From the NCBI GenBank assembly GCA_024648695.1, contig JACAVV010000012.1, forward strand, positions 1-49,999: 49,999 nt of DNA, given 5' to 3'. This stretch comes from Nitrospina sp. GTDB taxonomy: Bacteria; Nitrospinota; Nitrospinia; Nitrospinales; JACRGP01. This document shows positions 1 through 49,999 of this stretch, piece by piece (within the stretch, counting starts at the first letter, position 1; each line of letters opens with the position of its first letter). A program made the translations under genes and the position numbers. The notes beneath the pieces are model-generated. The model saw only the letters and a list, made by a program, of their open reading frames with translations. It did not search any database and was not told the DNA's origin.

Positions 1-153
1 TAAATTCAGGGGTAAAACGGGACAACATATACCCGGCATAAATCGAATACAAAAATTTATTACCTACTTTTTCAATCTTAAATTCTAAATTCCTCTAATT
101 TCTCAATTTTTAGAGGTGCCCTTAATTATTTATAAAAAAAACTCTAATGAGCG

Positions 154-755
154 CTAGCTTAATCTTTGAGGGTGTCTAACAAAAATTGCTAAAGAAGATT
201 AATGATTTCTGGGATTTTCATTTTTTGGCAAAATACTTATATTAGAAGCATACAAGGATTGATGAAGCCATTGATTCAGGTAGCAAGAAAATTATTTTTA
301 AAAAGAATTTAAGGAATTTATCATGAATGTTTCAGGCCGAATTTCAGAAATGGGACCAACAGTTTGGGTTTATGTTCTTTTAGCCTTTTATACGATATAT
401 TTCTGGTAAAAAAAGTAAAACCCAGAGTTTTCGATAAAGGCTATAAAAGCAATCTGATGAAAAGGGTTTTGTCATCCCCTTTAGATTTCTACTTGATTCT
501 CCTAATTATGTAGAGTTGCCGTAAAGACAGCTAAAATCAAACCAGAAATACCAAGTCTTGACTCACTGCTACTGGAATTTTGAAGCCCTGAACACATTAA
601 AGGGTTTATTGAAAATCCCGCCTTTTTAAGATTAATCCTCCACCATTTCCTTCTGAGTATTCCCCTCACCCCTGAAATTTCATCCAAGCTTCTAAAATAA
701 ATGTTCGACCTTGTTATAGTGCTAACCCAAAAAAACAAGCTATTAGTCCCCTAAA
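154..755 (+). repeat. Tandem duplicated unit A
   Basis: First of two diverged direct copies (the second is 835-1403). They share CTTTGAGGG followed shortly by CTAACAAAAATTG, then GGGATTTTCATTT, a 28-codon ORF, a downstream block with GCCCTGAACAC and ATCCCGCCTT, and a closing GCTAACCCA...TATTAG stretch. The offset between copies is about 680 bp on the 5' side and about 645 bp at the 3' end, so the copies have gained or lost bases. Similarity is highest across the small ORF. Bases 1-153 before it hold no gene I recognise, only AT-rich sequence with a short CCTCTAA/TTAGAGG inverted repeat near base 95. Confidence 0.75.
323..409 (+). CDS. 28-aa single-span membrane microprotein, copy 1
   Basis: Short ORF starting ATG at 323 and ending TAA at 407-409. 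The N-terminal third is polar (begins MNVSGRISEMG) and the rest is one hydrophobic aromatic stretch (VWVYVLLAFYTIYFW) running to the C-terminus, long enough for one membrane span. AAGGAATTTATC precedes the ATG, giving an AAGGA ribosome site at about 7 nt. The main evidence that it is real is the paralogue at 1004-1090: the two peptides differ at only 5 of 28 positions, while flanking non-coding DNA is much more diverged. I do not recognise a family. Small accessory subunits of respiratory complexes look like this in size and topology, but nothing here assigns it to one. Confidence 0.65.
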   Translation: MNVSGRISEMGPTVWVYVLLAFYTIYFW

Positions 756-834
756 GCCCTTTCACAAAAACCTCATAAATCCTTGAAAATAAATCCTTTT
801 ATAAAACTGACTTGCGAACAAAGGGCTATTCAAC
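410..834 (+). other. Gene-free stretch downstream of microprotein 1
   Basis: No convincing gene. A 78-codon minus-strand frame (502-738) exists but is not conserved in the duplicate copy, where the matching frame is broken by a stop. The stretch contains the conserved non-coding block of unit A: GCCCTGAACAC at 585-595, ATCCCGCCTT at 615-624, and a GCTAACCCA motif near 721. Confidence 0.5.
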
Positions 835-1003
835 CTAGCTAAACCTTTGAGGGAGCCTAACAAAAATTGTTAGAGAAATTTAATGGTTTTTGGGATTTTC
901 ATTTGTTCCCAACTTGATTATATTGGAAGCATAAGAGAATTGATGAAGCGAGCAATTTAGTTAAAAAGAAATCCGCTAATAAAAAAATTACGAGGTATTT
1001 AAC

Positions 1004-1090
1004 ATGAATTTTTCAAGCCGTATTTCAGAAATAGGATTAACCGTTTGGGTTTATGTTCTTTTAGCTTTTTATACGATTTATTTCTGGTAA
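1004..1090 (+). CDS. 28-aa single-span membrane microprotein, copy 2
   Basis: Paralogue of the 323-409 ORF with identical length and the same hydrophobic C-terminal segment (VWVYVLLAFYTIYFW). The differences lie in the N-terminal half (begins MNFSSRISEIG). ATG at 1004 is preceded by ACGAGGTATTTAAC, an AGGAGG-like site at suitable distance. Many codon differences in the shared C-terminal segment are synonymous (for example GCC/GCT, ATA/ATT), which suggests selection on the peptide. A perfect 7-bp hairpin (CAACCTC CTT GAGGTTG, 1093-1109) follows the stop directly but has no U-run. Function unknown. Confidence 0.65.
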   Translation: MNFSSRISEIGLTVWVYVLLAFYTIYFW

Positions 1091-1247
1091 AACAACCTCC
1101 TTGAGGTTGCGATAAAGCCGATATAACACATTGAAGTAAATGGCTTTAATACCCCACCCTCAGTTTCTACCCCACTCTCCCAATAAACAGGGTTGGAATA
1201 GAAACAGTTAAACTTGGTTCACAACGACCGTAATTCTTGGTGCCCTG

Positions 1248-1266
1248 AACACTAAAAGTGTTTTTT
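1248..1266 (+). terminator. Weak hairpin with U-run in unit B
   Basis: AACACT, loop AAA, AGTGTT, with the T-run TTTTTT overlapping the 3' arm (1261-1266). It lies about 155 bp downstream of microprotein 2 inside the conserved non-coding block. The stem is short and AT-rich. The equivalent bases of unit A do not form it, so this is a tentative terminator. Confidence 0.3.
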
Positions 1267-1403
1267 AAAGATCCCGCCTTATTTGATATATATTCTCAAT
1301 AATTACATTCTGGATATTTCCCTCATCCCTTCCATCAAACAAAAAAAAGGTCAGCTCGAAAAGAGCTAACCCATAAAAAAATAAGGTATTAGAACCCGCT
1401 AAT

Positions 1404-1617
1404 GTCCATTAATAATAAACCAACATTAAACACTGATAAATTTAGCTTTGTGTGAAGGAATCTCACATCCGGAAAAAGCTTAAACCTTCTCCAGGTTTCC
1501 ATTTGTCATCGCCAATAAATTCTCCTAACGGGGAAGTTAATGGAAGCGAGAGGAGAAACAACGAGCAAACAGTTAGGGTTTTGACCACGTCAGCAATTCC
1601 CCCACCTGGGAAGGTGA
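1404..1617. other. Gene-free stretch before the tRNA
   Basis: Frames of 60-68 codons exist on both strands but overlap each other, lack homology I recognise and have no clear ribosome site. A 6-bp hairpin (AAACCT/AGGTTT, 1482-1498) followed on the minus strand by AAGCTTTTT could weakly terminate the tRNA transcript. Nothing else seen. Confidence 0.4.
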
Positions 1618-1690
1618 TGGGCCCACCAGGACTCGAACCTGGGACCATCCGGTTATGAGCCGGAGGCTCTACCAGCTGAGCTATAGGCCC
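1618..1690 (-). tRNA. tRNA with CAU anticodon (Met, or Ile2 read by lysidine)
   Basis: On the minus strand the 73 bases fold as a full cloverleaf: acceptor GGGCCTA/TGGGCCC, D-stem GCTC/GAGC, anticodon stem TCCGG/CCGGA with loop CTCATAA, T-stem CCAGG/CCTGG with loop TTCGAGT, discriminator A. The anticodon is CAU. The acceptor starts with a G1-C72 pair, so this is not a typical initiator tRNA. It is either elongator tRNA-Met or the tRNA-Ile whose CAU is modified to lysidine; the sequence alone does not settle which. CCA is not encoded. It begins 5 bp after the rpoD stop, so it is probably cut from the rpoD transcript. Confidence 0.93.
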
Positions 1691-1695
1691 TTTTT

Positions 1696-3474
1696 TTATC
1701 CCTCAATAAAACTTCGTAATTTTTTACTTCTACTTGGGTGGCGCAGTTTGCGAAGCGCTTTCGCCTCAATCTGCCTGATGCGTTCTCGTGTAACCGCAAA
1801 GTCCTGGCCCACTTCTTCCAATGTGTGCTCGGAATCCAGCCCAATACCAAAACGTTTGCGCAAAACTTTCTCTTCTCTGGACGCAAGAGTGCCAAGGACC
1901 TTTAAGGTTTGGTCTTTGAGATTTTTCTTGACCACAGCATCGATCGGAGACATGATTTTTTTATCTTCAATAAAGTCACCAAGGTGACTGTTTTCTTCTT
2001 CACCAATCGGTGTCTCCAGAGAAATGGGTTCTTTTGCAATTTTCAGGACCTTTCTCACCTTATCCACTGGCAAACTCATCTTTTCGGCGATTTCTTCCGG
2101 GGTGGGTTCACGTCCCAGTTCCTGCACCAAATGGCGCGAGACCCGAATGAGCTTGTTGATCGTTTCAATCATGTGCACGGGAATACGAATGGTTCGTGCT
2201 TGATCCGCAATCGCGCGGGTTATGGCCTGGCGTATCCACCATGTGGCGTACGTACTAAATTTGTAACCGCGCCGGTATTCGAATTTGTCCACGGCTTTCA
2301 TAAGACCGATATTGCCTTCCTGAATCAAATCCAGAAACTGCAATCCCCGGTTGGTGTATTTTTTCGCAATACTGACCACCAGGCGAAGATTGGCTTCTGC
2401 CAGTTCCCGCTTGGCCGTTTTGTCTTTAACCCTCCCGCGGGCAATAGCACGAACGGTGGACAGGAGTGAATCTTTGCTAGCCCCGGTTTCTTTCTCAATT
2501 TTTTTAATTCTTCTTCTCCCAGCTTGAACAGACTTTAAATGTTGCTCGTACTGGACTTTGGTGACGACTTTATTGCTGGTCGGGATTTTTACACTTTTTT
2601 GCTTGACCCAGTTTTTGGCTAATTTTTTAATATCCGCCAAACTCATTTTGAGTTCCTTTTCGAGCATGCGTTCCTGCTTGCCCGCTTCACGGATTTCCGC
2701 CGCCACCTCGTAAATGTTTTCAATGATTCCGTCCATCACTTCCATGCTGAAATTAATGTCACACAAGCTGTCTTCCACCGCTTTTTGCTGTTTCGTCTGG
2801 TCTTTCGTGAGGCGGGTTTGCATTTTTTCAGACAAATTTGATGCGGAAAGTCTTTTTTCAAGGTTGACCAGTTTTTTAGTCTGGTTCCTGAAATTCTGAA
2901 TGGCTTTCAGGACCCGCTTGGATTCGGTTTTTTCAGATTGTTCTTTTTTCTCATCCATTTCGGCTGTGGTGATGTAGTCAAAAACAGAACTTTCATTCCC
3001 TTTAATTTGTTCACCTATGTTTTCGATTTCCTGCAATGTGACGCAACAATTTGCTACAGCGGACAAAACTTCGTTCTGGCCATCCTCGATACGTTTAGCG
3101 ATTTCAACTTCGCCTTCCCGGGTGAGCAGGGAAATTGTTCCCATTTCTCTTAAATACATGCGAACAGGGTCGTCGATGGATATATTGTCCGCTTTGGGTA
3201 CAGCTAATTCTTCATCCTCACTACTGGAAGAATCATCTTTATCGTCACCCTCAATCCGGTTAATCGCAAGCTTTTCCCCTTTCATGGCGGTATCGACGAT
3301 ATCAATTTCGTTTTCCCCGAATAGATGCATCAGGTCGTCAATCTGCTCAGGGGCCACCACATCGGAAGGCAACACATCGTTAACTTCTTCATACGTCAGA
3401 TACCCTTTTTCCTTACCCAGCGAAATAAGTTGATTTATTTCTGTTACATCTACGGACTTTTCTTGCATGAGCAA
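1696..3474 (-). CDS. rpoD: RNA polymerase primary sigma factor (sigma-70)
   Basis: Housekeeping sigma factor that directs RNA polymerase to -10/-35 promoters. All group-1 regions are present in order: region 1.1 (about 1-80), region 1.2 ([12 protein letters not shown], about 97-110), an acidic/coiled non-conserved insert, region 2 with [31 protein letters not shown] and the -10-recognition helix [10 protein letters not shown], region 3, and region 4.2 with the helix-turn-helix [20 protein letters not shown] at the C-terminus. Length (592 aa) is normal. The frame opens with TTG at 3474, 5 nt after AGGAG; an in-frame ATG lies two codons later (3468) at a less ideal distance, so TTG may be the true start. 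Last protein gene of the yqeY-dnaG-rpoD operon, 41 bp after dnaG. Confidence 0.97.
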
Positions 3475-3515
3475 TGTATCTCCTGGCAGTACTTAAAGGA
3501 TGGGTAACCCCATCC

Positions 3516-5312
3516 TCAACTTTGATTATACGATGATTGTAATTCTCGAACCTTTGTATGCAATTCCCTTGTTCGACCAGCCATTCCGGCTTTTTGGGCT
3601 TTTAATAATTCCTGTTTCAGGGTGTTGATTTCCTGTTCTCCGTTTCTGCGCCTGATCCTGCGTATGCAATCTTTAAAGGCAAATTCCGGATTGTCAAATC
3701 CAATAGGAGACAATCCGATCCGGGTCAAGGTGTCACGGACTTCCATCGCATCGGTGAGATCCACCAATTTGTCTATAGAAACAGAACCTTGAGCCGAGAT
3801 TTCCTTCAGAATTAAACCATATGTATCTTTTAATACCGGATTTTTAAATTCTTCAGGTTCCACCCTGTCTCCAGTTCCGGCCAATTCACTATGCGCAATT
3901 AATAAATTGAGCAGATAAAACTCTGGATCGTCGGAACTTACTGAAACTTCCAATCTATTCTCAGCTACCGAACTTTTTTGCTTGATAGCAGATTTTACTT
4001 CTTTAAGAAGAGAATCCGATTCCACATTGGCCTGTTCTGCCAAATAGCGAATAAACTCACTTCTCTCAATCTGGTTTTCAATTTTGGCAAGGTAGGGAAC
4101 CACCCTGTTGATGATCTCGATTTTTCCCTGAATCGATTCCGTACTTCCTTGTTGGATCAATTTTTTGATAAAATATTCCATAAAAGGAACCGCTTGCTGA
4201 ATCCCTCTGGAAAACACCTCGGATCCTTGCGCCTGAATATACGAATCGGGGTCCTGCCCTTCGGGTAATGCCAGCACGAAAACCTTGAATCCCTGGTCGT
4301 TTAGAACTTCATACGCCCGGTCGATAGCATTTTGGCCAGCCTTGTCGGAATCGAACACCAGCACGGCGTTACGTGTGAAATTTCTCAACAAAGCGGCATG
4401 TTGGGGTGTAAACGCTGTTCCCGAAGTCGCTACAATGTTGCATATTCCATTCTGAAACGCCTGGATTTGATCGAAATAGCCTTCAACCAGTATCACCCGG
4501 TCGTTTTTTCGAATGGCTTCTTTGGCCGCATTCAGCCCGAATAAATGGTCCCTTTTTTTATAAACCGGCGTTTCGGGGGAATTGAGATATTTAGGCTGAC
4601 CTTCAAACAGGATTCTTCCAGCAAAGCCAATCACATTGCCTGAAGTATCGTGCAAAGGAATCATCAATCTTCCACGAAAGCGGTCGAAAAAATTGAGTTT
4701 TTCCGGTGGTTCTCCTTTTTGTACAATCAGTCCCGCTTTTACCAGTTGGGGCACAGAACATTCGGTTTTCTTTTGCAAATAATTTAATAAATCCTTCCAG
4801 TCCGGAGAAGACCATCCCAATTGAAACCGGGTCATGGTTTCTTCTCGAAGTCCCCTTTTGCCAACTATATAATCTTTGGCCGCCTTTCCACCCTCCGATT
4901 CGATAAGCAGGGATCTGAAATATTCCACCGCCAGTTTATTAAGCGAGAGCAGTTTTTCCCTTTCGCTAGCGGCTTGCTGGCTGACGGGGCTTTGATTTGA
5001 ACCGGGAATGGCGACTCCAAATTTTTCGGCCAGGGTTTTGACCGCTTCGACAAAGGAAAGCTTTTCACTTTCCATCAAAAACTTAAAAACATTTCCTCCG
5101 GAAGAACAACCAAAACAAAAATAAATCTGCTTATCCGGGCTCACCGAAAAGGAAGGGGTCTTTTCGGAATGAAAAGGGCACAACCCCACCAGGTTTTTCC
5201 CTGTTTTTTTGAGAGTCACCGTTTCGGAAATGACTTCGACAATATCGGCCCTGGATCGAATATCGTTTATGATCTGTTCAGGGATGAGATGATTCAAAAC
5301 GGCCCTTTTCAA
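3516..5312 (-). CDS. dnaG: DNA primase
   Basis: Makes the RNA primers for chromosome replication and acts with the DnaB helicase. The N-terminal CHC2 zinc site is complete (C45, H48, C66, C69 in the long form). The catalytic core follows, with a TOPRIM segment containing ILVEGYFDQI and LVFDSDKAGQNA (about 270-330), then a C-terminal helicase-interaction region. Length 598 aa is normal. The longest frame starts with TTG at 5312 and has no good ribosome site. A second in-frame TTG at 5297 sits 5 nt after AAGGG and is the more likely start, giving 593 aa. Lies between yqeY (74 bp upstream) and rpoD; the rpsU gene common at the head of this operon is missing. Confidence 0.97.
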   Translation of the reverse strand: MKRAVLNHLIPEQIINDIRSRADIVEVISETVTLKKTGKNLVGLCPFHSEKTPSFSVSPDKQIYFCFGCSSGGNVFKFLMESEKLSFVEAVKTLAEKFGVAIPGSNQSPVSQQAASEREKLLSLNKLAVEYFRSLLIESEGGKAAKDYIVGKRGLREETMTRFQLGWSSPDWKDLLNYLQKKTECSVPQLVKAGLIVQKGEPPEKLNFFDRFRGRLMIPLHDTSGNVIGFAGRILFEGQPKYLNSPETPVYKKRDHLFGLNAAKEAIRKNDRVILVEGYFDQIQAFQNGICNIVATSGTAFTPQHAALLRNFTRNAVLVFDSDKAGQNAIDRAYEVLNDQGFKVFVLALPEGQDPDSYIQAQGSEVFSRGIQQAVPFMEYFIKKLIQQGSTESIQGKIEIINRVVPYLAKIENQIERSEFIRYLAEQANVESDSLLKEVKSAIKQKSSVAENRLEVSVSSDDPEFYLLNLLIAHSELAGTGDRVEPEEFKNPVLKDTYGLILKEISAQGSVSIDKLVDLTDAMEVRDTLTRIGLSPIGFDNPEFAFKDCIRRIRRRNGEQEINTLKQELLKAQKAGMAGRTRELHTKVRELQSSYNQS

Positions 5313-5386
5313 AGCGGATGGTGTGAGAAGTTATTTACATTATCGTTTCGGAACAATTCTTCCAAAAATGAGACTTATAATTTCAT

Positions 5387-5836
5387 CTAGGACCCTTTTA
5401 AAAGTTCTGAAACAATTCTCTTGATGGCATTTCCGTCAGCGCGCCCCTTAAATTCAGGAACCACAGTTTTCATTACCTTTCCCATATCTTTGGGGCCTTC
5501 CGCCTGTAGCTCTGAAATCACCTCTTTAATACGGGACGCCAAAGCCTCTTCAGAAACCTGTTCCGGAAGATAGGCTTTTAAAATCTCCAATTCACTACTT
5601 TCTTTTTCCTTAAGATCTTCCCGCCCTCCTTTTTCATAAAGGGCAATGGCTTCTTTTCTCTTTTTGATTTGGGTCGTAAAAAGAGACAGGATATCTTCGT
5701 CAGAAAGTTCTATCTTACGGTCTATTTCTTTATTTTTAATTTCTGAGTTGATTAAGCGAAGGGTGTTGAGTCTGGTGGAATCTTTACTTTTCATAGCTTC
5801 TTTTATATCGTTAAGAAGCTGTTGTTTTAAACTCAT
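5387..5836 (-). CDS. yqeY: YqeY / GatB-domain protein
   Basis: 149-aa protein of the YqeY family, related to the tail domain of the GatB amidotransferase subunit. Starts MSLKQQLLNDIKEAMKSKD and contains the family segments LRLINSEIKNKEID, the mid-protein LEILKAYLPEQ, and GPKDMGKVMK with FKGRADG near the C-terminus. Its cellular role is not settled; a tRNA-related function is inferred from the GatB relationship. It is the first gene of the operon with dnaG and rpoD, directly behind a consensus promoter whose predicted start lies about 20 bp upstream of the ATG. Confidence 0.92.
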   Translation of the reverse strand: MSLKQQLLNDIKEAMKSKDSTRLNTLRLINSEIKNKEIDRKIELSDEDILSLFTTQIKKRKEAIALYEKGGREDLKEKESSELEILKAYLPEQVSEEALASRIKEVISELQAEGPKDMGKVMKTVVPEFKGRADGNAIKRIVSELLKGS

Positions 5837-5862
5837 AGATATACTTTCACCACAAATATCGG

Positions 5863-5891
5863 AATATATATACTTCTCGCAATTTTGTCAA
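5863..5891 (-). promoter_or_regulatory. Sigma-70 promoter of yqeY-dnaG-rpoD-tRNA
   Basis: On the minus strand TTGACA (5886-5891) is followed after exactly 17 nt by TATATT (5863-5868). Transcription should start near 5856, giving a leader of about 20 nt before yqeY. This is the closest match to consensus in front of the macromolecular synthesis genes. Confidence 0.8.
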
Positions 5892-6156
5892 TACTGCCAG
5901 GAAAGTTTGACTGATTATTTGAAGAATTTTTAATTTTCATTGATTATCCGCCTGATTTTGCAGAATAAAGTCGCAATAACAGCACTAAAATAACCAAGCC
6001 CAAACAACTTGCCAGAGGCTAAATACGCCATTTAGAGTCAGAGCTTTAATAAAGTTCTTATATCAATCCATTAGATGAAAATTTAAGGCATTTGATTTAT
6101 TTTTAGAAGTTTTTCCAATTTTAATAAATCAAAAAGAATGTCGGAGGTTTTTTTGT
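5892..6156. other. Gene-free spacer
   Basis: AT-rich spacer between the yqeY promoter and the terminator of the 6210-6554 gene. No ORF with a ribosome site and no RNA gene seen. Confidence 0.5.
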
Positions 6157-6194
6157 AAAAAAAAAACTCCGGGGAGGATAGCCTCCCCGGAGTT
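6157..6194 (-). terminator. Strong intrinsic terminator of the 6210 gene
   Basis: Perfect 13-bp stem AACTCCGGGGAGG (6165-6177) / CCTCCCCGGAGTT (6182-6194) with a 4-nt loop, followed on the minus strand by an uninterrupted U-run (the A-run at 6157-6166). It sits 16 bp after the stop of the 6210-6554 gene. Confidence 0.93.
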
Positions 6195-6209
6195 ATAGAA
6201 ACGATAATC

Positions 6210-6554
6210 TTATTTACCACATTTTACTTTAACTTTGGTTGCACCAGGAGTGATATTGGTAATAGTTGCTTCAGCAACACCAAGTCCACTACCTGAAGCT
6301 ACGAGACGCTCTTCTTTAGGAAAGTCAAATTTAACTGCATGACCAAAACCGGTTTGAAGGTTATAACGTCTTACTTCCTGAGCATAGGCTACTTCAACAG
6401 TAGTAACAGCGCCAGGACTCTTATTGATCAGGGAAAAATCTCCTGCGCATTTGGTGGACTGACCAGTCTTCAGCATAGTTGCTTCAACGGATGTAATGGC
6501 AAACAAACCAAACATCGCGATGACACCCAAGGCCAAAATAATGTTTCTTCTCAT
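6210..6554 (-). CDS. Small exported protein of unknown function
   Basis: 114 aa. A typical Sec signal peptide opens the protein (MRRNIILALGVIAMFGLFAI, cleavage probably after VEA near residue 26). The mature part is about 88 aa, predicted mostly beta, with only two cysteines: one near its start (TKCAGDF) and one near its end (KVKCGK), which could form a disulfide once exported. The ribosome site is excellent (AAGGAGGAG, 6 nt before ATG). It is monocistronic, with its own -10 element and one of the strongest terminators in the window, which suggests high expression. I recognise no family; periplasmic or surface location is inferred from the signal peptide. Confidence 0.85.
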   Translation of the reverse strand: MRRNIILALGVIAMFGLFAITSVEATMLKTGQSTKCAGDFSLINKSPGAVTTVEVAYAQEVRRYNLQTGFGHAVKFDFPKEERLVASGSGLGVAEATITNITPGATKVKVKCGK

Positions 6555-6611
6555 TGCATCTCCTCCTTGTAATGGGATGGTAATTAAAAATTAATATTTA
6601 ATTTTTGCTAA

Positions 6612-6648
6612 ATTATAAACCAAATTTCAAAGTTCTTATTCCAGAACT
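6612..6648 (-). promoter_or_regulatory. -10 element and possible operator upstream of the 6210 gene
   Basis: On the minus strand a perfect TATAAT lies at 6612-6617, about 58 bp before the ATG. No good -35 hexamer is present. Where it should be lies an 18-bp inverted repeat, AGTTCT-N6-AGAACT (6631-6648). An inverted repeat replacing the -35 box suggests an activator- or repressor-dependent promoter; this is inference. Confidence 0.4.
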
Positions 6649-7015
6649 ATAAAGAAACCACCTTTCAGTGTTTTCGAAAAATCAAACCAAAAGATAATAT
6701 AAATAACAAGAAATCAAAATTTTGCAACAAAAATCGTCGCACCTTTCCTGTGCGATTAACAACTTTACCTCTACTTGGCCTCTCTGTCAAGCGGCGAAAA
6801 CGATTGTTTTTGTACAAATTCCGATTTTCTCAGTACCAACTAATAACCTTTCCTTGTAAATTTAATGACCCTAAGTGTTTTTCTGACCACAATGGTCCGT
6901 TTCCGCAGAAAAAATATTGAACTATTTCTATAGACTCTAATTTCCCAAACCCAAAATCCTGCTCAAAATGTAAATATGGCACCTTTTACTGAAAACGTCA
7001 ATAATTGAGCTCCAA
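6649..7015. other. Gene-free AT-rich stretch
   Basis: No ORF with a plausible ribosome site, no tRNA and no strong hairpin. Contains the region upstream of the 6210 gene promoter and downstream of the 7016-8203 gene. Confidence 0.5.
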
Positions 7016-8203
7016 CTAATAAATCAAATAATCCTGACGCTTTTGTTTGAACAAATCCAGTTCCTCCTGCCACTCTTCATCCAATTCATTTCGAAAAAGA
7101 TCCCGGTTGATCCAGTTTTCGCGAAACCATGTATTTCCATAGAGCAAATCGATTGCCAACCGGTCACTGACGAATTCATAGGGTTCCGTACGCCATTCGA
7201 AATGTTCAGGGTACATTCGGGCAATGGTATGGATTACAGCCAGTCCGGTCCAAACAGGCTGAAAGGTTGAACGGTCAGTTACATGAAGCTGAATTCCACC
7301 ACATACCTTTTGAGCCCATTTCTGGAAAGTGGGTTTAAAAAAGTGGGGGCGAACAATAACGCCGGGTAGTTCTATGATATCCAATGCGTCTTTAAGTTTA
7401 AAGGGATCAATATAGGGAGCCCCCACCTGTTCAAATGGAAGTGTGGTACCGCGGCCTTCAGACAAGTGTGTCCCTTCCACAATACACATTCCGGGGTACA
7501 CGCAGGCAGTTTCCACCCTGGGCATGTTCGGAGAAGGCGCGACCCAAATCAAGCCGGTATCCTCGAACCACATGTTTCGATCCCAGTTTTCAACGGGAAT
7601 AAGGGTCAATTTGCAATCCAATCCAAATTGGTCCTGGAACATCAAGGCAAGTTCGCCTGCCGTCATTCCATGTCTGTTGGGTAAAGGGTATTGACCCACA
7701 AAAGAACGCCAGGGATCGCTCACCAGATTGCCTTCCACCTGAATTCCATTTATGGGATTGGGCCGATCACAAACCACCATCTCGACTCCTGTTTCTCCAC
7801 AAATTTTCATGCAATTGGCCATGGTGTAGATAAAGGTGTAGTACCGCGCCCCTACATCCTGAATATCAAAAATCAGGCAGTCCAGATCTTCCAACAGCTG
7901 ATTGGCCGGCAGGAGGGTGTTTTCGTGATCCCCGTAAAGGCTGATTATTTCCAGGCCGCTCAAGGGATCTTTTGTGTTTTGCACGTGGATCATATCCTGA
8001 TCGACACCATACAAACCGTGCTCGGGACCAAACAGTTTTGCCAGTTCGAAATCCGGGTGGCGCAAAAAATGGTAAATGGAATGTCTGCCATCCCGGGCGA
8101 GACTGGTGTGGTTGACCACCAAACCGATTCTTTTACCTTTTATGTAGCGGGAAGGCTTGGAGAGTAGGTTATCGAGTCCGGTGACACAGGAAGGCATAGG
8201 CAA
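7016..8203 (-). CDS. namZ: DUF1343 protein, NamZ-like exo-beta-N-acetylmuramidase
   Basis: 395-aa member of DUF1343, the family whose Bacillus subtilis member NamZ (YbbC) removes N-acetylmuramic acid from peptidoglycan fragments. Characteristic stretches: KRIGLVVNHTS, LFGPEHGLYG, DIQDVGARYYTF, VVCDRPNPI, PNRHGMTAGELALMF, WVAPSPNMP and SEGRGTTLPFEQVGAPYI. No signal peptide is visible, unlike exported members, so it may act on muropeptides in the cytoplasm. The frame opens with TTG at 8203; ATG at 8197 is equally possible, and neither has a clear ribosome site. It begins 31 bp after the glgC stop and is probably co-transcribed. Enzymatic activity is inferred from the family. Confidence 0.88.
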   Translation of the reverse strand: MPMPSCVTGLDNLLSKPSRYIKGKRIGLVVNHTSLARDGRHSIYHFLRHPDFELAKLFGPEHGLYGVDQDMIHVQNTKDPLSGLEIISLYGDHENTLLPANQLLEDLDCLIFDIQDVGARYYTFIYTMANCMKICGETGVEMVVCDRPNPINGIQVEGNLVSDPWRSFVGQYPLPNRHGMTAGELALMFQDQFGLDCKLTLIPVENWDRNMWFEDTGLIWVAPSPNMPRVETACVYPGMCIVEGTHLSEGRGTTLPFEQVGAPYIDPFKLKDALDIIELPGVIVRPHFFKPTFQKWAQKVCGGIQLHVTDRSTFQPVWTGLAVIHTIARMYPEHFEWRTEPYEFVSDRLAIDLLYGNTWFRENWINRDLFRNELDEEWQEELDLFKQKRQDYLIY

Positions 8204-8234
8204 ATCGGAGCAATCTAGTGCAATCAGATTGGAA

Positions 8235-9461
8235 TTAAGGGAACTTGAAACCTTTTTGAATGACGATGATATTGGATTCTTTATCTACGAAAAACCTGCG
8301 TTTATCGTCTTCCAAATCGTAACCAATGGTGGTGCCGTCGGGAATGACAACGTCTTTGTCGATGATGGCCATATTGATCTTGCAATTTTTACCAACGTAC
8401 ACGCGGTCCATGACCAGCGAATTGATCACTGCGGCACCGCTATCGATAAACACTTCAGGCCCAATCACCGAATCCTGAACGATTCCGCCGCTGATCACAC
8501 TGCCCTCGGAAACCAGACTATTGACCGCCTGACCCCGCCGACCATCTTCATTAAAAACGAACTTTGCCGGCGGCCTTCCGAAAGAGGTTGTCGTGAGGGG
8601 CCAGTTGCGATTGTAAAGATTGAATGTGGGCTTGATATTTCTTAATTCCATATTCGCTTCCCAAAAAGCGCGAATCGTTCCCACATCACGCCAATAGCCA
8701 ATTTCAGCACCGGTCACCTCAGGAATTTTATTGGATCGAAAATCATAAGCAAACAATCGCGAGTCCCTATAAGCTTTCGGCAAAATGTCTTTGCCAAAAT
8801 CATGCGTAGAATCCGGGTCTTCGCTATCCTGGTAAAGGGATCGAATCAGAAAATCAGAACTGAACACATAATTGCCCATAGAGACAAAAGCTTCATTGGG
8901 TCTGCCGGGAATAGATTTCGGATTGTCCGGCTTTTCCTGAAACCCAGTGATACGATTTTCGGCATCCACTTCCAGCACGCCGAACGATTTGGCTTCTGCA
9001 ATGGGGACAGGGATCGAAGCGATGGTCACATCTGCATTGTTATTCATATGAAAATCGATCATCTGCCGAATATCCATCCGGTAAATATGGTCCGCTCCAA
9101 AAATAGCAACAAGGTCATAACCCCGGTCTTCAATTAAATTTATATTCTGGAAGATGGCGTCCGCCGTTCCCTGATACCATTCGCCACCGGTTCGTTTTTG
9201 GGCCGGAACGGGAAGAATGAAATGATCCCTTAACAAGGCACTGAATCGCCAGCCTTCCTGCAGGTGTTCGGTCAGGGATTGTGATTTAAACTGGGTGAGA
9301 ATATAAATGGAAAATATCTTGGAGTTGACGAAATTGCTAAGTACAAAATCGATGAGCCGGTACTTCCCTCCAAAGGGAACGGCGGGTTTGGCGCGTTCTT
9401 TGGTGAGGGGATACAATCGACTTCCCTCCCCACCTGCCATGATCATTCCTAAGACTTCCAT
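8235..9461 (-). CDS. glgC: Glucose-1-phosphate adenylyltransferase (ADP-glucose pyrophosphorylase)
   Basis: Makes ADP-glucose from glucose-1-phosphate and ATP, the committed step of bacterial glycogen synthesis. The protein begins [20 protein letters not shown] with the nucleotide-binding GGEGSRL signature. It contains [27 protein letters not shown], the sugar-phosphate site region [14 protein letters not shown] and [11 protein letters not shown], followed by a left-handed beta-helix tail. I place the start at ATG 9461 (408 aa), 6-7 nt after AGGAAAG; the frame extends to 9515, but those 18 codons precede the conserved N-terminus. No glgA or glgB adjoins. The downstream neighbour is the DUF1343 gene. 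Confidence 0.95.
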
Positions 9462-9631
9462 ATTCTTTCCTGCGACAAGCTTTTTTCCTGAGGGTACCCC
9501 TCCCGGATGACACACAATCGCGGATTTTCAAAGGGGATCTATACGGCCTTCAAATTATCCTATTACGGCAACAATTGCAAAGTTAAATAATGGATAGAAT
9601 TTCGTTTGAATTGATTGCAAGACTCGACCCG

Positions 9632-10774
9632 CTATCTGCGTCTGCGTTTTTTTCGTCGTTTTTTTTTGGTTTCTTTCGCGGTGGGGGCGTCTTTGGCATT
9701 AGTGAGTTCAGTAAATTTTTTGAAGTATTCGGGAAAGAGAGGAAAATTGGTTCGCCATTTCAGCGATATCAAATCCTCGTGCACAAATTTGTCCAGCACC
9801 CACTGACCCTTGAACCCTGCGGTAAGAATGATTTGATCAGTCAGAAAAATGGATTTCTCCACACCGAACTCCTGAAAATCATCGGCGCGGTATAGCGGGT
9901 CGCCTTTGGCCGTCTGGAAATCCATTCCTCCACCTGACCAAAATTTATAATAAAAGTCGATGTCCAGCAACCGCGCGAAAATTTTGCCGACGGTTCCGTC
10001 TTCTTTCGTTTCGGGCATTCCAAGTGGCTCATTTTTGACTTTCATGTAATGGAAATCCGCCCCCAACTCCTGAAAAAAACTCCAGCCGGAACTGATATCC
10101 GCCGGAGAAAACGCGTAGCCTCCTCCTATGGCATAGGTCAGATTGTTATCAACGCCCCCCCCCGAGTTGCGTTGCCCTCCTCTATGCACCCAATAGACCT
10201 GAACATCGGCCATGAATCCTGCGATTTTGAATTGTGTGAAGTTTCCTATCGAAAATTTTTCCTGGCGAGTGGACGTTTCAATTTCTTCCCAGTCGATCCA
10301 TAAATCCTGCACCAGGAAATCCCGCTTGACCTGAAACTGGAAACCCTGCTCAATCGGATCATTAAATTGAAGAATATCGTTGTTGAACATTCCGTCCAGA
10401 AGCGGATGGTTTCGGTCGATGGTACCCGCAATAACACGCCAGCCGGGATGGAATTCATATAAAAAAGAAATCACCGGATCGACCTCATCCACTCTGTCGT
10501 CTTCTCCGAAAGGGATGTTCAGGAGCGCACCCAACTCAATGCTCATTCCACGTTTGATCCGGTACTTGAAATAGGGCTTGATGATATCGCCAATAAAGGT
10601 GCGTCCCTTGTTGATGGAGCTGATCCCGGTATGTTCGATGTTCTTGGCAAACGTCTCGTTCTGAATTCTAAACTCAAGCGACTTGGCCCCTGCAGATGTG
10701 CCTCCTAAAAGAAAAATAAGGAGAACTATTGAGGGGAAAATTCTAAAATGTAGTCTTGGCTTTTGCGAACTCAA
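9632..10774 (-). CDS. Probable outer-membrane protein with Lys/Arg-rich C-terminus
   Basis: 380 aa. The N-terminus looks like a Sec signal peptide (FPSIVLLIFLLGGTSAGA, about residues 13-30). The mature protein is rich in alternating polar/aromatic beta-strand patterns (for example YFKYRIKRGMSIELGALLNI, QEKFSIGNFTQFKIAGF, DIDFYYKFWSGGGMDF), consistent with a beta-barrel or other envelope beta protein. The final ~15 residues are almost pure Lys/Arg (KETKKKRRKKRRRR), odd for a barrel protein, which normally ends on an aromatic strand. The apparent start is TTG at 10774 with no good ribosome site, so the true start is uncertain. No close family recognised. Confidence 0.75.
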   Translation of the reverse strand: MSSQKPRLHFRIFPSIVLLIFLLGGTSAGAKSLEFRIQNETFAKNIEHTGISSINKGRTFIGDIIKPYFKYRIKRGMSIELGALLNIPFGEDDRVDEVDPVISFLYEFHPGWRVIAGTIDRNHPLLDGMFNNDILQFNDPIEQGFQFQVKRDFLVQDLWIDWEEIETSTRQEKFSIGNFTQFKIAGFMADVQVYWVHRGGQRNSGGGVDNNLTYAIGGGYAFSPADISSGWSFFQELGADFHYMKVKNEPLGMPETKEDGTVGKIFARLLDIDFYYKFWSGGGMDFQTAKGDPLYRADDFQEFGVEKSIFLTDQIILTAGFKGQWVLDKFVHEDLISLKWRTNFPLFPEYFKKFTELTNAKDAPTAKETKKKRRKKRRRR

Positions 10775-11102
10775 GGGGGACCGAATCCTAATTAAAGTAT
10801 GTTTACAGGCTTACAAAAAGGATGGATGAATATAGATCCGAGATTCCGCTTTTTCCAACTTTTCATTCTACAAGAAAAAACGAGCAGGGACTATAAGCTA
10901 TTGATTTTTAACATATTATTAGGATGGGCCTTGAGTGTCAAGAGGTAACTATTTGATTTTTAATTAGATAGTGGGTTTTGGGTGTAAAGGTAAGAATTTT
11001 GGGTGATGTTTTCCAAATAAAAACCCTTGATCTCACCCAGGAAAAACTTAGAGATAAGATTGGGAATATATGAAAAGGAAATAAATACGCCAGAAAAAAG
11101 CC
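10775..11102. other. Gene-free stretch
   Basis: AT-rich, with no ORF of note. Holds the upstream region of the 9632-10774 gene and the downstream side of the decayed toxin gene. Confidence 0.5.
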
Positions 11103-11456
11103 TTAATCACTCAGTAGTATTTTCCCCAATGGGGCAATTTCATCTTCCAGAGAAGAACCGATTCCTTTTAAAATAATTTCGATATTTCTGTTCCCGTGAA
11201 TTAAAGTAGCAATGATAATTCCCTAATTCGTAGCCTTAAAAATCACAAAATGTTTTTCGGCGGGAGCCATCAAAGATGTGTGGACCGCTTTTTTCTTAAT
11301 TTTCCTTTTTCTGGTTTGACGGCAATGGAATGGAACGCTTTATACAGATCAGTCAAATAACGCTGGGTTCGCTCCCTGCCGTGCATTTCGTTGGAAAAGG
11401 ATTTTCAATATCCAATAAATCCCGAGCCGCACTCCGCGTCAAAAGAATTTAAACAT
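11103..11456 (-). pseudogene. Decayed ParE/RelE-type toxin gene
   Basis: Piecing frames together from ATG 11456 gives MFKF, then LTRSAARDLLDIEN, then RERTQRYLTDLYKAF...KPEKGKLRKKR, then MAPAEKHFVIFKATN, a stop (TAG at 11223-11225), and GIIIATLIHGNRNIEIILKG to TAA at 11103. These fragments match the layout of ParE-family toxins, including the late LxHGxRNIExIL segment. At least three frameshifts and one in-frame stop break the gene, so no functional toxin can be made. It lies directly after the antitoxin remnant and would have overlapped its 3' end, as in type II toxin-antitoxin modules. Confidence 0.75.
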
Positions 11457-11584
11457 GAAGGGTTATTTCCAGCTTCCCTTTTCTTTTTTCTCAAATAAAT
11501 TTTTATCTTTTCCCCAGTCGCCAGTTGATTCAAAAATTCGGCCTTCGGCAATGCCCTCGAATCCTCAAGGATTGAGTCGAATAT

Positions 11585-11731
11585 TTAAAAGGTTTCACTC
11601 TCCATGTCACGTCGGATCAGAGAGCGTATATAATCGCTTGGGGTTTCGTACAATCCCTTAGGGCCCACAACACGAGCTACATGAAGCGCCAAAGGCTCCG
11701 GTAAATGAGCGTTCACTCTGTTTGATACCAT
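11585..11731 (-). pseudogene. Truncated ribbon-helix-helix antitoxin
   Basis: Starts at ATG 11731 behind AAGGA (7-nt spacing). The N-terminal ribbon-helix-helix DNA-binding part is intact (NRVNAHLPEPLALHVARVV, then LYETPSDYIRSLIRRDMES). A TAA at 11585-11587 stops it after 48 residues, but the same frame continues open past the stop (FDSILEDSRALPKAEFL...KKKREAG) up to the toxin ATG. The stop therefore looks like a nonsense mutation that removed the toxin-binding tail. The remaining 48-aa peptide could still be made and bind DNA. Confidence 0.7.
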
Positions 11732-11947
11732 AAGTTTTTCCTTTTTAAATCTAGGTACATTCGATTGAATTGTATACATTGTCGTTATATATCAATTTTG
11801 TCGCCACCTCATAGACGTTGCCACCCGGCTTTTTAAGGTTTTGACCCTGCAAATTGTGGAGGGTTATAATGGTTAATTATATTCTGGAAAACCTGCGTTC
11901 TATTAAAACGTTTTTTAATGAACCCCAATCACTAAGGACTTTTGAAT

Positions 11948-12520
11948 ATGAAACAGCTCATAGGATTATTTTTTTCAAGTTTCATTCTTTTAAATGTTAC
12001 GGTCAGCTTTGGCGAGGACAAACCTCAAGTCAGCCTGCGTGGACAAGCTTTGACTTTGCTGGGAACCCCTATTCATGTCGGGTTACCCTTACCCGATGTT
12101 TCGCTTTCTGACCGTTCTTTAAAAATGATTTCTATGGCCGCTTTTAAAGGAAAGGTGACCTTGATCAGCGTGGTGCCTTCGTTGGATACACCCACATGCG
12201 ACAAACAAACGCATATTTTGAGTGAGGAAAACGGTGGCCTTGATCAATCGATGAACCTGGTTACTATCAGCCGGGACTTGCCCTTTGCACAAAAACGATT
12301 TGCGAAAAAAGCAAAGATGGGAAATATCCTGTTTTTATCGGATTATAGAGAGGGAAGGTTTGGAACGTCTACCGGATTAATGATCGATGAAAACCGTTTG
12401 CTGACTCGCGCTATTATCATCCTGGATAAGGAGGGAATCGTTCGCTATCTGGAAATCGTGCCTGAGTTGGCTAAACTCCCAAATATGCAGAAGGCCTTTG
12501 ACTTTGCCAAATCCCTTTAA
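11948..12520 (+). CDS. tpx: Exported thiol peroxidase (Tpx family), one-cysteine form
   Basis: 190 aa. Residues 1-22 are a Sec signal peptide (MKQLIGLFFSSFILLNV...), so it acts outside the cytoplasm, unlike the cytoplasmic Tpx of Escherichia coli. The peroxidatic motif PSLDTPTC (C84) and the Tpx hallmark DLPFAQKRF are present, as is the conserved Arg in LTRAIII. The resolving cysteine, which in E. coli Tpx directly follows DLPFAQSRF, is Ala (A119) here, and C84 is the only cysteine in the mature protein. It would need an external thiol partner to be reduced. I chose ATG 11948, about 9 nt after AAGGA, over TTG 11942, which would lie too close to that site. It faces the small 12536-12736 gene. 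Confidence 0.9.
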   Translation: MKQLIGLFFSSFILLNVTVSFGEDKPQVSLRGQALTLLGTPIHVGLPLPDVSLSDRSLKMISMAAFKGKVTLISVVPSLDTPTCDKQTHILSEENGGLDQSMNLVTISRDLPFAQKRFAKKAKMGNILFLSDYREGRFGTSTGLMIDENRLLTRAIIILDKEGIVRYLEIVPELAKLPNMQKAFDFAKSL

Positions 12521-12535
12521 CTTGAAAGAACGGCT

Positions 12536-12736
12536 TTAAAAGGATTTCATCTCCAGGGTTACTAGAAAGTACTTCTCATAAAACCGGCATTCTTTCTTCA
12601 GTTCAGATAATTTGGTGTAGCCCATTTTTTTCAAGGCCATCAAAATTTCTTTTCGATTGAGTTGATGGGTCCTGTCAAAACTTACGGAGTCTACTAAAAA
12701 CAGGTTGTCCTCTTCCATTTCATGTGCCATTTGCAT
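12536..12736 (-). CDS. Small hypothetical protein
   Basis: 66 aa, starting MQMAHEMEEDNLFLVDSVSF. A good ribosome site (GGAGAGAA) precedes ATG 12736. The rest is helical and charged (NRKEILMALKKMGYTKLSEL), resembling a small helical domain, with one cysteine (KKECRFYEK) and no signal peptide or membrane span. It converges on tpx, with 15 bp between the two stops. No family recognised; the case for it rests on the ribosome site and amino-acid composition. Confidence 0.5.
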   Translation of the reverse strand: MQMAHEMEEDNLFLVDSVSFDRTHQLNRKEILMALKKMGYTKLSELKKECRFYEKYFLVTLEMKSF

Positions 12737-12949
12737 TTCTCTCCATTTGAAAACTATGGGAATGGAGGCCGATATTCATGCGCCTGAATTCTTGCTTGCA
12801 AATTCAAAAAAAGATGCCTTCAGCGAAGCGAATTTGAAGCTTTGATTCATTTATTATGAAATGCAAATGTTACGGTTTGAGGACAGCAAGGTTGCGCTTT
12901 TGCAAAAAATCTATTGAATAGAAAAATGGAAAAGGAAGGAAAAATGGAC

Positions 12950-12976
12950 GGGGAGGCCAAAGCCTCCCCTTTTTTT
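12950..12976 (+). terminator. Intrinsic terminator hairpin
   Basis: GGGGAGGC (12950-12957), loop CAAA, GCCTCCCC (12962-12969), then TTTTTTT. The U-run suits the plus strand, where the nearest upstream gene is tpx, 430 bp away. The hairpin also lies directly behind the minus-strand protease stop (12976-12978), with a shorter U-stretch 4 nt past the stem on that strand, so it may work for both directions. Confidence 0.75.
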
Positions 12977-15903
12977 CAGGTAAAGATTTTAACCAGGTGA
13001 TCAAACTCATTGGAAGATTTACGAATCGTGTCTTCGTTACCTACAACACACACGGTCCCCGACTCTTTAATTTTTTCGAACAGGGGCGCATAGCCCTTCA
13101 AATCTTCCAAACGGGTGGATAACAGTTGATCGCGCCGTTTTTGTTTCATCTCCAAAGTGATGCCTGTTAAATACTCGACCATGGCGATGGATCCCTTACG
13201 GTCGGGAGTCAAGGGTGGATCCAAATGGCCAACGCTTCCGATGATGAATTTGGTCAATTGGTCCTGGGTTAAATCGAGGCTTGCGATAAACTCGGGAATT
13301 TCATCGTAGGCATTAAAGGTTTGCATCAAATTGGGATCGCGGTAAGACACCAGACCGAAATCTCCGCTATAGCGGTCGAAACTGCTGGAGCATCCGTAGG
13401 CGCCGCCTTGAACCCGCACGCGTTCCCAAAGGTAGCCTGTGCCCAGCACCGATTTCAAAACATCGAAATGTCCGTTGTACTCATATCCCAAATCGTACAG
13501 ATTCACACCCTTTCCGACATACTGCACCTGGCTGGAAGTCAGAAAAGCCTCATTGGGAGACATGCCTTCGAATTCCAACGACACCGGGGTTTGCGGAGAA
13601 TCACTCAATCCATCCATTAAAGAACCGGCGTGATTTTCAAATGCAGGAAAATCTTCCGCCTCTGAAGTGAAATTCATCAATACATTGTCACGGTTAAAAA
13701 TATAACCCGCAACTTCGCTAAATGTTTCTGCCACCTCCTCCGGATGGCTTTCAGCCCTTTCAAGCAAACCTTCCAGAAACTTGTAATAGGCGATTCCATC
13801 CGTCAACTCATCATAGCGCCCCAGGCTGGAGTGGTAGGACTGCAAACGTGACAATACATACTGGTTGCCGTTGGGAATGATGGAGTCTTCCATATCCGAC
13901 TTGGCACTTCGAATGATTTCCACCATCCGCCTGGTGTTGCTGAATTTCTGATCGTGAAAAAGTTCCTGGAAAATGTCGAACAACTCCGGCATTTTGTCGA
14001 TGACAGATTTTCCGTTAAAAAACAGGTAAGAAATCAGGCGGTTGCGGTCGTTGATACCCACCGAAGTAAAATGGCGCATTCGAATGCCACCGGTATGTAT
14101 ACCGATGCGTTGCGACATCTCGACATACGAACGCTTTTTCGTCCCCATCCCGAGAACTAGTTTTCCTAATAGAGGAAGGTACTGAATTTTATCCTGCGGA
14201 ACCGACTGGGTATTGAATCCAATCTGCGTATAGGCGATTTTGTTGGTGAACAGGTCATGAAACAAAATGGTTGGTGAAGATTCATTTTTCACTTCAACCG
14301 GAAAGGACTGACTCTTCCTCGAAATATCTTCCAAGGACAATTGCGGCAGAGACGCTAAAGCTTCAGGGGAATCGGGAGTCAACTGTTGTTCCTGAAGCCG
14401 TTTATTTTCCTCCACCAGTTTTTTCTGCTCATCCAACGGCAAGGTGGACTTCACTTTCTTTAATTTTTTCTTGAGCAGTGAATCCAGCTTTTTCCCAAGG
14501 CCCGGATTGGGGTTGGCCACCATGATTACCTGATGCTTGTTTTGAAGTAGGTATTTTCGAATCAGTTTTTCGAAGTAACCCTTGTGTGCACCTTCCTTTA
14601 TACGGGCCAAAGATTCCTCGTAGCGCAAATGCATCAATGGTTCGGCATCATACAACCAGGATGAAAGGGCCTGAATGTTGTAAACGATTCCTTTTGGAAA
14701 ACCGCCGTAATTGGATTCACGCAGTTTGAATTCCACAGAATTCACTGCCGACCGAATCATATCTTCATCAATGCCATTTTGGGCGAGATTTCGAAGGGTG
14801 GAAAAAATCAGATCGACCACTCTGGACTCGTTTTCGGGACGCGTCCCCTTCAATCCGACAGCGAACATGGTCTCCAGTCGATAATCGTCAAATCCACCAC
14901 CGATCACCTCACTACCAAGTCCCGAGTCTATCAAGGCCTTACGCAAAGGCGACGCGGCTGTTCCAAGGAGCAGGTGACTCAAAATATGAAACGCCAAACA
15001 ATGTTCCTGGTCGGTGGTTTTATCCAGCTTCATAGCCACGGCCACATAGGTTTTGTTCTCCAGCGACTCTTCCTTCGAAATCGGATAATACAGTTTTTTG
15101 CGCTTGGGCTTTTTAAACCGTTTTTGATATTCAATGGAAGAATTGATAGACGAACGGGAAAACTCGCTTAAATATTCTGAGTCCAGAAACTTGAGATAGT
15201 TTAGTGTGTCTCCATCGCCATAAATGAACAAGCGGCTGTTGGAAGGATGATAGAACTTTTGATGAAATCCCTTGAATTCCTCATAAGTCAAATCCGGAAT
15301 TTCTTCGGGATCGCCTCCTGACTCATAACCATAAGTGGTGTCTGGAAACAGAGCGTGGGCCAGGTGGCGGTCCAGGAGATTTTCGGGACTGGAAAACACG
15401 CCTTTCATTTCGTTGTAAACCACTCCTTTGTAAATGATGTCATCATTTACAGTGTTGAGTTCGTAATGCCAGCCTTCCTGCATGAAAATGTCTTCGTTGA
15501 TACGGGGATGAAACACGGCATCCAGATAGACATCCATCAAATTGTAAAAATCCTTTTCATTGCGACTTGCGACGGGGTACATGGTTTTGTCGGAAAAGGT
15601 CATCGCGTTTAAAAAGGTCTGCAAGCTTCCTTTGATCAACTCGACAAACGGTTCCTTAACCGGAAATTTTCGGGATCCGCACAACACACTATGTTCAAGG
15701 ATATGAGCCACCCCGCGGTTGTTGGAGGGAGGGGTTCGAAACGTCGCGCTGAAGGTTTTATTATCGTCCGAGTTTTCCAGGATCAACAATTCGGCCCCCG
15801 ATTTCTGATGCTCGAACATCAATGCCCTGGAATTAATTTCTATAATATCCTCGGCGCGGACCAATTGAAACCCGTGATACTCCTTGCCCGTTTCCAAACC
15901 CAT
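12976..15903 (-). CDS. M16C zinc metallopeptidase, presequence-protease-like (PreP)
   Basis: 975 aa, the usual length of the M16C peptidases that degrade short peptides in a closed chamber made of two halves. The inverted zinc motif HILEH is at residues 67-71, with a further conserved glutamate in QEGWHYEL (about 143). Next to it are PFVELIKGSLQTFLNAMTF and TMYPVASRNEKDF, typical of PreP/CYM1 proteins. The second half carries the substrate-closure segments (for example GAYGCSSSFDRYSGDFGLVSYRDPN, seen in pieces). No signal peptide, so probably cytoplasmic. ATG 15903 is 7 nt behind AAGGA. Lies 56 bp downstream of the exonuclease III gene on the same strand. Confidence 0.93.
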   Translation of the reverse strand: MGLETGKEYHGFQLVRAEDIIEINSRALMFEHQKSGAELLILENSDDNKTFSATFRTPPSNNRGVAHILEHSVLCGSRKFPVKEPFVELIKGSLQTFLNAMTFSDKTMYPVASRNEKDFYNLMDVYLDAVFHPRINEDIFMQEGWHYELNTVNDDIIYKGVVYNEMKGVFSSPENLLDRHLAHALFPDTTYGYESGGDPEEIPDLTYEEFKGFHQKFYHPSNSRLFIYGDGDTLNYLKFLDSEYLSEFSRSSINSSIEYQKRFKKPKRKKLYYPISKEESLENKTYVAVAMKLDKTTDQEHCLAFHILSHLLLGTAASPLRKALIDSGLGSEVIGGGFDDYRLETMFAVGLKGTRPENESRVVDLIFSTLRNLAQNGIDEDMIRSAVNSVEFKLRESNYGGFPKGIVYNIQALSSWLYDAEPLMHLRYEESLARIKEGAHKGYFEKLIRKYLLQNKHQVIMVANPNPGLGKKLDSLLKKKLKKVKSTLPLDEQKKLVEENKRLQEQQLTPDSPEALASLPQLSLEDISRKSQSFPVEVKNESSPTILFHDLFTNKIAYTQIGFNTQSVPQDKIQYLPLLGKLVLGMGTKKRSYVEMSQRIGIHTGGIRMRHFTSVGINDRNRLISYLFFNGKSVIDKMPELFDIFQELFHDQKFSNTRRMVEIIRSAKSDMEDSIIPNGNQYVLSRLQSYHSSLGRYDELTDGIAYYKFLEGLLERAESHPEEVAETFSEVAGYIFNRDNVLMNFTSEAEDFPAFENHAGSLMDGLSDSPQTPVSLEFEGMSPNEAFLTSSQVQYVGKGVNLYDLGYEYNGHFDVLKSVLGTGYLWERVRVQGGAYGCSSSFDRYSGDFGLVSYRDPNLMQTFNAYDEIPEFIASLDLTQDQLTKFIIGSVGHLDPPLTPDRKGSIAMVEYLTGITLEMKQKRRDQLLSTRLEDLKGYAPLFEKIKESGTVCVVGNEDTIRKSSNEFDHLVKIFT

Positions 15904-15959
15904 AATTTATCCTTTCTTCAGCAGGTCCCTTGAAAAGCTCACCTTTCCATTCGCCTGGT

Positions 15960-16733
15960 TTATTTTCTTGTTTTTTTAATTTGCAGTCCGATTGGGCAGT
16001 GGTCAGATCCCATCACTTCTGGTGTGATGAAAGAGTCCTTGACCCTGTCCATAAACTCTTCATTCACGAAAAAATAGTCGATGCGCCAGCCCACGTTCCT
16101 TGCTCGCGCACCCGCTCTGTACGTCCACCAGGTGTACTGGTCCGGTTCCGGGTGGAAAGCGCGAAAGGTGTCTACATATCCATGCGACACCCACTTGTCT
16201 ACCCACGCCCTTTCCTCAGGTAAAAATCCGGAGTTTTTTTCATTGGCTTTGGGGTTCTTCAAATCTATCGCCTTGTGCGCCGTGTTCACATCACCACAAA
16301 TGATAAGGTTTTTACCCTGCTCGCGCAGGGATTGGCAGTGGTCCAAAAAAGCATCATAAAACTCCATCTTGAATTGCAACCGCTCGGGACCCGAGGTGCC
16401 GTTAGGAAAATAAACATTCAGCAAATCAAAATCCTTCCATTCCTGACGAATGATTCTGCCTTCTTCATCGAATTCGGGAATTCCCATTCCCATGTGAACA
16501 TTGAGGGGTTTCTTTTTACTCCAGACACTCACTCCACTATACCCCTTTTTCCTGGCGGAATTCCAGACGGTATGGTATCCGTCGGGATCAGACACCAGAG
16601 GGTCCAGTTGATTCTTTTGTGCTTTGGTTTCCTGGAGGCAAAGGATATCCGGTGAAGCCTGTTCCAACCATTCGAAAAATCCTTTTTTCACCACGGCACG
16701 GATTCCATTCACATTCCAGCTGATGATTTTCAT
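15960..16733 (-). CDS. xthA: Exodeoxyribonuclease III / AP endonuclease
   Basis: 257 aa. Repairs abasic sites and trims 3' ends in base-excision repair. All motifs of the endonuclease/exonuclease/phosphatase fold are visible: SWNVNGIRA at the start, CLQETKA with the metal-binding Glu, GYSGVSVWSKK, LLNVYFPNG, ICGDVNTAH (Asp and Asn), and the closing NVGWRIDYFFV and GSDHCPIGL with the catalytic Asp/His. Full length and intact. Begins ATG 16733, 150 bp from the divergent membrane glycosyltransferase gene. Confidence 0.96.
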   Translation of the reverse strand: MKIISWNVNGIRAVVKKGFFEWLEQASPDILCLQETKAQKNQLDPLVSDPDGYHTVWNSARKKGYSGVSVWSKKKPLNVHMGMGIPEFDEEGRIIRQEWKDFDLLNVYFPNGTSGPERLQFKMEFYDAFLDHCQSLREQGKNLIICGDVNTAHKAIDLKNPKANEKNSGFLPEERAWVDKWVSHGYVDTFRAFHPEPDQYTWWTYRAGARARNVGWRIDYFFVNEEFMDRVKDSFITPEVMGSDHCPIGLQIKKTRK

Positions 16734-16883
16734 GAATTGAGAAAAACCTTTGGTATTTGGCTGAGAGAGAAGTGGGGCAAGATTAGAACAATAAAGTAAA
16801 AATCAGGTCCGTTCAAGTTGAGTTTGGCTGAAAACCTTCCTTTTCGGAATTTAAATCATGATAGAATCTGATGCGATTTCACC

Positions 16884-19091
16884 GTGTCTTCTACATATTC
16901 AATTCAACCCATCGTGCCTGCGAAATTGAAACAAAAACCCCAATTCTATATTTGGATTCTTTTTTTCGTATATGGATTCCTTTTAATTCCACTGGGGAAC
17001 TACCATAGCCCTGAAACGGACCATATCGGGTTTTACAGTGTCGAAAAAATGGATTTCGGAGACGACCAGGGATATTACGCTTATTTGAGGTCCGGCTTCA
17101 TCGATGGGGATTTCGATTTTATCAACGAAGACCATTTCTGGCATTTTGACCAGGTCATGGATACCGGTTACACAGCGAACTTCTGGTTTCTGGGACCTGG
17201 AATTATTTGGCTCCCCTTTTTTCTGTTGGGACATGGTATTGCCTGGGTGTACCAGGCCCTCGGGTATCCGGTTTCTCTGGACGGCTACAGTTTTCCCTAC
17301 ACCTCGTTGACGTTTCTGGGTTCGGCTCTGGAGGTATTTCTCGCCTTATTAATTTGCCACAAACTTCTTAATAAATATTATTCGGCTACCCTTTCCTGGT
17401 TCACCACCGTTTTTACTTTTTCTGCCACCTGCCTTCCCTACTTCAGTTTTATACGCAACCGCATGAGCCATTCCAGCGACTTGTTATTTTCTTTTTTGTT
17501 CCTGGGATTATTTTTTAAATTCCGGGAAAATAAAAATCAAGCTCTCCCTTATTTTATTCTCTGGGGAATTTGCGCAGGAATGCTGTTCAATTTTCGTTAC
17601 AGCAATCTGGTCTATTTGATCTTTCCTCTAGGATTGCTGATTCAAGCGTATTATGAATCTTCCTCAATTTCTTTTTCGAAATTGAGGAATGTTCTATACG
17701 GAGCCACGGCCTTTATCATCACTACCCTTCCACAATGGTGCGCATGGCTTCAACTCAATGGGAAACCAGCGCCCAGCACCTCTGGTATGGCGGTTCAGTT
17801 GAGCCCAAGCTTCGAAAGCTTTTTTAATGCCGTCACCAGATTTTTTTTTAAAGCGGACTGGGGCCTACTCTGGAACGAGCCCATCTGGTTAATTGCGTTG
17901 GTGGGATGGATTCATATGCTGAAAAAAGACCGACTCACTAGCATACTTTGCCTTGCAGTTTTTTTTAGCGGATGCGTGGTCCCTCTAACACTAGGCAATG
18001 GTGCGGCTTTTGGCCAACGGTATTTAATAGCCTTGATGCCTCTTTTGGCTTTGGGATTGGCTCATTTCATGGAAGGTATTAAAACACCCCTGGGCAAGAA
18101 AGCAATCATAATTTCGGGCACACTCTTTTCGATCTGGATTTATTTTCTGACCATAAACTACAAAGTAACGCTTCAGCATGATGCCCAAAGTTTCCCTATT
18201 CAGTCAATTCGCAATCTACCATTCATTTTGGAAAATGGGTATTTATTCCGCCCCACAACTTATCTCAATTTATGGATGGACGATAAATGGCAGTTGCAGG
18301 ATTTTCTCGACGCGTATTTCCTGATCATTTTTCCACTCCTTTTCCTGATACTTTCATGGTGTGCCTTGTGGGGATTCAATCGACTTAAAACTGTTCTCAT
18401 ATCTTCGGACAAAACAAACGCTTTTTTAACCCGGGGAGCCATAGGTATTCTGGCGACCCTGATTGGTCTGTCCATCTGGATCGTTACAGCCAATCCTCCT
18501 TTACCCAATGCCATTAAAAAGGAACGCTTTCAAATTGCCGCCGTTAGCGCCTTAGCGAAGGATAAAAACAAGAAAGGATTTACAAAATATCTGGAAAAAT
18601 CATTGGCTCTAGGCGGACAAAATGAGAAGGATTATTTGCTTCAAGGGGATACACAGTTGATGAAAGGTTCTTTCAAGGAAGCAGAACCGTTTTACCAAAA
18701 AGCTGTGAGCCTGAACCCCCGTTCCACCGCCCTCCTGCAACTGGAACGAATTGACCGCATCACTCAAAAAACACCTTATATTCACCCCAGCCAAGTCAAC
18801 CAGTTGAACGAACCTCACTGGAAAACTCAATTGTGGTCAGGCTTCTATTTCCTGGATGTAAAGATCGATCCCCATCAAGCAATTCCTTTTTTTCGGGAAA
18901 GCCTCAAGGCCAATCCGGGCCAAAAATATGCCGAGGGAATCAAGGCCTTGATCAATCAATATGAAAAACAATATGAGCGACTTCGTAAAATCGACAAGGA
19001 CTTTAAAGACCTGCCGCAAGTGTATTGTTTAATTTTAAACACCTTTTTTAATTCCGTGCGTTTGAACCAAATGCCGGTAGGTAACATCTAA
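16884..19091 (+). CDS. Polytopic membrane protein, GT-C glycosyltransferase-like, with C-terminal TPR region
   Basis: 735 aa. About ten hydrophobic spans fill residues 20-540. The first outer loop carries the acidic pair FGDDQGYYAYLRSGFIDGD, as in GT-C lipid-linked sugar transferases (ArnT/PMT-like), followed by FWFLGPGIIWLPFF and RNRMSHS. After the last span (about 530) comes a soluble tail with TPR-type helix pairs (DYLLQGDTQLMKGSFKEAEP, FYQKAVSLNP). The reaction and acceptor are unknown; transfer of a sugar onto an envelope polymer or protein is inference. The start is GTG 16884 with a poor ribosome site. The tail plausibly recruits partners. Followed by oppD-like after 40 bp. Confidence 0.75.
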   Translation: MSSTYSIQPIVPAKLKQKPQFYIWILFFVYGFLLIPLGNYHSPETDHIGFYSVEKMDFGDDQGYYAYLRSGFIDGDFDFINEDHFWHFDQVMDTGYTANFWFLGPGIIWLPFFLLGHGIAWVYQALGYPVSLDGYSFPYTSLTFLGSALEVFLALLICHKLLNKYYSATLSWFTTVFTFSATCLPYFSFIRNRMSHSSDLLFSFLFLGLFFKFRENKNQALPYFILWGICAGMLFNFRYSNLVYLIFPLGLLIQAYYESSSISFSKLRNVLYGATAFIITTLPQWCAWLQLNGKPAPSTSGMAVQLSPSFESFFNAVTRFFFKADWGLLWNEPIWLIALVGWIHMLKKDRLTSILCLAVFFSGCVVPLTLGNGAAFGQRYLIALMPLLALGLAHFMEGIKTPLGKKAIIISGTLFSIWIYFLTINYKVTLQHDAQSFPIQSIRNLPFILENGYLFRPTTYLNLWMDDKWQLQDFLDAYFLIIFPLLFLILSWCALWGFNRLKTVLISSDKTNAFLTRGAIGILATLIGLSIWIVTANPPLPNAIKKERFQIAAVSALAKDKNKKGFTKYLEKSLALGGQNEKDYLLQGDTQLMKGSFKEAEPFYQKAVSLNPRSTALLQLERIDRITQKTPYIHPSQVNQLNEPHWKTQLWSGFYFLDVKIDPHQAIPFFRESLKANPGQKYAEGIKALINQYEKQYERLRKIDKDFKDLPQVYCLILNTFFNSVRLNQMPVGNI

Positions 19092-19131
19092 ATCACGAAT
19101 GCTTTATTCATTTTTTCCGGGAATATTTTGA

Positions 19132-20106
19132 GTGCATCCCTTATTAGAAGTGAAAGGATTAAAAGTCGGTTTCAGGTTTCAGAATGAAACCCGCCTGGCT
19201 GTCAAAGGAATAAGCTACCAAGTGTTTCCGGGGGAAACCCTGGCCATTGTTGGCGAATCCGGATGTGGCAAATCCCTGAGTGCTCTTTCCATTTTACGTC
19301 TGCTCCCCTATCCCCCTATTGAAGTGTTCGAAGGCACCATAAAATTCAAGTCTCTGGATATTTTGAAAATGCACAGGGATGCCTTGAATCAAATCCGGGG
19401 CAAGGCCATTTCAATGGTGTTTCAGGATCCAATGACATCATTGAATCCAACCTACACCATTGGGAACCAGATTGAGGAGTCTATCCTCCGGCACACAACG
19501 TTATTAAAAACGGAGGCGCGTAAAAAAGCCATTGATTTGCTGGAGCAGGTGGAAATTCCATCGGCGCAAGAAAAGTTGTATGCCTACCCGCACCAATTGA
19601 GCGGCGGCATGCGGCAGAGGGCACTCATCGCCATAGCCCTGTCCTGTGAGCCCGAGTTATTGATCGCGGACGAACCCACCACCGCTCTGGATGTTTTAAT
19701 TCAAGCGCAAATTTTAGAACTTCTGCAAAAATTGAAAGACGACCGTAGCATGTCGATTCTGTTCATAACCCATGATTTGGGAGTGGTGTCGGAAATTGCA
19801 CAAAGGGTGTTGGTGATGTATGCGGGAGAAATTGTCGAAATGGGCCCTGTCCAAAACCTTTTCAAGGAACCACTTCATCCTTACACTAAAGGTTTGATAA
19901 ACTCCGTTCCCACCTTGAAGAACAGCACCCGGAGAAAATCCCGATTGAGCGAAATTCCGGGACAAGTTCCCGCTTTGGGAGATTCCCCTGGTGGATGTTC
20001 CTTTCATCCGCGTTGCCCGGAGGCTATCGACAAATGCAAGACGGATGCGCCACCGCTAAAGGAATATTCACCCGGGCACCAGGCTCGGTGTTGGCTTTAT
20101 GAATAA
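19132..20106 (+). CDS. Oligopeptide/dipeptide ABC transporter ATPase, OppD-type
   Basis: 324 aa. Walker A GESGCGKS, signature [12 protein letters not shown], Walker [13 protein letters not shown] and the H-loop ITHDLGVV are all intact. The C-terminal oligopeptide-ATPase extension with its cysteine cluster is present ([14 protein letters not shown] and a final Cys near the end), typical of Opp/Dpp ATPases. The start is GTG 19132. Pairs with the OppF-type ATPase 23 bp downstream to form the usual heterodimer. No permease or binding-protein gene lies nearby, so the membrane partners must be encoded elsewhere and the substrate is unknown. Confidence 0.92.
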
Positions 20107-20129
20107 GGGACACTAATTGGAAACCTGAC

Positions 20130-21101
20130 ATGGCAACAATTCAAAATCTCCTGGAAGTCAAAGACCTGACAAAAACCTTTCCCGCAAAAGAGGGATTTGG
20201 AACCTTCAAACAACGCGTCTACGCCTTAAATGGGGTTTCCTTTGTAATGAAAGAAGGCGAAACTCTCGGCCTCGTGGGCGAAAGCGGATCGGGCAAGTCC
20301 ACGGTCGGGAGACTGATCCTTCGCCTATTGGAACCGGACTCGGGCCAGATTCAATTTGCAGGCAAAAACCTTTTACAAGTACCTCCCAATGAAATGCGTT
20401 CCCTCCGTAAGTCCATGCAGATTATTTTTCAGGACCCGTTCGCCTCGTTAAACCCTAAAAAAACCATCGAACAAATTTTGGAAGAACCCTTCATCATTCA
20501 TAAAATCGGTGATAAAAAAGAACGCAAAGAGCGGGTGGCCACTCTCCTTCAAAAAGTTGGATTGCGACAGGAACACAGAACCCAATATCCTCATGAATTC
20601 AGTGGTGGACAGCGGCAGAGGATTGGCATCGCACGGGCCATTGCTTTAAACCCCAAATTCATCATTGCCGATGAACCGGTATCCGCTCTGGACGTTTCGG
20701 TGCGGGCACAGATATTAAATCTTTTGCAAGACCTGCAAAACGATTTGGGTATTTCCTTTTTGTTTATATCCCACGACATGAGTGTGGTCAGCCATTTTTG
20801 TGACCGGGTCGCTGTATTGTACCTTGGGAAAATAATAGAAATGGGTAACAGGCAAGCCATTTTTGAACGTCCTGCCCATCCATACACCGAAGCCCTTTTA
20901 TCAGCAGTTCCTCAAATGTATGGCGAAACCAAAAAGAGGCGCATCCTGATCAAAGGTGATATTTCCAACCTGAGGGAAGCTCCCGGAACCTGTGTCTTCA
21001 AGAATCGCTGTCCCATCAAGGAACCTGTTTGCGATCAGGAAATGCCCGAACTTAAGGAAATCACACCTGGACATTTTGTAGCCTGTCACTTAAGATCCTG
21101 A
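20130..21101 (+). CDS. Oligopeptide/dipeptide ABC transporter ATPase, OppF-type
   Basis: 323 aa, the second ATPase of the Opp/Dpp pair. Walker A GESGSGKS, signature FSGGQRQRIGIA, Walker B FIIADEPVSALD, H-loop ISHDMSVV, and the C-terminal cysteine-bearing tail (CVFKNRCPIKEPVC). The insert PAKEGFGTFKQRVYALNGV near the N-terminus is typical of OppF/DppF rather than OppD. Both ATPases look functional. Followed after 32 bp by a phosphoesterase gene on the same strand. Confidence 0.92.
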   Translation: MATIQNLLEVKDLTKTFPAKEGFGTFKQRVYALNGVSFVMKEGETLGLVGESGSGKSTVGRLILRLLEPDSGQIQFAGKNLLQVPPNEMRSLRKSMQIIFQDPFASLNPKKTIEQILEEPFIIHKIGDKKERKERVATLLQKVGLRQEHRTQYPHEFSGGQRQRIGIARAIALNPKFIIADEPVSALDVSVRAQILNLLQDLQNDLGISFLFISHDMSVVSHFCDRVAVLYLGKIIEMGNRQAIFERPAHPYTEALLSAVPQMYGETKKRRILIKGDISNLREAPGTCVFKNRCPIKEPVCDQEMPELKEITPGHFVACHLRS

Positions 21102-21133
21102 TGAACAAATCAATGAATTGAATTTAGAATCCC

Positions 21134-21598
21134 ATGGAAATCGGAATCATTTCAGACACACACGGATTAGTACGGCCTCAAGTATATAAGGCGCTGGAAG
21201 GGGTAGACATGATCCTTCATGCCGGGGATATTGGCGGCATGGATGTGATTATCGAATTGGAAGCCATCGCTCCCGTAAAAGCGGTGCTTGGGAATAATGA
21301 CTGGGATTTATCAGGCAGGTTTCAGGAAACTCTGGTTTTCGATATGGAAGACACGTCTTTCAAAATCCAGCATCAGGTCAATCCCCCCAAACCTTTAAGC
21401 AAACCCGTTCAAGAACAAATAACCGAGATTGTCATTTTCGGTCATTCCCACAAACCGCTGGATTTGCATATGAGCAAGACACTCTATTTTAATCCGGGAA
21501 GTTCAGGCCCACGCCGGTTCAAGCTACCCGTTACTTTAGGCAGAATGAAACTCGACCAACAAAGGGTCGAAAGAAAAATTATTCAGTTGGAAGCTTAA
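21134..21598 (+). CDS. MJ0936/YfcE-type metallophosphoesterase
   Basis: 154 aa, the small calcineurin-like family. Metal ligands are in place: ISDTHG near the N-terminus, HAGDIG, GNNDW, and GHSHKP with NPGSSGPRR toward the C-terminus. Members hydrolyse phosphodiesters, but physiological substrates are generally unknown. Probably the last gene of the plus-strand run beginning at 16884. It converges on the NTF2-like gene with 21 bp between stops. Confidence 0.92.
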   Translation: MEIGIISDTHGLVRPQVYKALEGVDMILHAGDIGGMDVIIELEAIAPVKAVLGNNDWDLSGRFQETLVFDMEDTSFKIQHQVNPPKPLSKPVQEQITEIVIFGHSHKPLDLHMSKTLYFNPGSSGPRRFKLPVTLGRMKLDQQRVERKIIQLEA

Positions 21599-21619
21599 AG
21601 TTAATGAATTCGGGAACCT

Positions 21620-22039
21620 TCAGTTTAAATCCGGTTCCTCTTCCTGATGCTGATCCCCAGGCACAGACGAAGCGTGGTGGGAAACCATTTTCCAATCTTC
21701 GCCGACATTTTTGAACAGGTTGGTTGCGAATACGCGGGATGTCGACACTCCGTTTTCCGTAATGATGAAAAGATTCTCGTGGCAAGTCACCCAGGCGAGA
21801 TCCTTTGAAGCGATAACGTTGGTGTCCGACAATTTGATTTCCAAATTATCAGTATTTTCAAAAATATCATTCCAGCTTCTTATAATACTATCCCAGCCAT
21901 TCAAGGCTTGCCATCCAGGATGCACGCAAAGAACTGAATTATCGTTCCACCAGATTTCTCTCATCAGATCCAAATCCTGGCTGTTGAACGCTCTATAGAA
22001 TGTCTGATTTGCTTGATAGACCGCATGTTGGTGAAGCAT
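21620..22039 (-). CDS. NTF2-like fold protein (SnoaL/DUF4440 type)
   Basis: 139 aa with the alpha+beta cone layout of the family: an N-terminal helix (YQANQTFYRAFNSQDLDLM), the WW...VLCVHPGWQALNGWDSI segment, and later strands (AWVTCHENLFI, SRVFATNLFKNVGEDWKMVSHHAS). The C-terminus matches the DUF4440-like proteins often annotated as ketosteroid-isomerase-related. Substrate unknown. It follows the ccm gene run by 40 bp on the same strand and is probably co-transcribed. A role in cytochrome maturation is not implied by the fold. Confidence 0.85.
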   Translation of the reverse strand: MLHQHAVYQANQTFYRAFNSQDLDLMREIWWNDNSVLCVHPGWQALNGWDSIIRSWNDIFENTDNLEIKLSDTNVIASKDLAWVTCHENLFIITENGVSTSRVFATNLFKNVGEDWKMVSHHASSVPGDQHQEEEPDLN

Positions 22040-22079
22040 GTACCGCCCTTTTAAATTAAGGTTTAATTGAGTATAGCGA

Positions 22080-22685
22080 TCACGACTGCTTCAGTAAAAA
22101 CTCGACCGCATCAAAGGTTTCATCGGAACTCCAGTTTTTTGCTCCATCCACCCGGGCCACCACAACGCCTTTTTTATCGATAATGAACGTGGCAGGAATG
22201 GTGAAGGTCGGATACAAACGTTCTACCAATCCTTCTTTATCTAACAGGACGGGAAAAGACAACTGATACTCCTGGACAAATTGTTTCACGGTAGCGCTGT
22301 TGCCTTTATCCAGACTGACTGCCAGGACAGTCAGTCCCTGCGCACGGTACTTTCGGTACAACTCTTCTATGGACGGCATTTCGATCCGGCAGGGGCCACA
22401 CCACGTAGCCCATAAATTGAGGATCACTACCTGCCCATTATAAGCGGACAGTTTCTCCCAATTGCCTTTCAGGTTCCTTAACGCAAAATCAGGAGCAACA
22501 TAACCCGTATCCCCCTCACCCGAAGGTTTCTGCTCGGCTTCCGAACGCACCTGCTCTAAAGTAACCGGATCCTCATTATAATGCTCAACCAGAGTGACCA
22601 CGGCGACAAGAAACAAAACGGTATACAGTAAGAGGTATTTTTTAATTGGAATAGAGCTTTTCTCTTTTAAGGCGGTCGATTTCAT
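22080..22685 (-). CDS. Membrane-anchored thioredoxin-like protein (TlpA/ResA/CcmG type)
   Basis: 201 aa. One N-terminal membrane anchor (KKYLLLYTVLFLVAVVTLV, about 16-34) and a periplasmic thioredoxin domain with the active site WCGPC (C96, C99) and cis-Pro segment FTIPATFIID. Position at the end of the ccm run makes it the likely reductant that keeps apocytochrome cysteines reduced before haem attachment (CcmG/ResA role); this is inferred from context. ATG 22685 overlaps the end of ccmC by 44 bp; a later start would lose the basic residues in front of the anchor. Confidence 0.9.
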   Translation of the reverse strand: MKSTALKEKSSIPIKKYLLLYTVLFLVAVVTLVEHYNEDPVTLEQVRSEAEQKPSGEGDTGYVAPDFALRNLKGNWEKLSAYNGQVVILNLWATWCGPCRIEMPSIEELYRKYRAQGLTVLAVSLDKGNSATVKQFVQEYQLSFPVLLDKEGLVERLYPTFTIPATFIIDKKGVVVARVDGAKNWSSDETFDAVEFLLKQS

Positions 22686-23343
22686 CTTTCATTTTTTCCA
22701 GGGCAATCCTTTGCTCCATCATCAGAAAGTACAGCAAAGTGAAAGCAAACAGGGAAATTCCCAAAGTGATGACCATTTCATTGGCCATACCCGTCCCAAT
22801 CCCTTCCGACGTAATCATTTTGGGCTTGGGGTGAAACGTCCGCCACCAGAGCACGGAAAAGTGAATAATAGGTATATCCAGAAACCCGGCAATCCCGACC
22901 ACAGCGGCATAACGGGCACGCATCGATCCCGCATCGGTACGCATGCGGAGCATCAAATAAGCAATATAGATGAGCCACAATACCAGCGTGGATGTCAAAC
23001 GCGCATCCCACACCCACCAGGTGCCCCAGACCGGCTTCGCCCAAAGGGGCCCAGTGATCAAAACCAGGCTACAAAACACTACGCCGATTTCGGCAGATGC
23101 ATGGGCATAAATGTCCCACTCCCGGTCCTTCTTCCATAAAAACAGGATACTGCAAACAAACACGATAAAAAACGCAAAGAAGGCCAACCAGGCGCAAGGA
23201 ATGTGAAAATACATGATCCGCTGAATGATCCCTTCCGTTTTTTCCGTGGGCACATACATGAATATGGCACTGATCGCCGCGATAAACATGAGCACGGTGA
23301 ACCATATCAATATGGGGGGACCTGATTCATTATCCTCGTTCAT
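22642..23343 (-). CDS. ccmC: Haem transporter/handling protein CcmC
   Basis: 233 aa, six predicted spans. Contains the tryptophan-rich WWD domain (WGTWWVWDARLTS) flanked by conserved histidines (MYFHIPCAW early; PIIHFSVLWWRTFH after), which hold haem for transfer to CcmE. The start ATG overlaps the ccmD stop (ATGA). Full length and intact. Acts in the inner membrane with CcmABD to load CcmE. Confidence 0.95.
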   Translation of the reverse strand: MNEDNESGPPILIWFTVLMFIAAISAIFMYVPTEKTEGIIQRIMYFHIPCAWLAFFAFFIVFVCSILFLWKKDREWDIYAHASAEIGVVFCSLVLITGPLWAKPVWGTWWVWDARLTSTLVLWLIYIAYLMLRMRTDAGSMRARYAAVVGIAGFLDIPIIHFSVLWWRTFHPKPKMITSEGIGTGMANEMVITLGISLFAFTLLYFLMMEQRIALEKMKDEIDRLKREKLYSN

Positions 23344-23489
23344 GACTCCGAATCCTTTGGTAAGGTTTCCTTAATCAACTGCAAATCCTGTTTCAATTGA
23401 TTATTTTTTTTGATCAGCGTAAAAACGTAGAAAAAAATCGCTCCCCAGACAAACAGGTTCGCGGCAAACAAATACCCGAGGTGGTTCAT
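23340..23489 (-). CDS. ccmD: CcmD-like small membrane protein
   Basis: 49 aa. Starts MNHLGYLFAANLFVWGAIFF: one membrane span followed by a charged cytoplasmic tail (LIKKNNQLKQDLQLI). ATG 23489 follows GAGGAGTGAGTGA, and the stop overlaps the ccmC ATG. Size, topology and position between ccmB and ccmC identify it as CcmD, which in other bacteria is needed to release haem-loaded CcmE. Confidence 0.85.
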   Translation of the reverse strand: MNHLGYLFAANLFVWGAIFFYVFTLIKKNNQLKQDLQLIKETLPKDSES

Positions 23490-23493
23490 TCAC

Positions 23494-24174
23494 TCACTCC
23501 TCAAGAATATGGTCGATGGTTAACAATGACACTCCAATATATATAATATCGAAACAGGCTGTTGAGCCAATCCATTTCAACTGCGTCGCCAGGGCCTTGC
23601 CCGCAAGAATTTCTCCCGTCATACGAACGCACCCGATGACAACCGGGACAAGCAAAGGATACAGCAAAATAGGCAACATGATTTCGCGGGTCTTCAAATG
23701 CGAGGACAAGGAAGACAACAAGGTCCCCAATGCGCAAAACCCCAGCGTTCCCAAAAAAATCACGATCAGTAGCGGACCCAGATGCGACACTAAATCGACA
23801 TTAAAAAATATCATGAACAAAGGCAGGATCATCGCTTCCATGAGGATCAGGAACACCATGTTGCTGATCATCTTGCCGAAATACAACGCAGTGCGGTCGG
23901 CAGGCGTCAGCATCAATCCCTGCAAACAGCCGTTTTCCTTTTCCAGCATGAACGAACGGTTCAAGCCTATGGTTCCTGCGAAAATAAACGCCACCCACAA
24001 AATTCCCGGCCCAACATCATAGGAATTCACAATGCTTAAATTGATCGAAAAGATAAATATGATGATAACAAGAAGTGCAAAAACAAACATGGTGCTGAAC
24101 AACTCCCATGTCTTGAGTTCCGTCACACAATCTTTCCAGACAATCGCTTTAACGTGATTGAAGTATTCCCGCAT
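23494..24174 (-). CDS. ccmB: Haem exporter permease subunit CcmB
   Basis: 226 aa, six predicted spans. The CcmB pattern is clear: KDCVTELKTWE near the start, FAGTIGLNRSFMLEKENGCLQGLMLTP in the middle (seen in two parts), and LLYPLLVPVVIG. Forms the membrane part of the CcmAB ATPase that powers release of holo-CcmE from CcmC. Separated from ccmA by 34 bp and from ccmD by 4 bp. Confidence 0.95.
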   Translation of the reverse strand: MREYFNHVKAIVWKDCVTELKTWELFSTMFVFALLVIIIFIFSINLSIVNSYDVGPGILWVAFIFAGTIGLNRSFMLEKENGCLQGLMLTPADRTALYFGKMISNMVFLILMEAMILPLFMIFFNVDLVSHLGPLLIVIFLGTLGFCALGTLLSSLSSHLKTREIMLPILLYPLLVPVVIGCVRMTGEILAGKALATQLKWIGSTACFDIIYIGVSLLTIDHILEE

Positions 24175-24208
24175 TAAGCATCCATTGGATTATTTTTTCT
24201 GAGGATTC

Positions 24209-24949
24209 TTACTTATTGGATTCCACAGCATCAAAGTATTTTTGCAGAAACGAGGTCCGTTCCAGGTCTTGTCCCGATTCAAAACAAACAAATTTACCAC
24301 GCACCTGGATCGCCACCTTATCGCACATTTCCAATCCACGGTCCAGATCATGCGTCGTCATGATGACCGTACGCCCCTCGGTATGCAATTGCGCCAATTG
24401 CTCCTTCAGGAGAATGGCCGCATGCTGATCCAAACCTGTGTAGGGCTCGTCTAGAAATAAAATGGACGGATTATGAATGATTGCGCGGGCGATGGTTAAG
24501 CGCTGGAGCATCCCTCTGGAAAAGGTGTGAACCCGGTCGTTCATCCGGCTTTTGAGTCCGACTTCCTCAATGACCTGTACAGACCGCTCCCTGGGTGATT
24601 CCAAGCTGTACATTTTAGCATAGAACAACATGTTTTCCAAAGGCGTCAGGTCTTCATACAAGCATGCAGAATGGGAGATAACACCAATTTCACTGCGCAG
24701 TGCCGGGTTACCCTCTACAATATCATAACCGGAAATCACTGCAGTTCCGGAACTGGGTTTGGTGAGCCCGGACAGTATTTTGAGCAATGTAGTTTTACCC
24801 GCCCCATTGGGACCAAACAGGGTCAAAAACTCCCCCCGCTTAAGCTGGAAGCTGATTCCACGCACTGCTTCCAATAGCCCGAAGGTCTTTCGGATGCCTT
24901 GAACATCAATAGCAATTTCGGTTTCCTGATCGGAGGGATTCGAAACCAT
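24209..24949 (-). CDS. ccmA: Haem exporter ATPase CcmA
   Basis: 246-aa ABC ATPase: Walker A GPNGAGKT, signature FSRGMLQRLTIARA, Walker B ILFLDEPYTGLD, H-loop TTHD. The FSRGM form of the signature and the position next to ccmB identify it as CcmA. Hydrolysis powers the CcmABCD complex. Starts MVSNPSDQETEIAIDVQGIRK; the first ~12 residues are a short extension and the start could be slightly later. Confidence 0.94.
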   Translation of the reverse strand: MVSNPSDQETEIAIDVQGIRKTFGLLEAVRGISFQLKRGEFLTLFGPNGAGKTTLLKILSGLTKPSSGTAVISGYDIVEGNPALRSEIGVISHSACLYEDLTPLENMLFYAKMYSLESPRERSVQVIEEVGLKSRMNDRVHTFSRGMLQRLTIARAIIHNPSILFLDEPYTGLDQHAAILLKEQLAQLHTEGRTVIMTTHDLDRGLEMCDKVAIQVRGKFVCFESGQDLERTSFLQKYFDAVESNK

Positions 24950-25044
24950 CGAGGTATCTACCTGGAATAGAGGCGGCTCTTAAATCTGCCTGATGGAAGG
25001 GTTAGAATAAGAATCTGGATTTTGTCGACACAATGAAAGAACCA

Positions 25045-25380
25045 TCAAGTGGAAACCTGTGCGGCGGATTTTTTGGTCTTTCTACCTAACTTCTCCAATC
25101 CGTCCATCCGCTCCAGAATACCCACAGCTTCGCGCTCCAGTTTGGCTCTCATTTCATCGTAATCGACTTGCGATAATTTATCTGTCTTGAAATCAAATTC
25201 CAGTTCCTTGATAGACAGGAGAACCTCTTCCTTACGCACTTGCAGGTGTTTGTATTCTTCCAGATTGGCATCTGGATCTGAAAACAGGCGTTTGCCGGAA
25301 TATTTTCCGAACAGGGGCAATCCGACCAATATCAGGATCATTAATATGAACAGGAGTTCAATGAAGTGGACGAAATTCAT
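25045..25380 (-). CDS. Short CcmI-like membrane protein
   Basis: 111 aa. An N-terminal membrane span (FIELLFILMILILVGLPLF) followed by a charged coiled-coil-like segment (VRKEEVLLSIKELEFDFKTDK, in which LSQVDYDEMRAKLE follows). This resembles the N-terminal part of CcmI, which presents apocytochrome to the CcmFH lyase, but the periplasmic TPR part of CcmI is absent. Located 2 bp after ccmH and before ccmA, so it is part of the locus. The function is inferred from context; related short proteins are common in ccm loci outside the Gammaproteobacteria. Confidence 0.7.
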   Translation of the reverse strand: MNFVHFIELLFILMILILVGLPLFGKYSGKRLFSDPDANLEEYKHLQVRKEEVLLSIKELEFDFKTDKLSQVDYDEMRAKLEREAVGILERMDGLEKLGRKTKKSAAQVST

Positions 25381-25382
25381 TC

Positions 25383-25877
25383 CTAGGATTCTAACCGATC
25401 CAATTCATTTTTTAATCGATTTGAGTATCCGCCCAAAGAGTCTTCCTTAGAGATTTCAGAGGATTCAGAAGCAGGTTTCTCAGCAGTCGCCTCACCTTTA
25501 GGTTTTATCCAAACTTGAAGCAGTTTTCGGATTCCCAGTCCCCCTCCAAGAATCATCGCAAAAGGAGTAACCCAGGCCATCAGATTAAACCCTTCCTTGG
25601 TGGGTGCAGACAACACAGTTTCTCCATATTTATCAACAAAGGTTTGAATGATTTGCTCCTTGGTCAAACCCGATTCCAGTTGTTTCAGAATTTCGGTGCG
25701 TGTCTTTTCGGAGGTATCACAATTGCAATTGATCAAAACCTTACCGCATTTATCATCGCATTTGCACATCACCGCATTTTCAATATCGCCCAAAACCGTT
25801 GCAGACCAGGCTGGATTCGAAGCCAGGCACAAAGCGACAATAAAAATGCCTGCCAAAATGAATCTGAAATGTTTCAT
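25383..25877 (-). CDS. ccmH: Cytochrome c maturation protein CcmH (thiol-oxidoreductase/lyase subunit)
   Basis: 164 aa. Signal peptide (residues 1 to about 25), a periplasmic helical domain with a cysteine-rich motif MCKCDDKCGKVLINCNC, the family segment FVDKYGETVLSAPTKEGFNL, and a C-terminal membrane anchor (MAWVTPFAMILGGGLGI). Classic CcmH has one CxxC-type pair; here there are five cysteines, a pattern I associate with non-proteobacterial/deltaproteobacterial members. I chose ATG 25877, 5 nt behind GAGG, over TTG 25907, which would overlap ccmF. Works with CcmF in haem attachment. Confidence 0.9.
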   Translation of the reverse strand: MKHFRFILAGIFIVALCLASNPAWSATVLGDIENAVMCKCDDKCGKVLINCNCDTSEKTRTEILKQLESGLTKEQIIQTFVDKYGETVLSAPTKEGFNLMAWVTPFAMILGGGLGIRKLLQVWIKPKGEATAEKPASESSEISKEDSLGGYSNRLKNELDRLES

Positions 25878-25887
25878 ATTAACCTCA

Positions 25888-27903
25888 TCATTCCTGAGCG
25901 GCGACAAAAATCGCTTGCTGTTTTTTCATCCGTTCCAATCGCCTTCTTTGTTCCTGGCGGTCCGGCCACATACAAATGATGGTGCCAAACGCCATGATCC
26001 ATTGCCCATACCACAGCCAGGAAACCATGGGATTGACATGAATCTTAAAAGTGGCCGATTCGTCATCAGGATTGAAATCCGCTAAAATCACGTACAGGTC
26101 TTCTTTCCAGGTAGAAAGCAAACTCACTTCGGAAACCGGCTGATTCTGCTCTTTATAAAACTCCTTTTCAGGATGCGAAACCCAGATTTTTTTACCATTC
26201 TTTAGCACATCCAAAGTAGCAATCACACGGGTTTTGATATTGGACTGTTCCGTTACTCCCAATCCATTATAAAGCAGTTCAAAATCAGCAATTTCAATGG
26301 TCTCACCTTTTTGGATATGCTTTTGCGTTTCCACGCTGTAGGAAGAAGACCCGGCAATTCCTGCAAAAATCAACACCACGCCCAAATGGACGGTATATCC
26401 CCCATACCTTCTTTTATTGCGCCAGACCAAGGATCCCAGTTCCTGAATGAAGGTTCCGCCATGCAAGGACATACGGGCTTTGGATCCTTTATAAAACTCG
26501 ATCACAATGGTTGTCACAACAAAAGCACAAAGCATGAAGGTGATGTAGGTATAAATTTCCGATTTGGAACTTAATGGAACCATTGGAAACAAGGCCACAC
26601 CCGCAACCAGCATCACTGTCAAAGGCTTCAGGAAACTTTTTCTTAAATTGGAAAAGGTTGCCCGTCGCCAGGCGATGATCGGACCAATCCCAATCAGGGC
26701 CAATAAAGCCAGGCCAATAGGAACGTTGACTTGGTTGTAAAACGGCGGACCCACGGTGATCTTCACACCACGCACCGCCTCGGACAATATTGGGAACACC
26801 GTTCCCCAAAATGTCGCAAAACCGATTCCCAACAAAACCAGATTGTTGAACAAAAAACTGCTCTCGCGCGAAAGAAAGGAATCCAACTCGTTTTTGCCTT
26901 TCAATAAAGGCAAACGTTTTACGATTAAAAACACACAAAAGGCTACAATTACCACCAAAAATCCCAAAAAGATAAAGCCCAGCGTCGCCTCGTCAAAAGT
27001 GTGCACCGATTGGATTAATCCGCTTCGGGTGATGAACGTTCCGAAAATCGTCATCACAAAAGTCAGCAAAATCAGAGACATATTCCAAACCTTCATCATG
27101 TCCTTCTTTTCCTGAATCATGACCGAATGCAAATAAGCCGTCGCAACGATCAAAGGCATGAAGGCGGCATTTTCTACAGGATCCCAGGCCCAGTATCCAC
27201 CCCAACCCAGTTCCACATAAGCCCATTGCGCACCAAACAAATTACCCATAGCCAGGAAAAACCAGGAGATCAAGGCCCACTTGCGAGTCAGGCGAATCCA
27301 CCCATCATCCAGGTTTTTGGTAATCAAGGCGGCAATCGCAAATGCAAAAGGCACCGTGAATCCCACGTAACCAAAATAAAGCGTCGGCGGATGAATCACC
27401 ATCCAGTAGTTTTGCAGAAGCGGATTCAATCCACGTCCATCTTCAGGTGGCAGGGGAATGCGTTCAAAAGGATTGGTCGAAAAGTTGAGGAGTCCCAGAA
27501 AAAACAGGGTCATGACCAACATGACCGTCATTGCATAAGGGACCAGCATCAGGTTCCGGGTGCGGTTCTGGTAATGGACCACTGCCATATAGCTGGTCAG
27601 GATAAGGGTCCAAAACAGGAGCGAGCCCTTTTGCCCGCCCCAAAACGAGGCAAACTTGTAGAAAAAGTTTTGTTGCGTATTCGAATAGGCCCAAACGTAC
27701 TCCACGCTAAAGTCGTTGGTTAAAAAGGCTTTCCATAGACAAATGGAGGCCACCATCACAAAGCCCCAAACCAGAAGGGGTGTTTTGTCGGCACTCAAAT
27801 ACAAATCGATGCGGTTCCCGCGGGCGGCCATGATGTAACAAACACAGCCGTATAAAGTAGTTGCAAAGGCCAACTGAAGCGCAAATTCACCTAAATCATT
27901 CAT
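25888..27903 (-). CDS. ccmF: Haem lyase subunit CcmF
   Basis: 671 aa, about 14-15 membrane spans. The WWD domain (GWGGYWAWDPVENAAFMP, about residue 230) and its flanking histidines (MVIHPPTLYFGY before; TRSGLIQSVHTFDE after) are intact. The C-terminal periplasmic loop and last span (IHVNPMVSWLWYGQWIMAFG) are also present. Integral haem c synthase of System I that receives haem from CcmE and attaches it to the CxxCH motifs of apocytochromes. First gene of the run to 21620; separated from upstream ccmE by an intrinsic terminator. Confidence 0.96.
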   Translation of the reverse strand: MNDLGEFALQLAFATTLYGCVCYIMAARGNRIDLYLSADKTPLLVWGFVMVASICLWKAFLTNDFSVEYVWAYSNTQQNFFYKFASFWGGQKGSLLFWTLILTSYMAVVHYQNRTRNLMLVPYAMTVMLVMTLFFLGLLNFSTNPFERIPLPPEDGRGLNPLLQNYWMVIHPPTLYFGYVGFTVPFAFAIAALITKNLDDGWIRLTRKWALISWFFLAMGNLFGAQWAYVELGWGGYWAWDPVENAAFMPLIVATAYLHSVMIQEKKDMMKVWNMSLILLTFVMTIFGTFITRSGLIQSVHTFDEATLGFIFLGFLVVIVAFCVFLIVKRLPLLKGKNELDSFLSRESSFLFNNLVLLGIGFATFWGTVFPILSEAVRGVKITVGPPFYNQVNVPIGLALLALIGIGPIIAWRRATFSNLRKSFLKPLTVMLVAGVALFPMVPLSSKSEIYTYITFMLCAFVVTTIVIEFYKGSKARMSLHGGTFIQELGSLVWRNKRRYGGYTVHLGVVLIFAGIAGSSSYSVETQKHIQKGETIEIADFELLYNGLGVTEQSNIKTRVIATLDVLKNGKKIWVSHPEKEFYKEQNQPVSEVSLLSTWKEDLYVILADFNPDDESATFKIHVNPMVSWLWYGQWIMAFGTIICMWPDRQEQRRRLERMKKQQAIFVAAQE

Positions 27904-27943
27904 ATATAGAACCGGGTATCATGCGTTTAAAAAATGCAAACAC

Positions 27944-27973
27944 AAAAAAACCTCGCAAACTGCCGGCAAGGTT
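27944..27973 (-). terminator. Intrinsic terminator between ccmE and ccmF
   Basis: Read on the minus strand: AACCTTGC (27966-27973), 9-nt loop, GCGAGGTT (27949-27956), an 8-bp stem with one G-U pair, then a run of U (A-run 27944-27950). Lies 115 bp past the ccmE stop and 40 bp before the ccmF ATG, so ccmF must be expressed by readthrough or from a promoter I could not identify. Confidence 0.75.
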
Positions 27974-28086
27974 TTCGATGATTGGATAAGAAGACCTTCC
28001 TCAATGGAATGATAGAAAGAGAATAAAAACTAACGTTTCATCTCTTAAGAAAATCAACCATTAAACAGAAAGACTCTACAAAAATT

Positions 28087-28578
28087 CTAGATTTTTGTTT
28101 TGGGAACCGAAGTGGTCGAGGCTCCCATACCTTCCTTGCTTTCCAGGTTCGGCATGGTGCCTGGATGGGTTTTTCCTGCCTCTTTCTCGGCTTCATACTT
28201 TGAAGGACAACTCGTCAATAAAGTATTAGCGTGGAACACATTATCTTTCGATAATTTGCCTTCTACCACAACCTCACCCCCCTCTTTAAACATGTCGGGA
28301 GTAATTCCTTTAAAAGCTACATTAATTTTGGATTTCTTTTCCTCTATCTTAAAAGCGACATCCAGATAATCGTTCGGATTGCGTTGTATGGAACCCGCCA
28401 CCACGTTGCCTTTAACCTTCAAACTGTGACCGTGATGGGTGTCCAGACCCGCCGTTACCAACTCATCCACCGTCAAAAAATATTGCGCTGTATTACTCAC
28501 ACCGGATCCTATCAGGTAAGCAATGGCAACAATGATCAAAACACTACCAATCGCGAATTTGACCTTTTTCTGTTTCAT
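28087..28578 (-). CDS. ccmE: Haem chaperone CcmE, cysteine type (CxxxY)
   Basis: 163 aa. One N-terminal anchor (about 8-26) and a periplasmic OB-fold domain (HSLKVKGNVVAGSIQRNP, VAFKGITPDMFKEGGEVVVEG). In most CcmE proteins haem is bound covalently by His in a HxxxY motif. Here the aligned site reads SCPSKYEAE, so C124 replaces the histidine with Y128 kept. The CxxxY form is known from Desulfovibrio and some archaea. The tail after 130 is low-complexity. It is separately transcribed from the rest of the locus and divergent from the mraZ operon. Confidence 0.92.
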   Translation of the reverse strand: MKQKKVKFAIGSVLIIVAIAYLIGSGVSNTAQYFLTVDELVTAGLDTHHGHSLKVKGNVVAGSIQRNPNDYLDVAFKIEEKKSKINVAFKGITPDMFKEGGEVVVEGKLSKDNVFHANTLLTSCPSKYEAEKEAGKTHPGTMPNLESKEGMGASTTSVPKTKI

Positions 28579-28986
28579 ACAATAAATACCTTTATTAATA
28601 AAGCATGCGTGCTGGAGCTTAATGGGGAAAACCTTCGATACTTAAATCTTATCATTCCCCCAAAACCCTGTCAAAAAAATTCCCACTCAAACCTTCTGGC
28701 AAAACCTTTCTTTCTACTTTAATAAACAAAACATTACTCATTTTTTAAGGATTCCCTACTTCTCATATCCATATTTTCGGCCAACTAAATAAGCCACGTA
28801 AAGCCAAACCCCCTTCTCAAAAAATGCTTAATAGAATGAAAAAGCAACAAGCATTGCATTGAAAAGCATCCAAAACCCCATTGTCCCACCTTACCCTTCC
28901 TTTTGGATCCAAAATACTCTTTGAAAATTAAAGTTTTATCACTGTTCCCAAGCCGGTTTTTCTCTATGAAAAAACATCCTTTTTTA
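28579..28986. other. Gene-free divergent spacer
   Basis: AT-rich space between ccmE (minus) and the mraZ promoter (plus). Must hold the ccmE promoter, which I could not pick with confidence. No ORF with a ribosome site. Confidence 0.5.
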
Positions 28987-29014
28987 TTGACAGAATGTCC
29001 CAATGTGCTAGGAT
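28987..29014 (+). promoter_or_regulatory. Sigma-70 promoter of the dcw operon (PmraZ)
   Basis: TTGACA (28987-28992), 16-nt spacer, TAGGAT (29009-29014). The -35 is a perfect consensus match. Transcription should start near 29021, about 47 nt before the mraZ start. The MraZ boxes overlap and follow the -10. Confidence 0.75.
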
Positions 29015-29039
29015 TGTGTACCAAAGTGTCATAAAGTGC
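29013..29039 (+). promoter_or_regulatory. MraZ box array
   Basis: Three direct repeats with a 10-bp period, ATTGTGT, AAAGTGT and AAAGTGC, their GTG cores at 29016, 29026 and 29036. A weaker ATGTG copy lies at 29003-29007. AAAGTG-type repeats spaced by 3 nt are the MraZ site described in Mollicutes; E. coli uses TGGG repeats, also with a 10-bp period. Location over the transcription start fits autorepression of the dcw operon by MraZ. Confidence 0.7.
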
Positions 29040-29067
29040 CTCAATTTTTCGAACGAAGGTGGTTTCA

Positions 29068-29490
29068 TTGGCAACCAAGCCCTTAAATGGATTTCTAGGA
29101 ACACACGAGGTAACCCTTGACGAGAAGGGCCGAATCAACATCCCGGCCAAGTTCAAGGCCTACCTGGAAAAGGAAGACAGTTCAGCTCTGGTGCTGTGTG
29201 TTATGGAAAACTGTTTGACCGTGTTTCCTCAATCCCAATGGGTTATTAATGAAGAGAAAATGAACGAATTGTCCGATTTCGACCAAAAAGACCGCAATTT
29301 TCTCCGAAAATACTATTCTCGCGCCGCAGAATGTGAAATCAAGTCGGGAAAACTGCTCATTCCTGCAAAACAACGTGAAATGGCGGGACTGGAAAAAGAA
29401 ATCGTGGTCGTGGGTATGTCAAAAACTTTTGAGATCTGGTCTCAAGCGAAATGGGACCAATTTGAAAACGAACAGTTTGGTATGAATTGA
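29068..29490 (+). CDS. mraZ: Transcriptional regulator MraZ
   Basis: AbrB-like DNA-binding protein that binds repeats in its own promoter and controls the dcw operon. Two duplicated halves each carry the family pattern: GTHEVTLDEKGRINIPAKF near the N-terminus, and AAECEIKSGKLLIPAKQR in the second half. The frame is open from GTG 29059, but TTG 29068 is 5 nt behind AAGGTGG and yields a normal N-terminus, so I use it (140 aa). First gene of the dcw cluster. Confidence 0.93.
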   Translation: MATKPLNGFLGTHEVTLDEKGRINIPAKFKAYLEKEDSSALVLCVMENCLTVFPQSQWVINEEKMNELSDFDQKDRNFLRKYYSRAAECEIKSGKLLIPAKQREMAGLEKEIVVVGMSKTFEIWSQAKWDQFENEQFGMN

Positions 29491-29516
29491 TTTTATGTTC
29501 CCGAAAACTCCTGATT

Positions 29517-29536
29517 AAGGAGGGGGCGAGGCCCTC
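29517..29536 (+). promoter_or_regulatory. Ribosome site folded in a hairpin before rsmH
   Basis: AAGGAGG (29517-29523) is a near-perfect Shine-Dalgarno sequence but lies 13 nt from the ATG. GAGGG (29520-29524) pairs with CCCTC (29532-29536) directly before the start codon. The hairpin either hides the ribosome site or brings it closer to the ATG; which cannot be told here. Confidence 0.4.
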
Positions 29537-30475
29537 ATGCTTACTTATCACAAACCCATATTAAAAGAGAAAGTCCTCTACTACCTGAACGTAGGGGAAA
29601 ACGCCGTCATTGTAGATGGCACTTTGGGTGACGGAGGGCATTCGGAATGGATTCTTCAAAACTCATCGCCAAAATGCAGGCTCATCGGCATCGACCAGGA
29701 CCCCGAGGCCTTGAACAGGGCCAGACAAAGGCTCCAATCGTATAAAAGGAGAATCTCATTTGTTCACGGTAATTTCAGTGAACTCAAACAAATTTTAGAA
29801 AAGAAAAACGTTCCGAAAATCGACGGTTTGCTGTTGGATCTCGGAGTTTCTTCGAATCAATTGGACTCGCCGTCCCGGGGGTTCAGCTTTCGGGCCGACG
29901 GTCCATTGGATATGCGAATGAACACAGAAGCGGACCACACCGCTAAAACGCTTCTGGAAACCTTATCTGACACGGAACTCCAGAACATCATTAAAAATTA
30001 TGGAGAAGAACGCTTTCATAAAAGAATAGTCAAAGCGATACGTAAAGCGCAGCTGGAAGGTCCCATCACCACGACCCTTCACTTATCAAAAATTCTCACC
30101 CGAGTGATTCCGCAAAGATCCTCCCAAAACACCCATTCCTCAACCAGAACCTTCCAAGCGCTGCGCATCGCTGTAAACAACGAATTGGAAAATTTACAAA
30201 AAGCCCTTGATGATTCGGTGGATTGCCTCAATGCCTCGGGGCGCATGGTGGTCATTTCGTTCCATTCGATCGAAGACGGCATCGTTAAACGTTTTTTTCA
30301 ACGGGAGGAGAAAGGGTGCCAGTGTCCTCCAAAGATTCCTGTTTGCATTTGTGGACGAAAACCCAAATTAAAAATTTTAACGCGTAAACCCATCAGGTCG
30401 GAACCGGAGGAACAAAAGGAAAACCCGCGGTCTACCAGTTCCCGTTTAAGAGCCGCAGAGAGAATTTATGTCTAA
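29537..30475 (+). CDS. rsmH: 16S rRNA m4C1402 methyltransferase RsmH (MraW)
   Basis: 312 aa. Methylates N4 of C1402 in 16S rRNA. SAM-binding motif VDGTLGDGGHSEWIL near residue 25, GIDQDPEAL, the catalytic-region LLLDLGVSSNQLD and FSFRADGPLDMRM, and the C-terminal RTFQALRIAVNNELENL plus VISFHSIEDGIVKRFF. Usual length. 46 bp after mraZ; overlaps ftsL by 8 bp. Confidence 0.96.
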   Translation: MLTYHKPILKEKVLYYLNVGENAVIVDGTLGDGGHSEWILQNSSPKCRLIGIDQDPEALNRARQRLQSYKRRISFVHGNFSELKQILEKKNVPKIDGLLLDLGVSSNQLDSPSRGFSFRADGPLDMRMNTEADHTAKTLLETLSDTELQNIIKNYGEERFHKRIVKAIRKAQLEGPITTTLHLSKILTRVIPQRSSQNTHSSTRTFQALRIAVNNELENLQKALDDSVDCLNASGRMVVISFHSIEDGIVKRFFQREEKGCQCPPKIPVCICGRKPKLKILTRKPIRSEPEEQKENPRSTSSRLRAAERIYV

Positions 30476-30788
30476 TTCCAACTCTAAAAATAATAAACAA
30501 AAGCGCCCGGAAATCAGCGGCGATATAAGAATCGCGATATTCAGTTCCATTCTGCTTTTAATCGGTGCATTAGCTTGTGTTTGGCCCAATGTGACAATGG
30601 TGGAACTGGCCTACAAACACCAATCCCTGGATAAAGAAAATAAAAAGTTGATGAAAGAACGACGCTTGTTAAGAGTCGAGAAGGAAAGTCTGCAATCGCT
30701 GTTCAGAGTCAATGCGATTGCCAAAGAAAGCTTGAACCTGAAACCACCCAGAGAGGGTCAGGTTGTTACTGTATTTTTAAAACACTAA
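30468..30788 (+). CDS. ftsL: Cell division protein FtsL
   Basis: 106 aa, bitopic. Short basic cytoplasmic tail, one membrane span (IAIFSSILLLIGALACVWPN, about 23-42), then a periplasmic coiled coil (LDKENKKLMKERRLLRVEKE). Sequence is weakly conserved in this family; the call rests on topology and position between rsmH and ftsI. Partners FtsB/FtsQ in the divisome. The start overlaps rsmH. Confidence 0.88.
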   Translation: MSNSNSKNNKQKRPEISGDIRIAIFSSILLLIGALACVWPNVTMVELAYKHQSLDKENKKLMKERRLLRVEKESLQSLFRVNAIAKESLNLKPPREGQVVTVFLKH

Positions 30789-30860
30789 AAACCTTTAATT
30801 TCATTTAAGGACAGGAATCGGTCTGGCAATTTTATATTCAAGGATTCGATAACGTAAGAA

Positions 30861-32606
30861 ATGTTCAAGTTTAAAAAACATTCGAATAGCGTGTTTCATA
30901 AGGGAGTCAAAACCAGATTGCTGTTTGTCTCTGTTTTGCTCACCTTGTTTGGAGCGGGGTTGATCATACGTCTGTTTTATCTTCAGGTGGTCAAACATGA
31001 TTACTACGTAAACCTGTCCGAGGACCAGTACCTAAAAAAGATGCCTATGGACTTCGAACGGGGAGAAATCCTGGACCGCAATCAGAACGTTCTGGCCGCC
31101 AACATCGATATGAAATCCGTTTACGTGGAACCTCTAAAGTTGCTGGACCCCAAAAAATCGGCTCATGCGATTGCCTCCGTCCTGGGACTGGACAGCGACG
31201 AAGTTATCAGAAAAGTATCCTCGACCAACAGGAAAATCCTGATCCAGAGAAAGAGTCCACCCGCCAAAATGAACCAGCTCAAAGCATTGGGTTTACCCGG
31301 CGTTATTTTTGAAAAGGAACAAAAACGGTTTTACCCGAAAAGGGAACTTGCCTCCCAGGTCCTGGGTTTTGTAGGGACGGAAAACCAGGGTCTGGCCGGA
31401 GCCGAATACCATTATAGAAAATTATTGCGGGGAGAATCGTCTTCAACGCGGGTGGCCATAGATGGCGAAGGAAGGACAATCCGTATCCCATCCAGCATTT
31501 ATGGGCAAACAGGAAAAATCCATGACGTCGTCCTGACTATCGACGAAGTGGTCCAGTTCATCGCCGAATACCATCTCAAAAAGCAAGTGGAAAAACACAA
31601 GGCGAGAAAAGGGATCGCTATTGTAATGGAGCCTCATACCGGGGAAATCTATGCAATGGCTTCAGTGCCCTTGTTTAACCCTAACAATTTCGGAAGAGAT
31701 CCCAAACGCTGGATCAATCATGCCATAGCCAGTGCTTATGAACCCGGTTCCATATTCAAGCCCATTCTGGCCGCCGCGGCCTTGGACGCCCAAATTGTCG
31801 ATACCCATACCCAGTTCGACTGTGAGAACGGCCGCTATAAAGTGGGAAGAAAAACCATTGGAGAGGCTTCCAATCACAAATTCGGATTGCTTACGGTAAA
31901 AGACATCATCGCCAAATCCAGCAATATTGGTTCTGTAAAAATTGCAGAAAAACTGGGATCCCGGACTTACCACGATTATATCCGGCGTTTTGGTTTTGGA
32001 AAAAAATCCGGGATCGATCTTTCCGGTGAAGCTCGCGGCAAGGTTCACCCTCTGGCGGTATGGAAAGAGCAATCTTTGGCTTCCGTATCTTTCGGACAGG
32101 AAATTTCCGTAACTCCACTGCAGATGATAACGGCGATTTCTGCCATAGCCAATGGCGGAAATTTGATGAAGCCGCAAATCACCAAAGCGCTGATACGTAA
32201 CGACAAAATCGTAAAAACCTTCAAACCCGAAGCAATCCGACAGGTCATTTCCCAGGAAACCAGCCGGAAAATGATAGAAATCATGGAAGCTGTGATAACC
32301 GATGGTACCGCCGAAGAAGCCGCATTGAAAGGTTTTGAAGTCGCGGGAAAAACAGGCACTGCACAGATGACCAAAGAAGGCGTTCCTGGCTATATCAAAG
32401 ACAGCTATTTGGCATCCTTTGTCGGGTTTGCGCCTTCAAAAGCGCCCAAACTGGCTATTTTGGTCATGATCGACACACCAACCGAAGGCGGGCATTACGG
32501 TGGGCAGGTGGCCGCTCCCGCATTCAGAGAGATTGCAAAAGAAACGTTACGATATATGAACGTAACTTCCAGCAAGGAACGCGTTTTTATTTTGGATCAC
32601 GCGTGA
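30861..32606 (+). CDS. ftsI: Septal peptidoglycan transpeptidase FtsI (PBP3)
   Basis: 581 aa. One N-terminal span (LLFVSVLLTLFGAGLIIRLFY), a PBP dimerisation region (FERGEILDRNQNVLA), and the transpeptidase domain with catalytic S297-I-F-K, S353-S-N and K497-T-G-T, all intact. No PASTA domains. Cross-links peptide stems at the division septum together with FtsW, encoded downstream. The ribosome site is weak; the stop overlaps the murE start (TGATG). Confidence 0.96.
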   Translation: MFKFKKHSNSVFHKGVKTRLLFVSVLLTLFGAGLIIRLFYLQVVKHDYYVNLSEDQYLKKMPMDFERGEILDRNQNVLAANIDMKSVYVEPLKLLDPKKSAHAIASVLGLDSDEVIRKVSSTNRKILIQRKSPPAKMNQLKALGLPGVIFEKEQKRFYPKRELASQVLGFVGTENQGLAGAEYHYRKLLRGESSSTRVAIDGEGRTIRIPSSIYGQTGKIHDVVLTIDEVVQFIAEYHLKKQVEKHKARKGIAIVMEPHTGEIYAMASVPLFNPNNFGRDPKRWINHAIASAYEPGSIFKPILAAAALDAQIVDTHTQFDCENGRYKVGRKTIGEASNHKFGLLTVKDIIAKSSNIGSVKIAEKLGSRTYHDYIRRFGFGKKSGIDLSGEARGKVHPLAVWKEQSLASVSFGQEISVTPLQMITAISAIANGGNLMKPQITKALIRNDKIVKTFKPEAIRQVISQETSRKMIEIMEAVITDGTAEEAALKGFEVAGKTGTAQMTKEGVPGYIKDSYLASFVGFAPSKAPKLAILVMIDTPTEGGHYGGQVAAPAFREIAKETLRYMNVTSSKERVFILDHA

Positions 32607-34174
32607 TGAGTCTCATGGAATCTTTAGAGTCTGCGACAATATTTTCAAAAGTTGATATGCCCATGACATCCAACACAACAAAACCATTGGCCTCTTTAAT
32701 AAGAAACTGCGCTATCCGGAATCTCCTGGGAACGTTGAAAATGGATATTGAACAGGTAGTTTATGATTCCAGAAAAGTGAATCCCAACAGCTTGTTTGTT
32801 GCCATTCCCGGATTCAAACAAGATGGCACCCGTTTCATTCATGAAGCGTTAAAAAAGGGGGCAACAGCCATTGTGACGCAGGTTCCTCTGGACCAGATTT
32901 CAGGGCTTGGAATCAGTTCCAAAGGCACCACTTTTATTTGTGTGGAAAGAGCTCGCGAGGCTTTGGCTCATATCAGCAAGGAGTTCTATAACAATCCTTC
33001 CAGAAAATTGCAGGTAACTGGAATTACTGGAACCAATGGCAAAACGACAACCACTTATATTCTGGAAAACATATTCAGGCTTCATCAAACTCCAACGGGT
33101 GTGATCGGATCTATTAATTACCATTTCGGCGACAAGGAAATTCCTTCAAGCATGACCACTCCAGAGGCTCCGGACATCGATTGTATGTTGAATGAAATGC
33201 ACGAACAGGGAATTGGGCATTGTTTTCTGGAAGTATCGTCGCATTCACTCGCTTTGCAAAGGGTTCAGGGTATTGAATTCGCCGTAGGCGTGTTTACCAA
33301 TTTCAGTCAGGACCATCTGGATTTTCATGATTCGCTTGAGCATTACAAATCCACAAAATTAAGTTTTTTCAGCGACCACCAGATACAAAAACACGTGATG
33401 AATATTGACGATCCAGTTGGACAAATCATAACCCACTACAACGCCAAAGAGCGTTTGACCGTGGGAATCGACCAGCGCGCTGATGTCATGGCGGAAAATT
33501 ATCAGACCCTTCCACAAGGAGTCCGGTTTCAATTAAAGACTCCGATGGGAAGCAGAGACATTGTCACATCGCTTCTGGGGATCCATAACGTTTACAACTT
33601 GATCACATCCGCCGCCGCCGCATTGATTCAGGGTATTCCACTGGACACGGTGGCTGAGGGGCTGGAAACCATGAAAAATGTTGCTGGAAGATTCGAATCC
33701 ATTAACTGCGGACAAAATTTTCATGTTCTGGTGGATTACGCACACACAGACGACGCCTTAAAAAACGCACTGAATGCCGCCCGCAGTTTGAATCCACGCA
33801 ATCTCATCGTGGTGTTCGGTTGCGGAGGCGACCGCGACAAGGGAAAACGCAAACTGATGGGCGCTACCGCTTTGGAGCTTGCCGATTACAGCATCATCAC
33901 CTCAGACAATCCAAGGTCTGAAGATCCTGATCAAATCATAAGGGACATCTGGGAAGGCGTTCCGCTAACGAGCCAGATCAACAAAGATTATGAACTGGTC
34001 CCGGATCGTCAATCGGCCATCGAAAAAGCTATTAAGTTTGCCCAGGCTGGCGATTTGGTATTAATCGCCGGAAAAGGCCATGAGAATTACCAGATATTAA
34101 AAGACCAAACGATTCACTTTGACGACTGCGAGGTGGCTCGTTCAGCTTTAAAAATGAGATTGAGCCGTGATTGA
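32606..34174 (+). CDS. murE: UDP-MurNAc-tripeptide synthetase MurE (meso-DAP adding)
   Basis: 522 aa from ATG 32606. Adds the third residue of the stem peptide. ATP-binding GITGTNGKTTTTYILENIF, the carbamylated-lysine region and the C-terminal domain with GCGGDRDKGKRKLM are present. The substrate-selecting motif is D434-N-P-R, the mark of enzymes that use meso-diaminopimelate, so this cell makes DAP-type peptidoglycan. The first ~20 residues are extra compared with many homologues; in-frame ATGs at 32615 and 32660-32663 are alternatives. Overlaps ftsI and murF. Confidence 0.95.
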   Translation: MSLMESLESATIFSKVDMPMTSNTTKPLASLIRNCAIRNLLGTLKMDIEQVVYDSRKVNPNSLFVAIPGFKQDGTRFIHEALKKGATAIVTQVPLDQISGLGISSKGTTFICVERAREALAHISKEFYNNPSRKLQVTGITGTNGKTTTTYILENIFRLHQTPTGVIGSINYHFGDKEIPSSMTTPEAPDIDCMLNEMHEQGIGHCFLEVSSHSLALQRVQGIEFAVGVFTNFSQDHLDFHDSLEHYKSTKLSFFSDHQIQKHVMNIDDPVGQIITHYNAKERLTVGIDQRADVMAENYQTLPQGVRFQLKTPMGSRDIVTSLLGIHNVYNLITSAAAALIQGIPLDTVAEGLETMKNVAGRFESINCGQNFHVLVDYAHTDDALKNALNAARSLNPRNLIVVFGCGGDRDKGKRKLMGATALELADYSIITSDNPRSEDPDQIIRDIWEGVPLTSQINKDYELVPDRQSAIEKAIKFAQAGDLVLIAGKGHENYQILKDQTIHFDDCEVARSALKMRLSRD

Positions 34175-35570
34175 ATACAGTGCACAGGAAATCACAAAAG
34201 CCGTAAACGGCTTCCTCTTCAGAGGAAATAAAGAGGCCCGTTTTCGAGGCATCTCCATTGATTCCAGAAAGGTGGAATCCGGCCAGATGTTCGTTTGTAT
34301 TCAAGGCGAAAAGTTTGACGGGCATGATTTTCTGAAAGATGTTTTATTGAAAAATCCCGCCGGCATCATTGTATCCAACAAAAATGCAGTGCCGCAGGCA
34401 ATGGACAGCACGGACACTCCTTTCGTTATTGAAGTCGAAGATACCTTACGGGCCTTACAGGACTGCGCGCATTTTCACCGAATGAATCTACCCGTTCGGG
34501 TTATTGGCATCACTGGGAGCAATGGAAAGTCAACCACCAAGGAAATGATATCGGCGGTTCTCGAAACCCGATTCAATACGTTAAAGAATCAGGGCAATTT
34601 CAATAACCACATCGGTTTGCCATTGACTCTGTTCTCGTTAAACCAGGACCACGAAATAGCGGTCCTGGAAATGGGTATGAGCGATCTTGGCGAAATCAAA
34701 CGTCTGGCAGAAATCGCCCGCCCGGAACTGGGAATCATCACGAATATCGGGCATGCTCATTTGGAAAGTTTAAAGACAATTCAAAATGTCCAGAAAGCCA
34801 AGGGGGAGCTGTTCGATGCGCTGGATGAAAATCATACGGCTTTGATCAATGTGGACGATCCCCTTGTTTTCGAGTTATCCAAAACCCTGCGGGCTCAGAA
34901 AATTACTTTCAGCATAGAAAATCCTGCGGACATAAAAGCCAGCGATATTCAGCAGAAAAACAATGCGGGATACGATTTCAAAGTTTCTTTGTTCAACGAG
35001 GAGATTCCCTTATTTGTCCCAGCCCTGGGCAAGTTCAATATCTATAACGCTCTGGGTGCGATTGCGGCAGGAAGGTATTTTGGCATCACTGCTGAAAACA
35101 TGGTTCGTGGATTGGCGCAATGTCAAGGCCTGTCTCAACGCCTGGAAGTGTTGGATCATCCTTTGTTTAAAATCATCAACGACAGTTACAACGCCAACCC
35201 ACAGTCTATGCAAGAAGCATTGAAGACCCTGTCGCAATTTCAGGCTTCCGGAAAGAAATACTTTATCGTCGGCGACATGCTTGAGTTGGGTGAAATATCT
35301 CAAAGCGCCCATCAGGAATTGGGCAGACAGATCGCTGAAGCAAACATTGACTTTCTCGTCACTCTGGGACCCTTGGCGCAACACATAAGTCGGGGCGCCC
35401 TGGATGCAGGTATGGACAAGAAACGGGTCGCAAGCTTGAAAACGCATGAAGACGTTATTCAGTACGTTCAAAAACAAGGTGTCTCCGGAGACTGCCTTTT
35501 AATAAAAGGTTCTCGCGGGTCGCGTATGGAAAAAATTATTGAAGGACTGTTCCGCAAGGAACCTCATTGA
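34167..35570 (+). CDS. murF: UDP-MurNAc-tripeptide--D-Ala-D-Ala ligase MurF
   Basis: 467 aa. Adds D-Ala-D-Ala to complete the pentapeptide precursor. Motifs: ISIDSRKVESGQMFVCIQG, ATP loop GITGSNGKSTTKEMI, KNQGNFNNHIGLPLTL, and C-terminal NDSYNANPQSM with GDMLELGE. Starts with GTG 34167, overlapping murE by 8 bp. Intact. Confidence 0.96.
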   Translation: MIEYSAQEITKAVNGFLFRGNKEARFRGISIDSRKVESGQMFVCIQGEKFDGHDFLKDVLLKNPAGIIVSNKNAVPQAMDSTDTPFVIEVEDTLRALQDCAHFHRMNLPVRVIGITGSNGKSTTKEMISAVLETRFNTLKNQGNFNNHIGLPLTLFSLNQDHEIAVLEMGMSDLGEIKRLAEIARPELGIITNIGHAHLESLKTIQNVQKAKGELFDALDENHTALINVDDPLVFELSKTLRAQKITFSIENPADIKASDIQQKNNAGYDFKVSLFNEEIPLFVPALGKFNIYNALGAIAAGRYFGITAENMVRGLAQCQGLSQRLEVLDHPLFKIINDSYNANPQSMQEALKTLSQFQASGKKYFIVGDMLELGEISQSAHQELGRQIAEANIDFLVTLGPLAQHISRGALDAGMDKKRVASLKTHEDVIQYVQKQGVSGDCLLIKGSRGSRMEKIIEGLFRKEPH

Positions 35571-35578
35571 GCTAAATC

Positions 35579-36664
35579 ATGATTTACGAATTGCTATTTC
35601 CATTAAGTTCCGAGTTTTCGATTTTGAACGTGTTTCGGTACATCACGTTTCGATCGGCTTATGCAGGCGTCACTGCACTGGTGATCGTACTCATTCTCGG
35701 ACGACCCATGATCCGTGCCCTGCAAAAATTGCAGATAAAGGAAAAGATTAGAGAAGACGGTCCCCAGCAACATATGGTAAAATCGGGAACGCCTACTATG
35801 GGTGGTTTGTTTATTGTTTCAGCTTTCCTGTTATCCACCTTGTTCTGGGCGGACTTGTCCAACCGATACATCTGGCTCATCAGCTTCGTCGCTCTCGGTT
35901 TTGGTTTAATCGGGTTCTTCGACGACCTTTTAAAAATCAAACAAGGCGCAGGATTAAAAGCAAGGGAAAAAATCATCTACCAGTTGATTCTGGGTTTCGC
36001 CGTTGCCGCCTATCTCATTTATTTCGTTCCCAACCGCGCCGATTACGCAACGCTCCTGCACGTGCCTTTCTTTAAAGAATTCAAATTTGATTTAAGTTGG
36101 GGTTATTTGTTTTTCATGGTTTTCATCATCGTGGGAACTTCCAACGCTGTGAATTTGACCGACGGTCTGGACGGTCTGGCCATTGGGCCAGTAATCATCG
36201 CGACCCTGACCTATATGGGAATCGTTTATGTTTGTGGCCATTTCACATTTGCTGAGTACCTGCAAATCCAGCACATAAAAGATGCCGGAGAAATAGCCGT
36301 CCTGTGTTCTGCAATGGTTGGCGCCGGTTTGGGTTTCCTCTGGTTCAATGCCTATCCTGCACAGGTGTTTATGGGCGATGTGGGGGCGCTCTCTTTGGGA
36401 GCGACACTGGGAACTATTGCGGTGGTCTCAAAACACGAACTTTTGTTAATCCTGGTCGGCGGCATCTTTGTGATCGAAGCCCTGTCCGTCATCATTCAAG
36501 TGAGTTATTTCAAATGGACCGGCGGAAAACGGTTTTTCAAAATGGCTCCCCTGCATCACCACTTTGAACAATTGGGATGGGAAGAACCCAAAGTCATCGT
36601 CCGGTTCTGGATCATCGCGGTTGTGCTGGCGATGGTGGGCCTCAGTACACTTAAATTGAGGTAA
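35579..36664 (+). CDS. mraY: Phospho-MurNAc-pentapeptide translocase MraY
   Basis: 361 aa, about ten spans. Makes lipid I by moving phospho-MurNAc-pentapeptide to undecaprenyl phosphate at the inner membrane. Catalytic signatures: GTPTMGG, FFDDLLKI, NLTDGLDGLAIG, FMGDVGALSLG, and APLHHHFEQLGWEEPKV. Its TAA shares its last base with the murD ATG. Confidence 0.97.
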   Translation: MIYELLFPLSSEFSILNVFRYITFRSAYAGVTALVIVLILGRPMIRALQKLQIKEKIREDGPQQHMVKSGTPTMGGLFIVSAFLLSTLFWADLSNRYIWLISFVALGFGLIGFFDDLLKIKQGAGLKAREKIIYQLILGFAVAAYLIYFVPNRADYATLLHVPFFKEFKFDLSWGYLFFMVFIIVGTSNAVNLTDGLDGLAIGPVIIATLTYMGIVYVCGHFTFAEYLQIQHIKDAGEIAVLCSAMVGAGLGFLWFNAYPAQVFMGDVGALSLGATLGTIAVVSKHELLLILVGGIFVIEALSVIIQVSYFKWTGGKRFFKMAPLHHHFEQLGWEEPKVIVRFWIIAVVLAMVGLSTLKLR

Positions 36665-38007
36665 TGAAAATGAATCTAAAAGAAAAAAACGTTTTCATTA
36701 TTGGAATAGGAAAAACGGGGATCGCCACCGCTAATTTTCTGGTGGACCAGGGTGCGAAGGTTACGATCTCAGACAATAAAAAAAGACACGAGTTGGAGCA
36801 ACAGATTAAACAGTTGAAGCCTGGCATTCAGACGGTTTGTTCCTCCACCCATCCGTTTCCCAAAACAGAAATGGTGATCCCAAGCCCTGGAGTGGATTTG
36901 CAGAGAATGGGACTGAAACCTAACGGTTACTCTCATTTTGAAATTCTTGGTGAAATCGAGCTCGCTTACAGGTTTAACCGCACTCCTCTCATAGCAATTA
37001 CGGGAACCAATGGAAAATCCACGACAACCAAACTGCTGGGAGATATTTTGAGTCAAGGCGGTAAGAAATGCCTTGCAGGCGGCAACATAGGGACTCCCTT
37101 TATTTCCTTGCTCAGTGAGGACCCACAGGATTTTCTGGTTTTGGAAATCAGCAGTTTTCAATTGGAATCCGTTCGTGAGTTTGCTCCACATATCGCCATT
37201 GTATTAAACATCACACCGGATCATCTGGATCGCCATGGGACTATGGACCGCTATTCGGCGATCAAGGAAAACATATGCGTGCATCAAACTGCAGACGATT
37301 TTCTTATTCTCAATTACGACGATTCCAGGGTTCGCCAGTTTGCCCAGGGCAAACGATCTCGGATTATTTATTTCAGCACCCAGATGGAACTGGAAGAAGG
37401 CGGCTTTATGCGCGATGGCAAACTGGTTATTCGATTACAAGGGAAAGAAAAGGAATTGTGCTATTTGAAAGAGGTCAGCACCGCATTGAGGTGGAACACA
37501 GAAAACATTCTGGCGGCCGTTTTAGGCGCGACCCTGGCCGGAATCAGTTCGGAGAATATTTGTAAAACGCTTGCCGGCTTTGAGGGACTGGAACACAGGA
37601 TGGAATGGGTTCGCAGTTTGAATGGCATCGAATTTATAAACGATTCCAAAAGCACCAATGTCGGATCGATTACAAAATCCCTGAAAAGCTTGAATCAGCC
37701 CATCATCCTTATAGCTGGGGGTCAGGACAAAGGAAGCGATTTCAGCCCATTGAAGAACCTCTTCAAGGCAAAACTGAAGCACCTCATCATGTTGGGAGAA
37801 TCGAGGCCGAAAATATTGCCCATTCTCAATGGTTCTTTCAGCTATGAGGAAGCGGAGTGTATGGAATCCGCTGTAACCAGGGCTTACGAAAAAGCCACCG
37901 CAGGAGATGTGATTTTACTTTCACCCGCTTGTGCCAGTTTTGACATGTTTCAAAATTATGAAGACCGGGGAAAACAATTTAAAACCATCGTGAACCATCT
38001 GGAATAA
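36664..38007 (+). CDS. murD: UDP-MurNAc-L-alanine--D-glutamate ligase MurD
   Basis: 447 aa. Adds D-Glu to UDP-MurNAc-L-Ala. N-terminal Rossmann part (FIIGIGKTGIATANFLVDQG), ATP loop AITGTNGKSTTTKLLG, LEISSFQLESV, NITPDHLDRHGTM, and C-terminal FINDSKSTN, GGQDKG and LLSPACASFDMF. Intact, coupled to mraY and 11 bp before ftsW. Confidence 0.97.
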   Translation: MKMNLKEKNVFIIGIGKTGIATANFLVDQGAKVTISDNKKRHELEQQIKQLKPGIQTVCSSTHPFPKTEMVIPSPGVDLQRMGLKPNGYSHFEILGEIELAYRFNRTPLIAITGTNGKSTTTKLLGDILSQGGKKCLAGGNIGTPFISLLSEDPQDFLVLEISSFQLESVREFAPHIAIVLNITPDHLDRHGTMDRYSAIKENICVHQTADDFLILNYDDSRVRQFAQGKRSRIIYFSTQMELEEGGFMRDGKLVIRLQGKEKELCYLKEVSTALRWNTENILAAVLGATLAGISSENICKTLAGFEGLEHRMEWVRSLNGIEFINDSKSTNVGSITKSLKSLNQPIILIAGGQDKGSDFSPLKNLFKAKLKHLIMLGESRPKILPILNGSFSYEEAECMESAVTRAYEKATAGDVILLSPACASFDMFQNYEDRGKQFKTIVNHLE

Positions 38008-38018
38008 AAGTCGGTCCC

Positions 38019-39158
38019 ATGGAAAAAAAAGAAAAATTGACCGTGCAAAACCCAAAACCCAAATCTACAGGATGCGACCCGGTCCTGTTCTGGGCCGTCA
38101 CCATTTTGTTGATGACTGGACTGGTCATGGTGTTTAGTGCCAGCGGGGTATTTGCCATGGAAAAGTATGACGATCCCTATTATTTCTTGAAAAGGCAGTC
38201 TTTGTGGCTGGTGTTTGGAATGGTCGTCATGATGGTTGCTCAAAATATGGATTATAAAGTTTTGGAAAAGTTCACCTACCCTATCCTGCTCCTCACCTTT
38301 GTCTTATTAATCCTGGTGATATTGCCGGGCATCGGACAGGTATTTGGGGGGGCCAGGCGTTGGCTGGTGCTGGGTCCAATCCGTTTTCAACCTTCGGAGT
38401 TGGCTAAATTCACTTTGATCCTGTTCATCGCCAAGTCCCTCGTAAAACGCGCCGACCAGTTAAAAAACTTCACGTTCGGTTATCTGCCGAACCTTATCGT
38501 TCTGGGGGTCTTTTTCTTTTTGATTCTGTTTCAGCCCGATTTGGGAACCCCAGTCCTTATTGGTGCCGTGGTGTTTACCATGTTGTATGTAGGCGGGGTG
38601 AAAACCAGGTTTTTGACATACTCCGCATTGGCCATCATCCCTTTCCTGGGATACGCCATTTACTCATCAGGTTACCGCCTTCGACGAATCGAGGCATTTT
38701 TTGATCCCACGAAAGATCCGACCGATAGTGGATTTCAGGCGATCCAATCGTTTTATGCTTTTGGCCGCGGAGGGTATTGGGGAACGGGACTGGGTGACAG
38801 TAATCAGAAGTTATTTTTCTTACCGGAAGCTCACACCGATTTTATTTTTTCTGTGATCGGAGAAGAATTGGGATTTGCAGGGGCGGCTGTGACCGTCATC
38901 CTGTTTGCCATTTTGGTTTGGAGAGGATTTTTAATCGCCCTGAGCGTTAAAGACAGTTTTGGAACCCACTTGGCGGTGGGCCTGACATTGTTAATGGGAT
39001 TGCAAGCATTCACCAACATGGGAGTGGCAGTTGGTCTGCTTCCAACGAAAGGCTTACCCTTGCCATTTATAAGCCTGGGGGGCTCCTCGTTACTTGTGTG
39101 CATGCTATCGATGGGAGTGCTATTGAATATTTCAAAACACGCGGCCCAACAGCGTTGA
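38019..39158 (+). CDS. ftsW: Septal peptidoglycan glycosyltransferase FtsW
   Basis: 379-aa SEDS protein with about ten spans. Polymerises lipid II at the septum with FtsI. Signatures: VFSASG in span 1, RRWLVLGPIRFQPSELAKF (W and the PSELAK motif), LFQPDLGT, LPEAHTDFIFSVIGEELGF, and GLPLPFISLGGSSL. Membership of FtsW rather than RodA is supported by its place between murD and murG. Confidence 0.95.
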   Translation: MEKKEKLTVQNPKPKSTGCDPVLFWAVTILLMTGLVMVFSASGVFAMEKYDDPYYFLKRQSLWLVFGMVVMMVAQNMDYKVLEKFTYPILLLTFVLLILVILPGIGQVFGGARRWLVLGPIRFQPSELAKFTLILFIAKSLVKRADQLKNFTFGYLPNLIVLGVFFFLILFQPDLGTPVLIGAVVFTMLYVGGVKTRFLTYSALAIIPFLGYAIYSSGYRLRRIEAFFDPTKDPTDSGFQAIQSFYAFGRGGYWGTGLGDSNQKLFFLPEAHTDFIFSVIGEELGFAGAAVTVILFAILVWRGFLIALSVKDSFGTHLAVGLTLLMGLQAFTNMGVAVGLLPTKGLPLPFISLGGSSLLVCMLSMGVLLNISKHAAQQR

Positions 39159-39165
39159 TGCCTGT

Positions 39166-40311
39166 ATGTCGAAACGGATCATCATCGCTGGAGGTGGAAC
39201 GGGCGGCCATTTATTTCCAGGTATTGCATTGGCTAAAGCATTGAAAGAACAAAACCCGAATATAAAAATCGCTTTCATCGGAACCGAACGTGGTATCGAG
39301 TTTAAAGTTCTGCCGCGAGAAGGCTTTCCCCTAAAAACAATTTCTTCGTCAGGATTAGTTGGAAAAAGGGGCCTGCAAAAAGTCGTTTCCTGGATGAAGT
39401 TGCCACTGAGTGTGATTCAGTCATTGGGCCATTTACTGAGGTACCGGCCCCATTTGGTAGTTGGCGTGGGCGGCTATTCTTCGGGACCTGTGGGATTGTC
39501 TGCCTGGTTGCTGGGGATTCCTGTTTTGATTCACGAGCAAAATTCCGTTCCGGGCATGACCAATCAATGGATCGGTAAATTAGCGCGCAAAGTTGCGGTT
39601 TCCTTTGGGGAATCGAAAAAGTATTTCCCGGAGCATAAGGTTGAAGTCACCGGCAACATGATCCGCAAAGAATTCTGCGAATCGAAGATTGAGGAAAATA
39701 CAAAGTCTGAAAAGTTTTCGATTCTGATCGTTGGCGGAAGCCAGGGCGCGCATTCTATTAATAACGCTGTGGTGGAAGCTCTAGATTTGCTGGACGATTA
39801 TAAAGATCGCATCGAATGGATCCACCAAACCGGGGAAAAAGATGAGGAGCGAGTAAAAACGGCTTATTTGAACAAAGGAGTTCACGCCCAGGTGCAAAGT
39901 TTCTTTTTTGACATGGTCGACCAGGTAAAAAAGGCATCGCTCCTCATTTGTCGTTCCGGAGCCGGAACGTTGGCTGAAATTGCCGCCTGCGGAAAAGCTT
40001 CGATTCTCGTGCCGTTTCCTTACGCGGCCCATGACCATCAGGTCCATAACGCGAGGGCCGTTGAAACGGCGGGAGCCGCCAGGGTGGTTTTGGATCATGA
40101 ACTTTCCGGATCGATATTGGCTGACCTTATAAAAGAAGCTATTAACGATCCGGAGTCGTTAAATACCATGGAAAGAGACAGTTTGGCTCTTGGAAAACGG
40201 GATGCGACTCAAAAAGTCATGGCAATGTGTATGGATTTGATAGGCCTTGGACAAAACCAAAGTGCCAATGGGGGAAGGTTAAACCGGAACAATGAATTGT
40301 TATGTTTTTAG
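39166..40311 (+). CDS. murG: Lipid II synthase MurG
   Basis: 381 aa. Transfers GlcNAc to lipid I on the cytoplasmic face. GGGTGGHLFPGIALA, VGVGGYSSGPVGL, HEQNSVPGMTN, GGSQGAHSINN, and the UDP-GlcNAc-binding CRSGAGTLAEIAACGK with PFPYAAHDHQVHNA. About 20 residues past the usual end form a polar tail that overlaps the murC start by 10 bp. Confidence 0.96.
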   Translation: MSKRIIIAGGGTGGHLFPGIALAKALKEQNPNIKIAFIGTERGIEFKVLPREGFPLKTISSSGLVGKRGLQKVVSWMKLPLSVIQSLGHLLRYRPHLVVGVGGYSSGPVGLSAWLLGIPVLIHEQNSVPGMTNQWIGKLARKVAVSFGESKKYFPEHKVEVTGNMIRKEFCESKIEENTKSEKFSILIVGGSQGAHSINNAVVEALDLLDDYKDRIEWIHQTGEKDEERVKTAYLNKGVHAQVQSFFFDMVDQVKKASLLICRSGAGTLAEIAACGKASILVPFPYAAHDHQVHNARAVETAGAARVVLDHELSGSILADLIKEAINDPESLNTMERDSLALGKRDATQKVMAMCMDLIGLGQNQSANGGRLNRNNELLCF

Positions 40312-41684
40312 GAAAAACCAAGCGTATTCATTTTATAGGAATCGGAGGATCCGGAATGAGCGGAATCGCTGAAGTGCTCATCAGCCAGGGTTATGAGGTA
40401 TCGGGATCCGACCGCAACCGGTCTGCCGTAACCGAGCACCTGGAATCTCTCGGAGCCAGAGTCCATTTCGAGCATTCTGCAGAGAATGTAAAGAATGCGC
40501 AAGTGGTCGTGGTATCTAGCGCCATTAAAGGAACCAACCCGGAAGTGCAAGAGGCCCGGGAAAGAATGATTCCCGTAATTCCCAGAGCCGAGATGCTCGC
40601 AGAATTGATGCGGATGAAACACGGAATCGCCATTGCCGGAACGCACGGCAAAACCACCACCACATCACTGGTGGCCGCGGTACTTGCCGAGGGCTCTGTA
40701 GACCCTACGGTGGTGATTGGAGGGCGGCTCAAAAGCCTGGGGAGCCATGCCAAAATGGGTGAAAGTGAATTTCTTGTGGCCGAAGCTGATGAGAGCGACG
40801 GTTCTTTTTTAAAGTTGTCTCCAACTCTCGCAGTGGTGACCACTTTGGATGAAGAACATATGGATTTTTACAAGACCATGGAAAACATGAAAAAGGATTT
40901 TCTGGATTTCATCAACCGAATCCCTTTTTTCGGCGCCGCCATTCTGTGTCTGGACGATCCCAACATTCAGTCGCTCATTCCGGAAATCGAAAAGCGCTAC
41001 GTGACCTTTGGTATGACGAGTCAGGCGGACTACACGGCAAAAAATATTTTGATCAAAGGGCTCGACACCGAATTCGATGTATACCACCAGGGCAAGCATC
41101 TGGGTAAAGTCAGCGGACGCATTCATGGTCGGCACAATGTAAGCAATACCCTGGCCGCTATCGCCGTGGGCATGGAACTTAATATGGATTTCGATAGCAT
41201 CTGCGAAGGCTTGAAAAAGTTTTCCGGTGTTCAACGTCGATTCGAAGTGCTTCATGAATGTGAAGACCTGGTGGTTGTCGATGATTACGGCCATCATCCT
41301 GCAGAAATTCTGGCCACCCTGAATGCCGCTCGAGAGGTGTGGGTGAACCGCAGGATCGTGGTGGTGTTTCAGCCGCACAGATACAGCCGCACCCAATGGT
41401 TGTTTGAACAGTTTTGCACTTCATTCAACGAAGCCGATCATTTGGTGATTCATAAAGTTTACCCAGCCGGAGAAGACCCCATTGAAGGGGTCGATTCCGC
41501 AAGTCTGGCCGAAGGAATAAAGATCCGTGGCCACAAGAGTGTAGTTTTTATCGAGGAAAAAGAGGACATCATTGCCCACTTGCAGGAAACCCTGTCCGAG
41601 GGAGATGTGCTGATGACCTTAGGAGCGGGAGATATATGGGACGTGGGACGGGACCTGTTAGCCCACAGAGAATCCCAATTCTAG
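40302..41684 (+). CDS. murC: UDP-MurNAc--L-alanine ligase MurC
   Basis: 460 aa. First amino-acid ligase of the stem peptide. FIGIGGSGMSGIAEVL, ATP loop AGTHGKTTTTSL, AEADESDGSFL, TLDEEHMDFY, and VDDYGHHPAEI with FQPHRYSRT. Full length. Overlaps murG by 10 bp. Confidence 0.97.
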   Translation: MFLGKTKRIHFIGIGGSGMSGIAEVLISQGYEVSGSDRNRSAVTEHLESLGARVHFEHSAENVKNAQVVVVSSAIKGTNPEVQEARERMIPVIPRAEMLAELMRMKHGIAIAGTHGKTTTTSLVAAVLAEGSVDPTVVIGGRLKSLGSHAKMGESEFLVAEADESDGSFLKLSPTLAVVTTLDEEHMDFYKTMENMKKDFLDFINRIPFFGAAILCLDDPNIQSLIPEIEKRYVTFGMTSQADYTAKNILIKGLDTEFDVYHQGKHLGKVSGRIHGRHNVSNTLAAIAVGMELNMDFDSICEGLKKFSGVQRRFEVLHECEDLVVVDDYGHHPAEILATLNAAREVWVNRRIVVVFQPHRYSRTQWLFEQFCTSFNEADHLVIHKVYPAGEDPIEGVDSASLAEGIKIRGHKSVVFIEEKEDIIAHLQETLSEGDVLMTLGAGDIWDVGRDLLAHRESQF

Positions 41685-41694
41685 AACGTATCCA

Positions 41695-42768
41695 ATGAAG
41701 GATGGACTTCACATGCAAACCGAAACCTGGAAAAAAAAGCTGATCCGTTACGCGCATACCGGCAAGGGAAGTGAACTCCCCTGGAAATCCAAACCGGGCC
41801 CTCAGAAACTGGTCCTGGGACACAAGATATTTTTGAGAAAAACCATGAATCCCTCTTTCGAATGGTTAGAAAAAATCAAAGGCGACATCCGTTACGACGA
41901 ATTGCTTTCCCGGTTTACCTCCATCCGTATTGGCGGCCCCGCGGACATCATGATTTATCCAAAGGATATCGAAGACCTGCAAACGATATTCAAATACAAA
42001 AGCACCCTACCCCATTTGGTCCTTGGGGAAGGCAGTAATTTGCTGGTCAGTGACAGCGGGTTTCGAGGCCTGGTAGTTTGCCTGAAAAACGGGTTCAAGA
42101 CGATTCATACTCCCCGGTTTTATAAAGATTCTGAAGGCAAAGACAAAGCGCTTCTTAAAGTAGAAGCCGGAGTAAAAATGTCGTACCTGGCGAAAACGGC
42201 CGCTCGCTATTCGCTTTCGGGAATTCAAAAACTGGTGGGCATTCCCGGTTCGCTGGGAGGTGCTCTTGTCATGAATGCCGGTGCCGAGGGAGCTGAAATC
42301 GGCCAGTTTATTAAGTCGGTCACCCGTGTAACCGAGACTGGAAACATTCAGACTTTAACCCGGGACCAATTGCAATTCGATTACAGAAAAACCCAGTTCC
42401 CGCCAGGTGGAGGCATCATTGTAAGCGCTGAACTGGAACTTGAAAAAGGAGATTCGCAATCGATTTTTGACGACATCACAAGCTTTCTGGGAAAACGTTC
42501 TAACAAACAACCGCTTTCATTACCTAATTCCGGTTCAGTTTTCAAAAACCCGCCAGGCGACACGGCTGGAAGGCTCATTGAGTCGCTTGGACTGAAAGGA
42601 TTCACCGTGGGAGACGCCTCGATTTCAATCAAGCACGCCAATTTTATAGTGAACAAAGGTTCTGCAAGCGCAAAAGATGTCATTCAGATTATTGACCATG
42701 TACAAAAGACGGTTCTGGAAAAACACGGGATCGAATTGGAAACGGAAATCGTTCGGGTAGATATTTAA
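41695..42768 (+). CDS. murB: UDP-N-acetylenolpyruvoylglucosamine reductase MurB
   Basis: 357 aa in the longest form. FAD-dependent reductase that makes UDP-MurNAc. FTSIRIGGPADIM and LGEGSNLLVSDSGFRGLVV bind FAD; GIPGSLGGALVMNAGAEGAEI follows; the catalytic Ser is in NSGSVFKNP, and the C-terminus has IKHANFIVNKG. Usual MurB proteins begin close to the segment at residue 51 (ATG 41845), so about 50 residues may be an N-terminal extension or untranslated. The codon use of that stretch looks coding. ATG 41713 lies 10 nt behind AAGGA and is a middle option. Confidence 0.93.
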   Translation: MKDGLHMQTETWKKKLIRYAHTGKGSELPWKSKPGPQKLVLGHKIFLRKTMNPSFEWLEKIKGDIRYDELLSRFTSIRIGGPADIMIYPKDIEDLQTIFKYKSTLPHLVLGEGSNLLVSDSGFRGLVVCLKNGFKTIHTPRFYKDSEGKDKALLKVEAGVKMSYLAKTAARYSLSGIQKLVGIPGSLGGALVMNAGAEGAEIGQFIKSVTRVTETGNIQTLTRDQLQFDYRKTQFPPGGGIIVSAELELEKGDSQSIFDDITSFLGKRSNKQPLSLPNSGSVFKNPPGDTAGRLIESLGLKGFTVGDASISIKHANFIVNKGSASAKDVIQIIDHVQKTVLEKHGIELETEIVRVDI

Positions 42769-42777
42769 TGCAACCTT

Positions 42778-42788
42778 ACACCAGGTGT
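42778..42788. promoter_or_regulatory. Short palindrome after murB
   Basis: ACACC-A-GGTGT, extended imperfectly to TTACACCAGGTGTGA, starting 10 bp after the murB stop. Symmetric like an operator half-site pair, but short and with no promoter around it. Confidence 0.2.
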
Positions 42789-42819
42789 GACATTTCATTC
42801 ACCGGACAAAGCGATCAGC

Positions 42820-42889
42820 AGGTCCGCCGTTACAAAGGGCCCCTCCTTCCTTTGTTCCCGGTCTTTTGGCCGAGACCGGGGGCGGACCT
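42820..42889 (+). other. Predicted three-way-junction RNA element between murB and ddl
   Basis: Closing helix AGGTCCGCC (42820-42828) / GGCGGACCT (42881-42889), 9 bp. Arm 2 ACAAAGG (42832-42838) / CCTTTGT (42849-42855), 7 bp plus a G-U. Arm 3 CCCGGTCT (42857-42864) / AGACCGGG (42873-42880), 8 bp, abutting the closing helix so that they can stack. All pairs apart from the G-U extension are Watson-Crick. A U-rich stretch (TTTCTGTTTTATATTTTG) follows. The element ends 29 nt before the ddl ATG. It could be a regulatory leader of ddl, an attenuator/terminator inside the operon, an RNA-processing site, or a REP-like repeat. No known riboswitch class recognised. Confidence 0.65.
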
Positions 42890-42918
42890 TTCTGTTTTAT
42901 ATTTTGAAGGGCCACCCT

Positions 42919-43839
42919 ATGGAACGCTATAAAAACAAATCCGTGGCCGTTTTAATGGGAGGAATTTCTGAAGAGAGAGAGGTCTCATTGGTCACAGGAA
43001 ACGCTATTTTGAAAGCCCTGATTTCCAAGGGTATCGATGCATTTCCTATTGATGTTAACAAATGGTTTTTAAAAGAGTCGCATAAATACGAAATCGACCT
43101 TGCTTTCATTGCTCTGCATGGAACCTATGGTGAAGATGGGACCATTCAGGGGATTCTGGAATACATGCAAATCCCCTACACCGGATCCGGTGTTCTGGGA
43201 AGCGCCATTGCGTACGATAAAGTGATAACTAAAGAACTTTTCAAATTTAACGGAATACCGACGGCCGATTATGAAGTCGTTTATTCAGAGGACCGGGACA
43301 GCTACAAATGTTCTTTCGATCTGCCTTTGGTCGTGAAACCTTCCAATCAAGGCTCCAGTATTGGCGTCAGCATCGTGAAGCAGTCAGCGGATTTCGAGCC
43401 CGCTCTCGACCTCGCGTTCAAATATTCCGGGGAAGTGATCGTAGAAAAATTTATTGAGGGCAAATTACTTGCCATCGGTATGGATGGGCCCACTCCACTT
43501 CCTATTGTTCACATCAATCCCAAATCCGGATTTTACGATTACGAGTCAAAATACACTCCCGGAAAAACGGAATATATTTGCCCGGCGGAACTAAGCGACC
43601 ACGAGAAAGAGCAATGTGAAACAGTAAGCAAAAAAGTTTTTCGGGTTTTAAAAGGTCGGGGAGTGCCCCGAGTCGATGTCATCCTGGATGACGAGGGAAC
43701 CCCTTATGTACTCGAAATGAACACCATTCCCGGAATGACAGCCACCAGTTTATTACCAATGGCTGCCCGGCAATCCGGTATCGAATTCGAAGATCTTGTC
43801 ATCAGGATTCTCGACAACGCAACAAAAGATTACAAATAA
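42919..43839 (+). CDS. ddl: D-alanine--D-alanine ligase
   Basis: 306 aa from ATG 42919, which is 8-9 nt behind GAAGGG. The frame stays open back to 42787, but that part crosses the structured element and is outside the family. Motifs: VAVLMGGISEEREVSL, FIALHGTYGEDGTIQG, YTGSGVLGSAIAYDK, VVKPSNQGSSIGVSIV, and EMNTIPGMTATSLLP. Makes the D-Ala-D-Ala used by MurF. Separated from murB by the three-way-junction element; 11 bp before ftsQ. Confidence 0.95.
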   Translation: MERYKNKSVAVLMGGISEEREVSLVTGNAILKALISKGIDAFPIDVNKWFLKESHKYEIDLAFIALHGTYGEDGTIQGILEYMQIPYTGSGVLGSAIAYDKVITKELFKFNGIPTADYEVVYSEDRDSYKCSFDLPLVVKPSNQGSSIGVSIVKQSADFEPALDLAFKYSGEVIVEKFIEGKLLAIGMDGPTPLPIVHINPKSGFYDYESKYTPGKTEYICPAELSDHEKEQCETVSKKVFRVLKGRGVPRVDVILDDEGTPYVLEMNTIPGMTATSLLPMAARQSGIEFEDLVIRILDNATKDYK

Positions 43840-43850
43840 TAAGAAAAACA

Positions 43851-44759
43851 ATGGATTTTGCAAGCTCACGAATACATAATAGCGATTGGAAAGGTCGCCG
43901 GATAATTCCCAGGAAAAAGCAAGGGAAAATCCAGTACCGTTCCACGTCCAACAAACGCCGAGGCATAAACAGTTCCGGCCGCTTTACCCGGGTGATCCGG
44001 TTTGCGGCGGATGTCATCGCCAAAGTTGCCTTGATGGCGGCGTTCTCCTATGTGGCCTACCACGGGTATTCGTTCTTGACCATGTCTCCTCAATTCAACA
44101 TCAATAATGTATCTATCCAGGGTAATCAACGGCTCGACGAGCAGGAAGTTCTGGAATGGGCAGGCCCTGTTCAAAAGGAAAACATTTTCAGGATAGATAT
44201 GGCGGCATTGGCGGACCGGCTCATCAAACATCCCTGGATCTTCAGTGCATCCATTGAAAGGACTTTACCGGACAAACTCAGGATAAGCATTCGCGAACGA
44301 ACGCCCTACGCAAAAATCAAACTGGACCGGACCTATATTCTGGATAATCACGGGGTCATTCTCACCTCTTCGGAACTGCCGGGAGCAGACCTTCCCCTGA
44401 TTATCGGAATGGCATCCAAAAGTGTAGAGCCCGGCGACAACATTCTGAACGACACGATCATTCAAGGCTTGCATTCAATGTATTATTTGAATCGGATGAG
44501 TTTCTTTCAGGATGACCCCATAGACACCTTTCAGATCATGGAATACAACCGTGTCGCATTTACCACGCGAAACCTGGGAATGCGAATTTATTTTGATCTG
44601 GAAACCTTATCGGAAAGCTTTCAGAATTTTCTTGTGTTCCTGGATGTCCAGCAAGAAAGCGTCGCGGATATCGAATCCATCGATTTGTCGTTTAAAGACC
44701 GTATCGTCGTGAAAAGCTTAGAAACCCTAACGGAGCCGGCAAGCTCCAACGTGTTATGA
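43851..44759 (+). CDS. ftsQ: Cell division protein FtsQ
   Basis: 302 aa. A basic cytoplasmic tail of about 50 residues, one span (VALMAAFSYVAYHGYSFL), a POTRA domain (FNINNVSIQGNQRLDEQEVL ... HPWIFSASIERTLPDKLRI) and the FtsQ beta domain. Scaffold of the FtsQBL divisome complex. Sequence identity in this family is low, but order, topology and position agree. Confidence 0.92.
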   Translation: MDFASSRIHNSDWKGRRIIPRKKQGKIQYRSTSNKRRGINSSGRFTRVIRFAADVIAKVALMAAFSYVAYHGYSFLTMSPQFNINNVSIQGNQRLDEQEVLEWAGPVQKENIFRIDMAALADRLIKHPWIFSASIERTLPDKLRISIRERTPYAKIKLDRTYILDNHGVILTSSELPGADLPLIIGMASKSVEPGDNILNDTIIQGLHSMYYLNRMSFFQDDPIDTFQIMEYNRVAFTTRNLGMRIYFDLETLSESFQNFLVFLDVQQESVADIESIDLSFKDRIVVKSLETLTEPASSNVL

Positions 44760-44774
44760 CCAAGGAGTGGGTAC

Positions 44775-46007
44775 ATGTCGAAAAAAAATGATCTCATTGT
44801 AGGACTGGACATTGGGACCACCAAGATCTGTTGCATCATTGGTGAGGTCACTCCGTCTGGAGAGATTGATATTATTGGGCTCGGCCAACACCCCTCCCGG
44901 GGATTACGCAAGGGCGTGGTGGTCAATATCGATAGTACAGTAGAATCGATTAAAAGTGCCGTAGAGGAAGCGGAACTGATGGCTGGATGCGAAATCGATT
45001 CGGTATTCGTGGGAATCGCCGGGGGCCATATTGCCAGTTTGAACAGTCATGGAATCATCGCCGTAAAAAGCAAGGAGATCACACAACAGGATATTGACCG
45101 GGTGATTGATGCCGCTAAGGCTATCGCCATTCCCTTGGACCGCGAAGTCCTGCACGTCATTCCCCAGGAGTACATCGTTGATAATCAGGATGGGATCAAA
45201 ACGCCGCTCGGAATGGCCGGGGTCCGCTTGGAAGCAAAAGTCCACATTGTGACTGCCGCTGTGACCTCTGCACAGAATATTGTCAAATGCGTCAACAAAG
45301 CCGGTTTGGGAGTTCAGGACATCGTCCTGGAACAGTTGGCCTCCTGTGAAGCCGTATTGACACCGGACGAAAAGGAGTTGGGTGTCGGGCTCATCGATAT
45401 CGGCGGCGGCACTTCGGACCTGGCAATTTTTTATCAGGGTTCCATCAAGCAAACATCGGTGTTAACCATCGCGGGCAACCAGATGACCAACGACATCGCC
45501 ATTGGACTCCGAACGCCAAATTCTGAAGCCGAGAAGCTTAAAATTGATTATGGGTGTGCGTATTCGTCAATGGTTGATGAAAACGAGAATATCGAAGTTT
45601 GTACGGTTGGTGGACGGGACCCGCGTAAAGTGTCGCGGTCCATTTTGAGCGAAATCATTGAAGCCCGTACCCGGGAAATGTTTGAAATGCTGGACAATGA
45701 AATCAAGATTTCCGGCTTTCAAAACCTCACCTCTTCCGGAATCGTCATCACCGGAGGCGCTTCCTGTTTGGAAGGCATCGGTGAACTGGCGGAGGAAGTG
45801 TTTCAGGTACCTGTGCGCATTGGATTGCCCACTGGTCTCGGGGGCCTCATCGACGTAGTGAATAACCCCAAATATGCGACCAGTACCGGGCTCATTCTCT
45901 ATGGTGAAAAAAGTTTCAAAACCGGTAAAACCCGCGAGCTCCAGGGGCGCAACCTGTTCGAGAAAATTTTTAGCCGGATGAAGGACTGGGTCGATGAATT
46001 TTTTTAA
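44775..46007 (+). CDS. ftsA: Cell division protein FtsA
   Basis: 410-aa actin-like ATPase that tethers FtsZ to the membrane. Phosphate 1 LDIGTTKICCIIGE, phosphate 2 GLIDIGGGTSDLAIF, adenosine motif ITGGASCLEGIGE. The C-terminal amphipathic helix for membrane attachment is clear (NLFEKIFSRMKDWVDEFF). Ribosome site AAGGAG before ATG 44775. 163 bp separate it from ftsZ. Confidence 0.97.
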   Translation: MSKKNDLIVGLDIGTTKICCIIGEVTPSGEIDIIGLGQHPSRGLRKGVVVNIDSTVESIKSAVEEAELMAGCEIDSVFVGIAGGHIASLNSHGIIAVKSKEITQQDIDRVIDAAKAIAIPLDREVLHVIPQEYIVDNQDGIKTPLGMAGVRLEAKVHIVTAAVTSAQNIVKCVNKAGLGVQDIVLEQLASCEAVLTPDEKELGVGLIDIGGGTSDLAIFYQGSIKQTSVLTIAGNQMTNDIAIGLRTPNSEAEKLKIDYGCAYSSMVDENENIEVCTVGGRDPRKVSRSILSEIIEARTREMFEMLDNEIKISGFQNLTSSGIVITGGASCLEGIGELAEEVFQVPVRIGLPTGLGGLIDVVNNPKYATSTGLILYGEKSFKTGKTRELQGRNLFEKIFSRMKDWVDEFF

Positions 46008-46170
46008 TCTAAAATATGGGAGCGATTTCCCAGTGAATGGCAACACCTCAAGAAAGACAATTTACGGTTTACACGCAACCTGCGGCGGAACCGTGCATTC
46101 CCCCCTGATTCTTATCAAAAAGAATCTAAGGCCATATCTTCAGGAAGATTCTAAATAGGAGGAACGTAAA
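46008..46170 (+). promoter_or_regulatory. ftsA-ftsZ leader region with hairpins
   Basis: In an otherwise tightly packed cluster this 163-bp gap carries TGGGA-N6-TCCCA (about 46017-46032), GATTCTT-N6-AAGAATC (about 46107-46126) and a short ATCTTC/GAAGAT element just before the AGGAGG ribosome site of ftsZ. No clear promoter hexamers. ftsZ leaders in other bacteria often carry extra promoters; here that is inference. Confidence 0.3.
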
Positions 46171-47379
46171 ATGGGTTTGATCGAGTTTGAACAAGATAAT
46201 GAATACACGGCCTGTATCAAGGTGATCGGCATTGGCGGCGGCGGAACCAATGCAGTGAACTCTATGGTCCGTTCTAACGTGCGCGGTGTTGAATTCATCG
46301 TCGCAAATACCGACATTCAATCTCTCGACGCTTCCAATTGCCCTTTTAAAATCCAGGTGGGCTCCAATCTGACCAAAGGACTGGGTGCGGGATCCAATCC
46401 CGAAATAGGAAAACAAGGTGCCGAGGAAAGCGAAGAACAAATCCGCGGAATGCTGGAAGGCGCGGATATGGTGTTCATCACCGCCGGCATGGGTGGTGGG
46501 ACCGGTACAGGTGGAGCACCCATCATCGCACGCATAGCAAAAGAAGTAGGAGCTTTGACCGTGGGTGTGGTGACCCGACCGTTTGCTTTTGAAGGCAAAA
46601 AACGCCAGCACCAGGCCGAAGCGGGTATTCAGGATTTAAAGAATGCTGTCGACACACTCATCGTAATCCCAAATCAGAAATTGTTGAGTTTGATCAGCAC
46701 TCAGACTTCTTTCACCGGCGCATTCGAAATGGTCGATGAAGTATTGCAACAAGCCGTTTGCAGTATTTCGGACCTGATTGTGATTCCGGGTTTGATCAAT
46801 CTTGACTTTGCTGATGTCAAAGCCATCATGTCCAATATGGGCAAAGCTCTGATGGGAAGCGGTGTGGCCTCGGGCGACAATCGCGCCGTGGAAGCGGCAC
46901 AAAAAGCGATTTCCAGTCCGCTTCTCGACGAAGCCTCGGTCGATGGCGCACAGGGAGTTTTGATCAACATCACCGGTGGCGAAGACTTAACCCTGCATGA
47001 AGTCAATGAAGCATCGACTCTGATTCAGGAAAGCGCTCATGACGATGCGCATATTATATTTGGAGCCGTGATCGATCCCCATATCTCGGGAGAAATGCGG
47101 GTAACGGTGATTGCCACCGGATTCGATAAAGCCAAACCCACAAACGAGATTTTAAACCCCAAACCCGAACAGACGGTTTTGAGGAAGGTCGTAGACAACG
47201 AGAAAAAAGCTACTGAATCATCGGAAGCCAAATCTGAAGAAGAAACCAAGATTCCTACGTTTCAACGAATCAAAAAATTGGCCAACTCGATCAAGGCAGA
47301 AACGCAGGAAGATTACTTTACACCCAACGGCGCGCCTAATCTGGACATTCCCACGTTCTTGAGAAAGCACGCCGATTAA
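46171..47379 (+). CDS. ftsZ: Cell division GTPase FtsZ
   Basis: 402-aa tubulin-like GTPase that forms the Z ring. [14 protein letters not shown] at 19-32, the GTP-binding signature GGGTGTG (108-114), [12 protein letters not shown], and the T7 catalytic loop [21 protein letters not shown] linker of about 70 residues leads to the conserved C-terminal peptide [12 protein letters not shown], the FtsA-binding site. Ribosome site AGGAGG, 8 nt before ATG. Followed by two terminators. Confidence 0.98.
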
Positions 47380-47410
47380 CCCCTCCCCCTTCCGAATTTA
47401 GAATCCTGCC

Positions 47411-47447
47411 AAAAAACCGCTCCCTTCCCCGGGGGGCGGTTTTTTTT
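47411..47447 (+). terminator. Intrinsic terminator of the dcw operon
   Basis: AACCGCTCCC, 6-nt loop, then GGGGGGCGGTT with one mismatch/bulge, followed by TTTTTTTT. An A-run (47411-47416) on the other side makes it usable for the convergent 47626 gene as well. Lies about 35 bp after the ftsZ stop. Confidence 0.9.
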
Positions 47448-47454
47448 GCCTAAA

Positions 47455-47483
47455 GGTTTCAGTTTTTCAGGAAACCGTTTTTT
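47455..47483 (+). terminator. Second, weaker terminator after ftsZ
   Basis: GGTTTC (47455-47460), 10-nt loop, GAAACC (47471-47476), then GTTTTTT. In tandem with the stronger hairpin just upstream. Confidence 0.5.
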
Positions 47484-47625
47484 GAAAACGTTAAGCCCTA
47501 TTGAAAACGCCGGACAAGCATAAGGTGACAAAGCGGTAGGGAAAAAAACAGCATTGTGCTTTTTAAGAACCGCCAAGTCGATATAATCTTTGGCCTGAGC
47601 TCATTTTTGAAAACTTTAAGAAATG

Positions 47626-48297
47626 TTACTTGGTGAGACGTTTGATCAACTGGTCCCAGTTGGTTTCTTCAATCTCTTTGTCGGTGATGGGGCCCATCGT
47701 GTCATATTTAGCGGTTTCCTGAAAGTTCACCGCCAAATCATTCTGGAGGGAGTCTTCGTCCTCTTCATCAAGATCCTCCCCTAACAGTTCCAAGGCTTCT
47801 TCATCTGTTAAGGTTTCTTCAAGTTCAGGATTATCGGGTGGAGAGTCGTTTTGCATTTGCTTCATTGCCTCAAACGCCTGGTTGAAGTTTTGCACGATCG
47901 TTTTTCCAAACGTTTCAACCCCCTTATTCATAGCCTTTAAATATTCACGGTATAAATCGTAGTGCAAAAACCGGTATCGGCTGATTTGATTGGCTTTTAA
48001 ATAATCTTCTGAAGCCAGTTTGTATTTTCCCTGCAAAACAAAAAGGCGTCCACGGTATACCCTTGCCAGGAAATGATTGGGACGCAGACTCAAAACCATA
48101 TTCAGATTCAGGATCACCCCGGGAATATTGGAGGATTTCAGATTATCCAGGGCCTGAGTGAAATACTTTTTGACTTCCGGGTTAGAGTTTTCCAAAGTCC
48201 GGAAAAATGGCTCCAAAAACGGGAAAAGCAATTCACCAATTTTAAATTGGACCCAATTGATCCAATGGCTTAATTCTTTCAAACCGATTCCTTCCAT
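47626..48297 (-). CDS. TPR-like protein with acidic C-terminal region
   Basis: 223 aa, no signal peptide. Residues about 40-110 form TPR-like helix pairs (YFTQALDNLKSSNIPGVI, NMVLSLRPNHFLARVYRGR, LFVLQGKYKLASEDYLKANQ). The region around 155-185 is strongly acidic (ELEETLTDEEALELLGEDLD, then EEDEDS). Such tails bind basic partners or divalent ions; the function is unknown. It converges on ftsZ and shares a terminator with it. ATG 48297 has no strong ribosome site. Confidence 0.8.
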   Translation of the reverse strand: MEGIGLKELSHWINWVQFKIGELLFPFLEPFFRTLENSNPEVKKYFTQALDNLKSSNIPGVILNLNMVLSLRPNHFLARVYRGRLFVLQGKYKLASEDYLKANQISRYRFLHYDLYREYLKAMNKGVETFGKTIVQNFNQAFEAMKQMQNDSPPDNPELEETLTDEEALELLGEDLDEEDEDSLQNDLAVNFQETAKYDTMGPITDKEIEETNWDQLIKRLTK

Positions 48298-48617
48298 GGA
48301 AAATAAAATCCCTGAGCAGGAAAATCTAAAAAAACAGAAATGTTATGGGCTTATAATCAAATTGTAACGAATAAAAAAAAGACCGTCAAATTTTATCCGG
48401 AACTTTACTCAATTGAATTTTCAAAAAACAAATCCGCTTTTAAAAATTACAATTTGATATCAGGTAAAATTTCATTGAAATTCATTGAACCTTTTTAATA
48501 GAAAACAGATCCAATACTCCCAATGAAAAATTGTTTTACAAATTTCAAAGTCAAATAGAAGCCTTAAAAATTAATCCATTTTTTCAAACCATTACAACTT
48601 GTAATACATTATTTTTC
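48298..48617. other. Gene-free AT-rich divergent spacer
   Basis: Very AT-rich, between the minus-strand TPR gene and the plus-strand acidic protein. No ORF with a ribosome site and no RNA gene seen. Confidence 0.5.
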
Positions 48618-48646
48618 TTGACCTTACCCGTTTTTTATAATAATTT
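48618..48646 (+). promoter_or_regulatory. Candidate promoter of the acidic zinc-ribbon protein gene
   Basis: TTGACC (48618-48623), 17-nt spacer, TAATTT (48641-48646). A better -10-like TATAAT at 48636-48641 is only 12 nt from the -35. With the 17-nt spacing, transcription would begin within a base or two of the ATG at 48653, so the mRNA could be leaderless. Confidence 0.35.
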
Positions 48647-48652
48647 TAATAT

Positions 48653-49999
48653 ATGCGTTGCTCTAAATGCAGTTACATAAGTTTCAAGCCAACCAAAAAA
48701 TGCGTCAGTTGCGGAGCAGACCTCAAAAGCATGGCTCCATCCGGTTCCAGTGCGTCAGGGGGTTCGATTGATTTACTGGCAATAGACTCTACCGATACGG
48801 CTGTATTAGACCCTACAGAAGCCACCGAAGAAGCGGTTCTGGATTTTGAGGGAGCGGGCGATTCTGATTTTGGTTTTGATTCTGGCGGTAGTCAGTTGGA
48901 CTTTGATCAGGATGTTGGAGTGGATCCATCCTCGGATTCTTTGGATTTTCTTGAAAGCGAAAGCTCTCTCGGAACCAATGGTGAAGAATTCGAGTTGGAC
49001 TTGTCTGACGCTGATGAGTTCATTGAATTGAATCCGGTATCACCTTCTGCAATGGATTCCTCTGATGACGATTCCCTGGAATTTGATTTTGAATCTTCCG
49101 ATAGTGACAGCACAATGCCGGCCTTGGGCGTTGGAGTGGCTGCCACTGCCGCGGCGGCGACTATTGCAGGAATGGACTCTCAAGAGGACGAACCCCTGGA
49201 GTTTGATTTTGAACAGGAGTCTCTGGATAGCTCGGTTGCAGAACTTGATCTCGATATACCAGAAGAACAAAGCAATGAAATCGAACTGGATCTGGATTCA
49301 GGATCGGATGATGAACTTTCGTTTGACTTTGAATCTGATTCAAGTGAGGGCGAACAGGAAATCAGTCTTGACCTGAATGAAGGCGACGTTGAGGATTCCG
49401 ACCTTCAAATAGAAGATCTCGCCGAGGTGAGCCTGGATGAGGATAACTTCGAATTAAATATTGATGAACCCACCTCCGAAGTTGACCTGGAGTTGGACGA
49501 AAATGAAATCAGCCTGGATCTGGATGAACCTTCAACCGAAGAAACTCCGGTCCAGGTAACCTCCGGAATTTCCTTGGACGAGGCTACTGAAACCAGTCTG
49601 GAATTGGATGAAGAATTATCCGCTGAACTGGATATTGAGTTGGATGACGCACTGGATGTGGAATCCCCTGGTGATACCGAGGCGGACCTTCAATTGGATA
49701 TTAACGAGATGTCCGATCCTGAAATCTCTTTAGAGGATTCGAGTTTGGATATGGATGTGGATTTGGATTCTGAAACTTCAGATGCGCCCCCTTCCCTTTC
49801 ACTGACCGATTTGGAGGCTGACAACAGTTTGGGTATTGATACCGACGAAGAACTAAATTTAGCATTTGACGCTGATGAACATAGTGATGACTCATCTTCT
49901 TTATCTCTCGCAGATTTGGAAGCTAATGAAGGTGGCGGCATTGGATCCGACTCGGATGAAGAACTGAATTTAGCCTTTGATGCAAATGAAGAGGGCTAT
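48653..49999 (+). CDS. Large acidic repeat protein with N-terminal zinc ribbon (partial, runs off the window)
   Basis: 449 codons from ATG 48653 to the window edge with no stop. Residues 1-25 are a small zinc ribbon (MRCSKCSYISF ... KCVSCGADLK) with two CxxC knuckles. The remainder is extremely rich in Asp, Glu, Ser and Leu in alternating motifs such as ELDLD, LEFDFE and ISLDLDE, broken only by an Ala-rich patch (GVGVAATAAAATIAGM, about 164-180). From residue 381 a 35-aa tandem repeat begins (SLSLTDLEAD ... DEELNLAFDAD, then SLSLADLEAN ... DEELNLAFDAN). No ribosome site precedes the ATG, yet the zinc ribbon fixes the start. Cytoplasmic by default; function unknown. Confidence 0.85.
   Translation, partial: MRCSKCSYISFKPTKKCVSCGADLKSMAPSGSSASGGSIDLLAIDSTDTAVLDPTEATEEAVLDFEGAGDSDFGFDSGGSQLDFDQDVGVDPSSDSLDFLESESSLGTNGEEFELDLSDADEFIELNPVSPSAMDSSDDDSLEFDFESSDSDSTMPALGVGVAATAAAATIAGMDSQEDEPLEFDFEQESLDSSVAELDLDIPEEQSNEIELDLDSGSDDELSFDFESDSSEGEQEISLDLNEGDVEDSDLQIEDLAEVSLDEDNFELNIDEPTSEVDLELDENEISLDLDEPSTEETPVQVTSGISLDEATETSLELDEELSAELDIELDDALDVESPGDTEADLQLDINEMSDPEISLEDSSLDMDVDLDSETSDAPPSLSLTDLEADNSLGIDTDEELNLAFDADEHSDDSSSLSLADLEANEGGGIGSDSDEELNLAFDANEEGY

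Follow-up and report, generated by a model that had tools for sequence, protein, structure and literature searches.

A tandemly duplicated unit encoding a putative 28-residue membrane peptide downstream of rpoD and tRNA-Met in Nitrospina sp.

ZorO, DinQ, TisB and YohP, small peptides known as type I toxins or from stress responses, are thought to alter the inner membrane or to bind a membrane protein. The zorO/orzO–zorP/orzP locus of E. coli O157:H7 is a type I toxin–antitoxin system in which zorO and zorP lie in tandem and each encode 29 residues (PMC11264685, PMC3919570). The ldr genes are also found in tandem, with peptides of 35 residues (PMC4147584). Cationic residues in type I toxins are generally C-terminal, although not universally so, IbsC, ShoB and DinQ being without them (PMC8309996).

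The locus described here was analysed in a window of 49,999 nucleotides, the whole stretch of DNA under study. It resembles zorO/zorP in having two similar units in tandem, each with a hydrophobic peptide of about 29 residues (PMC11264685, PMC3919570), but differs in that the peptides match no family, an antisense RNA gene could not be found and the C-terminal residue is uncharged. The Ldr/Rdl repeats of the Fst/Ldr family are likewise long and arranged in tandem, and each encodes a single small membrane peptide (PMC4147584). The Ldr peptides, however, are longer and have a positively charged C-terminus that is absent here (PMC8309996), and the PXXXG(C) motif of the family (PMC8309996) is missing from both peptides, which show no similarity to the family. 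DinQ of the agrAB locus is comparable as a 27-residue single transmembrane peptide lying alone in an intergenic region (PMC3567139), but is controlled by LexA and has two antisense RNAs, whereas an antisense gene was sought here and not detected. YohP, one of the stress-linked small membrane proteins, is also similar in size (27 residues, essentially a single transmembrane domain; PMC7549839). It is oriented Nout–Cin, whereas the charges of the present peptides suggest that the N-terminus is inside, and again there is no family match. The locus is not a new kind of system; orphan small membrane peptides, perhaps toxin-like, are already well known.

A unit of about 550 bp is present twice with a period of 681 bp, downstream of rpoD and tRNA-Met (Table 1). 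The two units share 71% identity over 154–673, and an upstream region, a promoter, a leader, an ORF and a long 3′ region are present in each. The first-pass annotation had described two ORFs in tandem; the pair is as described, but the whole unit is duplicated, promoter included. No third copy of the ORF was found in a search of the whole genome. Position 1 is the start of the contig, and unit 1 abuts the end of an insertion sequence that recurs at ten other places in the genome with 96–100% identity and at a further two with 85%. All five of the recurrences that were inspected lie at contig edges, indicating that the assembly is broken there. Because the contig starts in this insertion sequence, any more copies of the unit beyond position 1 would not be visible.

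Table 1. Positions of features of the duplicated units and of the adjoining insertion sequence in the window.
Feature	Position	Strand	Remarks
Insertion sequence end, neighbour outside the unit	1–121		GGGCACCTCTAAAAATTGAG-type terminus
Duplicated unit, copy 1	155–745	+	Well conserved to about 673, weaker to about 745
Sigma-70-like promoter TTTTCA-17-TATATT, copy 1	215–243	+	
Shine–Dalgarno-like AAGGA, copy 1	311–315	+	7 nt from ATG
Microprotein ORF, copy 1	323–409	+	28 residues
Duplicated unit, copy 2	836–1420	+	End approximate
Perfect palindrome CTAACAA-AAA-TTGTTAG, unit 2	857–873		5′ of the promoter
Sigma-70-like promoter TTTTCA-17-TATATT, copy 2	896–924	+	Same alignment columns as copy 1
Shine–Dalgarno-like GAGGT, copy 2	992–996	+	About 7 nt from ATG
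Microprotein ORF, copy 2	1004–1090	+	28 residues

The peptides are MNVSGRISEMGPTVWVYVLLAFYTIYFW (ORF 323–409) and MNFSSRISEIGLTVWVYVLLAFYTIYFW (ORF 1004–1090). As first annotated, they agree at 23 of 28 positions, have a common hydrophobic aromatic ending, which comprises the last 16 residues (TVWVYVLLAFYTIYFW), and are each preceded by a purine-rich ribosome site (AAGGA in copy 1 and GAGG in copy 2, about 7 nt 5′ of the ATG). A head of 10–12 residues with one arginine and one glutamate is followed by a hydrophobic segment that runs to the carboxyl terminus, and seven of the last 15 residues are aromatic. The C-terminus (…YTIYFW) has no cationic residue and the net charge is 0. With 28 residues and one putative transmembrane helix, the peptides fit the description of type I toxins as hydrophobic peptides of fewer than 60 residues. 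Their earlier designation as membrane microproteins is plausible, although the best 17-residue Kyte–Doolittle means (1.41 and 1.82, respectively) are moderate.

The ORFs are identical at 78 of 87 nucleotides (90%) compared with 288 of 406 (71%) in the flanks (Fisher P = 1e-4), which bears out the earlier remark that coding similarity exceeds that of the surroundings; divergence amounts to 10% in the ORF, 29% in the flanks and 33% in the 5′UTR (67% identity). A maximal-scoring segment, calculated from log-odds blind to the ORF, spans 316–411 (permutation P = 0.0002, shuffled columns) and corresponds to the ORF with its ribosome-site spacer and stop. No indel and no stop distinguishes the two ORF copies, and the ribosome sites are retained. 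The selection tests compare just two paralogues and nine nucleotide differences, which are distributed 3/1/5 over codon positions 1/2/3. The NG86 estimates are dN = 0.071 and dS = 0.304, the latter (0.30) close to the divergence of the flanks, while YN00 gives dS = 0.78, so that dN/dS is about 0.1–0.24 across the two methods. The head is variable and the membrane segment is strictly kept, the three changes in codons 13–28 all being synonymous (P about 0.01). Under neutral divergence at the level of the flanks, the occurrence of only five amino-acid changes and no stop has P = 0.00015. The synonymous pattern that had been pointed out initially is upheld by dN < dS and by codons 13–28, but not by synonymous bias alone, which is weak and not significant given nine changes (P = 0.16). 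In the comparison of the two sequences, the strong signal is the fall in divergence bounded by the ORF, not synonymous bias. An upstream pair of leader ORFs (202–312 and 883–960) was rejected as coding, with changes distributed 5/8/1, at positions 1 and 2 and almost never at 3; this opposite pattern serves as a control and indicates that the signal is specific to the microprotein frame.

The promoter hexamers are identical between the copies and the 17-nt spacer has drifted. This is the only promoter-like site, on either strand, that is in register in both copies. Promoter-like sites are no more numerous there than in shuffled sequences, so the evidence for a promoter is the register and conservation and not the match itself. 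The stretch 5′ of the promoter (155–214 versus 836–895) is 83% identical between the units. The counterpart in copy 1 of the palindrome in this stretch (176–192) is degenerate with two mismatches, and a genome-wide regulon search allowing one mismatch returned only the site at 857–873; the palindrome stretch is a possible regulator site.

A true type I toxin–antitoxin system, in which each unit would encode an antisense or trans-acting small RNA as a repressor of peptide translation, would fit the size of the peptide, its single hydrophobic segment, its own promoter and the tandem autonomous units. The long 3′ region would also fit: the non-coding stretch 557–673 (counterpart about 1215–1331) is 76% identical between the units and is possibly a small RNA or the end of a converging transcript. 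Complementarity between 209–221 and 609–621 is conserved as well, although the stretches are short and A+T-rich. This reading is nevertheless improbable. No sigma-70-like promoter on the minus strand is common to both copies at the conserved positions, the 557–673 region lacks a folding signal, Rfam gave no match there or in the search for an antitoxin RNA, and structure z-scores are near 0 for whole transcripts and 5′UTRs. A z-score of −2.8 was obtained for the 3′ structure of copy 2 only, and a post-stop hairpin, strong in that copy alone, was rejected as a conserved element. With no shared sigma-70-like antisense promoter, no significant RNA structure and a C-terminus that is not cationic, the locus was not assigned to the type I toxin–antitoxin systems. 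It is a doubtful proposition that the membrane-acting microproteins form a family that is new and specific to the lineage, arranged as tandem autonomous units and possibly constituting a toxin–antitoxin system whose RNA antitoxin escapes known models.

Searches of 77 genomes of the phylum, four of them from the same family and 71–86% complete, gave no homologue of the peptide; no other member of the genus is among them, so that close relatives may have one. Public collections of genomes, viruses, phages and plasmids gave no match, nor did solved structures, Pfam, PHROGs and PADLOC (E up to 10) or NCBIfam (E up to 1), and the initial impression of no known family therefore holds in every library searched. 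The degenerate motif Y-phi3-x-FY-x-phi-YFW matched 32 times in genomes and five times in viruses (84,980 species genomes plus viral contigs). These matches were judged from their reading frames to be unrelated, being A+T-rich or frame-interrupted. Four weak matches, L003–L006 (E = 0.08–3.5), were also rejected: L003 is an antisense ORF upstream, next to an unrelated gene, the L004 match is antisense to a large ORF, and the matches L005 and L006 fall within long open frames (443 and 429 codons, respectively). The first-pass annotation had regarded the lack of a homologous ORF in related genomes as grounds for refutation. Such an ORF is indeed lacking throughout the 77 genomes, but with no second genome of the genus and with incomplete family genomes this absence shows that the ORF is restricted to a lineage, not that it is without function.

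The orphan status would also suit an old intergenic tandem duplication with no peptide function, in which the ORFs are similar by chance, through local gene conversion or for reasons of RNA or DNA. The non-significant synonymous bias agrees with this, as does the high identity of the region 5′ of the promoter. Gene conversion could lower divergence, yet one would not expect its effect to end where the ORF ends. The coincidence of the conserved segment with the ORF bounds, the freedom from indels and stops, the kept ribosome sites and the lack of a folding signal in the 5′UTR or whole transcript make a functionless ORF unlikely. Orphan status in every collection searched counts against a selected peptide, whereas the paralogue comparison, the kept promoter and the ORF-bounded segment count for it, and we consider with reasonable confidence that the peptide is made and selected. 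The two paralogues, on which this reading depends, likely encode a selected, translated peptide, probably a small membrane protein that is confined to this lineage and present in two copies. The best explanation overall, and one that we favour on balance, is that each unit is a free-standing gene for a membrane-acting 28-residue peptide.

In such a gene, the sigma-70-type promoter about 80 nt upstream would drive a short mRNA, which would be translated into the 28-residue peptide. The peptide would be inserted as a single helix, probably with its N-terminus inside, and when induced might conceivably alter the inner membrane or bind a membrane protein, and the tandem copies may raise or diversify its dose. 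By analogy with the known peptides, a toxin-like, membrane-perturbing action can be put forward tentatively, and a function akin to that of the small membrane toxins is a guess.

The main alternative is that the peptide is not toxic and serves a membrane complex as an accessory subunit or as a regulator, in the way of CydX and KdpF. A strictly conserved membrane segment with a variable head, an aromatic-rich helix and a separate promoter in both copies are consistent with such a role. It is rather unlikely, however, as no membrane-complex gene adjoins the units, whose neighbours away from the insertion sequence are the housekeeping genes tRNA-Met, rpoD, dnaG and yqeY, which do not hint at a function, and as a homologue in the 76 other genomes of the phylum, normally expected of a conserved subunit, was not found. 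No Pfam or NCBIfam profile of CydX, KdpF or other known small subunits matched. If the free-standing peptide gene is real, it is one that standard annotation misses, in a thinly sampled bacterial lineage, and it shows how a microprotein under selection can be picked out from its paralogues alone when there is no orthologue.

The arrangement of rpoD followed by tRNA-Met(CAT) (1618–3474 in the window) is conserved in every locus examined within the taxonomic order. The idea that relatives have a conserved microprotein at this position was rejected, as no similar peptide follows rpoD–tRNA-Met in the loci scanned (all but a few last loci). A strong intrinsic terminator lies on the minus strand at 1348–1372, after rpoD and tRNA-Met, and its counterpart in unit 1 (about 700–735) appears decayed by eye. 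This remnant suggests that the duplication copied the end of the rpoD/tRNA-Met transcript.
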